Notes under the pieces: generated by a model
Seen by the model: the letters and a program-made list of their open reading frames with translations, nothing else
Databases searched by the model: none
What the model was told of the DNA's origin: nothing
Position numbers and translations under genes: made by a program
Source: Arenicellaceae bacterium
GTDB taxonomy: Bacteria; Pseudomonadota; Gammaproteobacteria; Arenicellales; Arenicellaceae
Length of the DNA: 64,000 nt
Reading direction: 5' to 3'
NCBI GenBank assembly: GCA_029246505.1
Contig: JAQWNC010000027.1
Coordinates: 1 to 64,000, forward strand
Shown here: in pieces, positions 1 to 64,000 of the stretch
Layout of the letters: each line of letters begins with the position of its first letter
How positions within the stretch are numbered: the first letter of the stretch is position 1

Positions 1-2
1 AT

Positions 3-167
3 GTGTTCTCAGCCCTGTCCTTTGCGGTCATGATGTTCTTAGCCAGTGTTATCTGTTCTATCCATTCTGTGCTGCCATTTTTGTTTGAAAAAACAGCGGG
101 GAACATCATTGAAGGCCTTTATCAGAAAATGAAAATAAATCACGATAATGTTCGCGCTGGTAAATAA
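3..167 (+). CDS. DUF6356 family membrane protein, C-terminal part (cut by window edge)
   Basis: The frame is open from the left edge and ends at a TAA at 165-167. The 54 visible residues hold one hydrophobic segment (ALSFAVMMFLASVICSIHSV) followed by LPFLFEKTAGNIIEGLYQKM, which is the usual ending of DUF6356 proteins: a short conserved membrane segment, a PFLFE.T motif and an amphipathic tail. The family has no established function. The N-terminus lies outside the window, so length and start cannot be judged. Family assignment rests on remembered family pattern and on the short tail only. Confidence 0.55.
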   Translation: MFSALSFAVMMFLASVICSIHSVLPFLFEKTAGNIIEGLYQKMKINHDNVRAGK

Positions 168-428
168 CTGAAATAAAGATAGGGAACAGCATTAGCACAG
201 ATGCGTGCCAAGAGGGCTTCGGTTTTAAGTCTTGCTAAGAGGTGAATAACTGCTTTACGTATGTAACTGACATGTGAGTGAACCAACTAGTCACTTTACG
301 GCTTAGATATCAGTAAAACCGGGCTGCGCACGCAGCTCAACAAATTCGAAAAGATGAAATTCCTACATTCCGGAGGCTTAAGACCGTGTCGTTATTGGTG
401 TTTTCGCTGATTCCCAGCTGGACCCTGT

Positions 429-1508
429 CTACTCTTTTGACGACAGTTCCCGCTTACGCGCCAGCGCCGTTCCGTGCAGCCCATTGGGGTCCGATACCAC
501 CTCGCCTTGCCAGTCTACCGAGTACTCAATAAAAGCACCCGAATGTGTGCTGCCGCCATGGGGCATTGGTATACGCCCAGTAATCTCCCTGAGATCTAGG
601 TCAAGAATCACCACCTCGAAACTCGAGTTACAACTTATCCATAACTCGTTTGCTTCTGGGTCGGGGTGAAGTGTGCCATGATCTCCGCGAACGCAGCCTG
701 TATATATCTCATCCTGCGGTGCGATTAGTGCAGTAAAACCTCCGGCCGGTGTGTTCGCGCTGTTATCGCGGACGATGCCGACCGATTTGCCGCGGTTATG
801 TGAGAGTTCGCCTTTGCCAATGATGTAAAGCAGTTCATCATCCCAGCCGAGATGAACACCGTAGGGCCCATTTACCCCCGCGCCGCCCTTGGTAGTGAGC
901 GTATTTGTAGCCCTGTCCAACTTGTAGACGGTATTACTGCGCGAGGCGCTGATATAAGCGCTAGCACCATCTGACGTAAACGCGGTCCATGTCAGTGCGG
1001 TATCGTTGACCGGGATCTTCTTAGTGATGGTCCAGTTTTTCGGGTCAAAGAAATAGATGGTCGAAACGGGTTCGTTATCGATTGAATTCAAGTTTCCGTA
1101 GTGCGCGCTCGCGCCCACTAGCGTGTCACCTTCCGGAGACATAAAATACAAGTAGGGGATTTTATCACCCTCCATAGTGTCTTCAAAAACACCACCAACC
1201 ATCCGGTTATCATTGGAGGGATCCAGCACAATAAGTTCGCCATGGAAGGCATAGAGCATAGCGCGCGTTTCGCCCTGAGGTGTCCTGTACGACTTAGCAT
1301 GATGGGCCTGGGCGGGCAACTTGATCACCTTGTCTAATTTAAGTGTACGGGCATTGATGACAAGGAATCTTCCCGCATGGTCACCCGTTGTTCCGAATGA
1401 CCCCTCGCCGGTAGGGAGATAGATCCACTGTCCGTCGGGCGATACTCCCAGACCATGGGGTTCAAAGACATTTTTCCATCCCCACGCGAGTACATCGAAG
1501 CAATAGAT
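429..1508 (-). pseudogene. 5'-truncated YncE-like beta-propeller gene
   Basis: The minus-strand frame encodes repeated blade motifs (EPHGLGVSPDGQWIYLPTGE, GPYGVHLGWDDELLYIIG, GTLHPDPEANELWISCN) typical of secreted YncE/lactonase-type seven-bladed propellers. The frame is open from 1508, just after a TGA at 1509-1511, to a stop at 429, but has no ATG and no signal peptide upstream of the first blade motif. The only standard start, a GTG at 1328, would begin inside the propeller after about 60 homologous residues. I therefore read it as a gene whose 5' end, including the export signal and first blade, has been lost; the 3' end looks natural. If translated from GTG it would be a cytoplasmic fragment of 299 residues. 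Function of an intact relative would be a periplasmic propeller, substrate unknown. Confidence 0.6.
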
Positions 1509-1664
1509 TCAGAATACTAACGATCAATTAAACATAGTACGGTTTATTGAATGACCGCCTTGGGCAATAATCAGTCATTCGATTAATGGAACATGTGCTT
1601 TATACTTCCTACAATTAGTTGTTTGTGCGATTACGAAAACAGGACCAATTCAGGAGTTAATTTT

Positions 1665-2162
1665 ATGGCGGGGCCAACTAAGAAAGAGTCAGTGCTTAAA
1701 TTAAACTTATTGTCGCATGGCACGGTTGAATGCAGAGATTTGGAAAAATCACGTCGATTTTATGAAGAGCTTCTGGGCTTGGATGTTGTCCAAACCAGTA
1801 AAATATCTATTCAATTGCGCCTCAATAGTGCAACGACAATTGTCTGCGTTCAAACTAATAAGGATGTCTCGGCGGGCATATTCAGCCATTTTGGGTTTGA
1901 CCTTGAGACAGAAAAGGAGGTCGATGCGGCGTATGAAAAAGTGGCGGCGGTTAAAGATGAATATGACATTCGAAAATTGATGCGTCCCGGTTTGCAACAC
2001 AATGTCTATTCTTTTTATATGGTTGATCTCGATGGCAATTGGTGGGAAATCCTCAAAAACCCAAAGGGCGGATATGTCTACCTTTTTGAAAATGATGAAA
2101 ATACAGCTTCTTGGGAAGAACAGAAAAAAGATCAATCGGAAGCCATTGTCGAGGAAGCATAG
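1665..2162 (+). CDS. VOC-family (glyoxalase/extradiol dioxygenase fold) protein
   Basis: 165 residues. The N-terminal module LLSHGTVECRDLEKSRRFYEE and the C-terminal WWEILKNPKGG match the beta-alpha-beta-beta-beta modules of the vicinal oxygen chelate fold; His18 or so and the Glu in WWEI are plausible metal ligands. Members include extradiol dioxygenases, glyoxalases and resistance proteins, so the reaction is not fixed. The ATG at 1665 is preceded by CAGGAGT at 1651-1657; the frame is open 24 codons further up but without family similarity or a ribosome site. It is followed 71 bp later by a YciI-like gene and then by a fumarylacetoacetase-like gene, which together suggest oxidative breakdown of an aromatic or cyclic compound. 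The acidic tail after residue 140 is not part of the fold. Confidence 0.75.
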   Translation: MAGPTKKESVLKLNLLSHGTVECRDLEKSRRFYEELLGLDVVQTSKISIQLRLNSATTIVCVQTNKDVSAGIFSHFGFDLETEKEVDAAYEKVAAVKDEYDIRKLMRPGLQHNVYSFYMVDLDGNWWEILKNPKGGYVYLFENDENTASWEEQKKDQSEAIVEEA

Positions 2163-2233
2163 GGCTAATTTGAAGGTCGAGGTAACCAGGATATTACTGC
2201 GATAATAGAACTCCTTGAAAGTGAGAAATAGCC

Positions 2234-2608
2234 GTGACAGATATAGACCCGAAAGTAAAAGCAATAAAAGAGCAGATGCTTCAAAAATCCTACTACGCCA
2301 TGTTTCGCACCGTCGAAGATCGCGTAAAGATTAGCCCTCTTTTATTGGACCATTACCAGTGGATGATACGGTTAAAAAAAGAAAACCATGTTCTAGCATC
2401 CGACCCGATGTTCAAAAACGATGGCTTACAGGGGGTTGGAATGACGGTCTTCAGGTGTGGGGGTTTTGCCGAAGCTGATGCACTCGCGTCGCAAGATCCC
2501 TTCGTTATCTGCGGTGCGGTAAGTTACGAGGTTCAGCGCTGGCAGATCAACGAAGGCAGGATTAACGTTTCGGTCGATTTTTCGGACCAAACCTATAACT
2601 TTAGTTAG
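2234..2608 (+). CDS. YciI-like (YCII/dimeric alpha-beta barrel) protein
   Basis: 124 residues starting with GTG; no in-frame ATG lies near, and the preceding bases carry only a weak GAGAAA ribosome site. The pattern KSYYAMFRT, LLLDHYQWMIRLKKENHVLASDP, DGLQGVGMTVFRCGGFAEADALASQDPF follows YCII domains: a His in the first helix, a central GG(x) strand and a final A..DPF segment. The conserved His-Asp pair of YciI proteins has been proposed as catalytic, but the substrate is unknown for most members. It sits between a VOC protein and a fumarylacetoacetase-like hydrolase, 8 bp upstream of the latter, so co-transcription and a shared catabolic route are likely. In such clusters YciI proteins sometimes act as chlorohydroxyquinol- or muconolactone-type enzymes; this is inference only. 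Confidence 0.7.
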   Translation: MTDIDPKVKAIKEQMLQKSYYAMFRTVEDRVKISPLLLDHYQWMIRLKKENHVLASDPMFKNDGLQGVGMTVFRCGGFAEADALASQDPFVICGAVSYEVQRWQINEGRINVSVDFSDQTYNFS

Positions 2609-2616
2609 AGAGCATC

Positions 2617-3534
2617 ATGTCTGGATATCGACTTTTAAATTTCAAGCACCGAGGTAACCCGGTGTGTCCCGGCATTTTCGTTAATGGTCGAGTTTATAGC
2701 CTCGCACATATTTCCGCCAGTTTCCAGCTCCCCGGTCTGCCTGCTGGTTCTGTGCTCGAGGTCTTGGAGGCCTGGAGCGACTGTGACAAGGTTCTCTCGC
2801 GTGTTGCCAGCAAGATTGGCGATTTGAAACTGGAGGGCCTATCGCTAGATGATGTCGAACTGGGCGTTCCTGTGCGATATCCTCAGGCACTCTATTGTGC
2901 GGGTGCTAACTATGCCGATCATCTTGAGGAGATGACGGGGAAAAAGCCTAATAAGCAGGAAATGAGTCCTTTTTTCTTTATGAAGCCCCCTCGTCCAACA
3001 ATGGTTGCTTCCGGTGCAACCGTCGCCATTCCCAAATTTACGCAGCAACTGGACTGGGAGGCAGAAATTGCCATGGTTATAGGCCGTAAGGCAAGTAATG
3101 TCAGTAAGCATGATGCCTTGGAATACGTGGCGGGACTCACCATTCTCAATGATCTGTCTGCGAGGGATTTGATGAAACGGTTCGACGTGCCATTCCTGTT
3201 TGACTGGATTGGTCAGAAATGTTTTTTGGGGGCTGCCCCGACGGGCCCTTGGATTACGCCTTTGTCTGAGTTAGATGATCCGAACAATCTCGACATCAAG
3301 CTTTGGGTTAATGACACGCTCCACCAGGACTCGAACAGCTCACAGTTGATATTTAATTATGCCGAACAGATAGAAGATTTGAGTCGACACGTTACGCTGT
3401 ACCCTGGGGATATCATCGCTACCGGAACGCCAGCCGGAGTCGGCCATGGCAAAGGAGAATACTTAAAGGCTGGAGACATTGTGCGAGTGGAGATCGAAGG
3501 GTTAGGTGAATTAATTACCCACATCGAAGCCTGA
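2617..3534 (+). CDS. Fumarylacetoacetate hydrolase family protein
   Basis: 305 residues. The catalytic domain starts near residue 90 (YPQALYCAGANYADHLEEM) and shows the family metal and substrate residues: DWEAEIAMVIGR with the two acidic ligands, NDLSARDLMKR with the Asp, and the closing TGTPAGVGHGKGEYLKAGD. Family members cleave or decarboxylate beta-diketo acids and related enols (FAA hydrolase, oxaloacetate decarboxylase, HpcE, MhpD-like hydratase). The N-terminal 85 residues resemble the short accessory domain of the bacterial FAH group. It closes a probable three-gene transcript with VOC and YciI proteins; a ring-cleavage product is the most natural substrate, but which one cannot be told. 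Confidence 0.85.
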   Translation: MSGYRLLNFKHRGNPVCPGIFVNGRVYSLAHISASFQLPGLPAGSVLEVLEAWSDCDKVLSRVASKIGDLKLEGLSLDDVELGVPVRYPQALYCAGANYADHLEEMTGKKPNKQEMSPFFFMKPPRPTMVASGATVAIPKFTQQLDWEAEIAMVIGRKASNVSKHDALEYVAGLTILNDLSARDLMKRFDVPFLFDWIGQKCFLGAAPTGPWITPLSELDDPNNLDIKLWVNDTLHQDSNSSQLIFNYAEQIEDLSRHVTLYPGDIIATGTPAGVGHGKGEYLKAGDIVRVEIEGLGELITHIEA

Positions 3535-3663
3535 TTTTGGGCCTCTATCTAGCTTAGCCAAACCACCCTATTATTTGCTCCTTGTCAAAAAGCGGCACAC
3601 TGGAGGCAACAAAGTTACGTTAATTGCCCAAACTTAGCCGCAAGCGAAAGAATATCAAGCAGA

Positions 3664-4704
3664 TTACTCCAGGCGATCAGCGTCCCATTCGCATTCGTAA
3701 TATTGAACCTCTTCGCCCGGAACCGAAAGCCAGCTTTTCTCGAGCACCACAGGCTCGGTAAATATTTTTGGGTCGGTCGCTGTTACCGAGTAGTGCAGGT
3801 AGAGGTTATCTTCACTAATCATGAAACGCTCGACAAGCTTTAGATCCTCTGACTTTGGGATGCCCGCCTGATCGAACCAAAGAAAGTCGATTTCTGTTGT
3901 CTCGACGACAAGCATCTGACCCTCCCAACGCCCGACTGAGACACCATAAGGACTTAAATCTCCTTCAGACGGCTTCCCCTTCATATGGAACCGGCGCGTA
4001 ACGCCGAGCTCTTCGTGTTGTAGCAATATATCGCCACCTTCCTGAACGAATGCCATCGGATTTGGGCTATCCATGATCGCCGGTATAGAATTCTGGCAGT
4101 GGATAAACGGATTGTTGGTTATTTCATCCCAGTTTGCTTGAGTCGTGCGAGCATAGTCGGTCAGCGGATAAGTATCGTTCCACAGCCCACGAACCACTCC
4201 GCCCTCAAGGTCACCGGTAAGATTATGGCTCCAGACACGAAAGAGATCGGTCGAATCTTCGGAAGACTCGGCGCGCAGATTCTCCTGGTAGAATTCCTCC
4301 GAAATCACCAACTTAGTGTTCCAACGCGGCCCCGAAGACTGCCCAGCAACCAGCTCTCGACCGTCAGCTAGTAACGAGTTGGTTACGAACATCGCGTTCT
4401 GGTTGCGCCTGCCACGAAAACCTGCGACGCGGATCGTCTCTCCGAGCGGGTACTGCTCTGGGCCGACGCCGCGGCGACGCAGCGCGATGTGTGAGTCCTC
4501 GTCGAGATGCCACTCGGTCTCGGTGCCATCTTCTTCGGTCACCATCAACGTAAGCTGCACGTGGGGGCTGCGCCAGTTTACCTCGGTCAGAATACCGGTG
4601 ATCTCTACTTCTTCGTTACGATCGTAATGAACGTTCGGGTTGTGGTGCGCAAAGCTGGCTAACGGTAAAATGAAGAATACGGCTAATGTGGCCACGCGCC
4701 TCAT
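3664..4704 (-). CDS. Secreted DUF6152-type protein
   Basis: 346 residues with a cleavable signal peptide (MRRVATLAVFFILPLASFA, then HHNPNVHYDRNEEVEITG). The first 110 mature residues match the DUF6152 pattern: a leading HH, a small OB-like barrel (GILTEVNWRSPHVQLTLMV) and GxxFRGRRNQNAMFVTN-type strands. The remaining two thirds are uncharacterised and lack recognised catalytic motifs. I chose ATG at 4704 because AAAGGAGG lies three bases upstream and because a signal peptide begins exactly there; the open frame reaches 4803 but would bury the signal. The gene faces the FAH gene tail-to-tail with 129 bp between. Function unknown; genes of this type are common in marine proteobacteria that degrade complex organics. 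Confidence 0.65.
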   Translation of the reverse strand: MRRVATLAVFFILPLASFAHHNPNVHYDRNEEVEITGILTEVNWRSPHVQLTLMVTEEDGTETEWHLDEDSHIALRRRGVGPEQYPLGETIRVAGFRGRRNQNAMFVTNSLLADGRELVAGQSSGPRWNTKLVISEEFYQENLRAESSEDSTDLFRVWSHNLTGDLEGGVVRGLWNDTYPLTDYARTTQANWDEITNNPFIHCQNSIPAIMDSPNPMAFVQEGGDILLQHEELGVTRRFHMKGKPSEGDLSPYGVSVGRWEGQMLVVETTEIDFLWFDQAGIPKSEDLKLVERFMISEDNLYLHYSVTATDPKIFTEPVVLEKSWLSVPGEEVQYYECEWDADRLE

Positions 4705-4973
4705 TAACCTCCTTTCAGCGCCCAGAAGACGGTGAGTTCGCATGTCTAGGACGACTTGTTTAGCGCGTGTAATGAGTGAGGACAAACAGTAAAAGCCCTG
4801 CATAATATAATTCCGTCCGCTTTGTTATTCAGGTTGAATGTATAGGAAATATAGAGCACATGCCATCAACGAAGGACACGCCACAAATACGACACCATTG
4901 CATAAAGAATTCTGGTTCGTTATACCCCGCTATATAAGCGGTGATTAATTTATTGTGGCCTTTTTCAAAGTCG

Positions 4974-5486
4974 CTATTCGGGTCCACTGAAAATAGGCTC
5001 TAATCTACGTTCTGAAAACTTCCAGCCCTCGTCGGTTAGAACGTATTTGTCATGGTATTTACCCATCACTCTAAAGTTAGCGAGAGGTATTATATCGCCA
5101 GCTTCGTGTGAATCAGCCTTGGTGCCCCCATAGATCGTTGCGTAGTGCACACCAGTTGCATGTTCGCTATCGATTACTTCAATTACGCTGGTAGACATGA
5201 CATGCATGCCGACACCACTAGAGTCGCTTTCGTCGATACGTGTTTGAATGGTCTCTCTACCGCTATATGAGTTTCCGTACAAAATCAGCGTGCCGTCTTT
5301 GGCGAAAGTGTTTGCATAAGCAACTGCATCATTGTTATCACGATTAATAGCGTAAGCATCAGCAAGTTCCTTTATCTCAGCTTTTATTTGCGATTCTTCC
5401 GCCGCGCTCAAATCGGTAGCTATTACGTTCATGGCGAGCATGGCTTGGGCGGAGATAACCAAAGCTAACTTTTGAAATATTTTCAT
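4974..5486 (-). CDS. Secreted SnoaL/DUF4440-like (NTF2 fold) protein
   Basis: 170 residues. A signal peptide (MKIFQKLALVISAQAMLAMNVIA) is followed by an NTF2-like domain: a first helix with ELADAYAINRDNNDAVAYANTFAKDGTL, a central SGRETIQTRI segment and strands ending in GKYHDKYVLTDEGWKFSERR. This is the standard layout of SnoaL-like proteins with a conical ligand pocket. Family members include steroid isomerases, hydratases and many proteins with unknown ligands. Predicted location is the periplasm. It stands alone, upstream of and divergent from the bacterioferritin-associated ferredoxin gene. Confidence 0.7.
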   Translation of the reverse strand: MKIFQKLALVISAQAMLAMNVIATDLSAAEESQIKAEIKELADAYAINRDNNDAVAYANTFAKDGTLILYGNSYSGRETIQTRIDESDSSGVGMHVMSTSVIEVIDSEHATGVHYATIYGGTKADSHEAGDIIPLANFRVMGKYHDKYVLTDEGWKFSERRLEPIFSGPE

Positions 5487-5653
5487 TAGATGTTTTCCCT
5501 GACTGTTTGAACTTCTTCATATTGATTACTTGTAGAATTATACCAAAAACTACGAAAAAATAACCTCCACCCATCGTTTGGAACCATGCACTCCGTTGAT
5601 GGTGAACATGCTTCCTGACCTGACACCTCAATGCAAATACGAACTATTGCTAT

Positions 5654-5682
5654 TTGCATTAACATTAAAGTATAGGTATGAT
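5654..5682 (+). promoter_or_regulatory. Candidate sigma-70 promoter of the ferredoxin gene
   Basis: TTGCAT (5654-5659), 17 bases, then TATGAT (5677-5682), 32 bases before the start codon of the [2Fe-2S] protein. Between the -10 and the ATG lies a very AT-rich stretch with the palindrome AATTTTTTAAATT. No clear Fur box is visible. Based on consensus match only. Confidence 0.35.
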
Positions 5683-5714
5683 TCGTATTCAATTTTTTAA
5701 ATTGTTAAAATACT

Positions 5715-5936
5715 ATGTTTGTTTGTGTTTGCAACGCTGTCTCGGACCACCAAATTATCGATGCCATCGATGAGGGCGCGTGCAGTTTTGAAGACCTGCA
5801 GGACAATCTGGGTGTGGCCAAAACTTGTGGGACCTGCTCTTGTGAAGTAAAAAAATTATTGAGTGAGAAGGTCGAAAAATCTCTGGCATCGCAATGCTTT
5901 CAAACAGTAAGTGTTTCTCAAGCGGCCCCTATTTAA
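5715..5936 (+). CDS. bfd: Bacterioferritin-associated ferredoxin ([2Fe-2S])
   Basis: 73 residues. Cysteines sit as CVC (residues 4 and 6) and CGTC (about 39 and 42), the ligand layout of the BFD-like [2Fe-2S] domain; an extra Cys follows (CSC). In Pseudomonas and E. coli Bfd docks on bacterioferritin and passes electrons to its haem to release stored iron. The bacterioferritin gene lies 201 bp downstream on the same strand, which supports the pairing. The C-terminal 20 residues (after LLSEKVEKS) are poorly conserved. Iron-responsive control is expected from family knowledge, though no operator was found. Confidence 0.85.
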   Translation: MFVCVCNAVSDHQIIDAIDEGACSFEDLQDNLGVAKTCGTCSCEVKKLLSEKVEKSLASQCFQTVSVSQAAPI

Positions 5937-5994
5937 CTCGAATTAATTGCGCCACTAATCACCCCAAGATCTGCGCCTAGATAGGCCTAAGCTC

Positions 5995-6011
5995 TGATGC
6001 AGGATGCATCA
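5995..6011. repeat. Short inverted repeat between bfd and bfr
   Basis: TGATGC, five bases, GCATCA. It lies 59 bp after bfd and 127 bp before bfr. No T-run follows, so it is not an obvious terminator; it might be a regulator site or chance. Confidence 0.25.
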
Positions 6012-6067
6012 ACCGCACCTCAATAATTAATCTGTCCCGGTGTTCTACGCGACTTGTAGAATCAAAA

Positions 6068-6096
6068 ATAGCATCTAGATTTATACCAAGTATAAT
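6068..6096 (+). promoter_or_regulatory. Candidate promoter of bacterioferritin gene
   Basis: A perfect TATAAT at 6091-6096 lies 41 bases before the bfr start codon. The best -35 at 17-base spacing is ATAGCA (6068-6073), a weak match, which suggests an activated or extended promoter separate from that of bfd. Confidence 0.35.
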
Positions 6097-6137
6097 AAGT
6101 TAAACTCCTGGCGCTCTTTACCCATAGGAAAATTAAA

Positions 6138-6602
6138 ATGAAAGGCGATGTAACCGTAATTGAATATCTAAACAAAGCCCTGCGCAATGAATTGACAGCA
6201 ATCAATCAATATTTTCTGCATGCACGCATGTACAAAAACTGGGGTTTGGAAAAATTAAACGAAAAGGAGTACGCTGAATCTGTTGATGAAATGAAACACG
6301 CCGACCAACTGATTGAGCGTATTCTTATGATTGAGGGACTCCCCAACTTGCAGGACATCGGTAAATTGTACATCGGTCAAAATGTGCTCGAAATATTGCA
6401 ATGCGATCTACGTCTGGAAAAAGAAGCTATTCCACTTCTTAAAGAAGCCATCGCGCACTGCGAAACCGTTGCAGACTATGTTACTCGCGATATTTTCAGC
6501 TCCATACTAGAGAATGAGGAAGAGCATCAAGATTGGCTAGAAATACAAATTGAACTTTTCAATAAAGTTGGCGAAGAGAATTATCTGCAATCGATGATGT
6601 AA
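6138..6602 (+). CDS. bfr: Bacterioferritin
   Basis: 154 residues, normal length. All diiron-centre ligands are in place: Glu18, Glu51, His54, Glu94, Glu127 and His130. Met52, the axial ligand of the inter-subunit haem, is present in DEMKH, so this is a haem-binding Bfr rather than a catalytic-only or non-haem homologue. The protein assembles as a 24-mer that oxidises Fe(II) and stores it as a mineral in the cytoplasm. The neighbouring ferredoxin gene provides the reductive release partner. A Shine-Dalgarno-like AGGAAA lies nine bases before the ATG. Confidence 0.95.
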
Positions 6603-6677
6603 TTATTGGCTGACCCGCACCTTGAGTTTCAGTATGATGCTAGCAACGACGCTTCTTTTCAATTTATAGGTTCTAGA

Positions 6678-8204
6678 ATGAAATTATGTAAAGTCTGGTT
6701 AGTAATTCTAATGTTCGCGGGCATATTCGCGACAACCCTCCCCGCGCAGGAAGTAGCACCCGAGGCGTGTGAAAATCTGGCTGCTTCTCTGAATCTAGAA
6801 ACAGCAACAATAACATCGGCACTAGCGGTAACCGCAGGCCAATTCACACACCCGAGCGGCGCGCAGGAACTACTTAACCTACCAGAGTTCTGTCGAGTCC
6901 AACTAACAATCGCCCCAACCCCCGACTCCGACATCAGGGCCGAATTATGGCTACCTATGAAAGAATGGAACGGTAAGTTTCTAACAGTGGGTAATCCCGC
7001 ATGGGGTGGTTCAATTCAATACAAAGCACTTGCAAACGGCCTGCGCCAAAATTATGCGACTGCCTCAAGCGACACTGGACACACCACAGTTGATGCCACC
7101 TTTGCGATTGGGCATCCAGAAAAACTCATAGATTTCGGGTATCGAGCAGTACACCAGACGGCGGTGTTAGGTAAGGCTATCATTGCGGGGCTTTACAGTA
7201 CCGCACCGCGCTTCTCTTATTTCAATGGATGCTCGGGCGGCGGCCGGCAGTCGTTCATGGAAGCACAACGTTACCCTGAAGATTTTGACGCGATCATTGC
7301 CGGAGCACCGGGTTACGACCGCACCGATGTCGCATTTCAAACGTTAGGCATGAATCAGGCCACTCATGATACGCCTGAGAGCTTTATTCCCGCGGAAAAA
7401 TACTCGGTAATCCATAACGCAGCAATGAGTATGTGCGATGCACATGATGGCCTCGAAGATGGGCTAATTAGTAATCCGGTAGCCTGCGATTTCGATCCAG
7501 GCGCTTTGCAATGCAAAGACGATGATGCAGCAACCTGTCTGACGGAGCCTCAGGTGGTAGCTGCGCGCAAGATCTACGCAACAATTATCGATTCACGTAC
7601 AGGCGAGCTACTTACTGCCGGACTTGAGCCTGGCAGTGAATTACACTGGGGAAGGGTAGCAGGAGAAAAACCTCACCTCATGTATTTAAGTCTCTTCCAG
7701 CATGTTGTTTACCCCGATGAAGAATGGGACTTTCGTTCTATGGATGTCGCTTCGCATCTTGATGCAGCACGCGCGGCCGACAATGGAGTTCTTGCAGCAA
7801 TTTCGCCGAATTTGGAGCCTTTCTTTAGCCGCGGCGGTAAACTGTTGATCTATCACGGATGGGCGGACCAAAACATTCCGCCGCTAGGGTCTGTAGATTA
7901 CTACCAGCAAGTTGTCGAAACGCTTGGTCTACCGAGGACTATTCAAGGTATGCGGCTCTACATGGTTCCTGGCATGGGCCACTGCGGTGGCGGCCACGGA
8001 CCGAATGAGTTCGATATGCTCGACGTGCTCGACAAGTGGCGAGATCAGGGTCAAGCACCGCAGGCGGTAGTTGCCGAATTGCGCGAGGATGACAATGTGG
8101 TGCGATCGCGCCCATTATGTCCTTATCCGCAGGTTGCGCATTACAATGGCACTGGCAGCATTGACGAGGCCGGTAATTTCACCTGCGTGGTGCCGGTGAG
8201 GTAA
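6678..8204 (+). CDS. Tannase/feruloyl esterase family protein, secreted
   Basis: 508 residues. A signal peptide (KLCKVWLVILMFAGIFATTL, ends around PAQE) leads an alpha/beta hydrolase of the tannase family. The nucleophile motif is NGCSGGGRQ, the acid lies in HGWADQNIPP and the His in GMGHCGGG; the cysteines flanking the nucleophile and the catalytic His (GCS and GHC) form the disulfide that brings them together in this family. Members split aromatic esters such as ferulates, gallates or MHET-like esters. I chose ATG at 6678 because the signal peptide starts there; the frame is open from 6606. It is followed by a lipoprotein, an MFS carrier and an arylsulfatase, hinting at use of decorated plant or algal aromatic compounds. 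Confidence 0.85.
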   Translation: MKLCKVWLVILMFAGIFATTLPAQEVAPEACENLAASLNLETATITSALAVTAGQFTHPSGAQELLNLPEFCRVQLTIAPTPDSDIRAELWLPMKEWNGKFLTVGNPAWGGSIQYKALANGLRQNYATASSDTGHTTVDATFAIGHPEKLIDFGYRAVHQTAVLGKAIIAGLYSTAPRFSYFNGCSGGGRQSFMEAQRYPEDFDAIIAGAPGYDRTDVAFQTLGMNQATHDTPESFIPAEKYSVIHNAAMSMCDAHDGLEDGLISNPVACDFDPGALQCKDDDAATCLTEPQVVAARKIYATIIDSRTGELLTAGLEPGSELHWGRVAGEKPHLMYLSLFQHVVYPDEEWDFRSMDVASHLDAARAADNGVLAAISPNLEPFFSRGGKLLIYHGWADQNIPPLGSVDYYQQVVETLGLPRTIQGMRLYMVPGMGHCGGGHGPNEFDMLDVLDKWRDQGQAPQAVVAELREDDNVVRSRPLCPYPQVAHYNGTGSIDEAGNFTCVVPVR

Positions 8205-8340
8205 AACTCACTACGACTAGGTTAGCGCGCCCTTGAACCTGGTCATGACCCACTAGTCTGGTGTACGTGCGTATCCTAATACGGATAAAAAAGTGAAACC
8301 CCCTCTGCGTCGCAACATTTACCTGTTTCAATCAGGCAGC

Positions 8341-8955
8341 ATGTTTTATGCTATTTATACTTCCATATATAAAAAAGTCACTTTAATTTTGTGTATTTCT
8401 TTGGCTGTTGTTGGCTGTGGCCTAGCGAATGAAAGCTCGAATAGCCCTCCCGTGGAAACTCAGGCAATTAGCGGATCAGGCAACTCGACTTCTAGTGCGT
8501 TTGACGTGGCTATAACTCTCGATGCAGATAACTCAACCCGCAAAGGCCGCGCGCATAATCACTGTTGGAAAAACGAATGTTGGGAGGTTGTTTGGTGTGG
8601 CCACAATGTATGTGAGGGTAGTTGGTCGTGGAGTGACTTCCCACATACCGGGCAATTTAATTTTACCTGGAAAGGTGTGAGCGAAAAGTGTTCTGGTTCC
8701 CCACCCTACAAGCTTCGTGTAAACGGCCAGGCAGTAACATCCGGGGAGATTTCCCAGTGGGGATCATGCTCTGAATGTCCCGACGCAGCCGGCAACTTTA
8801 ACGTTTTTAAAGATTACGATCTGGGAAACCACAAAATAAATAAAGGCGACACCATCACGTTATGGGCACAAACAGAGTTTTTATGTGGAATAAACTCAGC
8901 CGGGGCCTACGCTGCACATGACAACATAATGATCAATGGTAAGGCTACCGAATGA
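8341..8955 (+). CDS. Cysteine-rich lipoprotein of unknown function
   Basis: 204 residues. A basic N-terminus and hydrophobic core lead into the lipobox AVVGC, giving lipidation at Cys26; residue 27 is Gly, so outer-membrane sorting is expected. About 40 residues of low-complexity Ser/Asn/Pro linker follow. The folded part (from about residue 54) contains eight cysteines (75, 80, 86, 91, 117, 143, 146, 182), many tryptophans and beta-rich sequence (FNFTWKGVSEKC, GDTITLWAQTEFLC), which resembles an extracellular binding module rather than an enzyme. I recognise no family. The frame is open from 8293 with GTG, but the lipoprotein signal begins at the ATG at 8341. It lies between an esterase and a convergent MFS gene. 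Confidence 0.6.
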   Translation: MFYAIYTSIYKKVTLILCISLAVVGCGLANESSNSPPVETQAISGSGNSTSSAFDVAITLDADNSTRKGRAHNHCWKNECWEVVWCGHNVCEGSWSWSDFPHTGQFNFTWKGVSEKCSGSPPYKLRVNGQAVTSGEISQWGSCSECPDAAGNFNVFKDYDLGNHKINKGDTITLWAQTEFLCGINSAGAYAAHDNIMINGKATE

Positions 8956-9045
8956 CTAGATACGCGTTCTTTTTAGGGTATATACGTTAACAAAGCACCA
9001 ACGATACCTGAGCAACTTTTACTCCTTACTATGGGTATTCAACAG

Positions 9046-10317
9046 CTATTTCGATTCATTTTTAGTAAAGTCGGTATAAGGCCCCAGTAGTAGAAAACAA
9101 CCGCAGGCAAAAATTATTCCACCCGTATATACGGTTAGTAATGTAGAAAGTTTTTCGTTATCAATAGCATAACCGGTCAAATAAGCACCCAAACTTTGGC
9201 CGATCTGAAAAGAAGCGAATATCCAGCCAAATAAAACACCAAAATTTTTCATTCCGAAGTATTTACTGGTGAAAAAACTCAAAATATCAAATTCGGCCCC
9301 GACCGCCACCCCAAACAAAAATATCGCTACAGTTGCATCAAATCCTGTGACGCCCTGAATAAACATAAAATAGCCGATCATAGGCCCGAGAAAAAACATC
9401 ACAGCAACATATGGAGCGAATACTCGGTCCATCAGGTACCCGGCCAGCACCCTCCCAAGAATAACTGCAATACCCAGCATCGAGAGAACTCGCGCGGCAT
9501 CAACGGCAGCAACACCACTAACCATGAGCAACTGTTTCATATGAACAACCACGCCACTCATGGTAATCCCCAGCACAAAAAACGAGGCTATCAATAGCCA
9601 AAATATGTGTTTGGACGTTGCCTCTTTTAGGCTAAGTCCAGTTATCTTTGCCAGATGCTCTTCGTCTTGTGGGGTCAGCCTCCCTGCACCATCCATCTTC
9701 TGGCCCATCTCTGAACTGGAATTCTTCAAGAAAATATAACAAACACTACCGGAGATAATCCAAATGCTGCAGCCCAGACCAATATACGCCCCTCTCCAAC
9801 CATAAGCGTCGGTCACAGCCTCAATAAACAGCGGCGCTAGAAATGCTCCCACCCCTACTCCCGATAAGCCAATCCCCAAAGCTAGCCCTCGCTTTTTATC
9901 AAACCATCCTAATAGGATTTTTGAATATGAAGCCACCCCAGTGCCAGCACCAAATACCCCCATCAAGCTCATACCGATGTACAAACTGATAATCGATGTA
10001 TTCAACATAGACATTGAACAAACTACCAAGCCAAGCAAGAAAATCGACGGCAGTAATACTCCCCGTGGCCCATATTTGTCGATCAACCAACCAACAATCG
10101 GGGACGTAATTACGATGCCCCACCCGAAAAGAGCCATCGCAAAGCCTATTGAAGTAAAGCTCCAGCCAAACTCATTGTGTAATAGTGGGGCAAACGAGCT
10201 AAAACTGAATATAACGGCTACCGCCCAACCCATGGCTGTGCCAACCACACTCGCCATGACCACATACCATCCGTAGAAAATACCCATATTTCCCGAATTA
10301 GAATTTGCTACTTGCAT
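9046..10317 (-). CDS. MFS transporter, oxalate/formate antiporter or monocarboxylate-like
   Basis: 423 residues and twelve predicted membrane helices. The loop 2-3 signature GWLIDKYGPRG and the paired loop 8-9 motif GYLMDRVF show the two MFS halves; the start FYGWYVVMASVVGTAMGW is characteristic of the oxalate:formate antiporter / monocarboxylate permease branch. The substrate is likely a small organic anion. The ATG at 10317 has AAGAGG eight bases upstream; a GTG at 10344 has none. The gene is divergent from the arylsulfatase with about 280 bp between, a layout that allows shared control, and convergent with the cysteine-rich lipoprotein gene. Confidence 0.8.
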   Translation of the reverse strand: MQVANSNSGNMGIFYGWYVVMASVVGTAMGWAVAVIFSFSSFAPLLHNEFGWSFTSIGFAMALFGWGIVITSPIVGWLIDKYGPRGVLLPSIFLLGLVVCSMSMLNTSIISLYIGMSLMGVFGAGTGVASYSKILLGWFDKKRGLALGIGLSGVGVGAFLAPLFIEAVTDAYGWRGAYIGLGCSIWIISGSVCYIFLKNSSSEMGQKMDGAGRLTPQDEEHLAKITGLSLKEATSKHIFWLLIASFFVLGITMSGVVVHMKQLLMVSGVAAVDAARVLSMLGIAVILGRVLAGYLMDRVFAPYVAVMFFLGPMIGYFMFIQGVTGFDATVAIFLFGVAVGAEFDILSFFTSKYFGMKNFGVLFGWIFASFQIGQSLGAYLTGYAIDNEKLSTLLTVYTGGIIFACGCFLLLGPYTDFTKNESK

Positions 10318-10599
10318 TGATGAACCTCTTAATCCCGTCTTCACTTAACTGCCAAACTAGTTAGCTAGCCGCCCGTAAATTTTCCAATCTCAGCGACCTT
10401 ACAATTTCTACAAAAATATTGTGCGCTAATCTGCCTTATCGGAGCTGAGATAGTGTAATCTTATGTAGATTCTATATTTAGCATAGACGGCCGACTAAAA
10501 ATAAGAAGGTGTTGCCCGTCCATATTTTTAATTGAAACAGAGCTAACTATCTAGCAGCAAGAATCGTCATATCGCTATCACAAAGGCCAGGAGCATAAA

Positions 10600-12237
10600 T
10601 TGAAGAATATTAAGAACTCAAACCGTAAAGTTATTTCCATTATCAATACGTTGGTTATAGTTACTTTGGTCAGCTTCTTCAATTCTCCTGCTTGGGCTCA
10701 GGAACGTCCAAACATTCTACTTATCATCGCGGACGATCTTGGCTACGGAGACCTTGGCGTCTACGGTGGCGATATCAACACACCGAATATCGATGCGCTC
10801 GCCAATGCGGGACAACTTTTCACACAATTCCATACCGCACCAACCTGCGCAGTAACGCGCGCGATGCTGCTTTCTGGTAACAATAATAACGTGGCCGGCC
10901 TTGCAGTTCAGGGGACAAACCCAGGCCCTGTTATTCCGGGCCTTGCGGGTTACGAAAATGCGCTATCTGATCGTGTCGCACTGTTGCCGCAGTTACTTCA
11001 AGATGTCGATTATCGAACCTATATAGCCGGAAAGTGGCATCTTGGAGAAGAGGTGGAACACCTCCCGAAGGCTGCGGGATTCGGCCGGTCATTCGTTATG
11101 GAATTTGGCGCGGGGAATCACTTTAACGATGTGGGGCTTCGTGGGGGCGGCTCTCGCTATTGGAACGGCAATGAACAGGTGGCGTGGCCCGACGGCGGTT
11201 ATTCAACCGAGGTGTATACCAATAAACTACTTGAGTACCTTGAGGCCGACAAAGAAAGTGATGAGCCATTTTTTATGATCGCGGCCTACACCTCACCACA
11301 TTGGCCCCTGCAAGTGCCGGAAGATGAACTTAACCTGTACTCAGGACGCTACGACATGGGTTACGACGCTTTACGAGAGCAGCGATTTGCCAGCCTGAAA
11401 AGTGCGGGAATCATCCCGGCTGATTCGCTGCTGCCACCACGCAACGACGCGATTATCCTCTGGAGCGCTTTGAGCCCCGAGCAACAGCGAAATGAATCGC
11501 GTAAAATGGAACTTTACGCCGCAATGGTCGATAACCTCGATGGTCACGTGGGTCGCCTGATCGAGTATTTACGCACTAACAACTTGTTCGACAATACTTT
11601 AATTGTTTTTATGGCCGACAACGGCGCTGCGGGCGAAGATTTTTACAACCGCGGTCCATTCATCGACTTCGTTCGATCACACCACAACAACAGCTATGAA
11701 AATATGGGCAAACCCGACTCCTGGGTGGCGTACGGCCCCCAATGGGCCGAAGCTGGCTCTGCACCTTTTAAACGCTACAAAGGATTCACCACTGAGGGCG
11801 GCATAATCGCGCCAATGATAATCTCCGGCCCCGGTGTTAACAGCGAGACTCGTATTTCGGATACCTATATAGCAGTACCCGACCTGACACAGACCTTTCT
11901 TGATCTCGCGGGCGGCAGCTACCCTGATGACAAAGCACCGATGATCGGTGAATCTGCCTGGCCTTACCTTTCAGGTGCAACGGATCGGGTGCACGACGGC
12001 GATTACGTAACCGTGTTAACGCAAAGCCAGCGTGCATTCGTACGCCAAGGCGACTGGAAACTGGTTTCTATTGAGCGACCGTTCGACGAGCGAAATTTCA
12101 CCCTTCACAACCTCAAAAATGATCCTGGCGAAGTCGTAGATTTATCAGAATCGAATCCTGAGAAGCGAGCCAATATGATCAAAATATGGCGAGAAAAACG
12201 ACGCGAATACGGTATTGTACTGCCTGAGGATTTATAG
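10600..12237 (+). CDS. Secreted arylsulfatase
   Basis: 545 residues starting at TTG, with CAGGAG seven bases upstream and a signal peptide (hydrophobic core about residues 12-30, AWA before QERPN). Alkaline-phosphatase-fold sulfatase: metal site in LIIADDLGYGD, GKWHLG lysine/histidine, SPHWP histidine, and FMADNG aspartate/asparagine are all present. The formylglycine site reads C83-A-V-T-R, where position 3 is normally Pro or Ala; the rest (RAMLLSG) is canonical. If Cys83 is converted by a formylglycine-generating enzyme, the protein removes sulfate from aryl or sugar esters in the periplasm. It ends 9 bp from the convergent DUF3750 gene. Whether the variant site is matured cannot be told from sequence. 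Confidence 0.9.
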   Translation: MKNIKNSNRKVISIINTLVIVTLVSFFNSPAWAQERPNILLIIADDLGYGDLGVYGGDINTPNIDALANAGQLFTQFHTAPTCAVTRAMLLSGNNNNVAGLAVQGTNPGPVIPGLAGYENALSDRVALLPQLLQDVDYRTYIAGKWHLGEEVEHLPKAAGFGRSFVMEFGAGNHFNDVGLRGGGSRYWNGNEQVAWPDGGYSTEVYTNKLLEYLEADKESDEPFFMIAAYTSPHWPLQVPEDELNLYSGRYDMGYDALREQRFASLKSAGIIPADSLLPPRNDAIILWSALSPEQQRNESRKMELYAAMVDNLDGHVGRLIEYLRTNNLFDNTLIVFMADNGAAGEDFYNRGPFIDFVRSHHNNSYENMGKPDSWVAYGPQWAEAGSAPFKRYKGFTTEGGIIAPMIISGPGVNSETRISDTYIAVPDLTQTFLDLAGGSYPDDKAPMIGESAWPYLSGATDRVHDGDYVTVLTQSQRAFVRQGDWKLVSIERPFDERNFTLHNLKNDPGEVVDLSESNPEKRANMIKIWREKRREYGIVLPEDL

Positions 12238-12246
12238 AATTGGTAG

Positions 12247-13002
12247 CTACTTTTCCGCTGGTAGAGTCACCCCTGCCGAGCCAATAAAAGGAAATTTTGC
12301 ATGCAGTTTAAAGGGGTTAATACCGAGATTGAACGTCAATAGATTAATTTCGAGTCCTTCTTCCCATGCTAACAATACGCCAAATAATCCAAACAAAGAT
12401 AGCTGATAACCTGTTCCGCTAGGGGCTTTCGCCACGAAATTTGTCCTACCTAGATAATCCTTACCAATAGCTGTAGCGGGTAAGTTCAATCGCAACTCAG
12501 GTACTTGCCTGCCAATATGAGCTATAAAGGTATTGCTGTTCGGCCCAGGCCACTGACTGTAACTATCCGCAAAAGGGTAAGAGTCGATGGCCTCTAGCAC
12601 TAGCTCAATTACAGCTTCAGCCTCGGCGCCGCGCAGATCCACAAGTAGATCTGGTTTATTACCGAACCAGTGACGATCAGGAACATCTTCATTCGCTACA
12701 ACCACTGACTGATTTCGACGGGCTCGCCAGCCGATTACCTGGTGTACAGTATAAGCCTCGGCTCCCTTGGGTTTAATCGATATCCATGGATGCACAGCAA
12801 ATATTCCCCGCCAACGGACAACTCTGGCGACGTACACCTGAACTACCGCTTCCTGGGTTGCCGCAGGAGATGGTGCATAACCAGCACTAGATTTATCCGC
12901 ATTGCGCCAGCTCTGATTGAGTTGAACTACGCCACTAAGAGGCACATACAAAATCCCTGCTAACGTGGCGACTAATGCAAGTCGTACTAATGTTATTTTC
13001 AC
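12247..13002 (-). CDS. DUF3750 domain protein, membrane-anchored or exported
   Basis: 251 residues. An N-terminal hydrophobic stretch (LVRLALVATLAGILYVPLSGV) acts as signal or anchor. The body matches DUF3750: VQVYVARVVRWRGIFAVHPW, IKPKGAEAYTVHQVIGW, and the conserved SYSQWPGPNSNTFIAHIGR segment. The function of the family is not known; the invariant His, Ser-rich and GPNSNTF motifs suggest an enzyme-like pocket facing the periplasm. The gene is convergent with the sulfatase. About 280 bp upstream of it, before the GlxA-type regulator gene, contain no gene I can support. Confidence 0.7.
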   Translation of the reverse strand: MKITLVRLALVATLAGILYVPLSGVVQLNQSWRNADKSSAGYAPSPAATQEAVVQVYVARVVRWRGIFAVHPWISIKPKGAEAYTVHQVIGWRARRNQSVVVANEDVPDRHWFGNKPDLLVDLRGAEAEAVIELVLEAIDSYPFADSYSQWPGPNSNTFIAHIGRQVPELRLNLPATAIGKDYLGRTNFVAKAPSGTGYQLSLFGLFGVLLAWEEGLEINLLTFNLGINPFKLHAKFPFIGSAGVTLPAEK

Positions 13003-13282
13003 TGGGGCTATTACCTAGATAGTATGGCTACATTATATACATTCATCAGTATGATGATGTTAGCTACTTACGAACTCAGCCCGCTAAAAATTTCTAAACA
13101 TGTCAAGCATTCCAACGAACGTTATAGCGTCTCAAAAGGAAAATTTTTCGCCCAATAAAAGTTCGAAATAAAACGATGGATCAGATTAAGACCCACCTCC
13201 TCTATGCTGTTAATTAAGCTATAACTTTCCACCGCTACATGCACCTTTATTTGTTACTAGTCACCGCCATAATGTAGCAATC

Positions 13283-14266
13283 TCAATCAATCGAAAAAAT
13301 CTTCGCCCTCACCGTCTTCCGGTACTGTAAAGGTAATACTGACATCTCACGGCGAAATAATTGACTGAAATACCCTTGGTCGTGATAACCCACTCGAAAC
13401 GCGATTTCGGATACTTTCAAGTTAGTTGATTCAAGCAATTCCTTAGCGGTTTCTATTCTAAGTTTTTGTAAATACTCTAGTGGGGATTTACCTATCGCGA
13501 TCTTAAAGCGTCGACTCAAGGTTCGTGCACTCAAGCCAAAAAAAGACGCCAAACTCGGAATTTCTACCAGTTCATTCATATGCCGTTTCATCCATAGTTG
13601 AACTTCTACCACCGTCTCGTCCACATGCTGCAAATCATCACCGTCAAAATACCGATATTTCTCATAGGGTCTTCGAATTTCATGAGAAAAGTTTCGCTCT
13701 ATCAAACTGGCGATTTCTGTGCCGTAAAAACGCTCAATTAGGTAAACCGTCACGTCTGCCAGTGCGTTAACACTGGCGGCGCAAAAAATGGAACCAGATT
13801 CGGTTATAAAATAGTCTCGTTTCAAATTGATGCGCGGGTAAGCACGCTGAAACTCATCTAGGAAGTGCCAATGAGTAGTAGCCGATTTACCATCTAATAG
13901 ACCAGCTTCGGCTAAAAAGCAGCAACCTGTTCCAACCGCCGCCAAAGTGCTACCTCCCTGAAATTGTCGCCTTAGCCACTTATAAAGCTCTGTAGACTTG
14001 TCAAGTACAGGGCGAGGATTTCGCCAAAGGGCCGGCAAATAAACAATATCACTGGCTTCTATATCCGCCAGCTTTGCTGTCGGGACCAAAGATATCTCGG
14101 CTAAGGAATTACTACTTAAGTTATCGGCTGATACCAGTTGAATATCCAATCTAGAACTAGACTTGCGCGAAGCAATCCGTGCATACTCTGCGGCGCGCCA
14201 CATTTCCAACGGTAGAAATAAGCTGGCAGCAAGCATCTGATCGGAAATAACAAATGCTAATTTCAT
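13283..14266 (-). CDS. GlxA-type AraC-family transcriptional regulator
   Basis: 327 residues in two domains. Residues 1-190 form a DJ-1/PfpI-like class I glutamine-amidotransferase fold (LAAVGTGCCFLAEAGLLDGKSATTHW, with the nucleophile-elbow region), which in this subfamily serves as a sensor rather than an enzyme. Residues 225-320 form the AraC DNA-binding domain with two helix-turn-helices (PSLASFFGLSARTLSRRFK and KVSEIAFRVGYHDQGYFSQLFRR). It is divergent from the FabY-like synthase gene with 116 bp between the two starts, so that gene is the most likely target. The effector is unknown. Confidence 0.85.
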   Translation of the reverse strand: MKLAFVISDQMLAASLFLPLEMWRAAEYARIASRKSSSRLDIQLVSADNLSSNSLAEISLVPTAKLADIEASDIVYLPALWRNPRPVLDKSTELYKWLRRQFQGGSTLAAVGTGCCFLAEAGLLDGKSATTHWHFLDEFQRAYPRINLKRDYFITESGSIFCAASVNALADVTVYLIERFYGTEIASLIERNFSHEIRRPYEKYRYFDGDDLQHVDETVVEVQLWMKRHMNELVEIPSLASFFGLSARTLSRRFKIAIGKSPLEYLQKLRIETAKELLESTNLKVSEIAFRVGYHDQGYFSQLFRREMSVLPLQYRKTVRAKIFSID

Positions 14267-14382
14267 GTTTTGGTAGGCATTATTGGCTATTATAACTAAT
14301 TATTTGGCTAATATACCTTAATAAATAGAGAATAGTTGCCCTATACTTTTAGGCGAAAGGATAGTCATTTGTAACCCTAATT

Positions 14383-16260
14383 ATGCGATTACCCGTAATT
14401 GTCGGATTTGGAGGAGTAGGACCTGCCGGTCGCTCGTCATTCCACCATGCATATCGGCGCACCATTATTGACTCTGTGCAGGGAACCAAACGCTCGGATA
14501 TGTTTCTTAGTCTGGCAAGCCTAATGAATTTGCACCGCGGAGAAGATGGTAAGCCAATAAGCTCTACCGATATTGAAGCTATGGTTGGCCAGCAATGTCT
14601 CGATGGAACATTAGTTCGTCAGCTAGGCACTAACTTGTTTGATCCGAATAAAATCCCGGCAAATTTGGCTGTAGCCCTTTCTCCAGATCAGGGTAGTAGA
14701 GAGATCATTATTGCTGCGAATAAACTTCCAAAACCGGTACCGGCTGGTTGCACCGCTGAACCACTTGACGAGGGGATGGTCCGCCTAACCATGGCAGGCG
14801 ATGCGGAGCTTAAATTCAGAACCTATAGGAAGCTTGCGGTTCAATCTGCTGGCCAGCTACCAAACGGCTTTGACCCGGCAGCTTTATACAACTCCAGGTT
14901 CCACCCCCGCGGCTTACAGATTTCTATTATCGCCGCGTCGGATGCGCTGCAATCGATCGGAATTGACTGGGAAATAATTAAACAGAAAGTAAAACCGGAT
15001 GAAGTCTGTGTTTATGCCGGAAGCGCGATGGGTCAACTCGACAAAAACGGATCAGGAGGCATGGCGCAAGCTCGTCTAAAAGGCGAGCGCGTGAGTTCAA
15101 AGCAACTAGCATTAGGACTTGGTCAAATGCCAGCTGATTTTGTTAATGCCTATATTTTGGGAAGCATCGGCTCGACTGGTGCCGCACTCGGAGCTTGCGC
15201 AAGCTTTCTATATAACTTGCGTCTTGCGGTCGACGAAATCAAATCCGGACGCAGGCGCATCGCGATAGTGGGGAGTGCCGAAGCACCAATAACCCCGGAA
15301 GTTATGGAAGGCTACACCGCAATGAGCGCATTGGTAACGGACGATAATTTACGCAAACTCGATGGCGTCGATATACCTGACTACCGACGTGCAAGTCGGC
15401 CATTTGGTGACAATTCAGGTTTTGTATTAGCAGAATCTGGCCAATATATAGTATTGTTTGACGATGCGCTCGCGATTGAACTTGGTGCAACCGCCCACGC
15501 TGCCGTTAGCGACGTATTTGTTAACGCTGATGGCATCAAAAAATCTATCTCATCACCTGGGCCAGGGAACTACATTACAGTAGCAAAAGCTGTAGGTGCC
15601 GCTCGTAGTATGTTTGGAGACGAAATGGTTCGCTCTAAAAGCTTTATACAAGCACACGGATCAAGTACACCACAAAATAGAGTTACAGAGTCACTGATAT
15701 TTGATCAGGTCGCACGCGCGTTTAATATTAAATGTTGGCCTATTACTGCTGTAAAAGCTTATTTAGGTCATTCGATTGGCGCCGCTAGTGCAGATCAGCT
15801 AATTAATTCACTTGGAGTTTTTTCGGATGAAATCCTGCCAGGTATTTCTACCATTGATGGCGTGGCAAAAGATGTCCATGCAGATCGACTCAATATATCT
15901 AAATCAAATCAAGACCGACAAGGCCGCGCAGAGATCGGGTTTTTAAACTCAAAGGGCTTTGGCGGAAACAATGCCACCGGCACCATGATTTCTCCCCGCT
16001 TGGTAGAAAAAATGCTGCGCAATCGCTATGGCGAGAAAGCCTATACAGCCTATCTGAAACGAAACTTGGCCGTACAGCAAGCCGCGCAATCTTACGACCA
16101 AGTATGCATGAAAGTGCCAATACCAACAATTTACCGCTTTGGTGAAACACCATTAGGTGACAATGATATTTCAATAACGGATACGCGAGTATCGATAGCG
16201 GGATTTGATAATTCAGTCGATTTAGCGGTGGAAAATCCGTATCCCGATATGTTTGAGTAG
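14383..16260 (+). CDS. fabY: FabY-like beta-ketoacyl-ACP synthase
   Basis: 625 residues, much longer than FabB/FabF (about 410). The thiolase-fold core carries the condensing triad Cys272 (GACASF), His425 (QAHGSSTPQNR) and His463 (AYLGHSIGAAS) and the final GFGGNNA loop. The start LPVIVGFGGVGPAGRSSFHHAYRR and the overall length match FabY of Pseudomonas aeruginosa, which condenses acetyl-CoA with malonyl-ACP to begin fatty acid synthesis in place of FabH. Residues 40-190 include an insertion not found in ordinary synthases. The start ATG at 14383 lacks a clear ribosome site. Followed by an alpha/beta hydrolase and, convergently, a TesB thioesterase. An alternative is a synthase for a specialised acyl product. 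No fabH is visible in this window. Confidence 0.75.
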   Translation: MRLPVIVGFGGVGPAGRSSFHHAYRRTIIDSVQGTKRSDMFLSLASLMNLHRGEDGKPISSTDIEAMVGQQCLDGTLVRQLGTNLFDPNKIPANLAVALSPDQGSREIIIAANKLPKPVPAGCTAEPLDEGMVRLTMAGDAELKFRTYRKLAVQSAGQLPNGFDPAALYNSRFHPRGLQISIIAASDALQSIGIDWEIIKQKVKPDEVCVYAGSAMGQLDKNGSGGMAQARLKGERVSSKQLALGLGQMPADFVNAYILGSIGSTGAALGACASFLYNLRLAVDEIKSGRRRIAIVGSAEAPITPEVMEGYTAMSALVTDDNLRKLDGVDIPDYRRASRPFGDNSGFVLAESGQYIVLFDDALAIELGATAHAAVSDVFVNADGIKKSISSPGPGNYITVAKAVGAARSMFGDEMVRSKSFIQAHGSSTPQNRVTESLIFDQVARAFNIKCWPITAVKAYLGHSIGAASADQLINSLGVFSDEILPGISTIDGVAKDVHADRLNISKSNQDRQGRAEIGFLNSKGFGGNNATGTMISPRLVEKMLRNRYGEKAYTAYLKRNLAVQQAAQSYDQVCMKVPIPTIYRFGETPLGDNDISITDTRVSIAGFDNSVDLAVENPYPDMFE

Positions 16261-16376
16261 ATTATTTATTAGCGGCGCGAGATCTATCAATACAATTTAA
16301 TACCTAACAAGTGCTGTTTTGTATTCAGTGAGGTTGATAAAGAACACTTGGTTCACCCACCACAAAGTTAAACCCA

Positions 16377-17276
16377 ATGCTCAACCCTCAAAATAAAATG
16401 GTTGAAAAGCAGACCACTATTGGTGGTCTAAAAGCAAATTATATAGAGCTAAATCGGACTGACCAGAATTCCAAAAATCCTCTACATTTACATGCAGCGA
16501 ATGGCTTCCCCTTGGGTTCTTATCAATCATTTATTGAACCGTTTACCAGAAAACATCATATAACCGGCTTAGAAAGTCGCGGGATGTGGCCAGAACGAGG
16601 CCAGCCTAAAAGACAAACTAGCTGGCAACTTTACGCCGACTACTTAATTGAGTTTCTTGAGCAAACAAATAAGTGCTCGGGCGAAATTCAAAGATTTATT
16701 GGTATTGGACACTCTTTGGGCGGTAGCGTGACCCTAATTGCAGCTATAAAACGACCTGATTTGTTTCAAAAGCTCGTACTAATCGAGCCAGCCACCACCC
16801 CATCACGTTTTACTGCATTCGTATGGCAGTATCTACCCCGAATCGCTGAACATTCAATACCGTTGGTCTCTCGTACCCTGTTACGTAGAAAACACTGGCC
16901 AAGCAAAGTAGAGTTCATCAAATATCATAGCTCTAAAACCGCATTCAAAAACTGCACGGTGCAAGCAATGCAGGACTACGCCGAATATGGCCTGCGGAAT
17001 CATCCTGATAACCGGTATGAGCTTGCTTATTCTACTGAATGGGAAGCCCACAATTTTCGTAAAGTACATTACACTTTGGGGTTACTTAGAAAGGTAAAAG
17101 TGCCGACACTGTTAATAGCGGGGGCTACAAGCTATTTTTATAATGCTTACGCCGCTAGGCAACAAATGATCGAAAAACATAAATATCTCAATCTTGAGAT
17201 TCTTAAAAACACCGGCCATCTGGCGCCGTTTGAAAACCCAACTGGCGCACAAACGTGCATTCTGGATTGGCTCTAA
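16377..17276 (+). CDS. Alpha/beta hydrolase
   Basis: 299 residues, cytoplasmic (no signal). The nucleophile elbow is GIGHSLGGS near residue 118, the acid is probably in the LLIAGATSYF strand and the catalytic His is in NTGHLAPFENP near the C-terminus. The oxyanion segment LHAANGFPLGSY differs from the common HGxPG form. The substrate cannot be named; the closest resemblance is to lipase- or haloperoxidase-like esterases. It is 116 bp downstream of the FabY-like gene and its stop overlaps the stop of convergent tesB by four bases, which fits a role in acyl ester metabolism. Confidence 0.8.
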   Translation: MLNPQNKMVEKQTTIGGLKANYIELNRTDQNSKNPLHLHAANGFPLGSYQSFIEPFTRKHHITGLESRGMWPERGQPKRQTSWQLYADYLIEFLEQTNKCSGEIQRFIGIGHSLGGSVTLIAAIKRPDLFQKLVLIEPATTPSRFTAFVWQYLPRIAEHSIPLVSRTLLRRKHWPSKVEFIKYHSSKTAFKNCTVQAMQDYAEYGLRNHPDNRYELAYSTEWEAHNFRKVHYTLGLLRKVKVPTLLIAGATSYFYNAYAARQQMIEKHKYLNLEILKNTGHLAPFENPTGAQTCILDWL

Positions 17277-18109
17277 CCTAGCTGACGCAATAATCCTTCC
17301 TGTGTGGTGGAGGCAACCAGTTGGCCGGCCTTATTAAACACCCGACCTTGAGCCAAACCACGGGCTCCCGATGTTGAAATTGGCGAGGTAGAAAATAAAT
17401 GCCAATTATCCATTCGAAAGGGTCGATGAAACCAAATCACGTGATCTATTGATGCCATACTTAATTTGCGTTTGCCTTGATTTACCCTGGCGCGCATCAC
17501 ATTATCATACGGAATAGTCACTGATGCTAGTAAACCAAAATCTGAAATATATGCGAGCACTGCCCGCTGGGTTGCCTCATCGTCTGGCAGTTTTTCTTTC
17601 GTTTTTAACCAGAACTGAATTTTTGGGCTCTTGGGATCTCGGGAGATATCTACTGGACGAATTACGAATGCAGAATCGAATAATATATTGGATCGTTGAT
17701 TAATATTATCTAGTTCCTCCTGTAATACTTTCGTTTCGTTGGGTCCTGGCGGCATCAAAAATCTCTCCGCATACTCCAAACCATCTTCCGCTTTATGAAA
17801 AGAAGCTGAAAGGTTAAAGATAGGTCGGCCATGTTGTATTGCCTCTACCCGACGGGCAGAAAAGCTCCCACCGTCGCGACTGATTTCAACGTGATAATCA
17901 ATATGTTGATTAAAATCACCCCGACGTAAAAAGTAAGCGTGTGCCGAATGAATAGATCGTCCTTCAACGGTCATTTGTGCGGCATGAATTGCCTGACCCA
18001 ATACTTGCCCACCGTATACCTGTGGTGTGCCCAAATCTCGGCTTTCACCGCGAAAAATATTCTCAGTAATTTGCCTTGCATGCAAAAACTCTACTAATTT
18101 AACTGACAT
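17273..18109 (-). CDS. tesB: Acyl-CoA thioesterase II
   Basis: 278 residues, close to the E. coli enzyme. It contains the two hot-dog repeats: the first with DLGTPQVYGGQVLGQAIHAA and HSAHAYFLRRGD, the second with SMASIDHVIWFHRPFRMDNWHLFSTSP and the end GQRVFN-like ARGLAQGRVFNKAGQLVAST. TesB cleaves medium- and long-chain acyl-CoAs to free acids and CoA in the cytoplasm. It is the last gene of the apparent minus-strand run LysR, aldo/keto reductase, FAD monooxygenase, tesB, beginning 37 bp after the monooxygenase stop. Confidence 0.9.
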   Translation of the reverse strand: MSVKLVEFLHARQITENIFRGESRDLGTPQVYGGQVLGQAIHAAQMTVEGRSIHSAHAYFLRRGDFNQHIDYHVEISRDGGSFSARRVEAIQHGRPIFNLSASFHKAEDGLEYAERFLMPPGPNETKVLQEELDNINQRSNILFDSAFVIRPVDISRDPKSPKIQFWLKTKEKLPDDEATQRAVLAYISDFGLLASVTIPYDNVMRARVNQGKRKLSMASIDHVIWFHRPFRMDNWHLFSTSPISTSGARGLAQGRVFNKAGQLVASTTQEGLLRQLG

Positions 18110-18146
18110 AGCTGTTATCTATATCCTCATTTTTACACTTTCGTTT

Positions 18147-19340
18147 CTACACCAATGGAATAGTGTTGGCATCGTACTCAGGTAAAAAGCTTTCGTTTTC
18201 ACCCGCACGCATATTCAACGCCTTAAACGCTACTCGGCGTATCAAGCGTCCTGGCAAATGATAAAGCAATCCGGCCTGACGAGAACGCTTTTGCACCCGC
18301 GCAGTGCGGGATAACCGATTCCTCTGATACTTATCCAGCGCCTGACTAAGCATCTCACTGTTGGATAGATCGAAGCCTTCCAGTACGCGCTGTAAAATTC
18401 TAGCATCTTCGATTGCCATCGCCGCACCAGATGCCAAAAATGGCAGACTAGCATGCGCTGCATCACCCAATAAAGTTACCCGTTTGGAGCTCCAACGATC
18501 CAGTGGCTGATAATCGTGTAGCGCCCAACGATAACATTGGTCGACCGGTGTGAGTTCGATAACAGTCTGAACCACCTTATTCCATCCGGAAAAATCAGCC
18601 TTTAGATCTTTATACGGTGATTTTTGAACCCAAGAATCATTTGACCAACTTCGACCTTCTACCACACCAACAAAATTAATCGCTTTTTGGGAACGAACAT
18701 AATAAACAGCCATATGCTTTTTATGCGCCACAAAATTGGTTACCACTTTACCCATAAAATCATCATCAAGTTGGGTAGCATCGAGTACGCCTCGCCAGGC
18801 TACATTCCCCGTCCATTGAACCGGAGTATTGCCTAACATCTGTGTTCTGATACTTGATCGAATGCCGTCAGCACCAACTAGACAATCACCATATTCGATC
18901 ACTCCATTTTCAAGCTGCACGGCAACGTTTTTTGCTGATTCGGTATATTTCGTAACCGTAGCGCCAAACTGCAGTGAGCCTGGTGAGCGCCTTAGAAGCT
19001 CAGCAACAAGCGTTTCAAGTAGATCTGAGCGGTGTAGATGATAATACGGGGCGCGATATCGGTGCTGATACGCTGCACCAAGCGGAGACTGATACAGCAA
19101 GTTACCGGTATCGAATTCTCGTATATCAATAGACTCCGGCGCAACCGCAAGGTTATTGAGCTTAGGTAATAAACCTAGAGAATCTAATACCCTGGTCGCA
19201 TTGGCAGCTAGCTGTATACCTGCACCTGCATCTTCAAATATTGAAGCGCGCTCAAAAACCCGCACTTCATGACCAGCCTCATGCAAACATAAAGCTGCAG
19301 TCAACCCACCTATACCACCACCCACAATAAGAATTTTCAC
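18147..19340 (-). CDS. FAD-dependent monooxygenase (salicylate hydroxylase type)
   Basis: 397 residues from a GTG at 19340. The Rossmann GxGxxG site is ILIVGGGIGGLTAALCLHEA with the acidic end at RVFERA; the DG motif is LVGADGIRSSIR and the FAD ribityl motif is VTLLGDAAHASLPFLASGAA. This is class A flavoprotein hydroxylase architecture (NAD(P)H-dependent single-component), as in salicylate or 6-hydroxynicotinate hydroxylases. I took the GTG start because the nucleotide-binding strand begins right after it and because the upstream aldo/keto reductase ends 20 bp earlier; the frame is open further into that gene. Substrate unknown, probably an aromatic acid. Confidence 0.85.
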   Translation of the reverse strand: MKILIVGGGIGGLTAALCLHEAGHEVRVFERASIFEDAGAGIQLAANATRVLDSLGLLPKLNNLAVAPESIDIREFDTGNLLYQSPLGAAYQHRYRAPYYHLHRSDLLETLVAELLRRSPGSLQFGATVTKYTESAKNVAVQLENGVIEYGDCLVGADGIRSSIRTQMLGNTPVQWTGNVAWRGVLDATQLDDDFMGKVVTNFVAHKKHMAVYYVRSQKAINFVGVVEGRSWSNDSWVQKSPYKDLKADFSGWNKVVQTVIELTPVDQCYRWALHDYQPLDRWSSKRVTLLGDAAHASLPFLASGAAMAIEDARILQRVLEGFDLSNSEMLSQALDKYQRNRLSRTARVQKRSRQAGLLYHLPGRLIRRVAFKALNMRAGENESFLPEYDANTIPLV

Positions 19341-19360
19341 TAAATACCCGGTGCGAAACT

Positions 19361-20413
19361 CTAAAATGTTAGCGGGTGGTTTTTTAGTACGCCGGTAATA
19401 TCCACGATACATTCCGACGATAACGGCATATTAAAAGCGTCAATATTTTCACGCAACTGCTCCTCAGATGTTGCCCCTAATATTGTGGAGCTAACACCAT
19501 CCACCTGACCCACCCAGGCAAGCGCGAGTTGTGCAGCTGTTAAATCATAGCGTTCAGCGACTGCCACATATGCGGCGATCGCCGCATCACCGCGTGGTGT
19601 ATCTCGAAATAATCCGAGCCGCTGACTTACCATCCATCGAGACCCCATGGGTCTGGCACCTCCCATGTATTTACCCGACAACGCGCCGCCTGCCAGCGGC
19701 GACCACGGCAAATAGGCGACATTGTTCAAAGAACACATCTCCATCATATAAGGCCAGTCTATGGTATGCAGCAAACTAAACTCATTTTGAACTGACGTCA
19801 TCACCGGTAAATCGTGTAATTTTGCAAGGCGTAAGTATTCATTCACACCCCAAGGTGTTTCATTTGATAATCCACAAAATCGTATTTTTCCGGCTTTAAC
19901 ACACTTATCCAGACCACGAAGCAAACCCAACATATCTTCACTTTGATGAGTCGCGTCAATGCGTTCAACATTAATTTCACCAGGCCAATGTTTAGCAAAA
20001 TGCGGCACGGCGCGGCTAGGCCAGTGAATCTGAAACAGGTCAATATAATCGGTTTGCAATCGCGCCAATGAATCATCAACCGCCTGCACAATCGAGGCAC
20101 CATCTGGTTTCGCCCCGCCGCGAATATGTTTAACGCCGCGACCAACTATTTTACTCGCAATGATTATCTCTGGTCGCAACCGGCTGTGTTTTGCCAACCA
20201 ATCGCCAATCACCCGTTCGGTATTAGCACAAGTGTCTGCTTTTATCGGGATCGGATACATCTCAGCGGTGTCGAAAAAATTAATTCCGAGATCAATTGCG
20301 CAATCCAGTACGCGCTCTGAATCTTGCGCATTATGTTGCCCACCCATTGGCATAGTACCTAAGCACACACACGAGACCTCCAAACGGCTAGCCCCTAACT
20401 TTACGTATTTCAT
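19361..20413 (-). CDS. Aldo/keto reductase
   Basis: 350 residues. TIM-barrel AKR with the tetrad visible: Asp in NFFDTAEMYP, Tyr in the same segment, Lys in IASKIVG and His in FQIHWPSR. The N-terminus (KLGASRLEVSCVCLGTMPMGG) and the Tas-like insert (PIKADTCANTERVIGDWLAK) put it in the Tas/YajO-type group, NADPH-dependent reductases of aldehydes or ketones. The C-terminal STILGATSEEQLRENIDAF binds the cofactor phosphate. It lies 66 bp downstream of a LysR regulator on the same strand and 20 bp upstream of the FAD monooxygenase, so the two oxidoreductases are likely co-expressed. Confidence 0.9.
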   Translation of the reverse strand: MKYVKLGASRLEVSCVCLGTMPMGGQHNAQDSERVLDCAIDLGINFFDTAEMYPIPIKADTCANTERVIGDWLAKHSRLRPEIIIASKIVGRGVKHIRGGAKPDGASIVQAVDDSLARLQTDYIDLFQIHWPSRAVPHFAKHWPGEINVERIDATHQSEDMLGLLRGLDKCVKAGKIRFCGLSNETPWGVNEYLRLAKLHDLPVMTSVQNEFSLLHTIDWPYMMEMCSLNNVAYLPWSPLAGGALSGKYMGGARPMGSRWMVSQRLGLFRDTPRGDAAIAAYVAVAERYDLTAAQLALAWVGQVDGVSSTILGATSEEQLRENIDAFNMPLSSECIVDITGVLKNHPLTF

Positions 20414-20479
20414 GCCACTTCACTCCCTACAATCCGTCATTTAAACAGATATCTTGGTAAATATTATTGAGTTAGAAGC

Positions 20480-21424
20480 TTACTTAACTTGTGAAACTAT
20501 TTCAGGATGCTCGAACATATAGACGATTTGCTCTCGCAACCAATTATGAACGGGCGAGCTCATCGTTCGCTTGTGCTGGATCAGCAATAACCTTGGGTCA
20601 AGGTTTCGGAACATAGGCAGCCTTGGCAGAGCCTTGGAAATGAAGCGCGCAGCAACTAATGGCTTATCTTTTAGTAGCGCAGAAGCAACAAACACAGTAT
20701 CACTGCGAAGCGCCACTTCCATCGCCGTCATCAGCTGTGAGGTAACCAAAATAGTATTTCGTTTTATGCCGCGCTCCTTAAGGTAAGTATCCAACTCGAC
20801 ATTACGGTCAGTAATATGTGGCAAGTACAATTGGACTTGAGGATAACGAAAAAATTCATCTTCCTGCAAATAGTCAACCTTAGACAAGGGATGATCTCGT
20901 CGCATATAACATACTGCACCAATCGGTGATAATTCGTGTACCAAAAACTCCGGGCTTTGTGTTTCACGAACATAAATCGAAAAATCTAATTCGCCGTGCC
21001 GTAATTCGTCTAGATGGTCATCGGTTATGTTTCGAGTTCGCAAGCTCAATCTTGGTGCCACTTTTTGTAAATCCAGAACCAGCGATGGAATATAGAAGCT
21101 CGCGATACTCTCGGTGCTGGCAATGCTGATTCTGGCTTCAACCGAAGATGGATCGAAATCTGTTTCGTAAACGAGGCGGCCAACCTTATCTAAGACATCA
21201 TTAAGCGGGAACTCCAAATCCTCCGCCAATGGAGTTGGTACTAAACCTTTCCCGGTGCGGGTGAACAGCTCGTCTTCAAACAAATCGCGCAAACGCTGCA
21301 AAGTCTTACTCATGGCGGGTTGGCTAACAAAAGCTTTTTCCGCAGCTTTACTTACACTGCGCTCCTCCAATAAGAGCTTTAGTGAAACAAGCAGATTCAG
21401 GTCAATTCGGGATAGTTGATGCAT
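20480..21424 (-). CDS. LysR-family transcriptional regulator
   Basis: 314 residues. The N-terminal winged helix-turn-helix is SRIDLNLLVSLKLLLEERSV, with the recognition region AAEKAFVSQPAMSKTLQRLR; the rest is the periplasmic-binding-protein-like effector domain. The NodD/SyrM-like start (DLNLL, then FEDELFTRTGKGLVPTPLA) is typical of regulators of aromatic or short-chain catabolism. It is encoded ahead of, and in the same direction as, the aldo/keto reductase, rather than divergent from it; its other neighbour, miaB, is divergent but is a housekeeping gene. The likely target is the reductase-monooxygenase-thioesterase run. Confidence 0.9.
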   Translation of the reverse strand: MHQLSRIDLNLLVSLKLLLEERSVSKAAEKAFVSQPAMSKTLQRLRDLFEDELFTRTGKGLVPTPLAEDLEFPLNDVLDKVGRLVYETDFDPSSVEARISIASTESIASFYIPSLVLDLQKVAPRLSLRTRNITDDHLDELRHGELDFSIYVRETQSPEFLVHELSPIGAVCYMRRDHPLSKVDYLQEDEFFRYPQVQLYLPHITDRNVELDTYLKERGIKRNTILVTSQLMTAMEVALRSDTVFVASALLKDKPLVAARFISKALPRLPMFRNLDPRLLLIQHKRTMSSPVHNWLREQIVYMFEHPEIVSQVK

Positions 21425-21554
21425 AAGTTTTTTAAACGCAAAGATGCATTGGATAACATGCGGGCCATAGCTAATGACTTATATTACGTTCTTAGCCCAT
21501 AAATGCGAAGTGGCATCGTATTCGACAGCCTGCTATATCATGGGCAGACAATGG

Positions 21555-21582
21555 TTTACATGCAGAAATTTTCACCTATACT
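21555..21582 (+). promoter_or_regulatory. Sigma-70 promoter of the miaB operon
   Basis: TTTACA at 21555-21560, a 16-base spacer, then TATACT at 21577-21582; five of six matches in each box. It lies 55 bases before the miaB start and points into the five-gene operon. Confidence 0.5.
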
Positions 21583-21637
21583 TGCCCGCCCTAAGAATTA
21601 GGGAAATATTTTAGCCATTACAATGACTTGCGAACGC

Positions 21638-22963
21638 ATGAGCAAAAAAATATTTATTAAAACGTTTGGTTGCCAAATGAATGAGTACGACTCCAACAGG
21701 CTGCTCGACGCGATGCATGAAAATCATGGAATGGTATTGACTGACACACCACAAGATGCAGATGTGTTGCTACTAAATACCTGCTCAGTACGTGAAAAAG
21801 CTCAAGAAAAAGTATTTCATCAATTAGGTCGTTGGAAAAAATTAAAAAAAACTAACCCGGATCTTGTCATTGGCGTCGGGGGCTGCGTCGCTAGTCAGGA
21901 AGGTGCAGGAATAACCCAGCGCGCTCCATACGTGGATATTGTATTTGGCCCGCAAACTTTGCACCGCGTACCAGAACTCTATAAAGAGGTACTGAATACG
22001 CGAACACCCAAAATTGATATCAGTTTTCCTGAAATAGAGAAATTCGACTCCTTGCCACCACCTCGAAGTGACGGCGTGAAAGCCTATGTTTCGATAATGG
22101 AAGGCTGTAGTAAGTACTGCTCATTTTGCGTGGTTCCCTATACCCGCGGTGAAGAGTTCTCTCGAGGATTCGATGACGTTATCGCAGAAATTGTTGGGTT
22201 GGCAGAACAAGGGGTGCGAGAAATCTCGTTACTGGGGCAAAATGTTAATGCTTACCGTGGCCCAATGCACGATGGTGAAATTGCCGATTTTGCACTGCTG
22301 ATTCGATATATCGGGGAAATTGACGGGGTCGATCGCATTCGTTACGTCACTTCACACCCCTTAGAATTTACCGATAATCTAATCGGTGTATATTCGGATG
22401 TCCCTCAACTGGTAAGTCATTTACACTTACCAGTACAGAGCGGTTCGGACCGAATACTCGAAGTAATGAAACGTCGTTATAAGGTCAGCGATTATCTAAA
22501 AATAGTAGAGAAATTACGCAATGTTCGCCCTGGCCTTTCAATGTCTTCAGACTTCATAATTGGATTCCCAGGTGAGACCGAGCAAGATTTTGAGGATACC
22601 ATGAGCCTGATCGAAGCCGTAGGCTACGACCTATCATTTAGTTTCATCTACAGCCCTCGACCAGGAACGCCCGCATCTGATCTTTTAGATGATGTGCCGA
22701 TGGAAGTGAAAAAGGAGCGCCTTGCCCGGCTTCAGGCACGTATTTCCGAAATGGCTTCAGAATTCAGCAAATCGATGGTGGGAACAACACAATCGGTTCT
22801 TATCGACGGAGTTGCGCGAAAAGGTAATAATCAAGTAAGCGGCCGTACTGAGAATAACCGCGTGGTCAATTTTGATGGTCCGCCACAATTGATAGGTCAA
22901 TTTGCTGACGTAGTAATTACCGAATCTCTGCCTAATTCTTTGCGCGGTCGAATTGTCACATAA
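21638..22963 (+). CDS. miaB: tRNA-2-methylthio-N6-dimethylallyladenosine synthase
   Basis: 441 residues. Methylthiotransferase domain at the start with the auxiliary cluster cysteines ([30 protein letters not shown]), a radical-SAM domain with [18 protein letters not shown] (CxxxCxxC) and a C-terminal TRAM domain ([19 protein letters not shown]). It converts i6A37 of tRNAs reading UNN codons to ms2i6A37 using two [4Fe-4S] clusters. I prefer ATG 21638, where the family normally begins, over the ATG five codons upstream; neither has a strong ribosome site. First gene of the miaB-ybeZ-ybeY-ybeX-lnt operon. Confidence 0.95.
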
Positions 22964-22989
22964 GTGTCTCGATAAGCACCCAAACGACA

Positions 22990-23997
22990 TTGAATTCCAA
23001 AACTATCTTATTAGAACCAGTCGAAAACAATCGATTGGCGGCCTTATGTGGGGGCAACGATCAACACCTTAGGTACATTGAAGAACACATAAATGTAAAA
23101 CTTAATCGTCGTGCAGCAAGCTTCCTGATTGAAGGCATACTCGATGACAACCCAGAAAATATCGAACGCGCAAGTATGGTTCTAGAAAAACTATATAGAA
23201 TGTCTTTAAAAACTGAAATCAACGATGAAGTGATTTTTCAAACTATTCAAGGCATGAATCAGAATGCGCTCAAAAACAAAACTGTGACTGAAAATATAAG
23301 TGATCAAACTGAGGCACTATTCGGCTTCTCAACACCACGCAAAGAAATATCAGCTAAAACAGCTAACCAATCGCACTACCTTAAAGAAATATGCGAGCAA
23401 ACAATAACCTTCGGTATCGGCCCAGCCGGGACAGGTAAAACATTTCTTGCAGTGGCTAGCGCAGTTCGAGAACTCACTCAGGGTTCCGTATCGCGTATCG
23501 TACTAACCCGGCCCGTTATCGAAGCAGGAGAGCATCTAGGCTATTTACCTGGTGATATTGGTCAAAAAGTTGACCCCTATATAAGACCTCTATACGACGC
23601 TCTCAACGAACTCTTAGGGGCAGAGAAAGTCGCAAAACTAATGGAAAAAAACATTATTGAACTTGCACCACTTGCTTATATGCGTGGTAGAACCTTAAAC
23701 GATGCTTTCATTATTTTGGACGAAGCCCAAAATACGACAACCCAACAAATGAAGATGTTCCTTACACGCATCGGGTTTGGTTCTCAGGCTGTTATAACCG
23801 GCGACGTCACACAAGTTGATCTACCAAAAGGGATGCAATCCGGCCTTCACCACGCGACAAAAATATTAACTAATGTAAAAGGGCTTTCAATTTGCTGGTT
23901 AACCGACTCCGACATCGTGAGACATCCATTGGTGCAACGCATTGTAATTGCCTACGAAAAATCCGAAATTAAACGCGTAAAGAAGGACCCTGCTTGA
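22990..23997 (+). CDS. ybeZ: PhoH-like ATPase YbeZ
   Basis: 335 residues. A KH-like N-terminal region (residues 10-75, GGNDQHLRYIEEHINVKLNR) precedes the PhoH P-loop domain with Walker A GPAGTGKTF and Walker B FIILDEAQNTT; the RIGFGSQAVITGDVTQVDLP segment is the family signature. YbeZ is an NTPase/RNA-associated partner of the endoribonuclease YbeY. The start must be TTG at 22990: there is no ATG or GTG in frame for the first sixty codons and the upstream frame offers no better codon. The stop overlaps the TTG start of ybeY, indicating translational coupling. Confidence 0.93.
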   Translation: MNSKTILLEPVENNRLAALCGGNDQHLRYIEEHINVKLNRRAASFLIEGILDDNPENIERASMVLEKLYRMSLKTEINDEVIFQTIQGMNQNALKNKTVTENISDQTEALFGFSTPRKEISAKTANQSHYLKEICEQTITFGIGPAGTGKTFLAVASAVRELTQGSVSRIVLTRPVIEAGEHLGYLPGDIGQKVDPYIRPLYDALNELLGAEKVAKLMEKNIIELAPLAYMRGRTLNDAFIILDEAQNTTTQQMKMFLTRIGFGSQAVITGDVTQVDLPKGMQSGLHHATKILTNVKGLSICWLTDSDIVRHPLVQRIVIAYEKSEIKRVKKDPA

Positions 23998-24491
23998 GTA
24001 TAGTCGTCCAAACAGTGAGTATTTGCGAACACCCGCCTTCAGGTGAGCTTGAGACCTGGGCAGAAGCTGCCCGGACATCGCTTGCTAATTCTAACCATCG
24101 TGAAATTGTCCTGCGCCTAGTAGACGAAGCTGAAATGACCAAATTGAACGCCGAGTTCCGCAGCAAACCTGGGCCAACCAATGTACTATCTTTTCTCGCA
24201 GAACTGCCGGATGCGATGACTAAAAATAATGGACTCGAAAATAACATCGAACAAGAGCTAAACTTACCGCTTGGCGACATAGTAATTTGTGCTCCAATTG
24301 TTGCGCTGGAAGCGAAGGCACAAAATAAACGATTACCCGCGCACTGGTGCCATATGGTGACTCACGGTGTACTGCATTTATATGGGTTTGATCACGTCAA
24401 AAAAACTGATGCTATGACAATGGAAGCACTAGAAACCAAAATTCTTGCTAAACTTGGTTTTCCAGACCCCTATTTGGCGATAAAACCTTAA
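23994..24491 (+). CDS. ybeY: Endoribonuclease YbeY (16S rRNA maturation)
   Basis: 165 residues. The zinc site motif H-G-V-L-H-L-x5-D-H (HGVLHLYGFDH) is intact, with the upstream FRSKPGPTNVLSF segment and LGDIVICAP strand of the family. YbeY takes part in 3' maturation of 16S rRNA and ribosome quality control. It starts with TTG overlapping the TGA of ybeZ (TTGA), with no other usable start before the conserved part, so its synthesis probably depends on translation of ybeZ. Slightly longer than E. coli YbeY because of an insert around residue 75 (TKNNGLENNIEQ). Confidence 0.93.
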   Translation: MSIVVQTVSICEHPPSGELETWAEAARTSLANSNHREIVLRLVDEAEMTKLNAEFRSKPGPTNVLSFLAELPDAMTKNNGLENNIEQELNLPLGDIVICAPIVALEAKAQNKRLPAHWCHMVTHGVLHLYGFDHVKKTDAMTMEALETKILAKLGFPDPYLAIKP

Positions 24492-24553
24492 TTGCTGAAA
24501 GACACGGTGTAAGTTTAATACACCCCAAAATCGGACAACTAGACATAACATAC

Positions 24554-25435
24554 ATGGATAATGACGAACAACCTCCATCAACCTTGGTTGGGCGGTGTGT
24601 GGCAAAACTGAAACTTTTTTTCTCCCCGACTTTGGCCATGGCACCACGGTCTCGTGGAGAACTTATGGATATTTTGAATCGCTCAAAAATCGATGGCATT
24701 CTCGATCAAGATGCGCTAGATACAATTCAACGGATTTTAGGTGTGGCCGACTTAAGCGTTCGCGACATCATGATCCCTCGCTCGCAGGCGATAATGCTCG
24801 ACAAAGATCATACACTGAACGAATGTCTCGCGGTGCTAATAAAAAGTGCCCACTCACGCTTTCCCGTTCTTGATCCTGATGAAGATGAAATAACCGGTAT
24901 TTTACTAGCCAAAGATATTTTGCAATTTTTTGACACAGAGGAACGTAAGAACTTCAACTTACATGACCTCCTCCGACCGGCAATTTTTGTTCCTGAAAGT
25001 AAGCACCTAAACGTATTACTCGCCGAATTTCGCAGCACTCGAAATCATATGGCGATTGCTGTCGATGAATACGGCGGAGTCTCAGGTTTGGTAACAATCG
25101 AAGACGTACTCGAGCAAATTGTTGGGGAAATAGATGATGAGCACGATGTAGATGATGATCTAAAACTCATACGCAAGCTTGATGGCGGAGATCATATTAT
25201 TAAGGCCATCCTGCCATTGGAAGAATTCAACGAGTATTTTGGCACGCATCTAACAGATAAACGCTACGATACTATTGGCGGTCTGATTCTCAAGCACACT
25301 GGCCAGGTAGCACAACGCGGAGAAAAATTTGAGATGGCTGGCTTACAAATGGAAATCGTGCACGCCGACCGCCGACGCATACATCTAGTAAGAGTCTTTA
25401 GCAATCCGCCGAAGTCCATTCAGACTTCGGAATAA
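24554..25435 (+). CDS. ybeX: CorC/YbeX CBS-domain protein
   Basis: 293 residues, soluble. After a short N-terminal region come two CBS motifs (VRDIMIPRSQAIMLDKDHTL and HDLLRPAIFVPESKHLN) joined by MAIAVDEYGGVSGLVTIEDVLEQIVGEI, then the CorC/HlyC transporter-associated domain (KAILPLEEFNEYFGTHL). In E. coli the protein is linked to magnesium/cobalt efflux and to ribosome metabolism. It lacks the DUF21 membrane domain of larger CorB/HlyC relatives. It stands between ybeY and lnt, its usual place. Confidence 0.92.
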   Translation: MDNDEQPPSTLVGRCVAKLKLFFSPTLAMAPRSRGELMDILNRSKIDGILDQDALDTIQRILGVADLSVRDIMIPRSQAIMLDKDHTLNECLAVLIKSAHSRFPVLDPDEDEITGILLAKDILQFFDTEERKNFNLHDLLRPAIFVPESKHLNVLLAEFRSTRNHMAIAVDEYGGVSGLVTIEDVLEQIVGEIDDEHDVDDDLKLIRKLDGGDHIIKAILPLEEFNEYFGTHLTDKRYDTIGGLILKHTGQVAQRGEKFEMAGLQMEIVHADRRRIHLVRVFSNPPKSIQTSE

Positions 25436-25456
25436 TCCAAAACCGAGCGTCAAACA

Positions 25457-26950
25457 ATGTGGATTAATCGCGTCATTCTATTTATTGCAGGCGCACTGTC
25501 TACTCTCGCCTTTTCGCCATTCGGTTGGTGGTGGATAATACTACCCACACTAGCCCTTTTATTCGATACTTGGTCAAGCCAGCAACCAAGACAAGCGGCC
25601 CTGTCTGGTTTCTTATTTGGAATGGGCCTATTTGGCACCGGGGTAAGCTGGGTTTACATACCTCTAAAAGTTTACGGCAACATGCCCGCAGCCATGGCGG
25701 TTCTGGCAGTTATATTTTTTGTAAGCATTCTTTCACTCTACCCGATGCTGGCGGGATACTTGCAGGCTCGTCTTAAAGTATTTAGTAAGCCTCTACAGCT
25801 ACTAATACTGATTCCTGTTTTATGGACCTTCTGTGAAGTATTGCGCGGCCTAATACCAGCCGGATTTCCTTGGTTAAGTATTGGTTACAGCCAAACAGAT
25901 GGCCCATTATCTGGCTTCGCCCCTATTGGTGGCGTTGTTTTCACCTCATTTATTACGGCAGTTGTAGCCGGTGGAACAACATTATTTTATCAGCGCCGCA
26001 ACCTCAGGTCCAAATTACTGCTAGGAATACTAGTTATACTAACCATAAGCCTTGTGGCAAAACGGATCGAATGGACCGAACCAACAGGGCCAGAATTTAT
26101 CGCTGCAGCGGTTCAAGGAAATGTAAACCTCAGCCAAAAGTGGCAACCTGATTATCGGCAACAAACACTAGAAAACTATTTACAACTTAGCGGCCAAACC
26201 AATGCGAGTTTAATCGTCTGGCCGGAAACCGCAGTCGCGTATTACCAGCATGAGTTTAGCGAATCGATGTGGCAAGCTCTATCGCCAAAAAATCAAACCT
26301 TGATATTTGGTGCTTTAGAGGCTCGACCCCCTTTAACCGAAGGTGCGGACACTAGGCTGTATAACGTTGCCATAACCACGTGTAATGGTTCTAGACAAAT
26401 ATACCGAAAACATCACCTGGTACCATTTGGCGAATTTCTACCTTTATCCGACTGGTTGGGATGGTTGCTGGATTACCTGCAAATACCCATGTCGGACTTT
26501 AGTAGTTGGGAAGGCCCGCAAACAATTGATTGCGGTAACGACTTGAAATTGTCGATTTCAATATGTTTTGAAGATGCGTTTGAAGAAGAGTTCCGACAAG
26601 CCTCTAAACACAGCTCCATACTGGTAAACCTCAGTGAAGATGCCTGGTTCGGTGACTCACTCGCGCCACATCAAAGAATGCAGATGGCTCGAATGCGAGT
26701 ACTCGAAAATGCAAAACCAATGGTTCGTGCCGGGAACACCGGCCCGTCTGCGATTATCAATTATGACGCTGAAGTGCTCGCCATCAGCACGCAATTTGAA
26801 ACTACATTACTGGAAGCTAATATTAAGCCAAGAACAGGCCATACTCTTTATGCCAAGGTTGGCAATACCGCAATTATTATTATCTTACTATTATTGGCTT
26901 GTTTGGGCATGTGGTTTGAGCGCCCGGCTAAATCCAAAGAAAATGAATAG
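25457..26950 (+). CDS. lnt: Apolipoprotein N-acyltransferase
   Basis: 497 residues. Six to seven membrane helices in the first 215 residues and one at the end (IIIILLLLACLGMWF) flank a periplasmic nitrilase domain with the catalytic triad Glu257 (VWPETAV), Lys318 (RKHHLVPFGEF) and Cys370 (SICFEDAF). Lnt adds the third acyl chain to the N-terminal cysteine of lipoproteins in the inner membrane, a step needed for Lol sorting. At least two lipoproteins in this window would be substrates. It starts 21 bp after ybeX and closes the operon; the convergent ptsI ends 72 bp further on. Confidence 0.95.
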   Translation: MWINRVILFIAGALSTLAFSPFGWWWIILPTLALLFDTWSSQQPRQAALSGFLFGMGLFGTGVSWVYIPLKVYGNMPAAMAVLAVIFFVSILSLYPMLAGYLQARLKVFSKPLQLLILIPVLWTFCEVLRGLIPAGFPWLSIGYSQTDGPLSGFAPIGGVVFTSFITAVVAGGTTLFYQRRNLRSKLLLGILVILTISLVAKRIEWTEPTGPEFIAAAVQGNVNLSQKWQPDYRQQTLENYLQLSGQTNASLIVWPETAVAYYQHEFSESMWQALSPKNQTLIFGALEARPPLTEGADTRLYNVAITTCNGSRQIYRKHHLVPFGEFLPLSDWLGWLLDYLQIPMSDFSSWEGPQTIDCGNDLKLSISICFEDAFEEEFRQASKHSSILVNLSEDAWFGDSLAPHQRMQMARMRVLENAKPMVRAGNTGPSAIINYDAEVLAISTQFETTLLEANIKPRTGHTLYAKVGNTAIIIILLLLACLGMWFERPAKSKENE

Positions 26951-27022
26951 AGCAATATTAGCTCCCATGATTTTAATGATTTTCATTGTCGCCTCCCTGC
27001 GTCAAGGGCAAACTGGAACTAT

Positions 27023-28756
27023 TCAGGCTAAGCTATTCAAATGTTCCAATTGCCGTCTCAGCGCTGCCGGATCACTGGTTCGAAGCATTTTATCCACTTG
27101 ACGGCGAGCTTTAGCAACATTAGTTTGCATTACAACTTTCTTTATTTCGAGTAAACTTCCGGCATCATCCATACTGAAAATTCGTAAATCCAGCCCCAAA
27201 AGCAGCCGTGTAAATCGGCTATTGCCAGCCAATTCTCCGCAAATCGAAACAGGTATACCGGCTTTATCAGACACTTTTACGATGTTTCGTATAAGCCGAA
27301 GAATTGCCGGATGAATTGGGTCATAAAGATAATTAACCGCATCATCAATACGATCGATCGCCAACGTGTACTGAATCAAGTCATTGGAACCGATAGATAA
27401 AAAATCCAGCTTATCTGCAAACTGCTCTACGCTAACGGCAGCAGCTGGCACCTCTATCATTCCACCTACAGGAATAGCATCATCAAACCGCTTTTGTTCA
27501 CGACGCAGATTCTCTTTGGTTTCATCAATGATCTCTAATACCTGCTGTACTTCACTCATATTGCTTAGCATCGGAATTAAGATAGAAGCTGGACCATATG
27601 CGGCTGCCCGCAATATCGCACGTAATTGCATGATAAATATGTCCGGGCTTCGTAAACAATAGCGCACCGCCCGCAAACCCAATGGGGAAGAAGACGCTAG
27701 CTCATCACGGGTATCTTGTAACATCTTATCGCCACCAATATCCAAAGTTCGGATCGTTATCGGCCTACCTAGATTTTTAATCACCTTTCGATATGCCTGG
27801 AACTGCTCCTCTTCACCGGGGAAATCAGGGCGATTCATAAATAAGAACTCAGTTCTATACAGGCCAACACCTTCGGCATTAACTTGCTTTATTGCCCTTA
27901 CATCCGATGGCTGTTCAATATTCGAGAGTAAACTTATCGGCACGCCGTCAGAAGTTCGTGATTTTTCTTGCGCCAATTTACCAAGACTTCTTTCTGAAGC
28001 CCGAATTGCTCGCTGCAATTTACGATAAGTCTTAACCGTACGTTCGTCCGGGTTGACCAAAACAGAACCGTTACGCCCATCAACGATTATACGATCTCCC
28101 TCACGGGTTAGTCGCGTGCGCCCATGCAACCCAACTGATGCAGGAATGTGCATGCTTCGAGCAACGATCGCAGTATGAGATATTGGCCCACCCAAATCGG
28201 TAACAAACGCTGCCACGCCTCGATTCTTCAAATGTATTGTCTCCGCAGGAGTGAGATCTCTGGCAACTATAATTTTACCGTTTAGGTCTTCCTTATTAGC
28301 TTGGTCCAGGTAGTGGTGGGTAACTCCCAATAAATTGTCAGTCACACGACGAGCAATTTGTAATACGTCGTAACGCTTATTGCGCAGATAATCATCCGAC
28401 ATATTATCAAACACATTTACTAGGTTCTCAGCATGAATCTGAATGCTCGCCTCAGCGTTTAATTGCTGCGTTTCCACGATATGTACCGCGCCATCCTTGA
28501 ACAAAAGGTCTTCAAGCATTTTTATATGGGCATCTACAAATGCCCCGCTTTCTGCGGCTGCCTTAGGTATTCGTCGTTTTACGTTCTTCAGTTGCGACAC
28601 AGATTTATGTATTGCGACCAATAAACGCTTAGCCTCGTTGGGGACTTGACTCGCTTCAATTACGTATCGCGGAACTTCCAGATCGGAAGAATGTACGACA
28701 TAAGCTTCGCCTATAGCTATTGATTTACCAACCCCGTTGCCATGAATCGCGAACAC
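27023..28756 (-). CDS. ptsI: PTS enzyme I (phosphoenolpyruvate-protein phosphotransferase)
   Basis: 577 residues, the size of classical enzyme I, without the GAF domain of PtsP. The phospho-histidine is His194 in GGPISHTAIVARS; the PEP-binding domain has RTEFLFMNR, the TLDIGGDK loop, the LDFLSIGSNDLIQY motif and the acid-base Cys in ICGELAGN. It passes phosphate from PEP to the HPr-like protein encoded immediately before it. The start is GTG and shares one base with the ptsO stop (TAGTG). No sugar-specific EIIB/EIIC gene is visible, so the likely role is the regulatory phosphorelay to EIIA-Ntr. Confidence 0.93.
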   Translation of the reverse strand: MFAIHGNGVGKSIAIGEAYVVHSSDLEVPRYVIEASQVPNEAKRLLVAIHKSVSQLKNVKRRIPKAAAESGAFVDAHIKMLEDLLFKDGAVHIVETQQLNAEASIQIHAENLVNVFDNMSDDYLRNKRYDVLQIARRVTDNLLGVTHHYLDQANKEDLNGKIIVARDLTPAETIHLKNRGVAAFVTDLGGPISHTAIVARSMHIPASVGLHGRTRLTREGDRIIVDGRNGSVLVNPDERTVKTYRKLQRAIRASERSLGKLAQEKSRTSDGVPISLLSNIEQPSDVRAIKQVNAEGVGLYRTEFLFMNRPDFPGEEEQFQAYRKVIKNLGRPITIRTLDIGGDKMLQDTRDELASSSPLGLRAVRYCLRSPDIFIMQLRAILRAAAYGPASILIPMLSNMSEVQQVLEIIDETKENLRREQKRFDDAIPVGGMIEVPAAAVSVEQFADKLDFLSIGSNDLIQYTLAIDRIDDAVNYLYDPIHPAILRLIRNIVKVSDKAGIPVSICGELAGNSRFTRLLLGLDLRIFSMDDAGSLLEIKKVVMQTNVAKARRQVDKMLRTSDPAALRRQLEHLNSLA

Positions 28757-29025
28757 TATTCCTCTTCACCAAACCTGTCATTAACCAATAAAACGATTGC
28801 CTCCATAGCTTGATGTGCATCTTCTCCTTCAACCGTCAGCATCGCATTAGTACCTTGAGCTGCAGCCAACATCATGATTTGCATTATGCTTTTGCAATCC
28901 GCACTCTTGCCATTGCATTGCATGACGATACTGGAACCAAATCGATTAGCAGTATCGACCAGCTTCGCAGCTGCACGTGCGTGTAAACCCAATCGGTTAC
29001 AAATGGTAATAGGTGATTCAAGCAT
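28756..29025 (-). CDS. ptsO: HPr-like phosphocarrier NPr
   Basis: 89 residues. The active histidine is His16 in NRLGLHARAA and the second half (SIMQIMMLAAAQGTNAMLTVEGEDA) matches the HPr family; the usual Ser46 region reads ADCKSIMQ. It receives phosphate from enzyme I and passes it to EIIA-Ntr (PtsN), encoded two genes upstream. Its stop overlaps the GTG start of ptsI by one base. As in other gammaproteobacteria the carrier is encoded downstream of rapZ. Confidence 0.93.
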   Translation of the reverse strand: MLESPITICNRLGLHARAAAKLVDTANRFGSSIVMQCNGKSADCKSIMQIMMLAAAQGTNAMLTVEGEDAHQAMEAIVLLVNDRFGEEE

Positions 29026-29091
29026 TACTATTTAAATTACATTCATTTAAATTTCTACACGGTCTATTCGCATAATTAAGACAGCATATGG

Positions 29092-29976
29092 CTAGATTGC
29101 TTGCAGTTCCCGGTGTCGCACCTGAACACTAACACCAGCGCGATCTTCAAATATCACACCCATTTTCTGACACAAGTACACAGATCGATGTTGCCCTCCG
29201 GTGCAACCTATCGCTATTGTTATATAACTTCGATTCTCGCGCTCAAAATCTGGCAACCACTTGCGTAGAAAACCCACGATGCTATCAAGCATTTCTGCTA
29301 CAGCATTTTCACCTTCAAAAAATTCGATTACCGCTCGATCCCAACCAGTTAACTCGCGAAGCTCTGGGTTCCAATGCGGGTTCGGTAAACAGCGGACATC
29401 AAAAACAAAATCAGCGTCCAAGGGCGTGCCATACTTAAATCCAAAAGATTCAAATAATAAGCTTAAGGGCGCGCTGGAAATGCCTCCCGCAAAGTCACGC
29501 ACGACCGCTCGCAATTCGTGCGGTGTAGTCTGCGTTGTATCCAGTTGCCGATCAGCTAATTCAGCTAGCGGTGCGAGTAAGTCCCGCTCAAGCTCAATTG
29601 CCTCCAATAACGAAGTATTTGAATCGGTCAGTGGGTGTTTTCTGCGAGTCTCACTGTATCGCGATACCAGCACTGCCTGCTCGGCGTCTAAAAATAGTAC
29701 GCCATAAGGTATCTGTAGCGATACCAGCGACTCCAGATGTAGCGGTAAATCAGTCAAAAATTGTCGGTTTCGTACGTCCACGCTAACTGCGCATCGGGTA
29801 ATCGCATCATCTAGCTTCACCGTGACCCGATTTCGCAGATTATTTGCTAGTGACGGGATCAGTTCCGCAGGTAAATTATCTATGCAGTAATAACCTAAAT
29901 CCTCGAGCGCTTGTAAAGCTATCGTTTTACCAGATCCTGACATTCCGCTAACCAACAGGAAGCGAAGATCACTCAT
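29092..29976 (-). CDS. rapZ: RNase adapter protein RapZ
   Basis: 294 residues. Walker A GMSGSGKTIALQALEDLGYYCIDNLP, a Walker B-like GVLFLDA, and the C-terminal domain with FVFDVRCLPNPHWNPELR and IAIGCTGGQHRSVYL all match RapZ (YvcJ). In E. coli it binds GlmZ sRNA and guides RNase E cleavage, controlling glucosamine-6-phosphate supply for the envelope. It overlaps ptsN by four bases (ATGA), showing translational coupling inside the ptsN-rapZ-ptsO-ptsI transcript. Confidence 0.95.
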   Translation of the reverse strand: MSDLRFLLVSGMSGSGKTIALQALEDLGYYCIDNLPAELIPSLANNLRNRVTVKLDDAITRCAVSVDVRNRQFLTDLPLHLESLVSLQIPYGVLFLDAEQAVLVSRYSETRRKHPLTDSNTSLLEAIELERDLLAPLAELADRQLDTTQTTPHELRAVVRDFAGGISSAPLSLLFESFGFKYGTPLDADFVFDVRCLPNPHWNPELRELTGWDRAVIEFFEGENAVAEMLDSIVGFLRKWLPDFERENRSYITIAIGCTGGQHRSVYLCQKMGVIFEDRAGVSVQVRHRELQAI

Positions 29977-30479
29977 CCAGCCGCCTTGGAAAGTGCTGAG
30001 TCTGCTAAAAAACTATCAAATAGTTGCTGAGCACTGCCCGCTATATACAACTGCTGCCGAACATCGTTGTCAGATAACCGTTCAGCTAACAACCCCAATA
30101 TCTTTAGGTGCTCGTCTGTGGCATCTTTTGGAACCAACAAAGCGAATGCCATCCTAATCGGTTTATTATCTCGAGCACCATAATCAACCGGCTCGGCTAG
30201 TCTTACAATAGCGATCCGTGGCTCCAGTAAACCTTCGATGCGGCCATGGGGAATCGCGAGCCCATCACCAACACATGTACTACCAAGCTTTTCACGTTCA
30301 ACAAGCGCACGAAAAATTTTCTTTTCGTCTTGTTCTTCCAAGTCGATCACTAGGAGTTTGGCGAGCCGCTCAAACAGACGTTTTCGACTAGTTATCTCCA
30401 AATCACAGATAACGCGATTTAAAGATAGGTAGTTTGCTAATTCAACCGGTGTGTCCACGTCTAATAAAAAGTCTAGCAA
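29973..30479 (-). CDS. ptsN: PTS nitrogen-regulatory EIIA (EIIA-Ntr)
   Basis: 168 residues. The phosphorylated His lies in GLAIPHGRIEGL; the surrounding KIFRALVEREKLGSTCVG and FALLVPKDATDEHLKILGLLAE segments are typical. Phosphorylation state of PtsN controls potassium uptake, envelope stress and nitrogen-linked responses in other proteobacteria. The start codon is an ATG with no strong ribosome site, 43 bp after hpf. Located in its conserved place downstream of rpoN and hpf. Confidence 0.93.
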   Translation of the reverse strand: MLDFLLDVDTPVELANYLSLNRVICDLEITSRKRLFERLAKLLVIDLEEQDEKKIFRALVEREKLGSTCVGDGLAIPHGRIEGLLEPRIAIVRLAEPVDYGARDNKPIRMAFALLVPKDATDEHLKILGLLAERLSDNDVRQQLYIAGSAQQLFDSFLADSALSKAAG

Positions 30480-30522
30480 GTAAAATTAATTTTAACGGCA
30501 CTGCTAAAACCTGTAAATACAT

Positions 30523-30873
30523 CTAGGTTTCAACGGGAGGCTCTAGTTGAGATTCTAAGTTAGCACTTACACCACCTTCACTTTTGTGGTGATCTACCTG
30601 CTTCTGTTTATACTTTCGAACCTGAGTATCCAGCTTATCAATCAGCGTATCAATAGCCACATACATTTGGTCCGACTTCGCATTGGCATGCATCGTCTTG
30701 CCAGGCGCATTCAGCGTTGCTTCTGCCTCATGGGTTTGCTTTTGCACATGTAGTACAAAATGTGAGTTAACCATATGATCAAAATAATGCTCTATTCGCT
30801 CCATTTTTTCAGTAATGTAACCGAGTAGTGACTCTGTAACTTCTAATTGCTGTCCAGTAATTGATAACTGCAT
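30523..30873 (-). CDS. hpf: Ribosome hibernation promoting factor (short form)
   Basis: 116 residues. The sequence MQLSITGQQLEVTESLLGYI, the KMERIEHYFD helix and DQMYVAIDTLIDKLDTQVRKYKQK are those of the HPF/YfiA family. It is the short type, without the dimerising C-terminal domain of long HPF; a 20-residue acidic, low-complexity tail follows the second helix. HPF binds the 30S decoding site and promotes 100S ribosome dimers in stationary phase. Commonly encoded just after rpoN, as here. Confidence 0.93.
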   Translation of the reverse strand: MQLSITGQQLEVTESLLGYITEKMERIEHYFDHMVNSHFVLHVQKQTHEAEATLNAPGKTMHANAKSDQMYVAIDTLIDKLDTQVRKYKQKQVDHHKSEGGVSANLESQLEPPVET

Positions 30874-31010
30874 ATATAACTCCGATACAGTGTGTAAACG
30901 TTATGTCCCAATTTTCTCCTACATTTCTTCCTTTCGCGGTGGAAACAACTTATTTTCTGTCTCCTTTTAGTCTGCCATATTACTGGCTCTTATATAAATT
31001 ACTACATAAG

Positions 31011-32489
31011 CTATATTAGCAGACTCTTGCGTTTGCTTGAGCTTGGTATGTTCATCGAATCTCGATATTTTGCAACCGTTCTTCGAGCTACATTAAAACC
31101 TTTATCACTAAGCTCCTTGGCAATATTATTATCGCTAATCGGCTTACTATCAGGCTCAGCCTCTATCAGTTTTTTAATCAATGAGCGTATAACGGTCGAA
31201 CTCACTGCATCACCGTCCGATCCGCTGATCGAAGAGGTAAAAAAGGACTTAAGCTCAAAAACCCCAGCCGGGGTCAACATATACTTATTTGATGTCGCGC
31301 GGGAAATTGTCGATTCATGCATCCCTAATTCTTCTGCCACATCATTTAAAACCATCGGCTTCATGCCAATTTCACCACGCTCAAGAAACTCTTGCTGACG
31401 AACTACAATCGACCTAGCAACTTTAAGCAAAGTATCGTATCGCCCTTGTAGTCCTTTTATAAACCAACGAGCTGACTGTAACTTTTCTCCCAAGTATTTG
31501 CCTTCGTCGGTACTCGCAGACTTTTTGCTCAGTCGCTCATAATCAGAGTTCACATAAAGCTTACGCGAAACGGTCGAGTTTAACTCCACCCGCCACACGC
31601 CCTGTATTTTTTTAACAACTACGTCCGGTGATACATAACGAACGTCGTAGCTTCCCATCGAATAATCAATTCGTGGATCAACTTGGCCAAGAACTGTCAA
31701 TGCTTCGTCCAGTTCCGCTTGTGATAAACCCAACCCTCGCTTTATAGTCGTAAAGTCTCGACTACCCACTTCTTCCAGGTATTCCGTAACAATACTGAGC
31801 GCGTGATCACGTCCATTCTTAACCTCAACCAAAGATTCAATAAGAATGCGCAAACGATCACCTAAACCTCGAGCTGCAACTCCAGGCGGATCAAATGATT
31901 GGACCATATTGATAGCAAATTCAATTTCATCGAGCTCCAACTCATCAAGTTCGGGTAGCATAGCCGCGATCTCAGACCGAGACGCTCGCAAATAGCCAGC
32001 ATCATCAATCGACTGTATAACAGCTTCGATAATAAGCGAGTCGCGCTCTGACAAGCGAGTCATCCGCGCTTGCCACTGCAAATGATCAGTTAATGATTCT
32101 GGAGTCGAACTTCGCGAATCAAAATACATACCCGAGCCATCCGACGGGGCACTCGACGTGGATACGGGGGTTCCGAATGCCTCCTCCCAATCCCTATCTT
32201 CATTGGGCTGTTCTGACTCAGTCCGCATAGTATCCAAATCTAATTCGGCACTCCCTGCGCTACTGTCTGCAAGATCTTCCTGTCGAGTTTCTTCATCACC
32301 GTCCGGATCGTCCTTCTGATCCGCTTCAACATATTCAGGTGCATCCTCCAGCAAAGGATTCTCATCCATAACTTCCTGTATTTCTAGCAATAGCTCAGGT
32401 AGTGATAATTGCAGGAGCCTAATCGACTGCTGCAATTGTGGCGTCATCTTGAGCGATTGCCCTAATCGAGCCTCAAGTGACTGCTTCAT
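31011..32489 (-). CDS. rpoN: RNA polymerase sigma-54 factor
   Basis: 492 residues. Region I (LEARLGQSLKMTPQLQQSIR, with LLQLSLPELLLEI) binds activators; region II is an acidic linker (about residues 50-125); region III contains the core-binding and helix-turn-helix parts, and the RpoN box is NVARRTVAKYRDSMNIPSS at the C-terminus. Directs transcription of -24/-12 promoters with enhancer-binding proteins. Lies 63 bp downstream of lptB on the same strand and 138 bp upstream of hpf, as in other gammaproteobacteria. Confidence 0.96.
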   Translation of the reverse strand: MKQSLEARLGQSLKMTPQLQQSIRLLQLSLPELLLEIQEVMDENPLLEDAPEYVEADQKDDPDGDEETRQEDLADSSAGSAELDLDTMRTESEQPNEDRDWEEAFGTPVSTSSAPSDGSGMYFDSRSSTPESLTDHLQWQARMTRLSERDSLIIEAVIQSIDDAGYLRASRSEIAAMLPELDELELDEIEFAINMVQSFDPPGVAARGLGDRLRILIESLVEVKNGRDHALSIVTEYLEEVGSRDFTTIKRGLGLSQAELDEALTVLGQVDPRIDYSMGSYDVRYVSPDVVVKKIQGVWRVELNSTVSRKLYVNSDYERLSKKSASTDEGKYLGEKLQSARWFIKGLQGRYDTLLKVARSIVVRQQEFLERGEIGMKPMVLNDVAEELGMHESTISRATSNKYMLTPAGVFELKSFFTSSISGSDGDAVSSTVIRSLIKKLIEAEPDSKPISDNNIAKELSDKGFNVARRTVAKYRDSMNIPSSSKRKSLLI

Positions 32490-32552
32490 TAGCCCTCACA
32501 GCTTTCCTTTACCGACATCATTTCGCCAATTAAAGCCACTATTTTATGCTTA

Positions 32553-33278
32553 TTATAATCTAAAATTAGAGCCCAAATAAACTTCTCGCACCCCTTTGTG
32601 ACTTAACACTTCTTCCGCGGTCCCCTCGGCCAGAACTTTTCCGTCACTCAATATATACGCGCGGTCACAGATATCGAGGGTCTCTCGCACATTATGATCA
32701 GTAATTAGAATACCTATTCCAGAGTTGCGTAGATAATCAATAATTTGTTGGATATCCCCTACTGAAATAGGGTCTATACCTGCAAACGGCTCATCCAGTA
32801 GAATGAAGTAGGGTTGCAATGCCAAAGCCCGCGCGATTTCGACTCGACGCCGCTCGCCACCAGATAAGGAGATCCCTAACGAATCTCGTTTATGGGCAAT
32901 ACTAAACTCCTCGAGTAAGCGCTCTACTCGACGACGGCGTTCGAGCTGGGTTAATTCTGGCTGGGCCTCTAATACAGCCATTAAATTTTGTTCGACCGTA
33001 AGCTTTCTAAAAACGGATGCCTCCTGCGGCAAATAACCTATGCCCAATCGAGCGCGTTCGTGCATTGGTAAATGACCAATTTCATGACCATCCATTAGTA
33101 TCCGGCCACCGTCTCTACGTACCAGACCAACCATCATATAGAACGTTGTCGTCTTGCCCGCGCCATTTGGACCCAATAAACCTACCACCTCACCATTTTC
33201 AACGCTAACGTCCACCTTGTCGACAACTCGCAATCCACGGTAGCTTTTGGTCAATCCTCTGGTCTCAAGGATACTCAT
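32553..33278 (-). CDS. lptB: LPS export ABC transporter ATP-binding protein LptB
   Basis: 241 residues. Walker [19 protein letters not shown], signature [15 protein letters not shown], Walker [18 protein letters not shown], switch His in ITDHNVRE. The family-specific [20 protein letters not shown] segment identifies LptB rather than a general ATPase. It drives LptFG in extraction of LPS from the inner membrane; LptF and LptG are not in this window. It follows lptA by 63 bp. Confidence 0.96.
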
Positions 33279-33341
33279 CGCTAAGATTTCACCGGCATGC
33301 AGAAGAAAAACGAGCGTCTTAGCGGAAAATCGTACACTTCT

Positions 33342-34172
33342 TTATTGAGCTGACGGAACAGATGTCGCTGAATCCTCGACAATTATATTAATTGCTTCCT
33401 CTACTTTCTCGGGCAAACTATCTTTATCGGCAACAATTTTTGGTTCCTTTTTAGGCATGATAATTAACCGCGAACGCCCATCATTAGTACGTTCTAATGC
33501 ACTTCCAGCAAGTTGTTTCAACTTGCCCGCACCCTCCCCCTCCTCAGCGGACCCAAGGGCTTCACCGATCATAGCAGGGTCTATCGCGGCTGTGGAATCG
33601 GTCGCGGAGGTTGCTTTAGCCATTGAACCAGAGTCAGAACCTGATACTGGCTCGTCAAATACAGGCCTGGGCCTACTTGGCGGAGGCGCTGTGCCACCTT
33701 TACCCACAGTGGCAATCTCAGCCCCACGCTGACCACCCTTAATCGATAACTTATCGGTGTTCATATTGTAAACAATATTTTCACCACGAGCGGTATTAAA
33801 CCCCTGTGTCAGCTCCGCCGCTTGTAACAAAGTAAGCGTGTTCTCCAACTGGTTCATTATGATTTCATCTCCCATACCAGTGGTGTCGGTGTCTTTATCA
33901 TCAGGCCGCATCTTAAAATGCGCCGGATTTCCCCAGGCGTTTGCTGTGGTCAAATTCCCATCTTTGTCGTAATTGGCTATCAGTTTATCCGCCAATATGT
34001 ACAACGTGCCTTGTTCAACTGTGACGTTCCCGATATACGTTCGTACTCCGGTTTGAAAATCAAACTCAATATCATCCGCATAAATTTGAGCTGGCTGATC
34101 GCTATCAGACTCCAGCGACAATACTGAATGTGACACTGCACCAATCATATAAAATACAAATAGTCGAAACAT
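33342..34172 (-). CDS. lptA: LPS transport periplasmic protein LptA with long C-terminal tail
   Basis: 276 residues, about 90 longer than E. coli LptA. After a signal peptide, residues 25-150 carry the OstA-like beta-jellyroll repeats (QIYADDIEFDFQTGVRTYIG, VEQGTLYILADKLIANYD, TARGENIVYNMNTDKLSIKG). The remainder is a Pro/Ser/Gly/Ala-rich, probably disordered tail ending in LIIMPKKEPKIV and an acidic helix. LptA forms the periplasmic bridge between LptC and LptD. The tail may limit or tune oligomerisation, but that is a guess. The gene lies between lptC (83 bp upstream) and lptB. Confidence 0.88.
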   Translation of the reverse strand: MFRLFVFYMIGAVSHSVLSLESDSDQPAQIYADDIEFDFQTGVRTYIGNVTVEQGTLYILADKLIANYDKDGNLTTANAWGNPAHFKMRPDDKDTDTTGMGDEIIMNQLENTLTLLQAAELTQGFNTARGENIVYNMNTDKLSIKGGQRGAEIATVGKGGTAPPPSRPRPVFDEPVSGSDSGSMAKATSATDSTAAIDPAMIGEALGSAEEGEGAGKLKQLAGSALERTNDGRSRLIIMPKKEPKIVADKDSLPEKVEEAINIIVEDSATSVPSAQ

Positions 34173-34255
34173 AACCCCTCCGTTAGCCTACGCAATTAAC
34201 TATATACAAATAGATACCAATTAGCTTAGTTACCTGCAGATTAATACGCTTAATG

Positions 34256-34711
34256 TTAAAAATTCAATACTCCCCTTGAATCGCCCAGCAGTATCCGCAA
34301 ACGCCTAGCCTGTACTGTGCTCCCAGAACCTTGGTCGCCAGAGCCCTGCTGAATAACCACATTACCGGTTAACAGTAACTCGTTGCCATCTGAAGACATC
34401 CAGCCAGAGTCCGCGTTCGTGTGTCTGGGCGCCGATTCGTCAAAGTATTCGACAACGTAAGGTTTGTCCAGTAGCGCAGAGCCATCGTGTGGAAAATGAG
34501 CCATTCTTTCTGCCTCAATTATGTAACTTCTAGCGCCGCTTTCATCTAGCCCTGTAGCAGTAAAATTTTCGATGTAATAATCCGGCTCGAGCGTCTGTTC
34601 TACTTGCTCCACAACATCGGAGTCACCCGCGATTTCGGTTTGTATCCAGATTCCGATTAACCCCACGACACAAAATATTGCCAAATACGCAAAATTTTCG
34701 GTAACTTTCAT
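34256..34711 (-). CDS. lptC: LPS export protein LptC
   Basis: 151 residues from ATG 34711 (an in-frame TTG three codons earlier is less likely). One N-terminal membrane helix (YLAIFCVVGLIGIWIQTEIA) anchors a periplasmic jellyroll: DYYIENFTATGLDESGARSY, then HFPHDGSALLDKP and LLTGNVVIQQGS. LptC takes LPS from LptB2FG and hands it to LptA. Sequence is weakly conserved in this family, and the placement between kdsC and lptA supports the call. Confidence 0.88.
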   Translation of the reverse strand: MKVTENFAYLAIFCVVGLIGIWIQTEIAGDSDVVEQVEQTLEPDYYIENFTATGLDESGARSYIIEAERMAHFPHDGSALLDKPYVVEYFDESAPRHTNADSGWMSSDGNELLLTGNVVIQQGSGDQGSGSTVQARRLRILLGDSRGVLNF

Positions 34712-34808
34712 CGCTATCAATTGATGCTATGTAGAAGACGACGAGCCAGTATCCGCTAGCCAAATCCAATACATCCATTGGCGAGCGTATAAGCCACTTT
34801 CCTTATTT

Positions 34809-35366
34809 TCAAACAAGATATTGCTCTATCATTTTATTATACGTACCTTGCGCGATCATCAACAAATCACAAACATTACGTACCGCGCCTTTGCCGCCGC
34901 TGGCATATGTTTGCCAATCTGCCAGCTGCTTGACTACTGAATGACCGTTCGGCACCGTAATCGCTAAGCCGCATTGGCGCATAACACACAAATCAATCAC
35001 GTCATCTCCGACAAAAGCTGCTTGCGACGAATCTATACCTAGCTCATCTATCAACTCACTAAAAGCAATCCGTTTATCTTTTTGACCTTGATAGAAATGT
35101 TTGACTCCAAGCTCATCCATTCTATGCGCAACCGCACCTGAATTTCTCGCGGTAATAATCGCCACGTCAACACCACTCGCTTGCAGCATCTTAATTCCAT
35201 GCCCATCGAGCGCATTAAATACCTTAGACTCTTCACCCTCCGCATTAAGCCGAATACATCCATCGGTTAGCACTCCGTCAACATCAAGTAGGAGTAATTT
35301 TATTCGAGATGCTTTCTTCGATAGCTGCTCATCAAACTCAAATTCTTTTTGCCAAAGTTGTTGCAA
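34809..35366 (-). CDS. kdsC: 3-deoxy-D-manno-octulosonate 8-phosphate phosphatase
   Basis: 185 residues. HAD phosphatase with the nucleophile motif LLLLDVDGVLTDG, motif II Thr in VAIITARNSGA, the Lys in GQKDK and motif III FVGDDVIDL; no cap domain, as in the tetrameric KDO-8-P phosphatases. It makes KDO for LPS inner core. The start appears to be TTG at 35366, directly after the kdsD stop (TAA-TTG), since no ATG or GTG precedes the HAD motif; expression likely depends on kdsD translation. Confidence 0.94.
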   Translation of the reverse strand: MQQLWQKEFEFDEQLSKKASRIKLLLLDVDGVLTDGCIRLNAEGEESKVFNALDGHGIKMLQASGVDVAIITARNSGAVAHRMDELGVKHFYQGQKDKRIAFSELIDELGIDSSQAAFVGDDVIDLCVMRQCGLAITVPNGHSVVKQLADWQTYASGGKGAVRNVCDLLMIAQGTYNKMIEQYLV

Positions 35367-36341
35367 TTAAACGACTCCCGCGCCAAACAAGTCCTGCATG
35401 TTAATAGCTCCAATAGGCTTCTGATGCTCCAGCACTACAATTTGTTGGATTTTGTTATCCCGCATTAAAGATACTAGCTCTGCTGCAAGGTTCCCTGTAG
35501 TTGTTGTCACGGGTGAACTTGTCATAACTTCAGATACTGCCGTGGTTTTTAGATCAATGTCTCGATCCAATACCCGCCTTAAGTCACCGTCGGTAAATAT
35601 ACCGATAAGTTGTCCGCTAGCATCAACTACCGAAGTCATCCCCATACCAATTCGGCTCATCTCCAAAATCGCTGCTTTAATCGGCTCATGTCCCGCAATC
35701 ACCGGTACATTGTTACCGGTACGCATTATATCCTCGACGTAAATTAGCAGTCGCCTACCAAGAACTCCGCCCGGATGAGATCTAGAAAAATCCTGCTCGT
35801 TAATTCCTCTTGCTTGCAGCACTGCTATTGCCAGTGCGTCACCCATTACTAAAGCAGCCGTGGTACTAGCCGTAGGAGCCAGATTCATCGGACAAGCTTC
35901 GCGAGCAACGCTAACATCCAAAACCGCGTCGGCCTGTTTAGCCATAGTCGAAGATGAGTTACCCGTCAGCACTACTAAATTGACACCAATCCGCTTCAAG
36001 ATTGGCAACAGAGTAAGAATCTCTGGCGTTTCACCCGAATTAGAAATAGCGACAATTAAATCTTGTGGCGTAATCATACCTAAATCGCCATGGCTAGCCT
36101 CTCCCGGATGGACGAAAAATGCGGGGGTACCTGTACTTGCCAGAGTGGCAGCAATTTTCCCGGCTATGTGGCCTGACTTACCCATACCAACAACCACTAC
36201 TCTTCCAGCGCAATCCAAAACCGATTTACAAGCCACGCTGAACCCGTCACCAAGCTTGGCCTGGGAATCTTGCAAGGCTTGAACCTCGATATCAAACACC
36301 TCGGATGCCTCAGCCAGAAAATCTTTTTTAGGTATAGTCAT
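35367..36341 (-). CDS. kdsD: Arabinose-5-phosphate isomerase
   Basis: 324 residues. SIS domain (VVVVGMGKSGHIAGKIAATLASTGTP, HPGEASHGDLGMI, AISNSGETPE) followed by two CBS domains (DIMRTGNNVPVIAGHEPIKAA and VMTSSPVTTTTGN). It interconverts ribulose-5-P and arabinose-5-P, the first step to KDO. I chose the ATG at 36341; a GTG ten codons upstream at 36371 is also possible and neither has a clear ribosome site. It begins shortly after yrbG and is joined to kdsC. Confidence 0.94.
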   Translation of the reverse strand: MTIPKKDFLAEASEVFDIEVQALQDSQAKLGDGFSVACKSVLDCAGRVVVVGMGKSGHIAGKIAATLASTGTPAFFVHPGEASHGDLGMITPQDLIVAISNSGETPEILTLLPILKRIGVNLVVLTGNSSSTMAKQADAVLDVSVAREACPMNLAPTASTTAALVMGDALAIAVLQARGINEQDFSRSHPGGVLGRRLLIYVEDIMRTGNNVPVIAGHEPIKAAILEMSRIGMGMTSVVDASGQLIGIFTDGDLRRVLDRDIDLKTTAVSEVMTSSPVTTTTGNLAAELVSLMRDNKIQQIVVLEHQKPIGAINMQDLFGAGVV

Positions 36342-36389
36342 TTTTGTAATACCAAGTTTTACTACAGTCACAGTGCGATCAAGTAAACT

Positions 36390-37340
36390 CTATTGAACGA
36401 CCGCAAGTCTTACCAGATAAGCCATATAGCTAATATAGATTATCAGAAGTATACCGCCTTCTGTTCTGCATATCCTTCGACCCGTATAGGCAAATATAAT
36501 CAATAAAATCGACAATATAAACACAACGGGGAAATCACGACTCAGTGCCTCACTATTGACCTCTGTTCTCGAGACCAAGGCAGCAATTCCCAGCACAGCG
36601 AGTGCATTAAAGGCATTAGAACCAACAATATTGCCTAGCACCAAATCCGGTGAATTTGATCTAACTCCCGCTAGGCAAGCGGCGAGCTCAGGCAAACTAG
36701 TACCCAAGGCGATTACCGTCAAACCGATGATTAAGTCGCTTACTCCAAGGAAGTGAGCAATTTCTACCGCACCCCAAACCAACAATCTTGACGAACCAAT
36801 CAGTAAAACAATAGCTAGGGCGCACCATAAAAACTCTATCAGGATCGAGTGTGACTCATCTAACGCGGGGATTTCACTTTCCATATCCGGATTATGAAAG
36901 CGCGAAACCAACATTAAGTATCCAGCCAGACAAATAATTAATATGACGCCGTCCAGAAAAGTTAGCCAACCATCCGAGGCCAACAGCCAAGCTAAACCAG
37001 TAATTATTAACATTCGCGGCAAACTATGTTTTAAAACCTCACTTTTAACTACAAGAGGCATCAGCAATGCGCTAACGCCGACAACCAAGGCAATATTGGT
37101 TATATTCGAGCCAATTGCATTCCCGACGGCGAGATTTCCCTTCCCCTCAAGAGCCGCCATCGCAGACACGAACATTTCTGGCGCCGAGGTCCCGAAGCCA
37201 ATAATAATCACTCCAATAATAAACGGTGATATACCCGATTTAGTAGCAATCTGTGATGCGTTGAACACCAATTTGTCGGCACTCCACATCAATAAGCCCA
37301 AGCCGGCGAGCACCGCCAATGCAGGTAAAATTATAGACAC
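36390..37340 (-). CDS. yrbG: YrbG-type calcium/sodium antiporter
   Basis: 316 residues and ten membrane helices arranged as two inverted repeats. The alpha-1 motif GFGTSAPEMFVSA with VGNAIGSNITNIALV, and the alpha-2 motif ALGTSLPELAACL with LGNIVGSNAFNALAV, are the ion-binding repeats of the NCX/CaCA superfamily. E. coli YrbG is nonessential with unclear physiology; exchange of Ca2+ for Na+ is inferred from the family. First gene of the minus-strand yrbG-kdsD-kdsC-lptC-lptA-lptB-rpoN run, divergent from mlaC. Confidence 0.93.
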   Translation of the reverse strand: MSIILPALAVLAGLGLLMWSADKLVFNASQIATKSGISPFIIGVIIIGFGTSAPEMFVSAMAALEGKGNLAVGNAIGSNITNIALVVGVSALLMPLVVKSEVLKHSLPRMLIITGLAWLLASDGWLTFLDGVILIICLAGYLMLVSRFHNPDMESEIPALDESHSILIEFLWCALAIVLLIGSSRLLVWGAVEIAHFLGVSDLIIGLTVIALGTSLPELAACLAGVRSNSPDLVLGNIVGSNAFNALAVLGIAALVSRTEVNSEALSRDFPVVFILSILLIIFAYTGRRICRTEGGILLIIYISYMAYLVRLAVVQ

Positions 37341-37678
37341 TTAGTGATTCTCTTATGATTATCGCCAAAGAGCATTGAGCTACTCCTATTCAAATGACGG
37401 CACTTCCATAGACATAAGTATCCATCAGAACACCTCTATTTGATAGCTCTCTAGCCCATACAATTCAATAATGCCTTAATTTCAACAATACAGCACAAAC
37501 AGTACAGGTTTGGTTAATCGGTAATCCCGCACATTACAATTCATTAGCAACAAAGCTCAGTCGCGCCATATCCATTTACAATACCAAAAATACTGATACA
37601 GTCCCGATCAATAAAACCCTCCCTTATGACAATTTCTAGATCTACCAGCAACAACCTAACTTGCCCGAGATATAACCC
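37341..37678. other. Divergent intergenic region yrbG / mlaC
   Basis: 338 bases with no gene or convincing small ORF. AT-rich, it must hold the promoters of the minus-strand yrbG-lpt run and of the plus-strand mlaC-murA run. In E. coli and many relatives the mlaF, mlaE and mlaD genes stand at this spot; no remnants of them are visible in any frame. Confidence 0.6.
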
Positions 37679-38299
37679 ATGAAGCGTTTGATTAACGTCA
37701 TAGTATTACTGAGCAGCTTATTCACTCCCGCTTCCCAAGCACAAGAGCCAATGGCACCCGATGTCGTGGTGCGCACAACCATCGACACCTTGCTTGCAGA
37801 CCTTTCTAGCAACAAAGATCTATACTTAACCGATAAAACTCAACTATTTGCAATGGTTGATCGCGTCATTATGCCGCATATGGATATAGAGCGAACTCAA
37901 CGGCTAGTGTTAGGCAAACATGCTAGAACAATAGCCCCAGAAAAACAGGCGGTATTTGGTGTTGAATTTAAGAATCTGCTACTTCGCACCTATGGTACAG
38001 CGTTCTACGATTACACTGATCAACGAATTATTGTAAAACCATTCGAGAATCCAAATAATGAAGACCGTATAACCGTATATACAGAAATCGTGCGAACTGA
38101 TGCCCCGAACGTAGTGTTAGAGTTCAAAATGACTAATCGCGATTTGCCAGCGTGGAAAGTCTATGATTTAGTCACTGAGGGGGTTAGCCTGGTTAGTAAC
38201 TACCGTTCGCAATACGGAGGCATTATTACCCGCAATGGTATTGATGCATTAATCTCGCAACTGCTGGATAAAAACGTCGAAGCATCTGCTACCCCATAA
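37679..38299 (+). CDS. mlaC: MlaC-type phospholipid-binding periplasmic protein
   Basis: 206 residues. A signal peptide ending in SQAQ precedes the Tol/MlaC domain: a DVVVRTTIDTLLADLSSNKD helix, the conserved MPHMDIERTQRLVLGKHART segment, FKNLLLRTYGTAFYDYTDQR and the C-terminal WKVYDLVTEGVSLVSNYRSQ. MlaC ferries phospholipids between MlaA in the outer membrane and the MlaFEDB complex of the inner membrane. Here it is the only mla gene at the locus, followed 52 bp later by an unrelated ABC-2 exporter. Its partners must be elsewhere or replaced. Confidence 0.9.
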   Translation: MKRLINVIVLLSSLFTPASQAQEPMAPDVVVRTTIDTLLADLSSNKDLYLTDKTQLFAMVDRVIMPHMDIERTQRLVLGKHARTIAPEKQAVFGVEFKNLLLRTYGTAFYDYTDQRIIVKPFENPNNEDRITVYTEIVRTDAPNVVLEFKMTNRDLPAWKVYDLVTEGVSLVSNYRSQYGGIITRNGIDALISQLLDKNVEASATP

Positions 38300-38351
38300 T
38301 ATATTCTATCCAGCTGTTCTGACTGCATAAACCCCGCGACAATAAATTAGT

Positions 38352-39269
38352 ATGACAACTCCAGCCGTCTCTATTCAGGCATTGCACAAAAATTTCGGAT
38401 CCGTACAAGCCCTTAAGGGTATTGACCTTGAAATTGAACAAGGTGAATTTTTTGGATTACTCGGGCCTAATGGTGCTGGTAAATCAACATTAATTAATGC
38501 CCTTGCGGGCTTGACACGACCCACTTCCGGCTCCCTTAAAATCATGGGACATGACGTAATAACCAACTACCTAGAGGCCCGTCGACGGTTGGGCGTGGTC
38601 CCGCAAGAAGTGGTGTTTGATCCGTTTTTCTCAGTGCGTGAAGCGCTTATTTTCCAATCCGGTTATTTTGGGTTGACCAAAAACGATTTATGGGTAGACG
38701 AACTTCTTGATACCTTAAGATTAACCGATAAAGCCGATGCAAATATGCGCTCACTTTCAGGTGGCATGAAGCGTCGTGTACTAATTGCTCAGGCATTAGT
38801 ACACAAACCACTAGTCGTCGTGCTTGACGAACCTACTGCTGGCGTAGATGTCGAGCTACGTAAAAGCCTTTGGCGATTTGTTCAATCACTACATAAAAGC
38901 GGCCATACCATAGTATTAACCACTCATTATTTAGAAGAAGCAGAAACCTTATGTGACCGAATCGGGATTATCGACCACGGTAAATTAATCACTCTGGAAA
39001 GCAAGCAAGAGCTTATGAGCCGAGGCCTTGGTCAGAAGCTTACCGTATCCAGCAATAGCCCCCTGCCAGATGTCCCCACCGAACTACAACGTAAGATAGT
39101 GAATGCAAGTGAGTTTCAATTGGAACTGCGCTTGCGCCGCGAACAGGATTCAGTAATTGATATCCTAGATCAATTGAGGGCCGCAAACTTTCAGATTGAC
39201 GATATAGGTGTTGAAACTGACAGTTTAGAAGACATATTCGTTCAACTTACTAGTGAGCAGGCACTCTAA
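38352..39269 (+). CDS. ABC-2 type transporter ATP-binding protein (YadG-like)
   Basis: 305 residues. Walker [19 protein letters not shown], signature MRSLSGGMKRRVLIAQALVH, Walker B LVVVLDEPTAGVDVELR, switch His in VLTTHYLEEAE. The 75-residue C-terminal extension (GQKLTVSSNSPLP to DSLEDIFVQLTSEQ) is the regulatory domain found in DrrA/YadG-type exporters. It pairs with the permease encoded one base downstream. Substrate unknown; this pair is common between mla and murA in marine gammaproteobacteria. Confidence 0.92.
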   Translation: MTTPAVSIQALHKNFGSVQALKGIDLEIEQGEFFGLLGPNGAGKSTLINALAGLTRPTSGSLKIMGHDVITNYLEARRRLGVVPQEVVFDPFFSVREALIFQSGYFGLTKNDLWVDELLDTLRLTDKADANMRSLSGGMKRRVLIAQALVHKPLVVVLDEPTAGVDVELRKSLWRFVQSLHKSGHTIVLTTHYLEEAETLCDRIGIIDHGKLITLESKQELMSRGLGQKLTVSSNSPLPDVPTELQRKIVNASEFQLELRLRREQDSVIDILDQLRAANFQIDDIGVETDSLEDIFVQLTSEQAL

Positions 39270-39270
39270 T

Positions 39271-40026
39271 ATGATCGGTTGCTATACCTTATTTAAAAAG
39301 GAAATGGCTCGCTTTGGTAAAGTTTGGTTTCAAACCGTCTTATCACCGATTGTTACCGCCATGCTCTACCTGATGGTGTTTTCACAGGTATTGGAAGGCC
39401 GCGTTGAGGTGTTCGATGGCATAAGTTATACCGAGTTCTTAATACCAGGCTTACTTATGATGACGGTTATTCAAAATGCCTTTGCCAATTCGTCATCTAG
39501 CCTGATTCAGTCAAAAACACTCGGCAACCTCCTTTTTATTCTGGTCGCACCTATCTCGACTTTACAAATATTTCTGGCGTATACGGCCGCGGCTGTCGCA
39601 CGCGGGCTCATTGTCGGCCTTGGTGTGTTATTAATTGCATTACTTTACGTTGAAGTGCCAGTATATAACTTCGGAATTATTATGTTGTTCGCGATCAGCT
39701 CCAGCGCCGTACTTGGCGCACTCGGAATTATCGCAGGTATATGGGCCGACAAATTCGACCAGATGGCCGCATTCCAAAACTTTATAATCGTTCCGTTGTC
39801 ATTTTTAAGTGGTGTATTCTATTCAATCCACTCGTTATCTGGAATATGGCAAACCCTTAGCCACTTTAACCCGTTTTTATACATGATCGACGGCTTTCGC
39901 TACGGTTTTTTTGGAACCTCCGACGTGCCGGTTGGCACCAGCTTCGCCGTAGTAATAGTCTCTCTAACAGTATTAAGTGCTATCTGTTACCGAATTATCG
40001 ATACGGGCTATAAGTTACGACAATAA
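39271..40026 (+). CDS. ABC-2 type transporter permease (YadH-like)
   Basis: 251 residues with six membrane helices. It begins with the cytoplasmic KKEMARFGKVWFQTVLSP segment and includes YTEFLIPGLLMMTVIQNAF and the PLSFLSGVFYSIHSLSGIW loop of the ABC-2 family. The ATG at 39271 follows the ATPase stop after one base; an upstream in-frame start overlapping the ATPase gene is less likely. The two proteins form a dimeric exporter in the inner membrane; substrate unknown. Confidence 0.92.
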   Translation: MIGCYTLFKKEMARFGKVWFQTVLSPIVTAMLYLMVFSQVLEGRVEVFDGISYTEFLIPGLLMMTVIQNAFANSSSSLIQSKTLGNLLFILVAPISTLQIFLAYTAAAVARGLIVGLGVLLIALLYVEVPVYNFGIIMLFAISSSAVLGALGIIAGIWADKFDQMAAFQNFIIVPLSFLSGVFYSIHSLSGIWQTLSHFNPFLYMIDGFRYGFFGTSDVPVGTSFAVVIVSLTVLSAICYRIIDTGYKLRQ

Positions 40027-40170
40027 AACAAACCGCCGAACCAGCAGCGTTACAAGCTGTTATAATTCAAACTGGCCATCTGGGAACTAAATTGTGTCCA
40101 ACTGATCATCAATGCTAATTCAATTCTCCCTTTTCTCGATGTAGCTCAACAAGCACAAGCATACTAAATT

Positions 40171-40410
40171 ATGGTTACCCCTGAACAAATTCAACACTGG
40201 ATCGAACAAGGCCTAACTGACTCAGCCGCCAAAGTGTCTGGTGATGGACAGCATTTTGAAGCGGTTATAGTCTGCGCTGACTTTTCTGGCAAGACTCGAA
40301 TACAACGACATCAAATGGTATACGCCGCGCTAGGCGACCGGATGAAATCTGAAATTCATGCTCTTTCTATGAAAACGGTGACGACTGAAGAAATCCAGAT
40401 GCAATCTTAG
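40171..40410 (+). CDS. BolA/IbaG family protein
   Basis: 79 residues. Small class II KH-like fold: a first helix (PEQIQHWIEQGL), the FEAVIVCADFSGKTRIQRHQMVYAALGD motif containing the conserved His, and a C-terminal MKSEIHALSMKT strand. The position upstream of murA corresponds to E. coli ibaG. BolA proteins form [2Fe-2S]-bridged heterodimers with CGFS glutaredoxins; one is encoded next door. A role in iron-sulfur trafficking or envelope stress is likely but not shown. Confidence 0.9.
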   Translation: MVTPEQIQHWIEQGLTDSAAKVSGDGQHFEAVIVCADFSGKTRIQRHQMVYAALGDRMKSEIHALSMKTVTTEEIQMQS

Positions 40411-40590
40411 CGCACTGGCTTTTTGAGGTCGTACTTGACTAAATTTCACACGCTTTCACCATGCAGCAAACATGCATCGCAAACAGCTACTTTGCTTGAC
40501 CTAGACACCCCTAAAATCTGACAATACACATATATCTGCATAACTCATTTCGCAATACTCAAATACCGGACAAGACCGGCTTACTGAACC

Positions 40591-40905
40591 ATGGCTCAAG
40601 AAATAATTAAAAAAACAGTTGAAGACAACGAGATCGTACTTTTCATGAAAGGCTCGCAAGACTTTCCACAATGCGGTTTTTCAGGTCGCGCAGTACAAAT
40701 TCTTAGTGCTTGCGGAGCAGATTTTGCCTCTGTTGACGTACTAGCTGACGAACAAATTCGTGATGGTATAAAGCAATTTTCAAATTGGCCAACCGTTCCA
40801 CAGCTCTATGTAAAAGGAGAATTCATTGGTGGTAGCGACATCATGATGGAGATGTATCAAAGCGGAGAACTCCAACAAATTTTGGGGGATAAGGAACATG
40901 CTTAG
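40591..40905 (+). CDS. grxD: Monothiol CGFS glutaredoxin
   Basis: 104 residues. The active motif is CGFS (residues 28-31, in FPQCGFSGRAVQ), with WPTVPQLYVKGEFIGGSDIMMEMYQSGEL providing the glutathione-binding TVP and GGSD loops. Grx4-type proteins bind a [2Fe-2S] cluster with glutathione and pass it to targets, often with BolA. Here bolA lies 180 bp upstream on the same strand and murA 49 bp downstream. Confidence 0.94.
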   Translation: MAQEIIKKTVEDNEIVLFMKGSQDFPQCGFSGRAVQILSACGADFASVDVLADEQIRDGIKQFSNWPTVPQLYVKGEFIGGSDIMMEMYQSGELQQILGDKEHA

Positions 40906-40948
40906 GTAATCACGGTTTGGGCCTCGCACCTAGCTAAATACTAGATAA

Positions 40949-42250
<1,302 letters not shown>

Positions 42251-42275
42251 GCTCAGCGCAGATAGAACTTACAAT

Positions 42276-42911
42276 ATGATCACCATCGCCTTATCAAAAG
42301 GTCGAATATACAAACAAGCCTTGCCGCTGCTGTCTGCCGCCGGCGTTGAGCCTGTTGATGACCCAGACACAAGCCGCAAGCTAATCCTGGATACCAACCA
42401 ATCTGCGATAAAACTAGTTGTCATTCGAGCTACTGATGTACCAACCTATGTTCAATTTGGCGCAGCTGATATAGGGATTGTCGGCAAAGATACCCTGATG
42501 GAACACAATGGCCATGGAATAAGCGAATTACTCGATTTGAAAATTAACCCCTGCCGCCTGTCAGTTGCTTATCCCGCTACTGCCAGCAATTGTCAAAAAC
42601 GACAGCTAAAAGTTGCGACTAAATATGTGAATATAGCTAATCGATATTTTGCGGCCCAGGGCGTCCAAACAGAGATAATAAAATTGTACGGCTCTATGGA
42701 GTTGGCTCCGTTGGTTGGGCTAGCAGATTGTATTGTTGACCTTGTAGAAACCGGTAACACTCTAAAGGCAAATAATATGGTCGAGGGAAATATAATCGCG
42801 AATATTTCCTGTCGTTTGATTGCAAACAATGCTTCACTAAAAACTCAACATAATCCTATCATGAAGCTGGTAGAAGAAATGAGTGCCGCCGTCAACGCCG
42901 CATCAGAATAA
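42276..42911 (+). CDS. hisG: ATP phosphoribosyltransferase catalytic subunit, short form
   Basis: 211 residues, lacking the C-terminal ACT-like regulatory domain of long HisG. Motifs: IALSKGRIYKQALPLL, RATDVPTYVQFGAADIGIVGKD, and the PRPP loop GLADCIVDLVETGNTLKANN. It condenses ATP with PRPP to open histidine synthesis. Short HisG is active and histidine-regulated only with HisZ, a HisRS-like partner; no hisZ lies in the window. Next gene hisD starts one base after its stop. Confidence 0.95.
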   Translation: MITIALSKGRIYKQALPLLSAAGVEPVDDPDTSRKLILDTNQSAIKLVVIRATDVPTYVQFGAADIGIVGKDTLMEHNGHGISELLDLKINPCRLSVAYPATASNCQKRQLKVATKYVNIANRYFAAQGVQTEIIKLYGSMELAPLVGLADCIVDLVETGNTLKANNMVEGNIIANISCRLIANNASLKTQHNPIMKLVEEMSAAVNAASE

Positions 42912-42912
42912 T

Positions 42913-44214
42913 ATGGTCAACTTGAAGCTTCTCGAAGCGAGTTCTGACAATTTTCCTAACGAATTAGCGCGCTTGTTAGCGCGTGATGATCAAACTGTAA
43001 ATGATATTGAAAAAACGGTTACTGACATTATTCTCTCGGTGCGAAAAGGCGGTGATAAATCATTGCTTGAGCACGTACGTCAACTCGATCACTACTCTGC
43101 ATTCAGTGTAGATCAGCTAGAAGTTAGCCTGAATGAATGCGAAGAGGCATGGAAAGCACTGCCTAGTGAACAGCAAACAGCACTGCAAACCGCAGCAAAT
43201 CGAATCCGTGATTTTCACGAAAAACAACTAACGCCTTCATGGGATTTTACTGACGCTGATGGCAATCGACTTGGACAAAAAGTAACTCCTATCGAACGCG
43301 TTGGCATTTATGTTCCTGGTGGCAAAGCTAGTTATCCCTCTAGCGTGTTAATGAATGCCATCCCAGCATCCGTCGCCAGAGTAAAAGAACTAATCATGGT
43401 GAGTCCAACTCCAAATGGCAAAACCAATCCAATGGTCCTTGCAGCTGCATACCTCTGTGGCGTGAACAGAGTGATTCGTGCTGGTGGGGCTCACGCAATC
43501 GCAGCCCTAGCTTGGGGTACTGAAACGGTTTCTGCGGTAGATAAAATTGTAGGGCCGGGTAATATTTATGTTGCTACTGCTAAACGTCAGGTATTTGGTA
43601 AAGTCGGCATCGACATGATTGCCGGGCCGTCCGAGGTATTAGTCGTTTTCGACCAATCTGCAAACGCAGATTGGGTCGCAATGGATCTTTTTGCGCAGGC
43701 GGAGCACGATGAACTGGCACAAAGTATTGCAATAACCGATACCTTCGAGCAAGCTAAAGAACTTCAAGCATCAATTGATCGATTACTTTCAGGCATGCCT
43801 CGCTCTAGCATTATTGAAAAATCATTAAGTGATAATGGCGCCATCATTGTTGCCAGTAAAGATCGATTCGCTGCTCTATGCAATCAAATTGCTGCAGAAC
43901 ACCTTGAGCTGATGACTGAAGATGCCGCCGAACTTGCCGAGAAAGTGCGTAATGCAGGGGCAATTTTTATCGGCCCGCATAGTGCCGAATCGATCGGTGA
44001 TTACTGCGCTGGACCAAATCACGTACTACCAACATCCGGGACGGCTAGGTTTTCCTCTCCCCTGGGAGTGTATGATTTCCAAAAACGCACTAGTATTATT
44101 GAATGCTCAGCAAAAGGCAGCGCACAACTGGCCCCAATAGCCGAAATATTAGCCCGGTCTGAACACTTAGACGCGCACGCCCAATCAGCAGGATTACGTA
44201 AAGCTCCGAAATAG
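42913..44214 (+). CDS. hisD: Histidinol dehydrogenase
   Basis: 433 residues. Motifs: RVGIYVPGGKASYPSSVLM, AGGAHAIAALAWGT, VDKIVGPGNIYVATAKR, the zinc ligands in DLFAQAEHDELAQ, and AGPNHVLPTSGTARF. It performs the two final NAD-dependent oxidations to histidine. The ATG at 42913 directly follows the hisG stop; the frame is open into hisG but the conserved part starts here. Confidence 0.96.
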   Translation: MVNLKLLEASSDNFPNELARLLARDDQTVNDIEKTVTDIILSVRKGGDKSLLEHVRQLDHYSAFSVDQLEVSLNECEEAWKALPSEQQTALQTAANRIRDFHEKQLTPSWDFTDADGNRLGQKVTPIERVGIYVPGGKASYPSSVLMNAIPASVARVKELIMVSPTPNGKTNPMVLAAAYLCGVNRVIRAGGAHAIAALAWGTETVSAVDKIVGPGNIYVATAKRQVFGKVGIDMIAGPSEVLVVFDQSANADWVAMDLFAQAEHDELAQSIAITDTFEQAKELQASIDRLLSGMPRSSIIEKSLSDNGAIIVASKDRFAALCNQIAAEHLELMTEDAAELAEKVRNAGAIFIGPHSAESIGDYCAGPNHVLPTSGTARFSSPLGVYDFQKRTSIIECSAKGSAQLAPIAEILARSEHLDAHAQSAGLRKAPK

Positions 44215-44324
44215 CCAACCCGAGAAAAATGGTAGCCTTGATAAAATCGAACAGCGAACACGTATAAAGCAGCTCGCTGCTTTAAACAACAAATTTATTC
44301 GAAACACCTAACCTCAAAACCATC

Positions 44325-44918
44325 ATGAGCCACAGAATAGCCAGCGTCGAACGAAACACTAATGAAACGCAAATCAGCGTCAAGGTAGACCTCGATGGCG
44401 GTGGCCAATCTGACCTTCAAACCGGCGTACCTTTTCTCGACCACATGATCGATCAAATCGCACGGCATGGCTTGATCGACATTACCATTGTGGCGACTGG
44501 CGACTTACACATTGATGATCACCATACGGTGGAAGATATTGGGATAACTTTGGGGCAAGCGATAAGCAAAGCTGTCGGCGATAAACGCGGCATTCGACGC
44601 TATGGCCATGCCTATGTGCCATTAGACGAAGCACTATCACGCGTAGTTATCGATTTTTCCGGAAGACCTGGTTTAACCTACCCGGTTACTTACCCGCGAG
44701 CTAGGATCGGTGGATTCGATGTTGACTTATTATCCGAATTTTTTCATGGTTTTTGTAACCACGCCCTTGTGACACTGCACATCGACAATATTCGCGGTGA
44801 AAATGCGCACCACATTGCAGAAACAATATTTAAGGCTTTTGGCCGTGCGCTGCGCATGTCACTCGAGCTCGACCCGAGAGTTGGCGACACGATACCATCG
44901 ACAAAGGGAAGCCTTTGA
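44325..44918 (+). CDS. hisB: Imidazoleglycerol-phosphate dehydratase
   Basis: 197 residues, monofunctional: the histidinol-phosphatase domain of the E. coli fusion is absent. Manganese ligands are in [26 protein letters not shown] and [15 protein letters not shown], plus [15 protein letters not shown] separate histidinol-phosphate phosphatase must exist elsewhere. 110 bp gap before it, with no visible gene. Confidence 0.96.
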
Positions 44919-44959
44919 CAGGCTGGCTTTAACCGAAATTCTCAAGCCTTCACAAATCA

Positions 44960-45592
44960 ATGATTACGATAGTTGACTTAGGTATGGGTAACTTGCGCTC
45001 TGTCGAGAACGCACTGAAGAAGGTCGCTCCAGACCAAACTATAAAAGTATCCTCAAACGAACAACATATTTATGATGCGGAACGCGTTGTGTTACCTGGA
45101 CAAGGCGCTATCGGCACCTGGTTTCAGACATTTAGAAAACTGAGTTTATCTGCGGCCCTTGAAGATGCCATCAAGAATAAGCCTTTGCTAGGAATTTGCA
45201 TCGGTCAGCAAGCCATGTTCGAGCACTGCGATGAAGATGGGGGTGTGATGGGACTTGGGCTTTTTAAAGGTCAGGTACGGCACTTTAAACAATTTCACAG
45301 TCGCAGCGCCAATCTAAAAACACCACAAATGGGCTGGAACCAAGTGAACCAGACACAAGCCCACCCTTTATGGAAAGGTATTCCAGATCAAACATGGTTT
45401 TATTTTGTTCATAGCTTTTGCGCGAACGCTGAGCATGCAGCAGACATTTATGGTGAAACCGACTATGGTCACAATTTTACGGCCGCAGTGGGCAAGAAAA
45501 ATTTATTCGCTGTACAATTCCACCCCGAAAAAAGCCAGCATGCTGGATTACAGCTGTTAAATAATTTTACCCAGTGGGATGGTACCGTTTAG
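44960..45592 (+). CDS. hisH: Imidazole glycerol phosphate synthase, glutaminase subunit
   Basis: 210 residues. Class I glutamine amidotransferase: nucleophile Cys in LLGICIGQQAMFEH, His-Glu pair in VQFHPEKSQ, and MGWNQV oxyanion-region motif. It delivers ammonia to HisF, encoded two genes downstream. The usual GMQ of the elbow reads GQQ, which is found in some relatives. Confidence 0.95.
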   Translation: MITIVDLGMGNLRSVENALKKVAPDQTIKVSSNEQHIYDAERVVLPGQGAIGTWFQTFRKLSLSAALEDAIKNKPLLGICIGQQAMFEHCDEDGGVMGLGLFKGQVRHFKQFHSRSANLKTPQMGWNQVNQTQAHPLWKGIPDQTWFYFVHSFCANAEHAADIYGETDYGHNFTAAVGKKNLFAVQFHPEKSQHAGLQLLNNFTQWDGTV

Positions 45593-45634
45593 CCACTATT
45601 CTACGCATTAAACCCGTTCACTGAGCCTAGCACC

Positions 45635-46366
45635 ATGATTTTGATACCAGCCATCGATATTAAAGACGGGAAATGCGTCCGCCTACGGCAAGGCAAAATG
45701 GACGATACCACTGTATTCAGCGACAACCCAATAGAGATGGCAGATCGCTGGGCAGCGTCGGGTGCCAAACGGTTACATATAGTCGATTTGGATGGTGCAG
45801 TGCACGGAAAACCCAAAAATGCAGAGCTGGTGCATGAAATCGCCGAGCAATACCCTGATATTCCAATACAGCTCGGCGGCGGAGTTCGTGACGAAGATAC
45901 CGTAGAGGCGTATTTGAATGCAGGCGTACAATACGTAATTATCGGTACCAGAGCGGTAAACGAACCTCACTTTGTCAGTGATATCGCGCTTGGTTATCCC
46001 CGCCACATAATCGTTGGACTCGATGCTATTGACGGTAAACTGGCAGTAGATGGCTGGTCCAAGCTATCCAAGCACGATCTAATCGATCTGGCCCAATATT
46101 TTGAAAATGATGGGGTGCACGCTATTATTTATACTGATATTTCCAAGGATGGCATGATGCAAGGTGCCAATATTGAGCTCACAAAGAAGCTGGCGGAATC
46201 TGTTCGTATTCCAGTTATCGCTTCAGGTGGAGTCACTAATCTAGAAGACTTAAAAAAGCTCAAAGCCATTGAAAAATCTGGTGTGTCCGGGGTAATAACC
46301 GGACGGGCCATTTATGAAGGTACTCTAGATTTCGCCGAAGGTCAGTGCCTGCTATTGGCGAAATAA
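45635..46366 (+). CDS. hisA: Phosphoribosylformimino-AICAR ribotide isomerase
   Basis: 243 residues. Half-barrel repeats with the catalytic Asp in [14 protein letters not shown] and the second Asp in [13 protein letters not shown]; phosphate loops [10 protein letters not shown] and [12 protein letters not shown]. Amadori isomerisation of ProFAR to PRFAR. Lies between hisH and hisF as in most proteobacterial his operons. Confidence 0.96.
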
Positions 46367-46394
46367 AAGTAACAACCACCCGAAACCTATTTCC

Positions 46395-47165
46395 ATGGCC
46401 TTAGCTAAACGAATTATCCCCTGTCTAGATGTTGATGCAGGCCGCGTTGTCAAAGGCGTGAAGTTTGTCGATATTCGCGATGCCGGAGACCCGGTAGAAA
46501 CAGCGCGTCGATACGATGAGCAAGGTGCTGACGAGATTATTTTTCTTGATATTACCGCCAGCTCAGATGATCGCGCAACCATGGCAGACGTCGTCGCACA
46601 GGTCGCATCAGAAGTTTTCATACCGCTAACCGTTGGCGGCGGGATTCGTGAACTTACCGATATTAGCCGTATGCTAAATGCCGGCGCAGATAAAGTTAGC
46701 ATTAATACAGCGGCCGTTTTCAATCCTGCTTTTGTAAAGCAAGCAAGTGCCCATTTTGGTTCGCAATGTATTGTTATCGCAGTGGATGCCAAGCAGACTG
46801 ATTTTGGTGAAAACCCAAAATGGGGGATTTTCACCCATGGCGGGCGTAAACACACCGGTATTGACGCGATTGACTGGTGTCGCCGAATGTCTGACTATGG
46901 CGCCGGTGAACTCTTGCTTACCAGCATGGATCGCGATGGCACTAGGAGTGGCTTTGACAATGAGCTAAACCGCAGAGTTTCGGAAGCAGTTCCAATCCCA
47001 CTTATTGCCTCAGGCGGCGTTGGCAACTTGCAGGATCTTGTGGATGGAGTCAAACTTGGTAAAGCGGATGCTGTTTTAGCCGCAAGTATTTTTCATTTTG
47101 GCGATCACACGGTGCCACAAGCCAAGCAAAGAATGGCTGAGGCTGGCATCGAGGTTCGTTTATAA
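46395..47165 (+). CDS. hisF: Imidazole glycerol phosphate synthase, cyclase subunit
   Basis: 256 residues. Catalytic Asp pair in [15 protein letters not shown] and [15 protein letters not shown]; phosphate-binding [10 protein letters not shown] and [12 protein letters not shown] loops. Together with HisH it makes imidazole glycerol phosphate and AICAR. 28 bp after hisA, 15 bp before hisE. Confidence 0.96.
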
Positions 47166-47180
47166 TATCCCCCAATTACC

Positions 47181-47507
47181 ATGCAAGATACCTTAAAAAA
47201 ATTAGCGGATGTTTTAGAATCGCGTAAAGGTGAGAATGCCGACAGCTCTTATGTAGCATCGCTTTACTCTGCTGGACTAGACAGTATTCTTAAGAAGATT
47301 GGCGAAGAATCAGCCGAAACAATCATCGCGGCTAAAGATGCCGATAACGATAAAATAATATATGAAGTAGCTGATCTATGGTTTCACACTTTAGTTTTAT
47401 TGGCACATCAAGGGCTTTCACCAGATGATGTGCTTACCGAACTGGATAAACGATTTGGTGTATCTGGTTACCGGGAAAAAGCCTCTCGCACTGAGTCAAA
47501 AGGTTAA
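47181..47507 (+). CDS. hisE: Phosphoribosyl-ATP diphosphatase
   Basis: 108 residues. All-alpha NTP-PPase fold: [14 protein letters not shown], then [29 protein letters not shown] with the EExxE metal site and [15 protein letters not shown]. It hydrolyses PR-ATP to PR-AMP. The cyclohydrolase HisI, often fused to it or next to it, is not in the window. Confidence 0.95.
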
Positions 47508-47639
47508 ACTATAGACCAGCAGTTACCGTATTAGAACAGACTTTAAATTAATCTTTACAATAATAGGCTAACGGAAACCCTAAAAGCGTTATCCTTCAAA
47601 ACTTCTACAAATAGACCACTTTAGGTCTGGAGAATACAA

Positions 47640-47858
47640 ATGGGTGTAGGCGGAATTTCAATTTGGCAACTATTGATAGTATTAGTAATTGTGGCACTGA
47701 TTTTTGGAACCAAACGGTTACGAAATATTGGTGGTGATCTGGGTGGTGCAGTGAAAGGATTTAAAAGTGCCCTTAGTGATGGGAAATCTGGTTCAGAAGA
47801 GGAAGATACAGTGAGCGAAAAAGTAGCTGATGAAACTGAATCATCAGAAAATTCTTAG
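47640..47858 (+). CDS. tatA: Sec-independent translocase subunit TatA
   Basis: 72 residues. One N-terminal helix ([20 protein letters not shown]), the FGxxRLR hinge, then an amphipathic helix ([19 protein letters not shown]) and an acidic tail. The polar residue normally near position 8 is Gln here. Forms the pore-like oligomer of the twin-arginine system. Its GGAG ribosome site directly abuts a small hairpin (47613-47628). Confidence 0.93.
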
Positions 47859-48071
47859 CGGTCAGATTGGATGGCAGCAGCAAAATTTAAGTAAACTTGC
47901 ATCGGTATAAATTAAAGGCAACCTGGCATGATATTTCTACATTTATGGATCGCACGTTCAGTGTGCCAACATCAGAGTGGGGCTACTTGTCTTAACGCAG
48001 TATGTTGCGTCTGATTCATGTTGCGGCCACTTTATTTGCGCTCTAGCTTCTTACCTAACGGATATTTCTAA

Positions 48072-48491
48072 ATGTTTGACATTGGCTTTTGGGAACTATG
48101 CGTCATTGGCGCCGTACTGCTATTGGTGATTGGACCTGAGCGAATGCCTGAAGTCGCTAAGCAAATTGGTTACTGGGCGACACGCGCTCGTCGCACGGTG
48201 AACCAGTTGCGCAACGAAATGCGCAAAGAATTAGATTCATTACCAACCGAGCAAATTAATAAGGCTAAGCAGAGTATGGCAGCGATCACCAAAGATGTTG
48301 CTGCGATAGGCTCGGACATAAGTGCGCAGATGTCTGAGAAAATCAATATTAAAAGCTCTCCTGAAAAGCTGACCAAGGAAAAACTACCTGAGCCTATATC
48401 GGCCGCTAAAACTAAAAGTAAAGCCCGACCCAAAGCTAAGAAAAAAGCCGATAGCAAAGCCACCGCAAATACTAAAGATAAGAACGCATGA
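48072..48491 (+). CDS. tatB: Sec-independent translocase subunit TatB
   Basis: 139 residues. Helix FDIGFWELCVIGAVLLLVIG with the diagnostic Glu, then PERMPEVAKQIGYWATRARR and a charged amphipathic helix; a Lys/Ala-rich tail (KSKARPKAKKKADSKA) replaces the usual end. TatB with TatC recognises twin-arginine signals. It is unusually separated from tatA by 213 bp, while tatC overlaps it by four bases. Confidence 0.93.
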   Translation: MFDIGFWELCVIGAVLLLVIGPERMPEVAKQIGYWATRARRTVNQLRNEMRKELDSLPTEQINKAKQSMAAITKDVAAIGSDISAQMSEKINIKSSPEKLTKEKLPEPISAAKTKSKARPKAKKKADSKATANTKDKNA

Positions 48492-49267
48492 CTGCCGACC
48501 AGGACAAGCAAGAGGGCATGCAAGAACAAAGTTTCGTCTCACATTTAGTTGAGCTACGTAACCGACTAGTAATTGGCTTGGGTTCCGTATTCGTAATTTT
48601 CATTATATTAATGATCTTTCCAGGAGCCAACGCTCTCTATGAGTGGTTTTCAGCGCCACTTACATCAATATTGCCGGCCGGAACCAGCATGATCTCTACG
48701 GAACCACACGGTCCATTTTTTGTGCCTTTTAAATTAACTGGGGCAATAGCCGTCGGTTTCGCCGTGCCAGTCTTGCTTTATCAAATATGGGGTTTTGTAG
48801 CACCGGGGCTTTACAAAAACGAGAAACGGATTGTTTTCCCCCTATTGTTGAGCAGCACCTTACTGTTTTACTTAGGCGTATTATTTGCCTATTACATAGT
48901 GTTCCCAATCATTTTCGGCTTTTTTACCGCTACTGCACCCGAAGGTGTTGCAGTCATGACGGATATAAACTCTTATATGAGTTTCGCGTTAAAGCTGTTT
49001 CTGGCTTTTGGCGTCGCTTTTGAGGTGCCGGTAGCGACAGTATTGCTAGCTAAACTTGGTATAGTTTCGCCTGAATCAATGGCAGAAAAAAGAGCCTATA
49101 TCGTGGTAGCAGCTTTTATCGCTGGCATGCTGATGACGCCTCCTGATATTTTCTCACAAACATTTCTGGCCCTACCAGTATGGGGTCTATTCGAAATAGG
49201 GCTGATTTTCGCAAAAAGGGTCTATCCTTATGAGCGAGATGAAGATAAAAATCCGGTTGTCGAGTGA
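48488..49267 (+). CDS. tatC: Sec-independent translocase subunit TatC
   Basis: 259 residues with six membrane helices. Family motifs SFVSHLVELRNRL at the N-terminus, the cytoplasmic-loop YQIWGFVAPGLYKNEKR and the late MLMTPPDIFSQTFLALP are intact. TatC is the receptor core for folded cargo with twin-arginine signals, such as the Rieske protein PetA encoded downstream. It overlaps tatB by ATGA and folD by one base. Confidence 0.96.
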   Translation: MTADQDKQEGMQEQSFVSHLVELRNRLVIGLGSVFVIFIILMIFPGANALYEWFSAPLTSILPAGTSMISTEPHGPFFVPFKLTGAIAVGFAVPVLLYQIWGFVAPGLYKNEKRIVFPLLLSSTLLFYLGVLFAYYIVFPIIFGFFTATAPEGVAVMTDINSYMSFALKLFLAFGVAFEVPVATVLLAKLGIVSPESMAEKRAYIVVAAFIAGMLMTPPDIFSQTFLALPVWGLFEIGLIFAKRVYPYERDEDKNPVVE

Positions 49268-50148
49268 TGAAAGCAAGTGTTCTAGACGGCCTCGCAATCG
49301 CTTCGGAAATAAGGGCTGAAGCCGCCAGCACTGCACTAACACTAATTGCAAAAGGTACAACACCAGCACTAGCGGTTGTACTGATCGGAGACAACCCGGC
49401 ATCCGCATCGTATGTAGGCAGTAAAGTTAAGGCTTGTGCGGAATGTGGCATTAAGTCAATAAAAAAAGAAGCTGACATTAGCATTTCTGAAGCCAAATTA
49501 ATCAATATAATCAACGACTTAAACAAAGATTCCTCTGTGCATGGAATTCTGGTGCAATTACCACTTCCAGATCATATTGATGAAAACCGGGTCATTGAAG
49601 CGATCCACCCCGATAAAGATGTCGATGGGTTTCATCCGGTAAATGCTGGTCGATTAGTCGCCGGGATTGACTGTTTAGCCCCATGCACTCCCGCCGGCAT
49701 TCCAGAACTGCTATCTCGCTCAGGGTATGAAATATCTGGCAAGCATGCTGTTATTATCGGCCGTAGCAATATTGTCGGAAAACCGATTATGAATCTGCTG
49801 ATTCAAAAAGGTAAAAATGCGAATTGCACAGTAACCTGTTGCCATAGTGGCACACCGAATCTATCCACCTACACCAAACAAGCCGACATACTTATCGCGG
49901 CAATAGGCGTCGCAGAATTTGTGACTAGGGATATGGTTAAACCTGGGGCCCTAGTCGTCGATGTTGGTATTAATCGAGTAAACGACGACTCACGAGAGCG
50001 AGGATACCGGTTAGTCGGTGATGTTGATTTTGATAGTGTTTCGAAAATAGCAGAAGCTATTTCTCCAGTGCCCGGGGGAGTGGGCCCGATGACGGTCGCG
50101 ATGCTAATGAAAAACACCGTGGCTGCGGCAACTAAACTTGATAATTAG
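49267..50148 (+). CDS. folD: Bifunctional methylenetetrahydrofolate dehydrogenase/cyclohydrolase
   Basis: 293 residues. Catalytic Lys and Tyr in ASYVGSKVKACAECG; GILVQLPLPDHIDENRVIEAIHP; the NADP loop VIIGRSNIVGKPIMNLL; the PGGVGPMTVAML end. It interconverts methylene- and formyl-tetrahydrofolate for one-carbon supply, including purine and histidine-linked AICAR metabolism. The ATG at 49267 overlaps the tatC stop (TGATG); a GTG one codon earlier is an alternative. Confidence 0.96.
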   Translation: MKASVLDGLAIASEIRAEAASTALTLIAKGTTPALAVVLIGDNPASASYVGSKVKACAECGIKSIKKEADISISEAKLINIINDLNKDSSVHGILVQLPLPDHIDENRVIEAIHPDKDVDGFHPVNAGRLVAGIDCLAPCTPAGIPELLSRSGYEISGKHAVIIGRSNIVGKPIMNLLIQKGKNANCTVTCCHSGTPNLSTYTKQADILIAAIGVAEFVTRDMVKPGALVVDVGINRVNDDSRERGYRLVGDVDFDSVSKIAEAISPVPGGVGPMTVAMLMKNTVAAATKLDN

Positions 50149-50301
50149 TCTCGACTCGTGGATAACTACTCGCGTAGTGAGTAAATACGCTGCCTCACCT
50201 AGCGTTGATAGTAATAATAACTAATAGAATCAATTACATAAAGATTTAAACTAGAATCATCATCCTCTTAAATTCGTATATAACTTTAAGGAGCACCAAT
50301 C

Positions 50302-50820
50302 ATGAAATGGTTACTGTCCCAACGTCATCTTACCGCCCGCCTTATCGCCGGATCCCTATTACTACTCCTGATAGGCTGCGATACGCCGAACTATGAATAC
50401 TTGCACTTGCCAGGAACAGAGCCCGCCGCAGGCGGAAACATGCCCTACACCTCGGCCATTAAAGTAAGCTCAGGAAGCATTCTATTTTTGTCAGGTACTA
50501 GTGGCGCTCCCGTACCGCATAGCCACCCACATAATCCTGCTGAATTTGATCATCTTGGCTGGGACGCCGAAGCGCAAACGATTAGAGTCATGGATCGAAT
50601 CAAAGCAACCGTCGAAGCTGCTGGCGGCGATCTTAGCGACGTCATACAAGTCACTCGGTTCGTTGTTGATATTGCAAAAAACCAAGACGAAATTACCGCT
50701 GTGATGAACCGCTACTGGGGTAAGAATCATCGGCCTGCGAGCACATCAGTCGAGATCGTTCGGCTAGCATCTGACCCACGATTTATACTCGAAGTCGAGG
50801 CTGTCGCCGTTATCGATTGA
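50302..50820 (+). CDS. RidA-fold lipoprotein lacking the catalytic arginine
   Basis: 172 residues. A long basic n-region and hydrophobic core end in the lipobox LLLIGC, so Cys26 should be lipidated; Asp27 at position +2 would favour retention in the inner membrane by the E. coli rule. The rest is a YjgF/RidA domain: ILFLSGTSG, IRVMDRIKATVEAAGGDLSD, VIQVTRFVVDI and VEIVRLASDPRFILEVEAVAV. The deaminase arginine (Arg105 of E. coli RidA) aligns with Ser147 in PASTSVE, so imine hydrolysis is unlikely. A His-rich insert (PHSHPHNPAEFDH, residues 72-84) is not usual. AAGGAGCACC precedes the start. Function unknown; ligand binding at the membrane surface is a guess. Confidence 0.8.
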   Translation: MKWLLSQRHLTARLIAGSLLLLLIGCDTPNYEYLHLPGTEPAAGGNMPYTSAIKVSSGSILFLSGTSGAPVPHSHPHNPAEFDHLGWDAEAQTIRVMDRIKATVEAAGGDLSDVIQVTRFVVDIAKNQDEITAVMNRYWGKNHRPASTSVEIVRLASDPRFILEVEAVAVID

Positions 50821-50873
50821 ACGCTTAATCGAAATTAGTTTGCCCAACTAGTTATCTCGATTACTTGTCCACA

Positions 50874-52877
50874 ATGAGCTTTTCCCTTAACCAGCCACAA
50901 CGTGCAGCAGTTCGCCAAACCGATCTGCCGTTAATGGTTCTGGCTGGCGCGGGGAGCGGCAAAACCGGCGTAATTACCCATAAAATTGCCTGGCTATTGG
51001 AAGATTTGGCAGTCCCGGCACGTAATGTGTTCGCGGTCACTTTTACAAATAAAGCCGCGCGTGAAATGAAAGAGCGCGTGGGTAAAATCGCCAATAAAGA
51101 TCTTACTAAAGGGCTAACCGTATCGACTTTTCACAGCTTAGGTATGCAAATACTTCGTGCCGAGATTGAAGCTGCCGGGCTTCACAAAGGCTTTAGCATT
51201 TTCGACGGCAGCGACTGCGAGATGACGATTAAAGAAATCATCCGTAGCAGTGGCGAAGAAGATAATGATCTTGCGGATCGAATTTACCATCAAATCTCAA
51301 ATTGGAAAAACCAACTGATATCACCTGAGTACGCGAGCCAAATAAGCAATACCGATACCACCTTCCAAATAGCGGCTCGAGTATACCCGGCCTATAATCG
51401 CCAGTTACGTGCCTGTAACGCCGTAGATTTAAACGACTTAATTAGCCTGCCCGTATTCTTACTGAGTAGTAATCCAAATATATTGGAAAAATGGCAGAAC
51501 CGAGTGCGGCATATGCTGGTCGATGAATATCAGGACACTAATAATGCTCAGTACGAAATGGTTCGTTTACTCGTAGGTAAGCATTTAGGGCTTACCGTCG
51601 TTGGCGACGATGATCAATCAATATACGCTTGGCGCGGCGCAAATCCGGAGAACCTTAATCAGCTTCAATCAGATTATCCCAACATGCAGTTGGTGAAATT
51701 GGAGCAAAACTATCGATCAATGGGCCGGATATTGGAAGTCGCTAATCACCTAATATCTAATAATCCGCGACCATTTGAAAAAGCCTTGTGGTCAGAGCTT
51801 GGCTTTGGTGATCCCATAAACGTGTTAGTCGCTGAAAACGAAACTCGAGAAGCCGAAAAGGTAGTCGCCGCTATCATGCAGCACTATTTCAAGCACCAAA
51901 GCCACTATTCGGATTACGCGATTCTCTACAGAGGTAACCATCAGTCACGTATATTCGAAGAAAAATTGCGAGAAATGCGAATTCCATACCATATTAGTGG
52001 TGGTATCTCATTTTTTGAGCGCTCCGAAATTAAAGACCTAATGGCCTATTTACGAATTTTAGTAAACGATAAAGATGACAATGCCTTTATGCGTGCAATT
52101 AATAGCCCGCGTCGCGGGTTCGGAGCAGGTGGCCTAGAAAAACTTGGTTTGTTCGCAGGCGAGCAAAAATCTGCATTGTTAGTTTCCGCACGACATCAAA
52201 ATGCTTCATCAATATTATCAAGCCGTCAGTACGCACCGTTATCAAGCTTTGTAAACCAACTTGAAAGCTGGCAAGAAGCGGCGTCCGGCCAAAGCGCTTA
52301 TCAAACACTACAGAAAATTATTGATGATATTGGTTTTCGAACCTGGATCGACAGCAATAGTAAGAGCGTCGAGCAATCTGATGCCCGCTGGCGGAATGTT
52401 GAAGAATTACTAGATTGGATGCATCGCCTCGGAAAGAATAGTGAAAGTATAGAAGAGGTCGTTAATAAAATGAGCTTGATGGATATTTTATCGCATGACG
52501 ATGAAGACGAAGATGCCGATAGGGTATCTCTAATGACTATGCACGCAGCAAAAGGACTGGAGTTTCCTGCGGTTTTTATTGTTGGTGTCGAGGAAGAACT
52601 ACTACCTCATCGAAACAGCATACAGCAGGGAACTCTGGAAGAGGAACGGCGTTTATTCTATGTCGGTATAACACGAGCTCGTCACGAACTAAGCCTGTCT
52701 TTTGCGCGCAAACGATCACGTTTTGGCGAAATTATTGACTGCACTCCGAGCCGGTTTTTTGACGAATTGCCCGATCAACATCTTCGTTGGGACAACGTCG
52801 AAAAACCAAGTGACGCAGACAAGCAATCGGTCGCTCGAGCACACTTAGCAGCTATGAGATCCGCGCTGAGCAGCTAA
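50874..52877 (+). CDS. rep: ATP-dependent DNA helicase Rep
   Basis: 667 residues. SF1A helicase motifs: Q-motif LNQPQRAAV, Walker A LAGAGSGKT, Ia FTNKAAREMKERV, II LVDEYQDTNNAQYE, III GDDDQSIYAWRGA, IV EQNYRS, V MTMHAAKGLEFPAVF and VI YVGITRARHEL. Close colinearity with E. coli Rep (FRMSISNWK-like ISNWKNQL, YSDYAILYRGNHQSR) distinguishes it from UvrD. It clears proteins ahead of forks as a 3'-5' translocase. ATG 50874 fits the family start; a TTG three codons upstream opens the frame. Confidence 0.95.
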   Translation: MSFSLNQPQRAAVRQTDLPLMVLAGAGSGKTGVITHKIAWLLEDLAVPARNVFAVTFTNKAAREMKERVGKIANKDLTKGLTVSTFHSLGMQILRAEIEAAGLHKGFSIFDGSDCEMTIKEIIRSSGEEDNDLADRIYHQISNWKNQLISPEYASQISNTDTTFQIAARVYPAYNRQLRACNAVDLNDLISLPVFLLSSNPNILEKWQNRVRHMLVDEYQDTNNAQYEMVRLLVGKHLGLTVVGDDDQSIYAWRGANPENLNQLQSDYPNMQLVKLEQNYRSMGRILEVANHLISNNPRPFEKALWSELGFGDPINVLVAENETREAEKVVAAIMQHYFKHQSHYSDYAILYRGNHQSRIFEEKLREMRIPYHISGGISFFERSEIKDLMAYLRILVNDKDDNAFMRAINSPRRGFGAGGLEKLGLFAGEQKSALLVSARHQNASSILSSRQYAPLSSFVNQLESWQEAASGQSAYQTLQKIIDDIGFRTWIDSNSKSVEQSDARWRNVEELLDWMHRLGKNSESIEEVVNKMSLMDILSHDDEDEDADRVSLMTMHAAKGLEFPAVFIVGVEEELLPHRNSIQQGTLEEERRLFYVGITRARHELSLSFARKRSRFGEIIDCTPSRFFDELPDQHLRWDNVEKPSDADKQSVARAHLAAMRSALSS

Positions 52878-53185
52878 ATTTTAAGCGCTTGTTGATCACC
52901 CTACACGTAGCACCCAACTATTTTTTAGGAACATTACTGCTATCAATATTGACCCCAGATTCTTATACAAATAGTGGACCTAAAAACTATATTAACCGCC
53001 AAAAAATAGGGTTACTCACACCCTTAGATTGGGGGGTTGACATGTCTGTTATAATTTTCGGCCACTTCGATAGTCAGTAACCCCAAACAGTTATTCTTTG
53101 GTAGTCCGCTGCAGAAGGGATTATTTTGGATATTATTTCTGGCAATGAAACACGGGTTTAAAATCCTTAAAGGAGCACCATTCTG
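52878..53185. other. Intergenic region rep / petA
   Basis: 308 bases without a supportable gene. A 63-codon frame inside has no family resemblance. It carries the candidate pet promoter described separately and an AAGGAGCACC ribosome site before petA, near-identical to that of the RidA-fold lipoprotein gene. Confidence 0.6.
53037..53055 (+). promoter_or_regulatory. Candidate extended -10 promoter of petABC
   Basis: TATAAT at 53050-53055 preceded by TGT gives an extended -10 element (TGNTATAAT). A TTGACA at 53037-53042 is too close to serve as its -35, so the extended -10 must carry the promoter. It lies 131 bp upstream of petA. Confidence 0.4.
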
Positions 53186-53803
53186 ATGTCTAGTAACGAA
53201 GACTCAACAAACGAAAATCGCTCACGCCGACGGTTCATTACCGGTCTGACGTCAGCTGCCTGGGCCGTTGGTGCCGGTTTTTCCGTCACACCTTTCGTGC
53301 TCAGTATGAATCCTAGCGCTAGGGCAAAAAATGCCGGAGCGCCAGTAGAATTTGATTTTAGTAAATTACAGCTTGGCCAAATGGTTAAAGTTGAATGGCG
53401 TGGACAACCGGTCGTTGTATTGCGGCGCACACCCGAAATGATGTCAGGGCTAAGCGACGTGACTAATCTTCTTGCCGATCCTGATTCAGTAGGCAGTGTA
53501 CAACCGACTTATGCACTAAATGCAGCTAGAGCAGATACTGACAGAAATGATGTGTTGGTTATGTTGAGTGTATGTACACATCTAGGCTGTTCGCCGGTTG
53601 AAAAGCTTGCGGTAGGTCCAGACCCGGAAATGGGTGAAGACTCCAAGGGCGGATTCTTTTGTCCTTGCCATGGTTCGAAATTTGACTTGGCTGGCCGCGT
53701 ATACAAGAACGTACCTGCCAACAAAAATATGGATATTCCTCCTTACCAATTCCTTAATGAGAATGTCATCTTAATTGGTGACGACAGCGCGAGGGTTTCC
53801 TAA
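53186..53803 (+). CDS. petA: Ubiquinol-cytochrome c reductase Rieske iron-sulfur subunit
   Basis: 205 residues. A twin-arginine signal-anchor (SRRRFITGLTSAAWAVGAGF) leads the Rieske domain with both cluster motifs, CTHLGCSP and CPCHGSKFDLAGRV, giving two Cys and two His ligands. The protein accepts an electron from ubiquinol at the Qo site. It needs Tat export, whose genes are upstream. petB starts on its stop (TAATG). Confidence 0.96.
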   Translation: MSSNEDSTNENRSRRRFITGLTSAAWAVGAGFSVTPFVLSMNPSARAKNAGAPVEFDFSKLQLGQMVKVEWRGQPVVVLRRTPEMMSGLSDVTNLLADPDSVGSVQPTYALNAARADTDRNDVLVMLSVCTHLGCSPVEKLAVGPDPEMGEDSKGGFFCPCHGSKFDLAGRVYKNVPANKNMDIPPYQFLNENVILIGDDSARVS

Positions 53804-55149
53804 TGAGTAATTTTATGGAATGGGTTGATCGTCGCTTTCCAGCTACTAAAGTTTGGAATGAGCATCTAGCAGAATACTGGACACCCAAAAACTTTAATTT
53901 TTGGTATTACTTCGGCTCTTTGGCCATGTTGGTATTAGTGATCCAGATAGTCACTGGCATATTTCTGACGATGCATTACAAGCCTGACGCCAGCCTCGCT
54001 TTCGCCTCGGTCGAATACATAATGCGCGACGTGCCCTGGGGTTGGTTGATGCGTTACTTACACTCCACCGGGGCATCAGCATTCTTTGTTATAGTTTACT
54101 TACACATGTTTAGAGGGCTTATCTATGGCTCATCGCGCGAGCCGCGTGAACTTGTTTGGCTAATTGGCTGCGTTATCTTTGTTACACTAATGGCCGAAGC
54201 CTTTATGGGATACTTGCTTCCGTGGGGCAATATGTCTTATTGGGGTGCTCAAGTAATTATCTCGCTATTCGATGTTATCCCCTATCTTGGGCCCATACTA
54301 ACCGAGTGGATTCGCGGTGATTTCGTTGTATCTGACGCTACCTTAAACCGCTTCTTTGCATTCCATGTTATCGCCTTACCGTTGGTTCTATGCGCGCTGG
54401 TATTTTTACATATTGTCGCACTCCACAAAGTCGGGTCAAATAATCCTGATGGTATTGAAATCAAAGACAACAAAGATGAAAACGGTAAACCTCTGGATGG
54501 AATAGCCTTTCACCCTTATTACACTGTTAAAGATTTAGTCGGAGTGGTTGTTTTCTTTATGGTCTATCTCGGCGTCGTATTTTTCTGGCCGGATGGTAGT
54601 GGCGTATTACTTGAAAAAGACAATTTTGCGCCAGCAAACTCATTGCAAACCCCACCAGACATTGTCCCTTTGTGGTACTTCACGCCGTTTTACTCAATTT
54701 TACGAGCCTCAACCTCGGACTTCCTGTTAATACTGACAGTAATAACAGGGGTAGCAGCTGTAGCGACATTTTTTATCGACACAAAACGTTCAAATAAAAT
54801 TTCTGCTTTTATTTGCTACGCGCTACTCGCTGTCGGTTTATCTATATTCGATGCAAAATTTTGGGGTGTCGTGATGATGGGGAGTGCAATTGTCGTATTG
54901 TTTCTTCTGCCTTGGTTAGACAAGTCTCCGGTTAAATCGATTCGCTATCGAAGCATGCCTTTTAAAATCGCAGTTGGTATCTTTGTCATAGCATTTATCT
55001 CGTTAGGGTATTTGGGTATGCATCCGGTTAGCGAACTAAGCACAATACAAGCACAACTGTGTACCATTCTATACTTTTCATTTTTCGCGCTTATGCCGTT
55101 CTATACTGCCTGGGGTAAGACCAAGCCTGTGCCAACGAGGTTGACATGA
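53803..55149 (+). CDS. petB: Cytochrome b subunit of bc1 complex
   Basis: 448 residues, full-length b (b6 plus subunit IV parts). Haem ligand histidines lie in YLHSTGASAFFVIVYLHMFR and FFAFHVIALPLVLCALVFLHI; the Qo site motif is PDIVPLWYF (a PEWY variant, PLWY). Eight or nine membrane helices. The PEWY glutamate is replaced: the visible sequence is IVPLWYFTPFY, as in several marine gammaproteobacterial cytochromes b by family memory; this should be checked. It overlaps petA by one base and petC by four. Confidence 0.95.
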   Translation: MSNFMEWVDRRFPATKVWNEHLAEYWTPKNFNFWYYFGSLAMLVLVIQIVTGIFLTMHYKPDASLAFASVEYIMRDVPWGWLMRYLHSTGASAFFVIVYLHMFRGLIYGSSREPRELVWLIGCVIFVTLMAEAFMGYLLPWGNMSYWGAQVIISLFDVIPYLGPILTEWIRGDFVVSDATLNRFFAFHVIALPLVLCALVFLHIVALHKVGSNNPDGIEIKDNKDENGKPLDGIAFHPYYTVKDLVGVVVFFMVYLGVVFFWPDGSGVLLEKDNFAPANSLQTPPDIVPLWYFTPFYSILRASTSDFLLILTVITGVAAVATFFIDTKRSNKISAFICYALLAVGLSIFDAKFWGVVMMGSAIVVLFLLPWLDKSPVKSIRYRSMPFKIAVGIFVIAFISLGYLGMHPVSELSTIQAQLCTILYFSFFALMPFYTAWGKTKPVPTRLT

Positions 55150-55928
55150 AAATAGGTAATTCAATTATGGCGTTAATGGTGGCGCTACCATTCGTAGTGT
55201 CTGCTCCGAATGTAATGGCTGCGACCGCCGAAGGTGTGGTTTTAGATTCAGTACATATCGATTCAGGCGACACTCCCTCGTTACAACGTGGTGCGGCCCT
55301 TTTCGTAAATTACTGCTTGAGCTGCCATGGCGCTGCATACATGCGGTATGAACGTTTAGCGTATGACCTCGACATCCCGATGGAAACGCTAGCTGAAGAT
55401 TTCATGTTTACTACCGACAAGCCTGGCGATCTGATGAAAACCGCTATGACCGAGGATGATGCAAAAGAGTGGTTTGGAGTCGCGCCACCCGATCTAACTC
55501 TAGTTTCTCGAGTACGCAATAACGAATGGCTATACACATACCTGCGTGCTTTCTATTTAGATGAAAATTCACCAAACGGGTGGAATAATTCACTATTTGA
55601 AAATGTTGCCATGCCACATGTTCTTTATGAACTTCAGGGAGCGCAAACTCTGGTTGGTCATGTAGAGACTGATGAAGGTGCGGCAGTTGAGACTAGCGCT
55701 CATCAAAATATTGTTGGTGATACCATTTTTGAAATTCAAAAGGTGGGTAAAAACTCACCCGAAGAATTTGATATGGCAATGCGTGACCTGGTGAATTTTC
55801 TCTCGTATTTAGCCGAGCCTGCCCAATTGCAAAGGCGGTCTATCGGTATTTGGGTTCTCGCCTGGTTAGCCGTGCTATTCGTGGTTAGCTTTCTGTTGAA
55901 GAAGGAATACTGGCGCGACATCCACTAG
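55146..55928 (+). CDS. petC: Cytochrome c1
   Basis: 260 residues. Signal peptide, a single haem c site CLSCHG, the axial Met probably in the NVAMPHVLYELQG segment, and a C-terminal anchor (GIWVLAWLAVLFVVSFLLKK). It takes the electron from the Rieske centre and passes it to soluble cytochrome c. Start overlaps the petB stop (ATGA), so the three pet genes form one translationally coupled operon. Confidence 0.95.
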   Translation: MKIGNSIMALMVALPFVVSAPNVMAATAEGVVLDSVHIDSGDTPSLQRGAALFVNYCLSCHGAAYMRYERLAYDLDIPMETLAEDFMFTTDKPGDLMKTAMTEDDAKEWFGVAPPDLTLVSRVRNNEWLYTYLRAFYLDENSPNGWNNSLFENVAMPHVLYELQGAQTLVGHVETDEGAAVETSAHQNIVGDTIFEIQKVGKNSPEEFDMAMRDLVNFLSYLAEPAQLQRRSIGIWVLAWLAVLFVVSFLLKKEYWRDIH

Positions 55929-56071
55929 CAATATTACAGCTAATAAGCATCGAGCTAGTTTTTTATTGCTTACGTGCCAGCGGTATAGAGTACTTAGGCG
56001 CCATGTCCACACTCTTGTGATTCTCACCCGCGTGTGGCGACAATTAATGCAGTATTACTGGGTTTATCCAC

Positions 56072-56695
56072 ATGTCTAATATGTTAGGACGAAAACTACA
56101 AATGGCGTTGTATTCCGCTACCGACTGCCTCTACAGCCATGCGTGTCGCATTGTGGTTTACGAAAAAGAAGTCGAATGCCAAATCATCTATACCGATGAC
56201 GATGACGATTGTGAAGAGCTGGCAGAAGCAAATCCGTATAACGAAACACCAACGCTTATCGATCGCGATTTGGTGGTTTACGATCCATTTTTGATCAACG
56301 AATACCTCGATGAGCGACTACCTCACCCACCATTAATGCCAGTTGACCCCGTGTCTCGTGCACGGATCCGTATTATGATTATGCGGCTAAACCGTGACTG
56401 GTACAAAGCTATCAAGCTATTCGATCACGAGACAAAAGGTGATGTGGCTAAAAAAATAGTACGTGATGGCTTAATTTCAATTTCACCCATTTTGACCGAG
56501 CAAAATTATCTGATGGGAGACGAATTCAGCCTAGTTGACGTATTCCTGGCGCCATTACTTTGGCGCTTGCCGCTATATGGCATCAAGCTGCCGAAACAAG
56601 CTGAAGTAGTAAATGAGTATGCCTCTCGTCTATTTAGCCGTGATGCGTTCAAGTCGGCTCTAAGTGAGAATGAACGCGAGATGAAGTACATATAG
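56072..56695 (+). CDS. sspA: Stringent starvation protein A
   Basis: 207 residues. GST-like fold: N-terminal thioredoxin part (MALYSATDCLYSHACRIVVY, TPTLIDRDLVVYDPFLINEY) with the family's LDERLPHPPLMPVDPVSRAR segment, and helical C-terminal part (SLVDVFLAPLLWRLPLYGI). SspA binds RNA polymerase and acts in stationary phase and acid tolerance. It follows petABC by 143 bp and precedes sspB, the standard order. Confidence 0.95.
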   Translation: MSNMLGRKLQMALYSATDCLYSHACRIVVYEKEVECQIIYTDDDDDCEELAEANPYNETPTLIDRDLVVYDPFLINEYLDERLPHPPLMPVDPVSRARIRIMIMRLNRDWYKAIKLFDHETKGDVAKKIVRDGLISISPILTEQNYLMGDEFSLVDVFLAPLLWRLPLYGIKLPKQAEVVNEYASRLFSRDAFKSALSENEREMKYI

Positions 56696-56756
56696 TGAGG
56701 CTCCTATAGTGAAATTCTTATAGATAGTAGCGCTACTAAACTTCTCCATACACATA

Positions 56757-57185
56757 GTGAATACCAGCACCAAACCGTATTTCATTCGTGCGATCTACGA
56801 ATGGGCCGAAGATAATGGCTTTACTCCGCATGTATTAGCGGATGCCTTTTGTGATGGGATCATTGTGCCCGATGAACACATAAAAGATGGCAAAATCTTG
56901 TTAAACATTGCGCAGGCAGCGATCCAGCTGGATCGTATGGATAACGAACGAATCGCGTTTACCGCGCGGTTTAATGGTGTCGCGACAAGCATTGAGTTGC
57001 CTATAGAAAGCATTAAGGCCATTTATGCCCGCGAAAATGGACAAGGCTTGCTCTTTGATGAAACGCCAAGCCCGGACGACCAAAATAGCAGCTCTCATAT
57101 AGAGACCAAGGTTAAAGACTCCGCAATCGATGAAACCAGACCCAGCAGCGACAAGTCTCGATCACATTTAAAGGTTATCAAATAG
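56757..57185 (+). CDS. sspB: ClpXP adaptor SspB
   Basis: 142 residues from a GTG. The folded substrate-binding domain (KPYFIRAIYEWAEDNGFTPH, ILLNIAQAAIQLDRMDNERI, FTARFNGVATSIELPIESIKAIYARENGQG) is followed by a flexible linker and a C-terminal ClpX-binding peptide (RSHLKVIK), matching E. coli's arrangement. SspB delivers ssrA-tagged proteins to ClpXP. Adjacent to sspA; no ATG is available near the start. Confidence 0.95.
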   Translation: MNTSTKPYFIRAIYEWAEDNGFTPHVLADAFCDGIIVPDEHIKDGKILLNIAQAAIQLDRMDNERIAFTARFNGVATSIELPIESIKAIYARENGQGLLFDETPSPDDQNSSSHIETKVKDSAIDETRPSSDKSRSHLKVIK

Positions 57186-57279
57186 TTTATTAAGTTGGCT
57201 CTCATTTTCTGACGCCGCCAGACCTCGCCCCCGGCACGCGGCCTAACGTACTGCCCCATCAATTGCTACAATCCTAATC

Positions 57280-58185
57280 ATGAACAAGTTACCCAGCCAT
57301 ACCGAACCCAATCAATCCGACATTGCGAATATACTGATCGAAGCGTTACCGTATATACAACGCTTTCATGGCACCACTGTAGTTATTAAATACGGTGGGA
57401 ATGCTATGGTCGATGACGCACTAAAAACTAGCTTCGCCCGTGACGTGGTGATGATGAAATTGGTCGGTATCAATCCAATAGTGGTGCATGGTGGCGGGCC
57501 ACAAATTAGCAAGGCGCTCGATCAAATCGGTAAATCTAGTGAATTTTTGAACGGCTTACGCGTTACCGATAAAGAGACCATGGATGTCGTCGAAATGGTC
57601 CTTGGAGGATTAATCAACAAAGAGATTGTCGGCCTTATAAACTCGCAAGGCGGCAAAGCCGCTGGTCTTTCAGGTAAAGATGGAGAAATGATCCGAGCCG
57701 AAAAGATCACTGTTACCAAAGCCGCAATAAACGACCAGCCTTCCGAGATTGTCGATATGGGACATGTAGGTAAGGTCGCATCAATTGACGCAAGTGTCGT
57801 GGAAGCCATGCAGAAGCAGGGCTTCATTCCGGTTATTGCTCCGATCGGAGTAGGTCAAGATGGCATAACCTACAATATCAATGCCGATACTGTCGCTGGT
57901 GCTTTAGCCTCCGTTCTACAAGCTGAAAAACTGGTTTTAATGACCAACACTCCCGGAGTTCTCGATAGCAACGGTGAATTACTAACTGGTCTAAACGCCG
58001 GAGAAATAGCCCAGCTAATCGAAGACAAGGTCATAGTCAGCGGTATGCTTCCCAAAATTGATTGCGGGCAGTATGCTGTAAAAGCTGGAGTAAAAAGCGC
58101 GCATATTATTGATGGACGGGTTGATCACGCCTTATTACTAGAAATTTTTACTGATACAGGAGTCGGTACGCTTATTAGCGCGTGA
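57280..58185 (+). CDS. argB: Acetylglutamate kinase
   Basis: 301 residues. Amino-acid kinase fold with [55 protein letters not shown] and [18 protein letters not shown]. The long N-terminal helix (residues 10-30) suggests the hexameric, arginine-sensitive type. It phosphorylates N-acetylglutamate in arginine synthesis. No other arg genes are adjacent. Confidence 0.96.
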
Positions 58186-58260
58186 AAAATAAGCGTAGAA
58201 AATTTCAATACTTTCACCACTTTACCGACTTTCGGTATTGGGTTTACTGTTAACCTCACT

Positions 58261-58289
58261 GGCTTGAATTCTTGCTGTTCAACCTCTAT
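58261..58289 (+). promoter_or_regulatory. Sigma-32-like heat-shock promoter of hslVU
   Basis: GGCTTGA (58261-58267), 15 bases, then CCTCTAT (58283-58289), 38 bases before the hslV start. The first box is an exact match to the RpoH -35 element and the second differs from CCCCAT by few bases. TTGAAT with TATATA at 17 bases also gives a sigma-70 reading of the same stretch. Confidence 0.5.
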
Positions 58290-58327
58290 ATATTAGCTTC
58301 GCGCTCAACATTTAGCAGGCCAACACA

Positions 58328-58873
58328 ATGATTGATTTTCACGGCACCACCATACTCTCGGTACGTAGGCCAGGCGCGGTGGTTATCGGTGGTGATGGGC
58401 AAGTGTCTATGGGAAATACTATTCTAAAAGGTAATGCCCGCAAAGTGCGTCGGCTCTATCACGATAAAGTTATCGCCGGGTTTGCCGGTGGAACCGCCGA
58501 TGCCTTTACCTTGTTCGAGCTATTTGATGCCAAATTAGAAAAACACCAAGGCAATTTAACTCGTGCAGCGGTAGAACTCGCAAAAGACTGGCGTACCGAC
58601 CGAATGTTACGTCGCCTTGAGGCATTACTCGCAGTAGCCGATCTCGAAACATCATTGATCTTGTCTGGAAATGGCGACGTCATCGAGCCTGAAGAAGGAG
58701 TGATGGCGATCGGCTCAGGCGGTAGCTTTGCCGAAGCAGCGGCACGAGCGCTGGTTAAAAATACCGATTTAGATGCCCGCGATATTGTCGAAAAATCTCT
58801 TACCGTTGCCTCTGAGATTTGCGTTTTTACCAATAACAATTTCACCCTCGAAGAACTAAAAATCGAAGAATAG
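58328..58873 (+). CDS. hslV: ATP-dependent protease peptidase subunit HslV
   Basis: 181 residues. Ntn hydrolase with the nucleophile Thr7 in [10 protein letters not shown], so a six-residue propeptide (MIDFHG) must be removed, as in beta-proteobacterial HslV; E. coli has only the Met. Lys in [10 protein letters not shown] and the [14 protein letters not shown] loop are intact. Forms the dodecameric core of the HslVU protease. Eleven bases separate it from hslU. Confidence 0.96.
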
Positions 58874-58884
58874 GAAACCAAATC

Positions 58885-60234
58885 ATGAGTAATATGACTC
58901 CGCGTGAAATTGTTCAGGAACTGGATAAGCATATTATTGGACAATCTGAAGCCAAGCGCGCAGTAGCCATAGCACTACGTAACAGATGGCGACGAAAGCA
59001 AGTAGAAGATGAAGCTTTACGGGCTGAAATCACCCCAAAAAATATTTTGATGATAGGGCCTACTGGCGTCGAAAAAACTGAAATCGCAAGACGCCTAGCT
59101 AAACTTGCAAACGCTCCATTTATAAAAGTTGAGGCAACTAAATTCACAGAAGTTGGCTATGTTGGCCGAGAAGTAGACACTATTATTCGCGACCTGGTCG
59201 AAATGTCTATCAAGATAACTCGCGAAGAAGAAATAAAGAAAGTACAAACTCGCGCTGAAGACCTGGCCGAAGAGTGCATGCTCGACATTCTAATACCCCC
59301 TGCCCGAGAAACCTCTGTGGGATTTGAAGCTAATAATAACCCTGAAGAAACTAAAGATAGCGCAGCCCGTCAGGTATTCCGTAAGAAACTTCGCGAAGGC
59401 AAGTTAGATGATAAAGAGATAGAGATATCTATCTCAGCCGCCAGTGTTGGAATGGAAATTTTCGGTCCCCCTGGAATGGAAGATATGACCGGCCAACTGC
59501 AAGACATGATGCAAAATCTGGGCGGCAAAAAGCAACAAAAACGAAAATTGCCTATTAAAGATGCAATGCGATTTTTGATTGAAGAAGAAGCCGCCAAACT
59601 CATCAATGAAGACGATGTAAAGCTCAACGCACTGCAGCGAGTAGAGCAAGATGGTATTGTGTTCATTGACGAGATCGACAAAATTGTTGGTCGCTCTACC
59701 AGTGGTAGCCCTGACGTATCGCGCGAAGGCGTACAAAGAGATTTGCTTCCGTTGGTGGAAGGCTGCACAGTTTCAACGAAGCATGGCATGATCAAAACCG
59801 ATCACATACTATTTATTGGATCTGGTGCATTTCAACTTGCCAAACCCTCAGACCTAATTCCAGAGTTGCAGGGTCGTATGCCAATTCGGGTAGAGCTTCG
59901 TGCACTTAGCGCAAAGGATTTTATCAGAATTCTTACTGAACCAAACGCATCGCTCACGGAACAATATATTGCTCTTCTCGACACCGAAGGCGTGAACCTA
60001 AAATTCGCCAAAGCCGGGGTAGAACGACTGGCAGAACTTGCCTGGCAAGTAAATGAAAGCACCGAAAATATAGGTGCCCGCCGCCTACATACTATGCTTG
60101 AGAGATTGCTGGAGACAATTTCGTTCGAGGCAACAGATCGTGATGGAGACACCGTCTCCGTGGATAAATCCTATGTAGACGAACATTTGGAAGAGCTCAC
60201 CGAGAACGAAAATTTCGCACGGTTTATTCTTTAA
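58885..60234 (+). CDS. hslU: ATP-dependent protease ATPase subunit HslU with altered Walker A
   Basis: 449 residues, full length. AAA+ domain with [13 protein letters not shown] pore loop, Walker [12 protein letters not shown], sensor segments ([23 protein letters not shown]) and the [18 protein letters not shown]-domain that docks into HslV; the I-domain spans about residues 110-240. The P-loop reads GPTGVEKTE: Glu63 (codon GAA, 59071-59073) stands where all family members known to me have Gly (GPTGVGKTE). The catalytic Lys64 and Thr65 remain. This change should hinder nucleotide binding; it needs one G-to-A change from GGA. Rest of the gene shows no decay. Confidence 0.94.
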
Positions 60235-60261
60235 TCCACTGTCGTTCTACTCATAATAAGC

Positions 60262-61593
60262 CTACTTAGGTGTTGCACCCACACGGATTTTTATAAATCC
60301 TTGAAAGGTCATTTTCAATAGCTTCAAGCCATCGCGAAATCGATTTATATTGGTCGACCCGTAAGTTCGTGCCCCGTAGCGAATCGGAATATCAACACTA
60401 CCCAGGCATAGTTCCGCCGCAGGAAAGAGCATTTGAAAGTCTCCAAAAGGATCAAATTCTCCAAAATCCTTAAGCCAAGCCAACATCCGATAGTGGTTCG
60501 CGCGAGAAAATAGTTTGGTACCACATAGCGAATCGCCGATCGGTAAATCTAAAGTGTGGCTTAGAGACTTGGCAAAAAATATATTGCCGAGACAATTTAA
60601 AAACCGCATTGCGTCATCTTCCATCGGGTACGTCAACCGATTGCCATTGATCATATCGGCGTGACCGTCGCAATAAGCTTTATAGAAACGAGGTATCATT
60701 TCTGGCGGCATCGTTAGATCTGCATCAAGCACAGTCACCAAATCCATTTGAGCGGCATCAAAACCAATCATCGTCGCGTCTTTTTTACCTTTACCTAGCT
60801 GCTGCAAGGCTTTTGATGCGAAAGCAGAGTATTTCTTAAGCGCTACGACTCGCTGTATCTCTTCCCAGGTATTGTCTGTCGAATTCCCCTCGACAAATAA
60901 TACTTCGACAGCCACTCCCGGCATTGCTGGAAGCCTTTTTAACGCATTCTCAATATTTCCCGCTTCGTTTCTCGCTGGAATCACTATAGACAGCGACGGT
61001 AGCTGTTTAGATACCTTAATAGGTCGTAACACTACTACCGTTGAAAATGCCAACCAACGGAGTATTGGTATAACCGGCATTACTTTATTAACTAAATTTC
61101 CCAAACCAAACATACGGAAAGGTATGTACGCTGAATTTCGAATTCTCACCAGATCAAAACCAGTAGCCCGCGCTAAATTATTCAACCCAGCACGAGTAAC
61201 AAACGTTACCGGTTGTGCCGCATCTCTAAGCCCGAGCATATCCGCAAGGCGATACAACCAACGAAAGTATGGGTTAAATACGATTGCAACTATTCGATCT
61301 GACCGCGAAAGCTTGGCTTTCAAGTCTGATAGTAAATGGTGTATATCTACTTCATAGTTTAAATTTCCATTTAACACTACCAACCTTCCGCTATCAGCGT
61401 TGGGCGACTCATCATTCAACAAAACACTCTTATCTAAAATAAGACTATTCTGATTGTCGATTAGCTTAAACAGAGCACCTGTGTCATGCGCCAATGGCTC
61501 CACTTGAACCACTTCTTTATAGTGCCGGGCAAAGCGATTTATCTCCGCTGCGACCAATTCAAGTATGTAATGATTAAACTTTCGGTGAGCCAT
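60262..61593 (-). CDS. Glycosyltransferase family 2 with degenerate methyltransferase-like N-terminal half
   Basis: 443 residues. From about residue 200 a DPM1-like GT2 domain: LSIVIPARNEAGNIENALKR, VEVLFVEGNSTDNTWEEI, VLDADLTMPPEMIPRF (DxD-like), LCGTKLFSR and FGDFQMLFPAAE. The first 195 residues resemble the C-terminal half of class I SAM methyltransferases (LARATGFDLVRIRNSAYIPF, FSTVVVLRP) but have no GxGxG SAM motif. Such proteins exist as full methyltransferase-GT2 fusions, so this one seems to have lost the cofactor site. Likely role: transfer of a sugar to a polyprenyl or lipid carrier at the membrane. Tail-to-tail with hslU. Confidence 0.8.
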   Translation of the reverse strand: MAHRKFNHYILELVAAEINRFARHYKEVVQVEPLAHDTGALFKLIDNQNSLILDKSVLLNDESPNADSGRLVVLNGNLNYEVDIHHLLSDLKAKLSRSDRIVAIVFNPYFRWLYRLADMLGLRDAAQPVTFVTRAGLNNLARATGFDLVRIRNSAYIPFRMFGLGNLVNKVMPVIPILRWLAFSTVVVLRPIKVSKQLPSLSIVIPARNEAGNIENALKRLPAMPGVAVEVLFVEGNSTDNTWEEIQRVVALKKYSAFASKALQQLGKGKKDATMIGFDAAQMDLVTVLDADLTMPPEMIPRFYKAYCDGHADMINGNRLTYPMEDDAMRFLNCLGNIFFAKSLSHTLDLPIGDSLCGTKLFSRANHYRMLAWLKDFGEFDPFGDFQMLFPAAELCLGSVDIPIRYGARTYGSTNINRFRDGLKLLKMTFQGFIKIRVGATPK

Positions 61594-61605
61594 AGTTTTT
61601 CTGGT

Positions 61606-62426
61606 TTAACGCCGTAATATTGCTAATTCAAGTTCGGAAAAATGCGCGCGAATTATAAGCATTATCCCCTCATTAATAACCTTAATTTTGAGTAAAAGGT
61701 TTAAGCTACATTCAACAAGTATATAGGTATCAATATAGCGGTGCCCATCAATAACCACTGTATCGTCATCGCTATTCCACGTATGTGACCCCAGATTCCC
61801 CTTGTACCAGTCTGGCGATAAACTAGATATTTTTTCATGACAAAATGTATTTCGCTAATTTCAACTTCATTAAAATTAATGGCGTAACCATAGCGATGGG
61901 CGCAATTCTATGTGGGTAAGACTAGCTTGTCTTGATGGCCCCTGCTGCTCTTCAGTTGACTCTTGATCTAGTTCTTTATTCGACGGGGGCCTCTTGCTTG
62001 ATAGAGTTTCTCCATTAAAAGATAATAAACAAATCTCTAGAGAAGATGCCTTTTCGATACGCTGCAGAATATCAAGTTGCCATTGCGGACATTTTCTATC
62101 TTGTGATAAAAAGCCAATTCGAAGTGTTTTCAAATTAATTATCTAATGGATACTTCATAGTCACCTTTATCGATGATCATTTCCAATATTTCTCCTATCT
62201 TTCGGTTGTAGTCGTTGTTGACTAATTTCTGCTCGAATTTGCATGAATCTTATTTTTTCGGTCTTAACTTCATCCGGAAAAAACTTCTCTAAGGCGTAGA
62301 CAGCGGCGCCATCAACGGGTGATTATTCAAACGAAGCCTATGTAGCCTTATTAATTTTTAAGTCATGATTCCGAGATGGTTTAATGGTTACGTAAGGTGT
62401 AACGCCAAAAGTTGCGCTAGTTTTAT
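61606..62426 (-). pseudogene. Decayed coding region between two glycosyltransferase genes
   Basis: Protein-like stretches occur on the minus strand in shifting frames without proper starts. At 62139-62322, VDGAAVYALEKFFPDE runs in one frame and KIGEILEMIIDKGDYEVSIR in the next, as after a frameshift. At 61876-62133 a TTG-started 85-codon frame begins like a formyltransferase or glycosyltransferase (KTLRIGFLSQDRKCPQWQLD) but soon turns into low-complexity sequence. At 61701-61907 and 61606-61854 two overlapping frames read HRYGYAINFNEVEISEI and SPDWYKGNLGSHTWNS. A 45-residue frame with one hydrophobic segment (61701-61838) lies in the same area. Best explained as remnants of one or more surface-polysaccharide genes; original functions unknown. 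Confidence 0.45.
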
Positions 62427-64000
62427 TCAATACACGCCTATTGCACCCGTCACGAAGTCCCCAATTTTTTGCTCAGTATAGTAAGAACAAGTTCTCTTCA
62501 ACTCCATTAAGCATGCTGCTTTACCATCATTTACTTCCGACCACCTTGGCGGGAGTGCTTTTGGTAGCAAAGGGTATCCGGGGGAGCTAGGGTCATATAA
62601 GTCTTCGTCTTTATGCAATCCAGCGGCATACACATAAGGCAACAATGTCGCACCGCCGTGATTACAATTACAAGCTAGCTCATGCAACATCTCTACCGGA
62701 TGACTTCGTAACAAGTGTGGATAAACAAATGCGGGTTGATTCCACCCGGTAACGTGGCGTATATAAACTGCCTGCCCAGCCTGTAGCCCTCCGTCTAATG
62801 TTGCCGCTTTAATCAGAGTTGTAATCGGAAGATAAATCGGGGCATCATAATGCTCACTAAAATTTCGAGCGGCATCCGGGCCTTGAGTTTTAACCAGCAA
62901 ACTTGATAACGCCGGTAAGTTCCCTGCCAATATTATTACGCAAGCGACGAATAATATTCGTTTGTTTGTATTTGTTTGAATTGTAATTCTATCTAACAAA
63001 AATAAGGGCGCTGCCAACAACACCAATATCGGTAAGTAGAATCTTGGATACCCGATAAAGGCCATTCCACCAACGTCTAGATTAAATAATAAAATCAGGC
63101 TTACCAAAGCACCGAACAACATAAGTAAACTGAAGCGATATGGCTTTGTATTTTTATTAACCAATATAAATACCCAAAACAACGCTAAGAGAACAAGCAT
63201 CACCAAACCAATTTCACCAAAATGGTAAACCACCCGATGCCAAAACTCGGCTTGCCACTGCCCGGAAAATATCTGTTCAATACCAACATAGTCGTAACGA
63301 CTAAACCCAGAACTTCGCCGCACAAAATAATAGAGTAAAAAAGGTAAAACACTGCAGGCACCAATAATTATGGCTAATACTTTTTGGCGGTTATCACGAA
63401 GCCAGGGTTTACCTGCCATCCACACCCAGGGAATAATAAAAACTAATTGTTCTTTTATTACTGCGCCCACCCCAAGCACCAAACAAGCCTTAAGGTAATC
63501 ACTCTGCTGCTCAACTCTAAGTAGTAACTCAGCTGCCAGTAATACCGCAATCGCAGCCCAAGGGTCAATATAGGCGGTAGTAAAAAAATAGACAGTTTCG
63601 GCCTGATAAAATACCAGCAGTCCAACCGGAAGTATCAGCCAACCTGGCCATCGCCCAAGCAATAGCGGCCGTAAAGCCAGTAGCCATATTGGTACTGCCA
63701 GTGAATTCGCCAGTCGGCCAGCATTTAGTGGTGATTCCCAATCCTGCACTGTGGACAGGTGCAAGAACGGAAATGCCAGAAGTCGGGCGCCTGCTGGATA
63801 ACGCGAGAATATTCCGTGCATCTCGGCACCGACGTCAAAATAAAATAATACTGCTACTGCAATACATATGCCAAGGCGCGTATAACCTGTAATAATCGCG
63901 GCTAAAAAGAGAAACAGAAAAGAGCGGTATAAGCCAGAATTAGCCATGATTTCACTATAGGCAACTGTATTCGCCCAGTAGTGATACTCATGATCACCTA
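62427..64000 (-). CDS. Polytopic GT-C type glycosyltransferase-like membrane protein (5' end outside window)
   Basis: At least 524 residues are visible. About ten membrane helices fill the first 350, followed by a soluble periplasmic C-terminal region (QAGQAVYIRHVTGWNQPAFVY, SSPGYPLLPKALPPRW). The layout resembles ArnT/PMT-like GT-C enzymes using polyprenyl-phosphate sugars. An ATG at 63947 could start it, but the frame stays open to the right edge and continues with protein-like EYHYWANTVAYSEI, of the kind that follows the first helix in GT-C proteins, so the real start is likely beyond 64000. Follows the same direction as the GT2 gene; a shared surface-glycan role is probable. Confidence 0.65.
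   Translation of the reverse strand, partial: GDHEYHYWANTVAYSEIMANSGLYRSFLFLFLAAIITGYTRLGICIAVAVLFYFDVGAEMHGIFSRYPAGARLLAFPFLHLSTVQDWESPLNAGRLANSLAVPIWLLALRPLLLGRWPGWLILPVGLLVFYQAETVYFFTTAYIDPWAAIAVLLAAELLLRVEQQSDYLKACLVLGVGAVIKEQLVFIIPWVWMAGKPWLRDNRQKVLAIIIGACSVLPFLLYYFVRRSSGFSRYDYVGIEQIFSGQWQAEFWHRVVYHFGEIGLVMLVLLALFWVFILVNKNTKPYRFSLLMLFGALVSLILLFNLDVGGMAFIGYPRFYLPILVLLAAPLFLLDRITIQTNTNKRILFVACVIILAGNLPALSSLLVKTQGPDAARNFSEHYDAPIYLPITTLIKAATLDGGLQAGQAVYIRHVTGWNQPAFVYPHLLRSHPVEMLHELACNCNHGGATLLPYVYAAGLHKDEDLYDPSSPGYPLLPKALPPRWSEVNDGKAACLMELKRTCSYYTEQKIGDFVTGAIGVY

Follow-up and report, generated by a model that had tools for sequence, protein, structure and literature searches.

The gene for a predicted Rid-family lipoprotein

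The window, by which we mean the whole 64,000-nucleotide stretch analysed here, carries on its forward strand an open reading frame for a predicted lipoprotein of the Rid family, with the following features.

50302..50820, +: predicted Rid-family lipoprotein ORF, 172 aa (ORF call and translation)
50288..50293, +: AAGGAG ribosome-binding site, read in the sequence, with matching sites in relatives
50302..50376, +: signal peptide, residues 1–25 (hydrophobic stretch by custom script)
50368..50379, +: lipobox L23-I24-G25-C26, with Cys26 invariant in 15/15 aligned members
50440..50814, +: Rid domain PF01042, residues 47–171 (profile match, concordant with the predicted fold)
50518..50544, +: His/Glu loop H73-x-H75-P-H77-x3-E81, invariant in 15/15; HxHPHx3E fits 23/23 motif frames
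50740..50742, +: Ser147 in place of RidA Arg105 (alignment with E. coli RidA)
50791..50793, +: Glu164 in place of RidA Glu120, retained (alignment with E. coli RidA)

The AAGGAG lies 8 bases upstream of the start ATG. GGAG precedes the start in 12 of the 14 lipoprotein relatives inspected, and a similar purine run occupies the matching place in the remaining two. The next in-frame ATG is Met47, past the lipobox, so a start beyond the lipobox is not upheld. Export was scored with a custom script that considers the start codon, a hydrophobic stretch and a lipobox or RR motif; by this heuristic, which is not SignalP, the protein has the signal peptide, lipobox cysteine and credible start of a bacterial lipoprotein. 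The initial annotation had named Cys26 as a lipobox residue, and the upstream ribosome site and the invariant cysteine bear this out. In E. coli, Asp at position +2 of a lipoprotein directs it to the inner membrane; here Asp27 occupies that position and suggests an inner-membrane location. No promoter-like site was found, the single terminator-like site scores at the shuffle mean, and the single short repeat pair is taken as chance.

The protein matches PF01042 with 65.8 bits against a curated cut-off of 27.3 (E = 4.6e-18). Its score with NCBIfam TIGR00004, the Rid family detoxifying hydrolase, is 49.4 bits, below the cut-off of 106.25, which places it outside canonical RidA. Of the five PF01042 genes in the source genome, one, which adjoins a SpoT/RelA-like gene (neighbour named by eye), encodes a standard RidA with the arginine; the other four have an export signal by the custom script and no Arg at position 105.

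Predicted fold and cleft residues

An AF2 model of the mature part, built with 14 sequences, reached a pLDDT of 76.9 and a pTM of 0.73. By VIA-align it superposes on 9bjv (Z 15.2, rmsd 1.7, 99 aligned), on the 2-aminomuconate deaminase AmnE (6izh, Z 14.1) and on E. coli RidA (1qu9, Z 12.9), and among the 50 matches listed the titled entries are all Rid/YjgF/L-PSP. Foldseek was concordant with a Rid (YjgF) fold, and the usual Rid trimer is probably retained. A full-length AF2 run was poor (pLDDT 50.8) and supports no claim.

Residues were numbered against the E. coli RidA sequence, which is identical to PDB 1qu9. The initial annotation had placed Ser147 at the position of Arg105; our alignment agrees, and no alignment that we made puts an arginine there. 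In addition to Glu164, equivalents in the window protein are Tyr49 (Tyr17), Ser64 (Ser30), Thr132 (Asn88) and Ser149 (Cys107). Thr132 sets the window copy apart from most of its relatives, so the cleft is variable even inside the lipoprotein family. In RidA-type proteins Arg105 grips the substrate carboxylate, and its change to Ala nearly abolishes activity, according to the available part of PMC4433059. The arginine that defines a canonical RidA imine deaminase is thus replaced, and the protein would not be a standard 2-aminoacrylate deaminase. Ser at position 105 is by itself ordinary, not rare: it occurs in 17 of 140 non-exported Rid frames in the survey below, in agreement with the figure of about 10% of RidA proteins given in the text available from the same source.

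A conserved His/Glu loop

Compared with E. coli RidA, the window protein has eight extra residues after Ser64, which make up a His-rich loop. The insert, PHSHPHNPAEFDH, spans residues 72–84 and confirms what had been described from the sequence. Judged on these sequences, conservation of the motif exceeds chance: all 15 aligned family members have H73, H75, H77 and E81, and HxHxH is found in none of 158 other Rid frames. HxHPHx3E in all 23 motif-bearing frames is the kind of conserved ligand set expected of a metal-binding protein, and its retention strengthens the idea of a metal or ligand site. Conservation suggests that the three His and the Glu most likely bind metal. In the AF2 model two of the three His have a pLDDT below 50; the loop is therefore poorly determined, and it is conservation, not the model, that points to the putative metal site.

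Members and distribution of the lipoprotein family

A single scan of genome contigs returned 12 loci at 55–82% identity from 9 genomes, all titled metagenome-assembled. The 15-member alignment comprises the window protein, 11 of these loci, L007, which stands in for the twelfth (L036) and has the same sequence, and two paralogues from the source genome. Cys26, H73, H75, P76, H77, E81, F82 and D83 are invariant throughout, and position 105 holds Ser in 14 members and Thr in one. Over seven comparisons the mature part gave a pN of 0.07–0.18 against a saturated pS of 0.75–0.88; for the signal region pN was 0.24–0.55. As estimated from these sequences, the family is under strong purifying selection.

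At E 1e-30 the family was detected in two genomes among 109 from the order and, with at most eight candidates per genome scored, in 1 of 398 genomes of a phylum sample, namely the source genome. Its distribution is patchy, in uncultured environmental bacteria. No relative was confirmed in viral contigs scanned with the family alignment, and a scan of viral contigs with canonical RidA gave one locus. Against plasmids, tblastn gave matches in 35 records, all below 60% identity, the ten listed being at 33–37%.

Export, histidine motif and arginine loss among Rid frames

We surveyed 181 distinct Rid frames from the source genome, its relatives, family-bearing genomes and the phylum sample, a non-random set of best matches and hand-picked rows. 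L168 runs off its contig and was left unscored, L052 ends before position 105, L057 gave no match, and a Tat-type copy in L202 was excluded (masked letters). HxHxH occurs in 23 of the 181 frames, and all 23 also fit HxHPHx3E. Every one of them appears to be exported: the script called 19 lipoproteins and three Tat substrates, and L191, scored 'none' because its start codon is GTG, has a lipobox behind that start and was counted by eye. Position 105 in the motif frames is Ser in 16, Met in three, Thr in two and Gly in one, with one frame cut off, so that Arg is found in 0 of the 22 readable frames.

Exported frames without the motif number 17, of which nine scored Arg and eight Ser at position 105; one of the nine, the lipoprotein L203, rests on a doubtful alignment. 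The 140 non-exported frames comprise 97 with Arg besides those with Ser already mentioned, and one further frame is unscored. With Arg scored in nine of the 17 exported non-motif frames, export and arginine loss are unlinked in general, and the hallmark of the group is the His motif together with export. A separate case is L177 (frame 1338-1911, +), a lipobox Rid frame that keeps Arg at 105, for which the script score of 'none' was kept; lipidation and arginine loss can therefore occur separately. Export was scored for 38 of 63 frames in family-bearing genomes, as against 0 of 28 among order relatives and 2 of 90 from the phylum sample. The first share is inflated, since an exported query had been used to find those genomes. 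Without the 23 motif members, the share in family-bearing genomes is 15 of 40.

A midpoint-rooted FastTree phylogeny groups the 20 motif-bearing lipoproteins in one clade (support 0.94). A 27-member group (0.92) adds to these 20 the Tat branch and four Rids scored as non-exported, of the type encoded beside Tat members. L191, L197 and L200 make up one branch (0.85), adjacent to the 15 core members; the 18 together have a support of 0.995. The His motif may have a single origin, in which case the frame counts are not independent events.

Another exported type of Rid was present in the survey: it has a plain signal peptide, Ser at 105 and FAxSLE at the six cleft positions, and lacks the His motif. 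It occurs in the source genome and relatives (L005:1489-2061, −; L059:5469-5966, −; L166, L186, L187 and L199). In L012, L171 and L172 the Rid domain is C-terminal in open frames of about 490 aa and is therefore probably fused to another domain.

Gene neighbourhoods

The window copy is solitary, between folD and a UvrD/Rep-like gene (by eye), with no transporter adjoining. In a congeneric genome tatB-tatC-folD is retained and followed by an unrelated 351-aa gene (L213:224-1279, −), and that genome's Rid copy lies on a different contig. The site after tatB-tatC-folD (window 50149-50864) is thus variable between the two genomes.

A related branch adjoins TRAP transporter genes: a DctM gene lies 0.3–2.1 kb from each of L191, L197 and L200, all three members of that branch. 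Pfam matches confirmed DctP, DctQ and DctM for two of them and DctP for the third. These genomes have 15, 11 and 7 DctM matches, so we judge chance proximity in all three unlikely. The arrangement was probably inherited, representing about one event. In the source genome, the C30 paralogue (L004) comes after a TonB receptor gene and before an Amidohydro_3 gene (signal peptide by eye), beyond which come an OsmC-like gene and later TctA, all on the same strand. L054:637-1770 is TctC-like by eye and matched no Pfam family. The neighbourhoods listed for other core members, which are short for several, showed no adjoining transporter.

Several relatives have a gene of DUF6152, a short uncharacterised family, nearby, but it was rejected as a conserved partner: the 2.64-Mb source genome has 100 matches, about one per 26 kb, and such neighbours are therefore background. 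One copy lies inside the window (4405-4662, −), 0 of 14 control genomes have the family, and its name is absent from the open-licence PMC literature searched.

A possible role in the periplasm

The initial annotation had proposed that export and loss of the catalytic residue together point to a different job, perhaps ligand or metal binding at the membrane surface. This proposal is partly supported. Conservation of the clade under purifying selection speaks for export, for a changed job and for the absence of Arg105 as a real trait; two points are to be corrected, in that Ser at this position is not rare and the two traits are not generally linked. We give roughly even credence to a non-canonical, membrane-anchored periplasmic Rid variant whose ligand or substrate is a small metabolite taken up by the cell and whose His/Glu loop probably carries a metal. 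Transport genes near some relatives favour this reading, whereas the solitary position of the window copy counts against it. The signal peptide would take the protein out of the cytoplasm, with Cys26 as its anchor and the domain presumably facing the periplasm. The Rid fold would be kept, probably as a trimer, with Ser replacing the carboxylate-holding Arg in the inter-subunit cleft. From the cleft residue Ser64, the inserted loop would present three His and a Glu, most likely holding a metal to which, in the absence of Arg105, the binding of substrate or the activation of water could fall. Anchored at the point of arrival of imported metabolites, the protein would probably bind a small organic acid or a nitrogenous product present in the periplasm, or convert it with the help of the metal. 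For this model the sequences supply family, fold, signal, lipobox, residue changes, conservation and purifying selection; we infer processing, location, trimer, metal, substrate class and activity. A bolder version is tentative and somewhat doubtful: a metal-dependent Rid branch of exported, lipid-anchored trimers, in which a three-His/one-Glu site replaces the catalytic arginine for new periplasmic chemistry tied to organic-acid uptake.

The loop might instead be structural, joining trimers into hexamers or docking a partner such as a transporter binding protein, with ligand bound without metal. AmnE offers a precedent, since it shares the Rid fold and its insert, in the same loop (Lp2, strand 3-helix 1), holds a hexamer, and TRAP genes stand near one branch of the present group. 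The AmnE insert acts by an Arg contact, however, with no His/Glu or other metal-like cluster named in the available text (PMC6742747), and a set of three His plus one Glu retained by all 23 motif frames, lipoprotein and Tat branches alike, exceeds in our judgement the usual needs of a contact loop; we regard this explanation as unlikely. Rather less probable still is an imine/enamine hydrolase for carboxylate-free substrates from exported periplasmic oxidases or dehydrogenases, for which metal would be unnecessary. It would suit the retained Glu164 and the aromatic residue at position 17, and the available part of PMC7688666 has its authors predicting that a Rid6 in a nicotine-degradation cluster clears such an intermediate. 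Keeping these residues says little, however, because changing Glu120 or Tyr17 altered S. enterica RidA little (PMC4433059, available portion); the fixed His motif is left unexplained, and the neighbourhoods inspected showed no amine oxidase. That the gene is a degenerate, functionless copy being lost is very improbable: the RidA-essential residue is gone and the genome retains a standard RidA, but strong purifying selection, and relatives in 9 further genome records that share its features, show a member of a strongly conserved lipoprotein family, not a decayed gene.

Comparison with other Rid proteins

The periplasmic variant proposed here shares with E. coli RidA the fold and the equivalents of Ser30, Tyr17 and Glu120, whereas RidA has Arg105 and Cys107, no export signal and no His loop. 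With the arginine-less Rid4-Rid7 proteins and the Ser-bearing tenth of RidA it shares the absence of Arg at 105 and the retained Glu; the available part of their description does not mention export or a His motif (PMC4433059). In the accessible text of the respective sources, OngD, a RidA-family protein of a chitin pathway, is not described as exported (PMC9537276), and a RidA-family protein among released proteins is marked signal 'No' (PMC12502724). Among the matches listed from open-licence PMC literature, none was an exported Rid protein.

Damage control is the known role of Rid enzymes, whose activity is predicted from a single arginine. Members unable to deaminate are a source of unknown biology in the view of the authors of PMC9714295, in its available part. 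A clade fixed for an export signal, a His/Glu motif and arginine loss is a concrete, testable case, and it cautions that PF01042 membership alone should not yield the name detoxifying hydrolase.

The Tat-signal Rids L164, L167 and L189 share HxHPHx3E, export and the lack of Arg, but have a Tat-type signal instead of a lipobox, Met at 105 and an adjoining second, non-exported Rid. Tandem genes of this kind, a Tat-signal Rid with YHLHPHV..E adjoining a non-exported Rid without the motif, were seen at L206:2424-3367 (−), L207:2142-3077 (+) and L208, about 2700-3700 (−), and could be a two-part Rid pair. An M20 peptidase gene lies near the tandem Rids in L207 (Pfam) and L208 (by eye).
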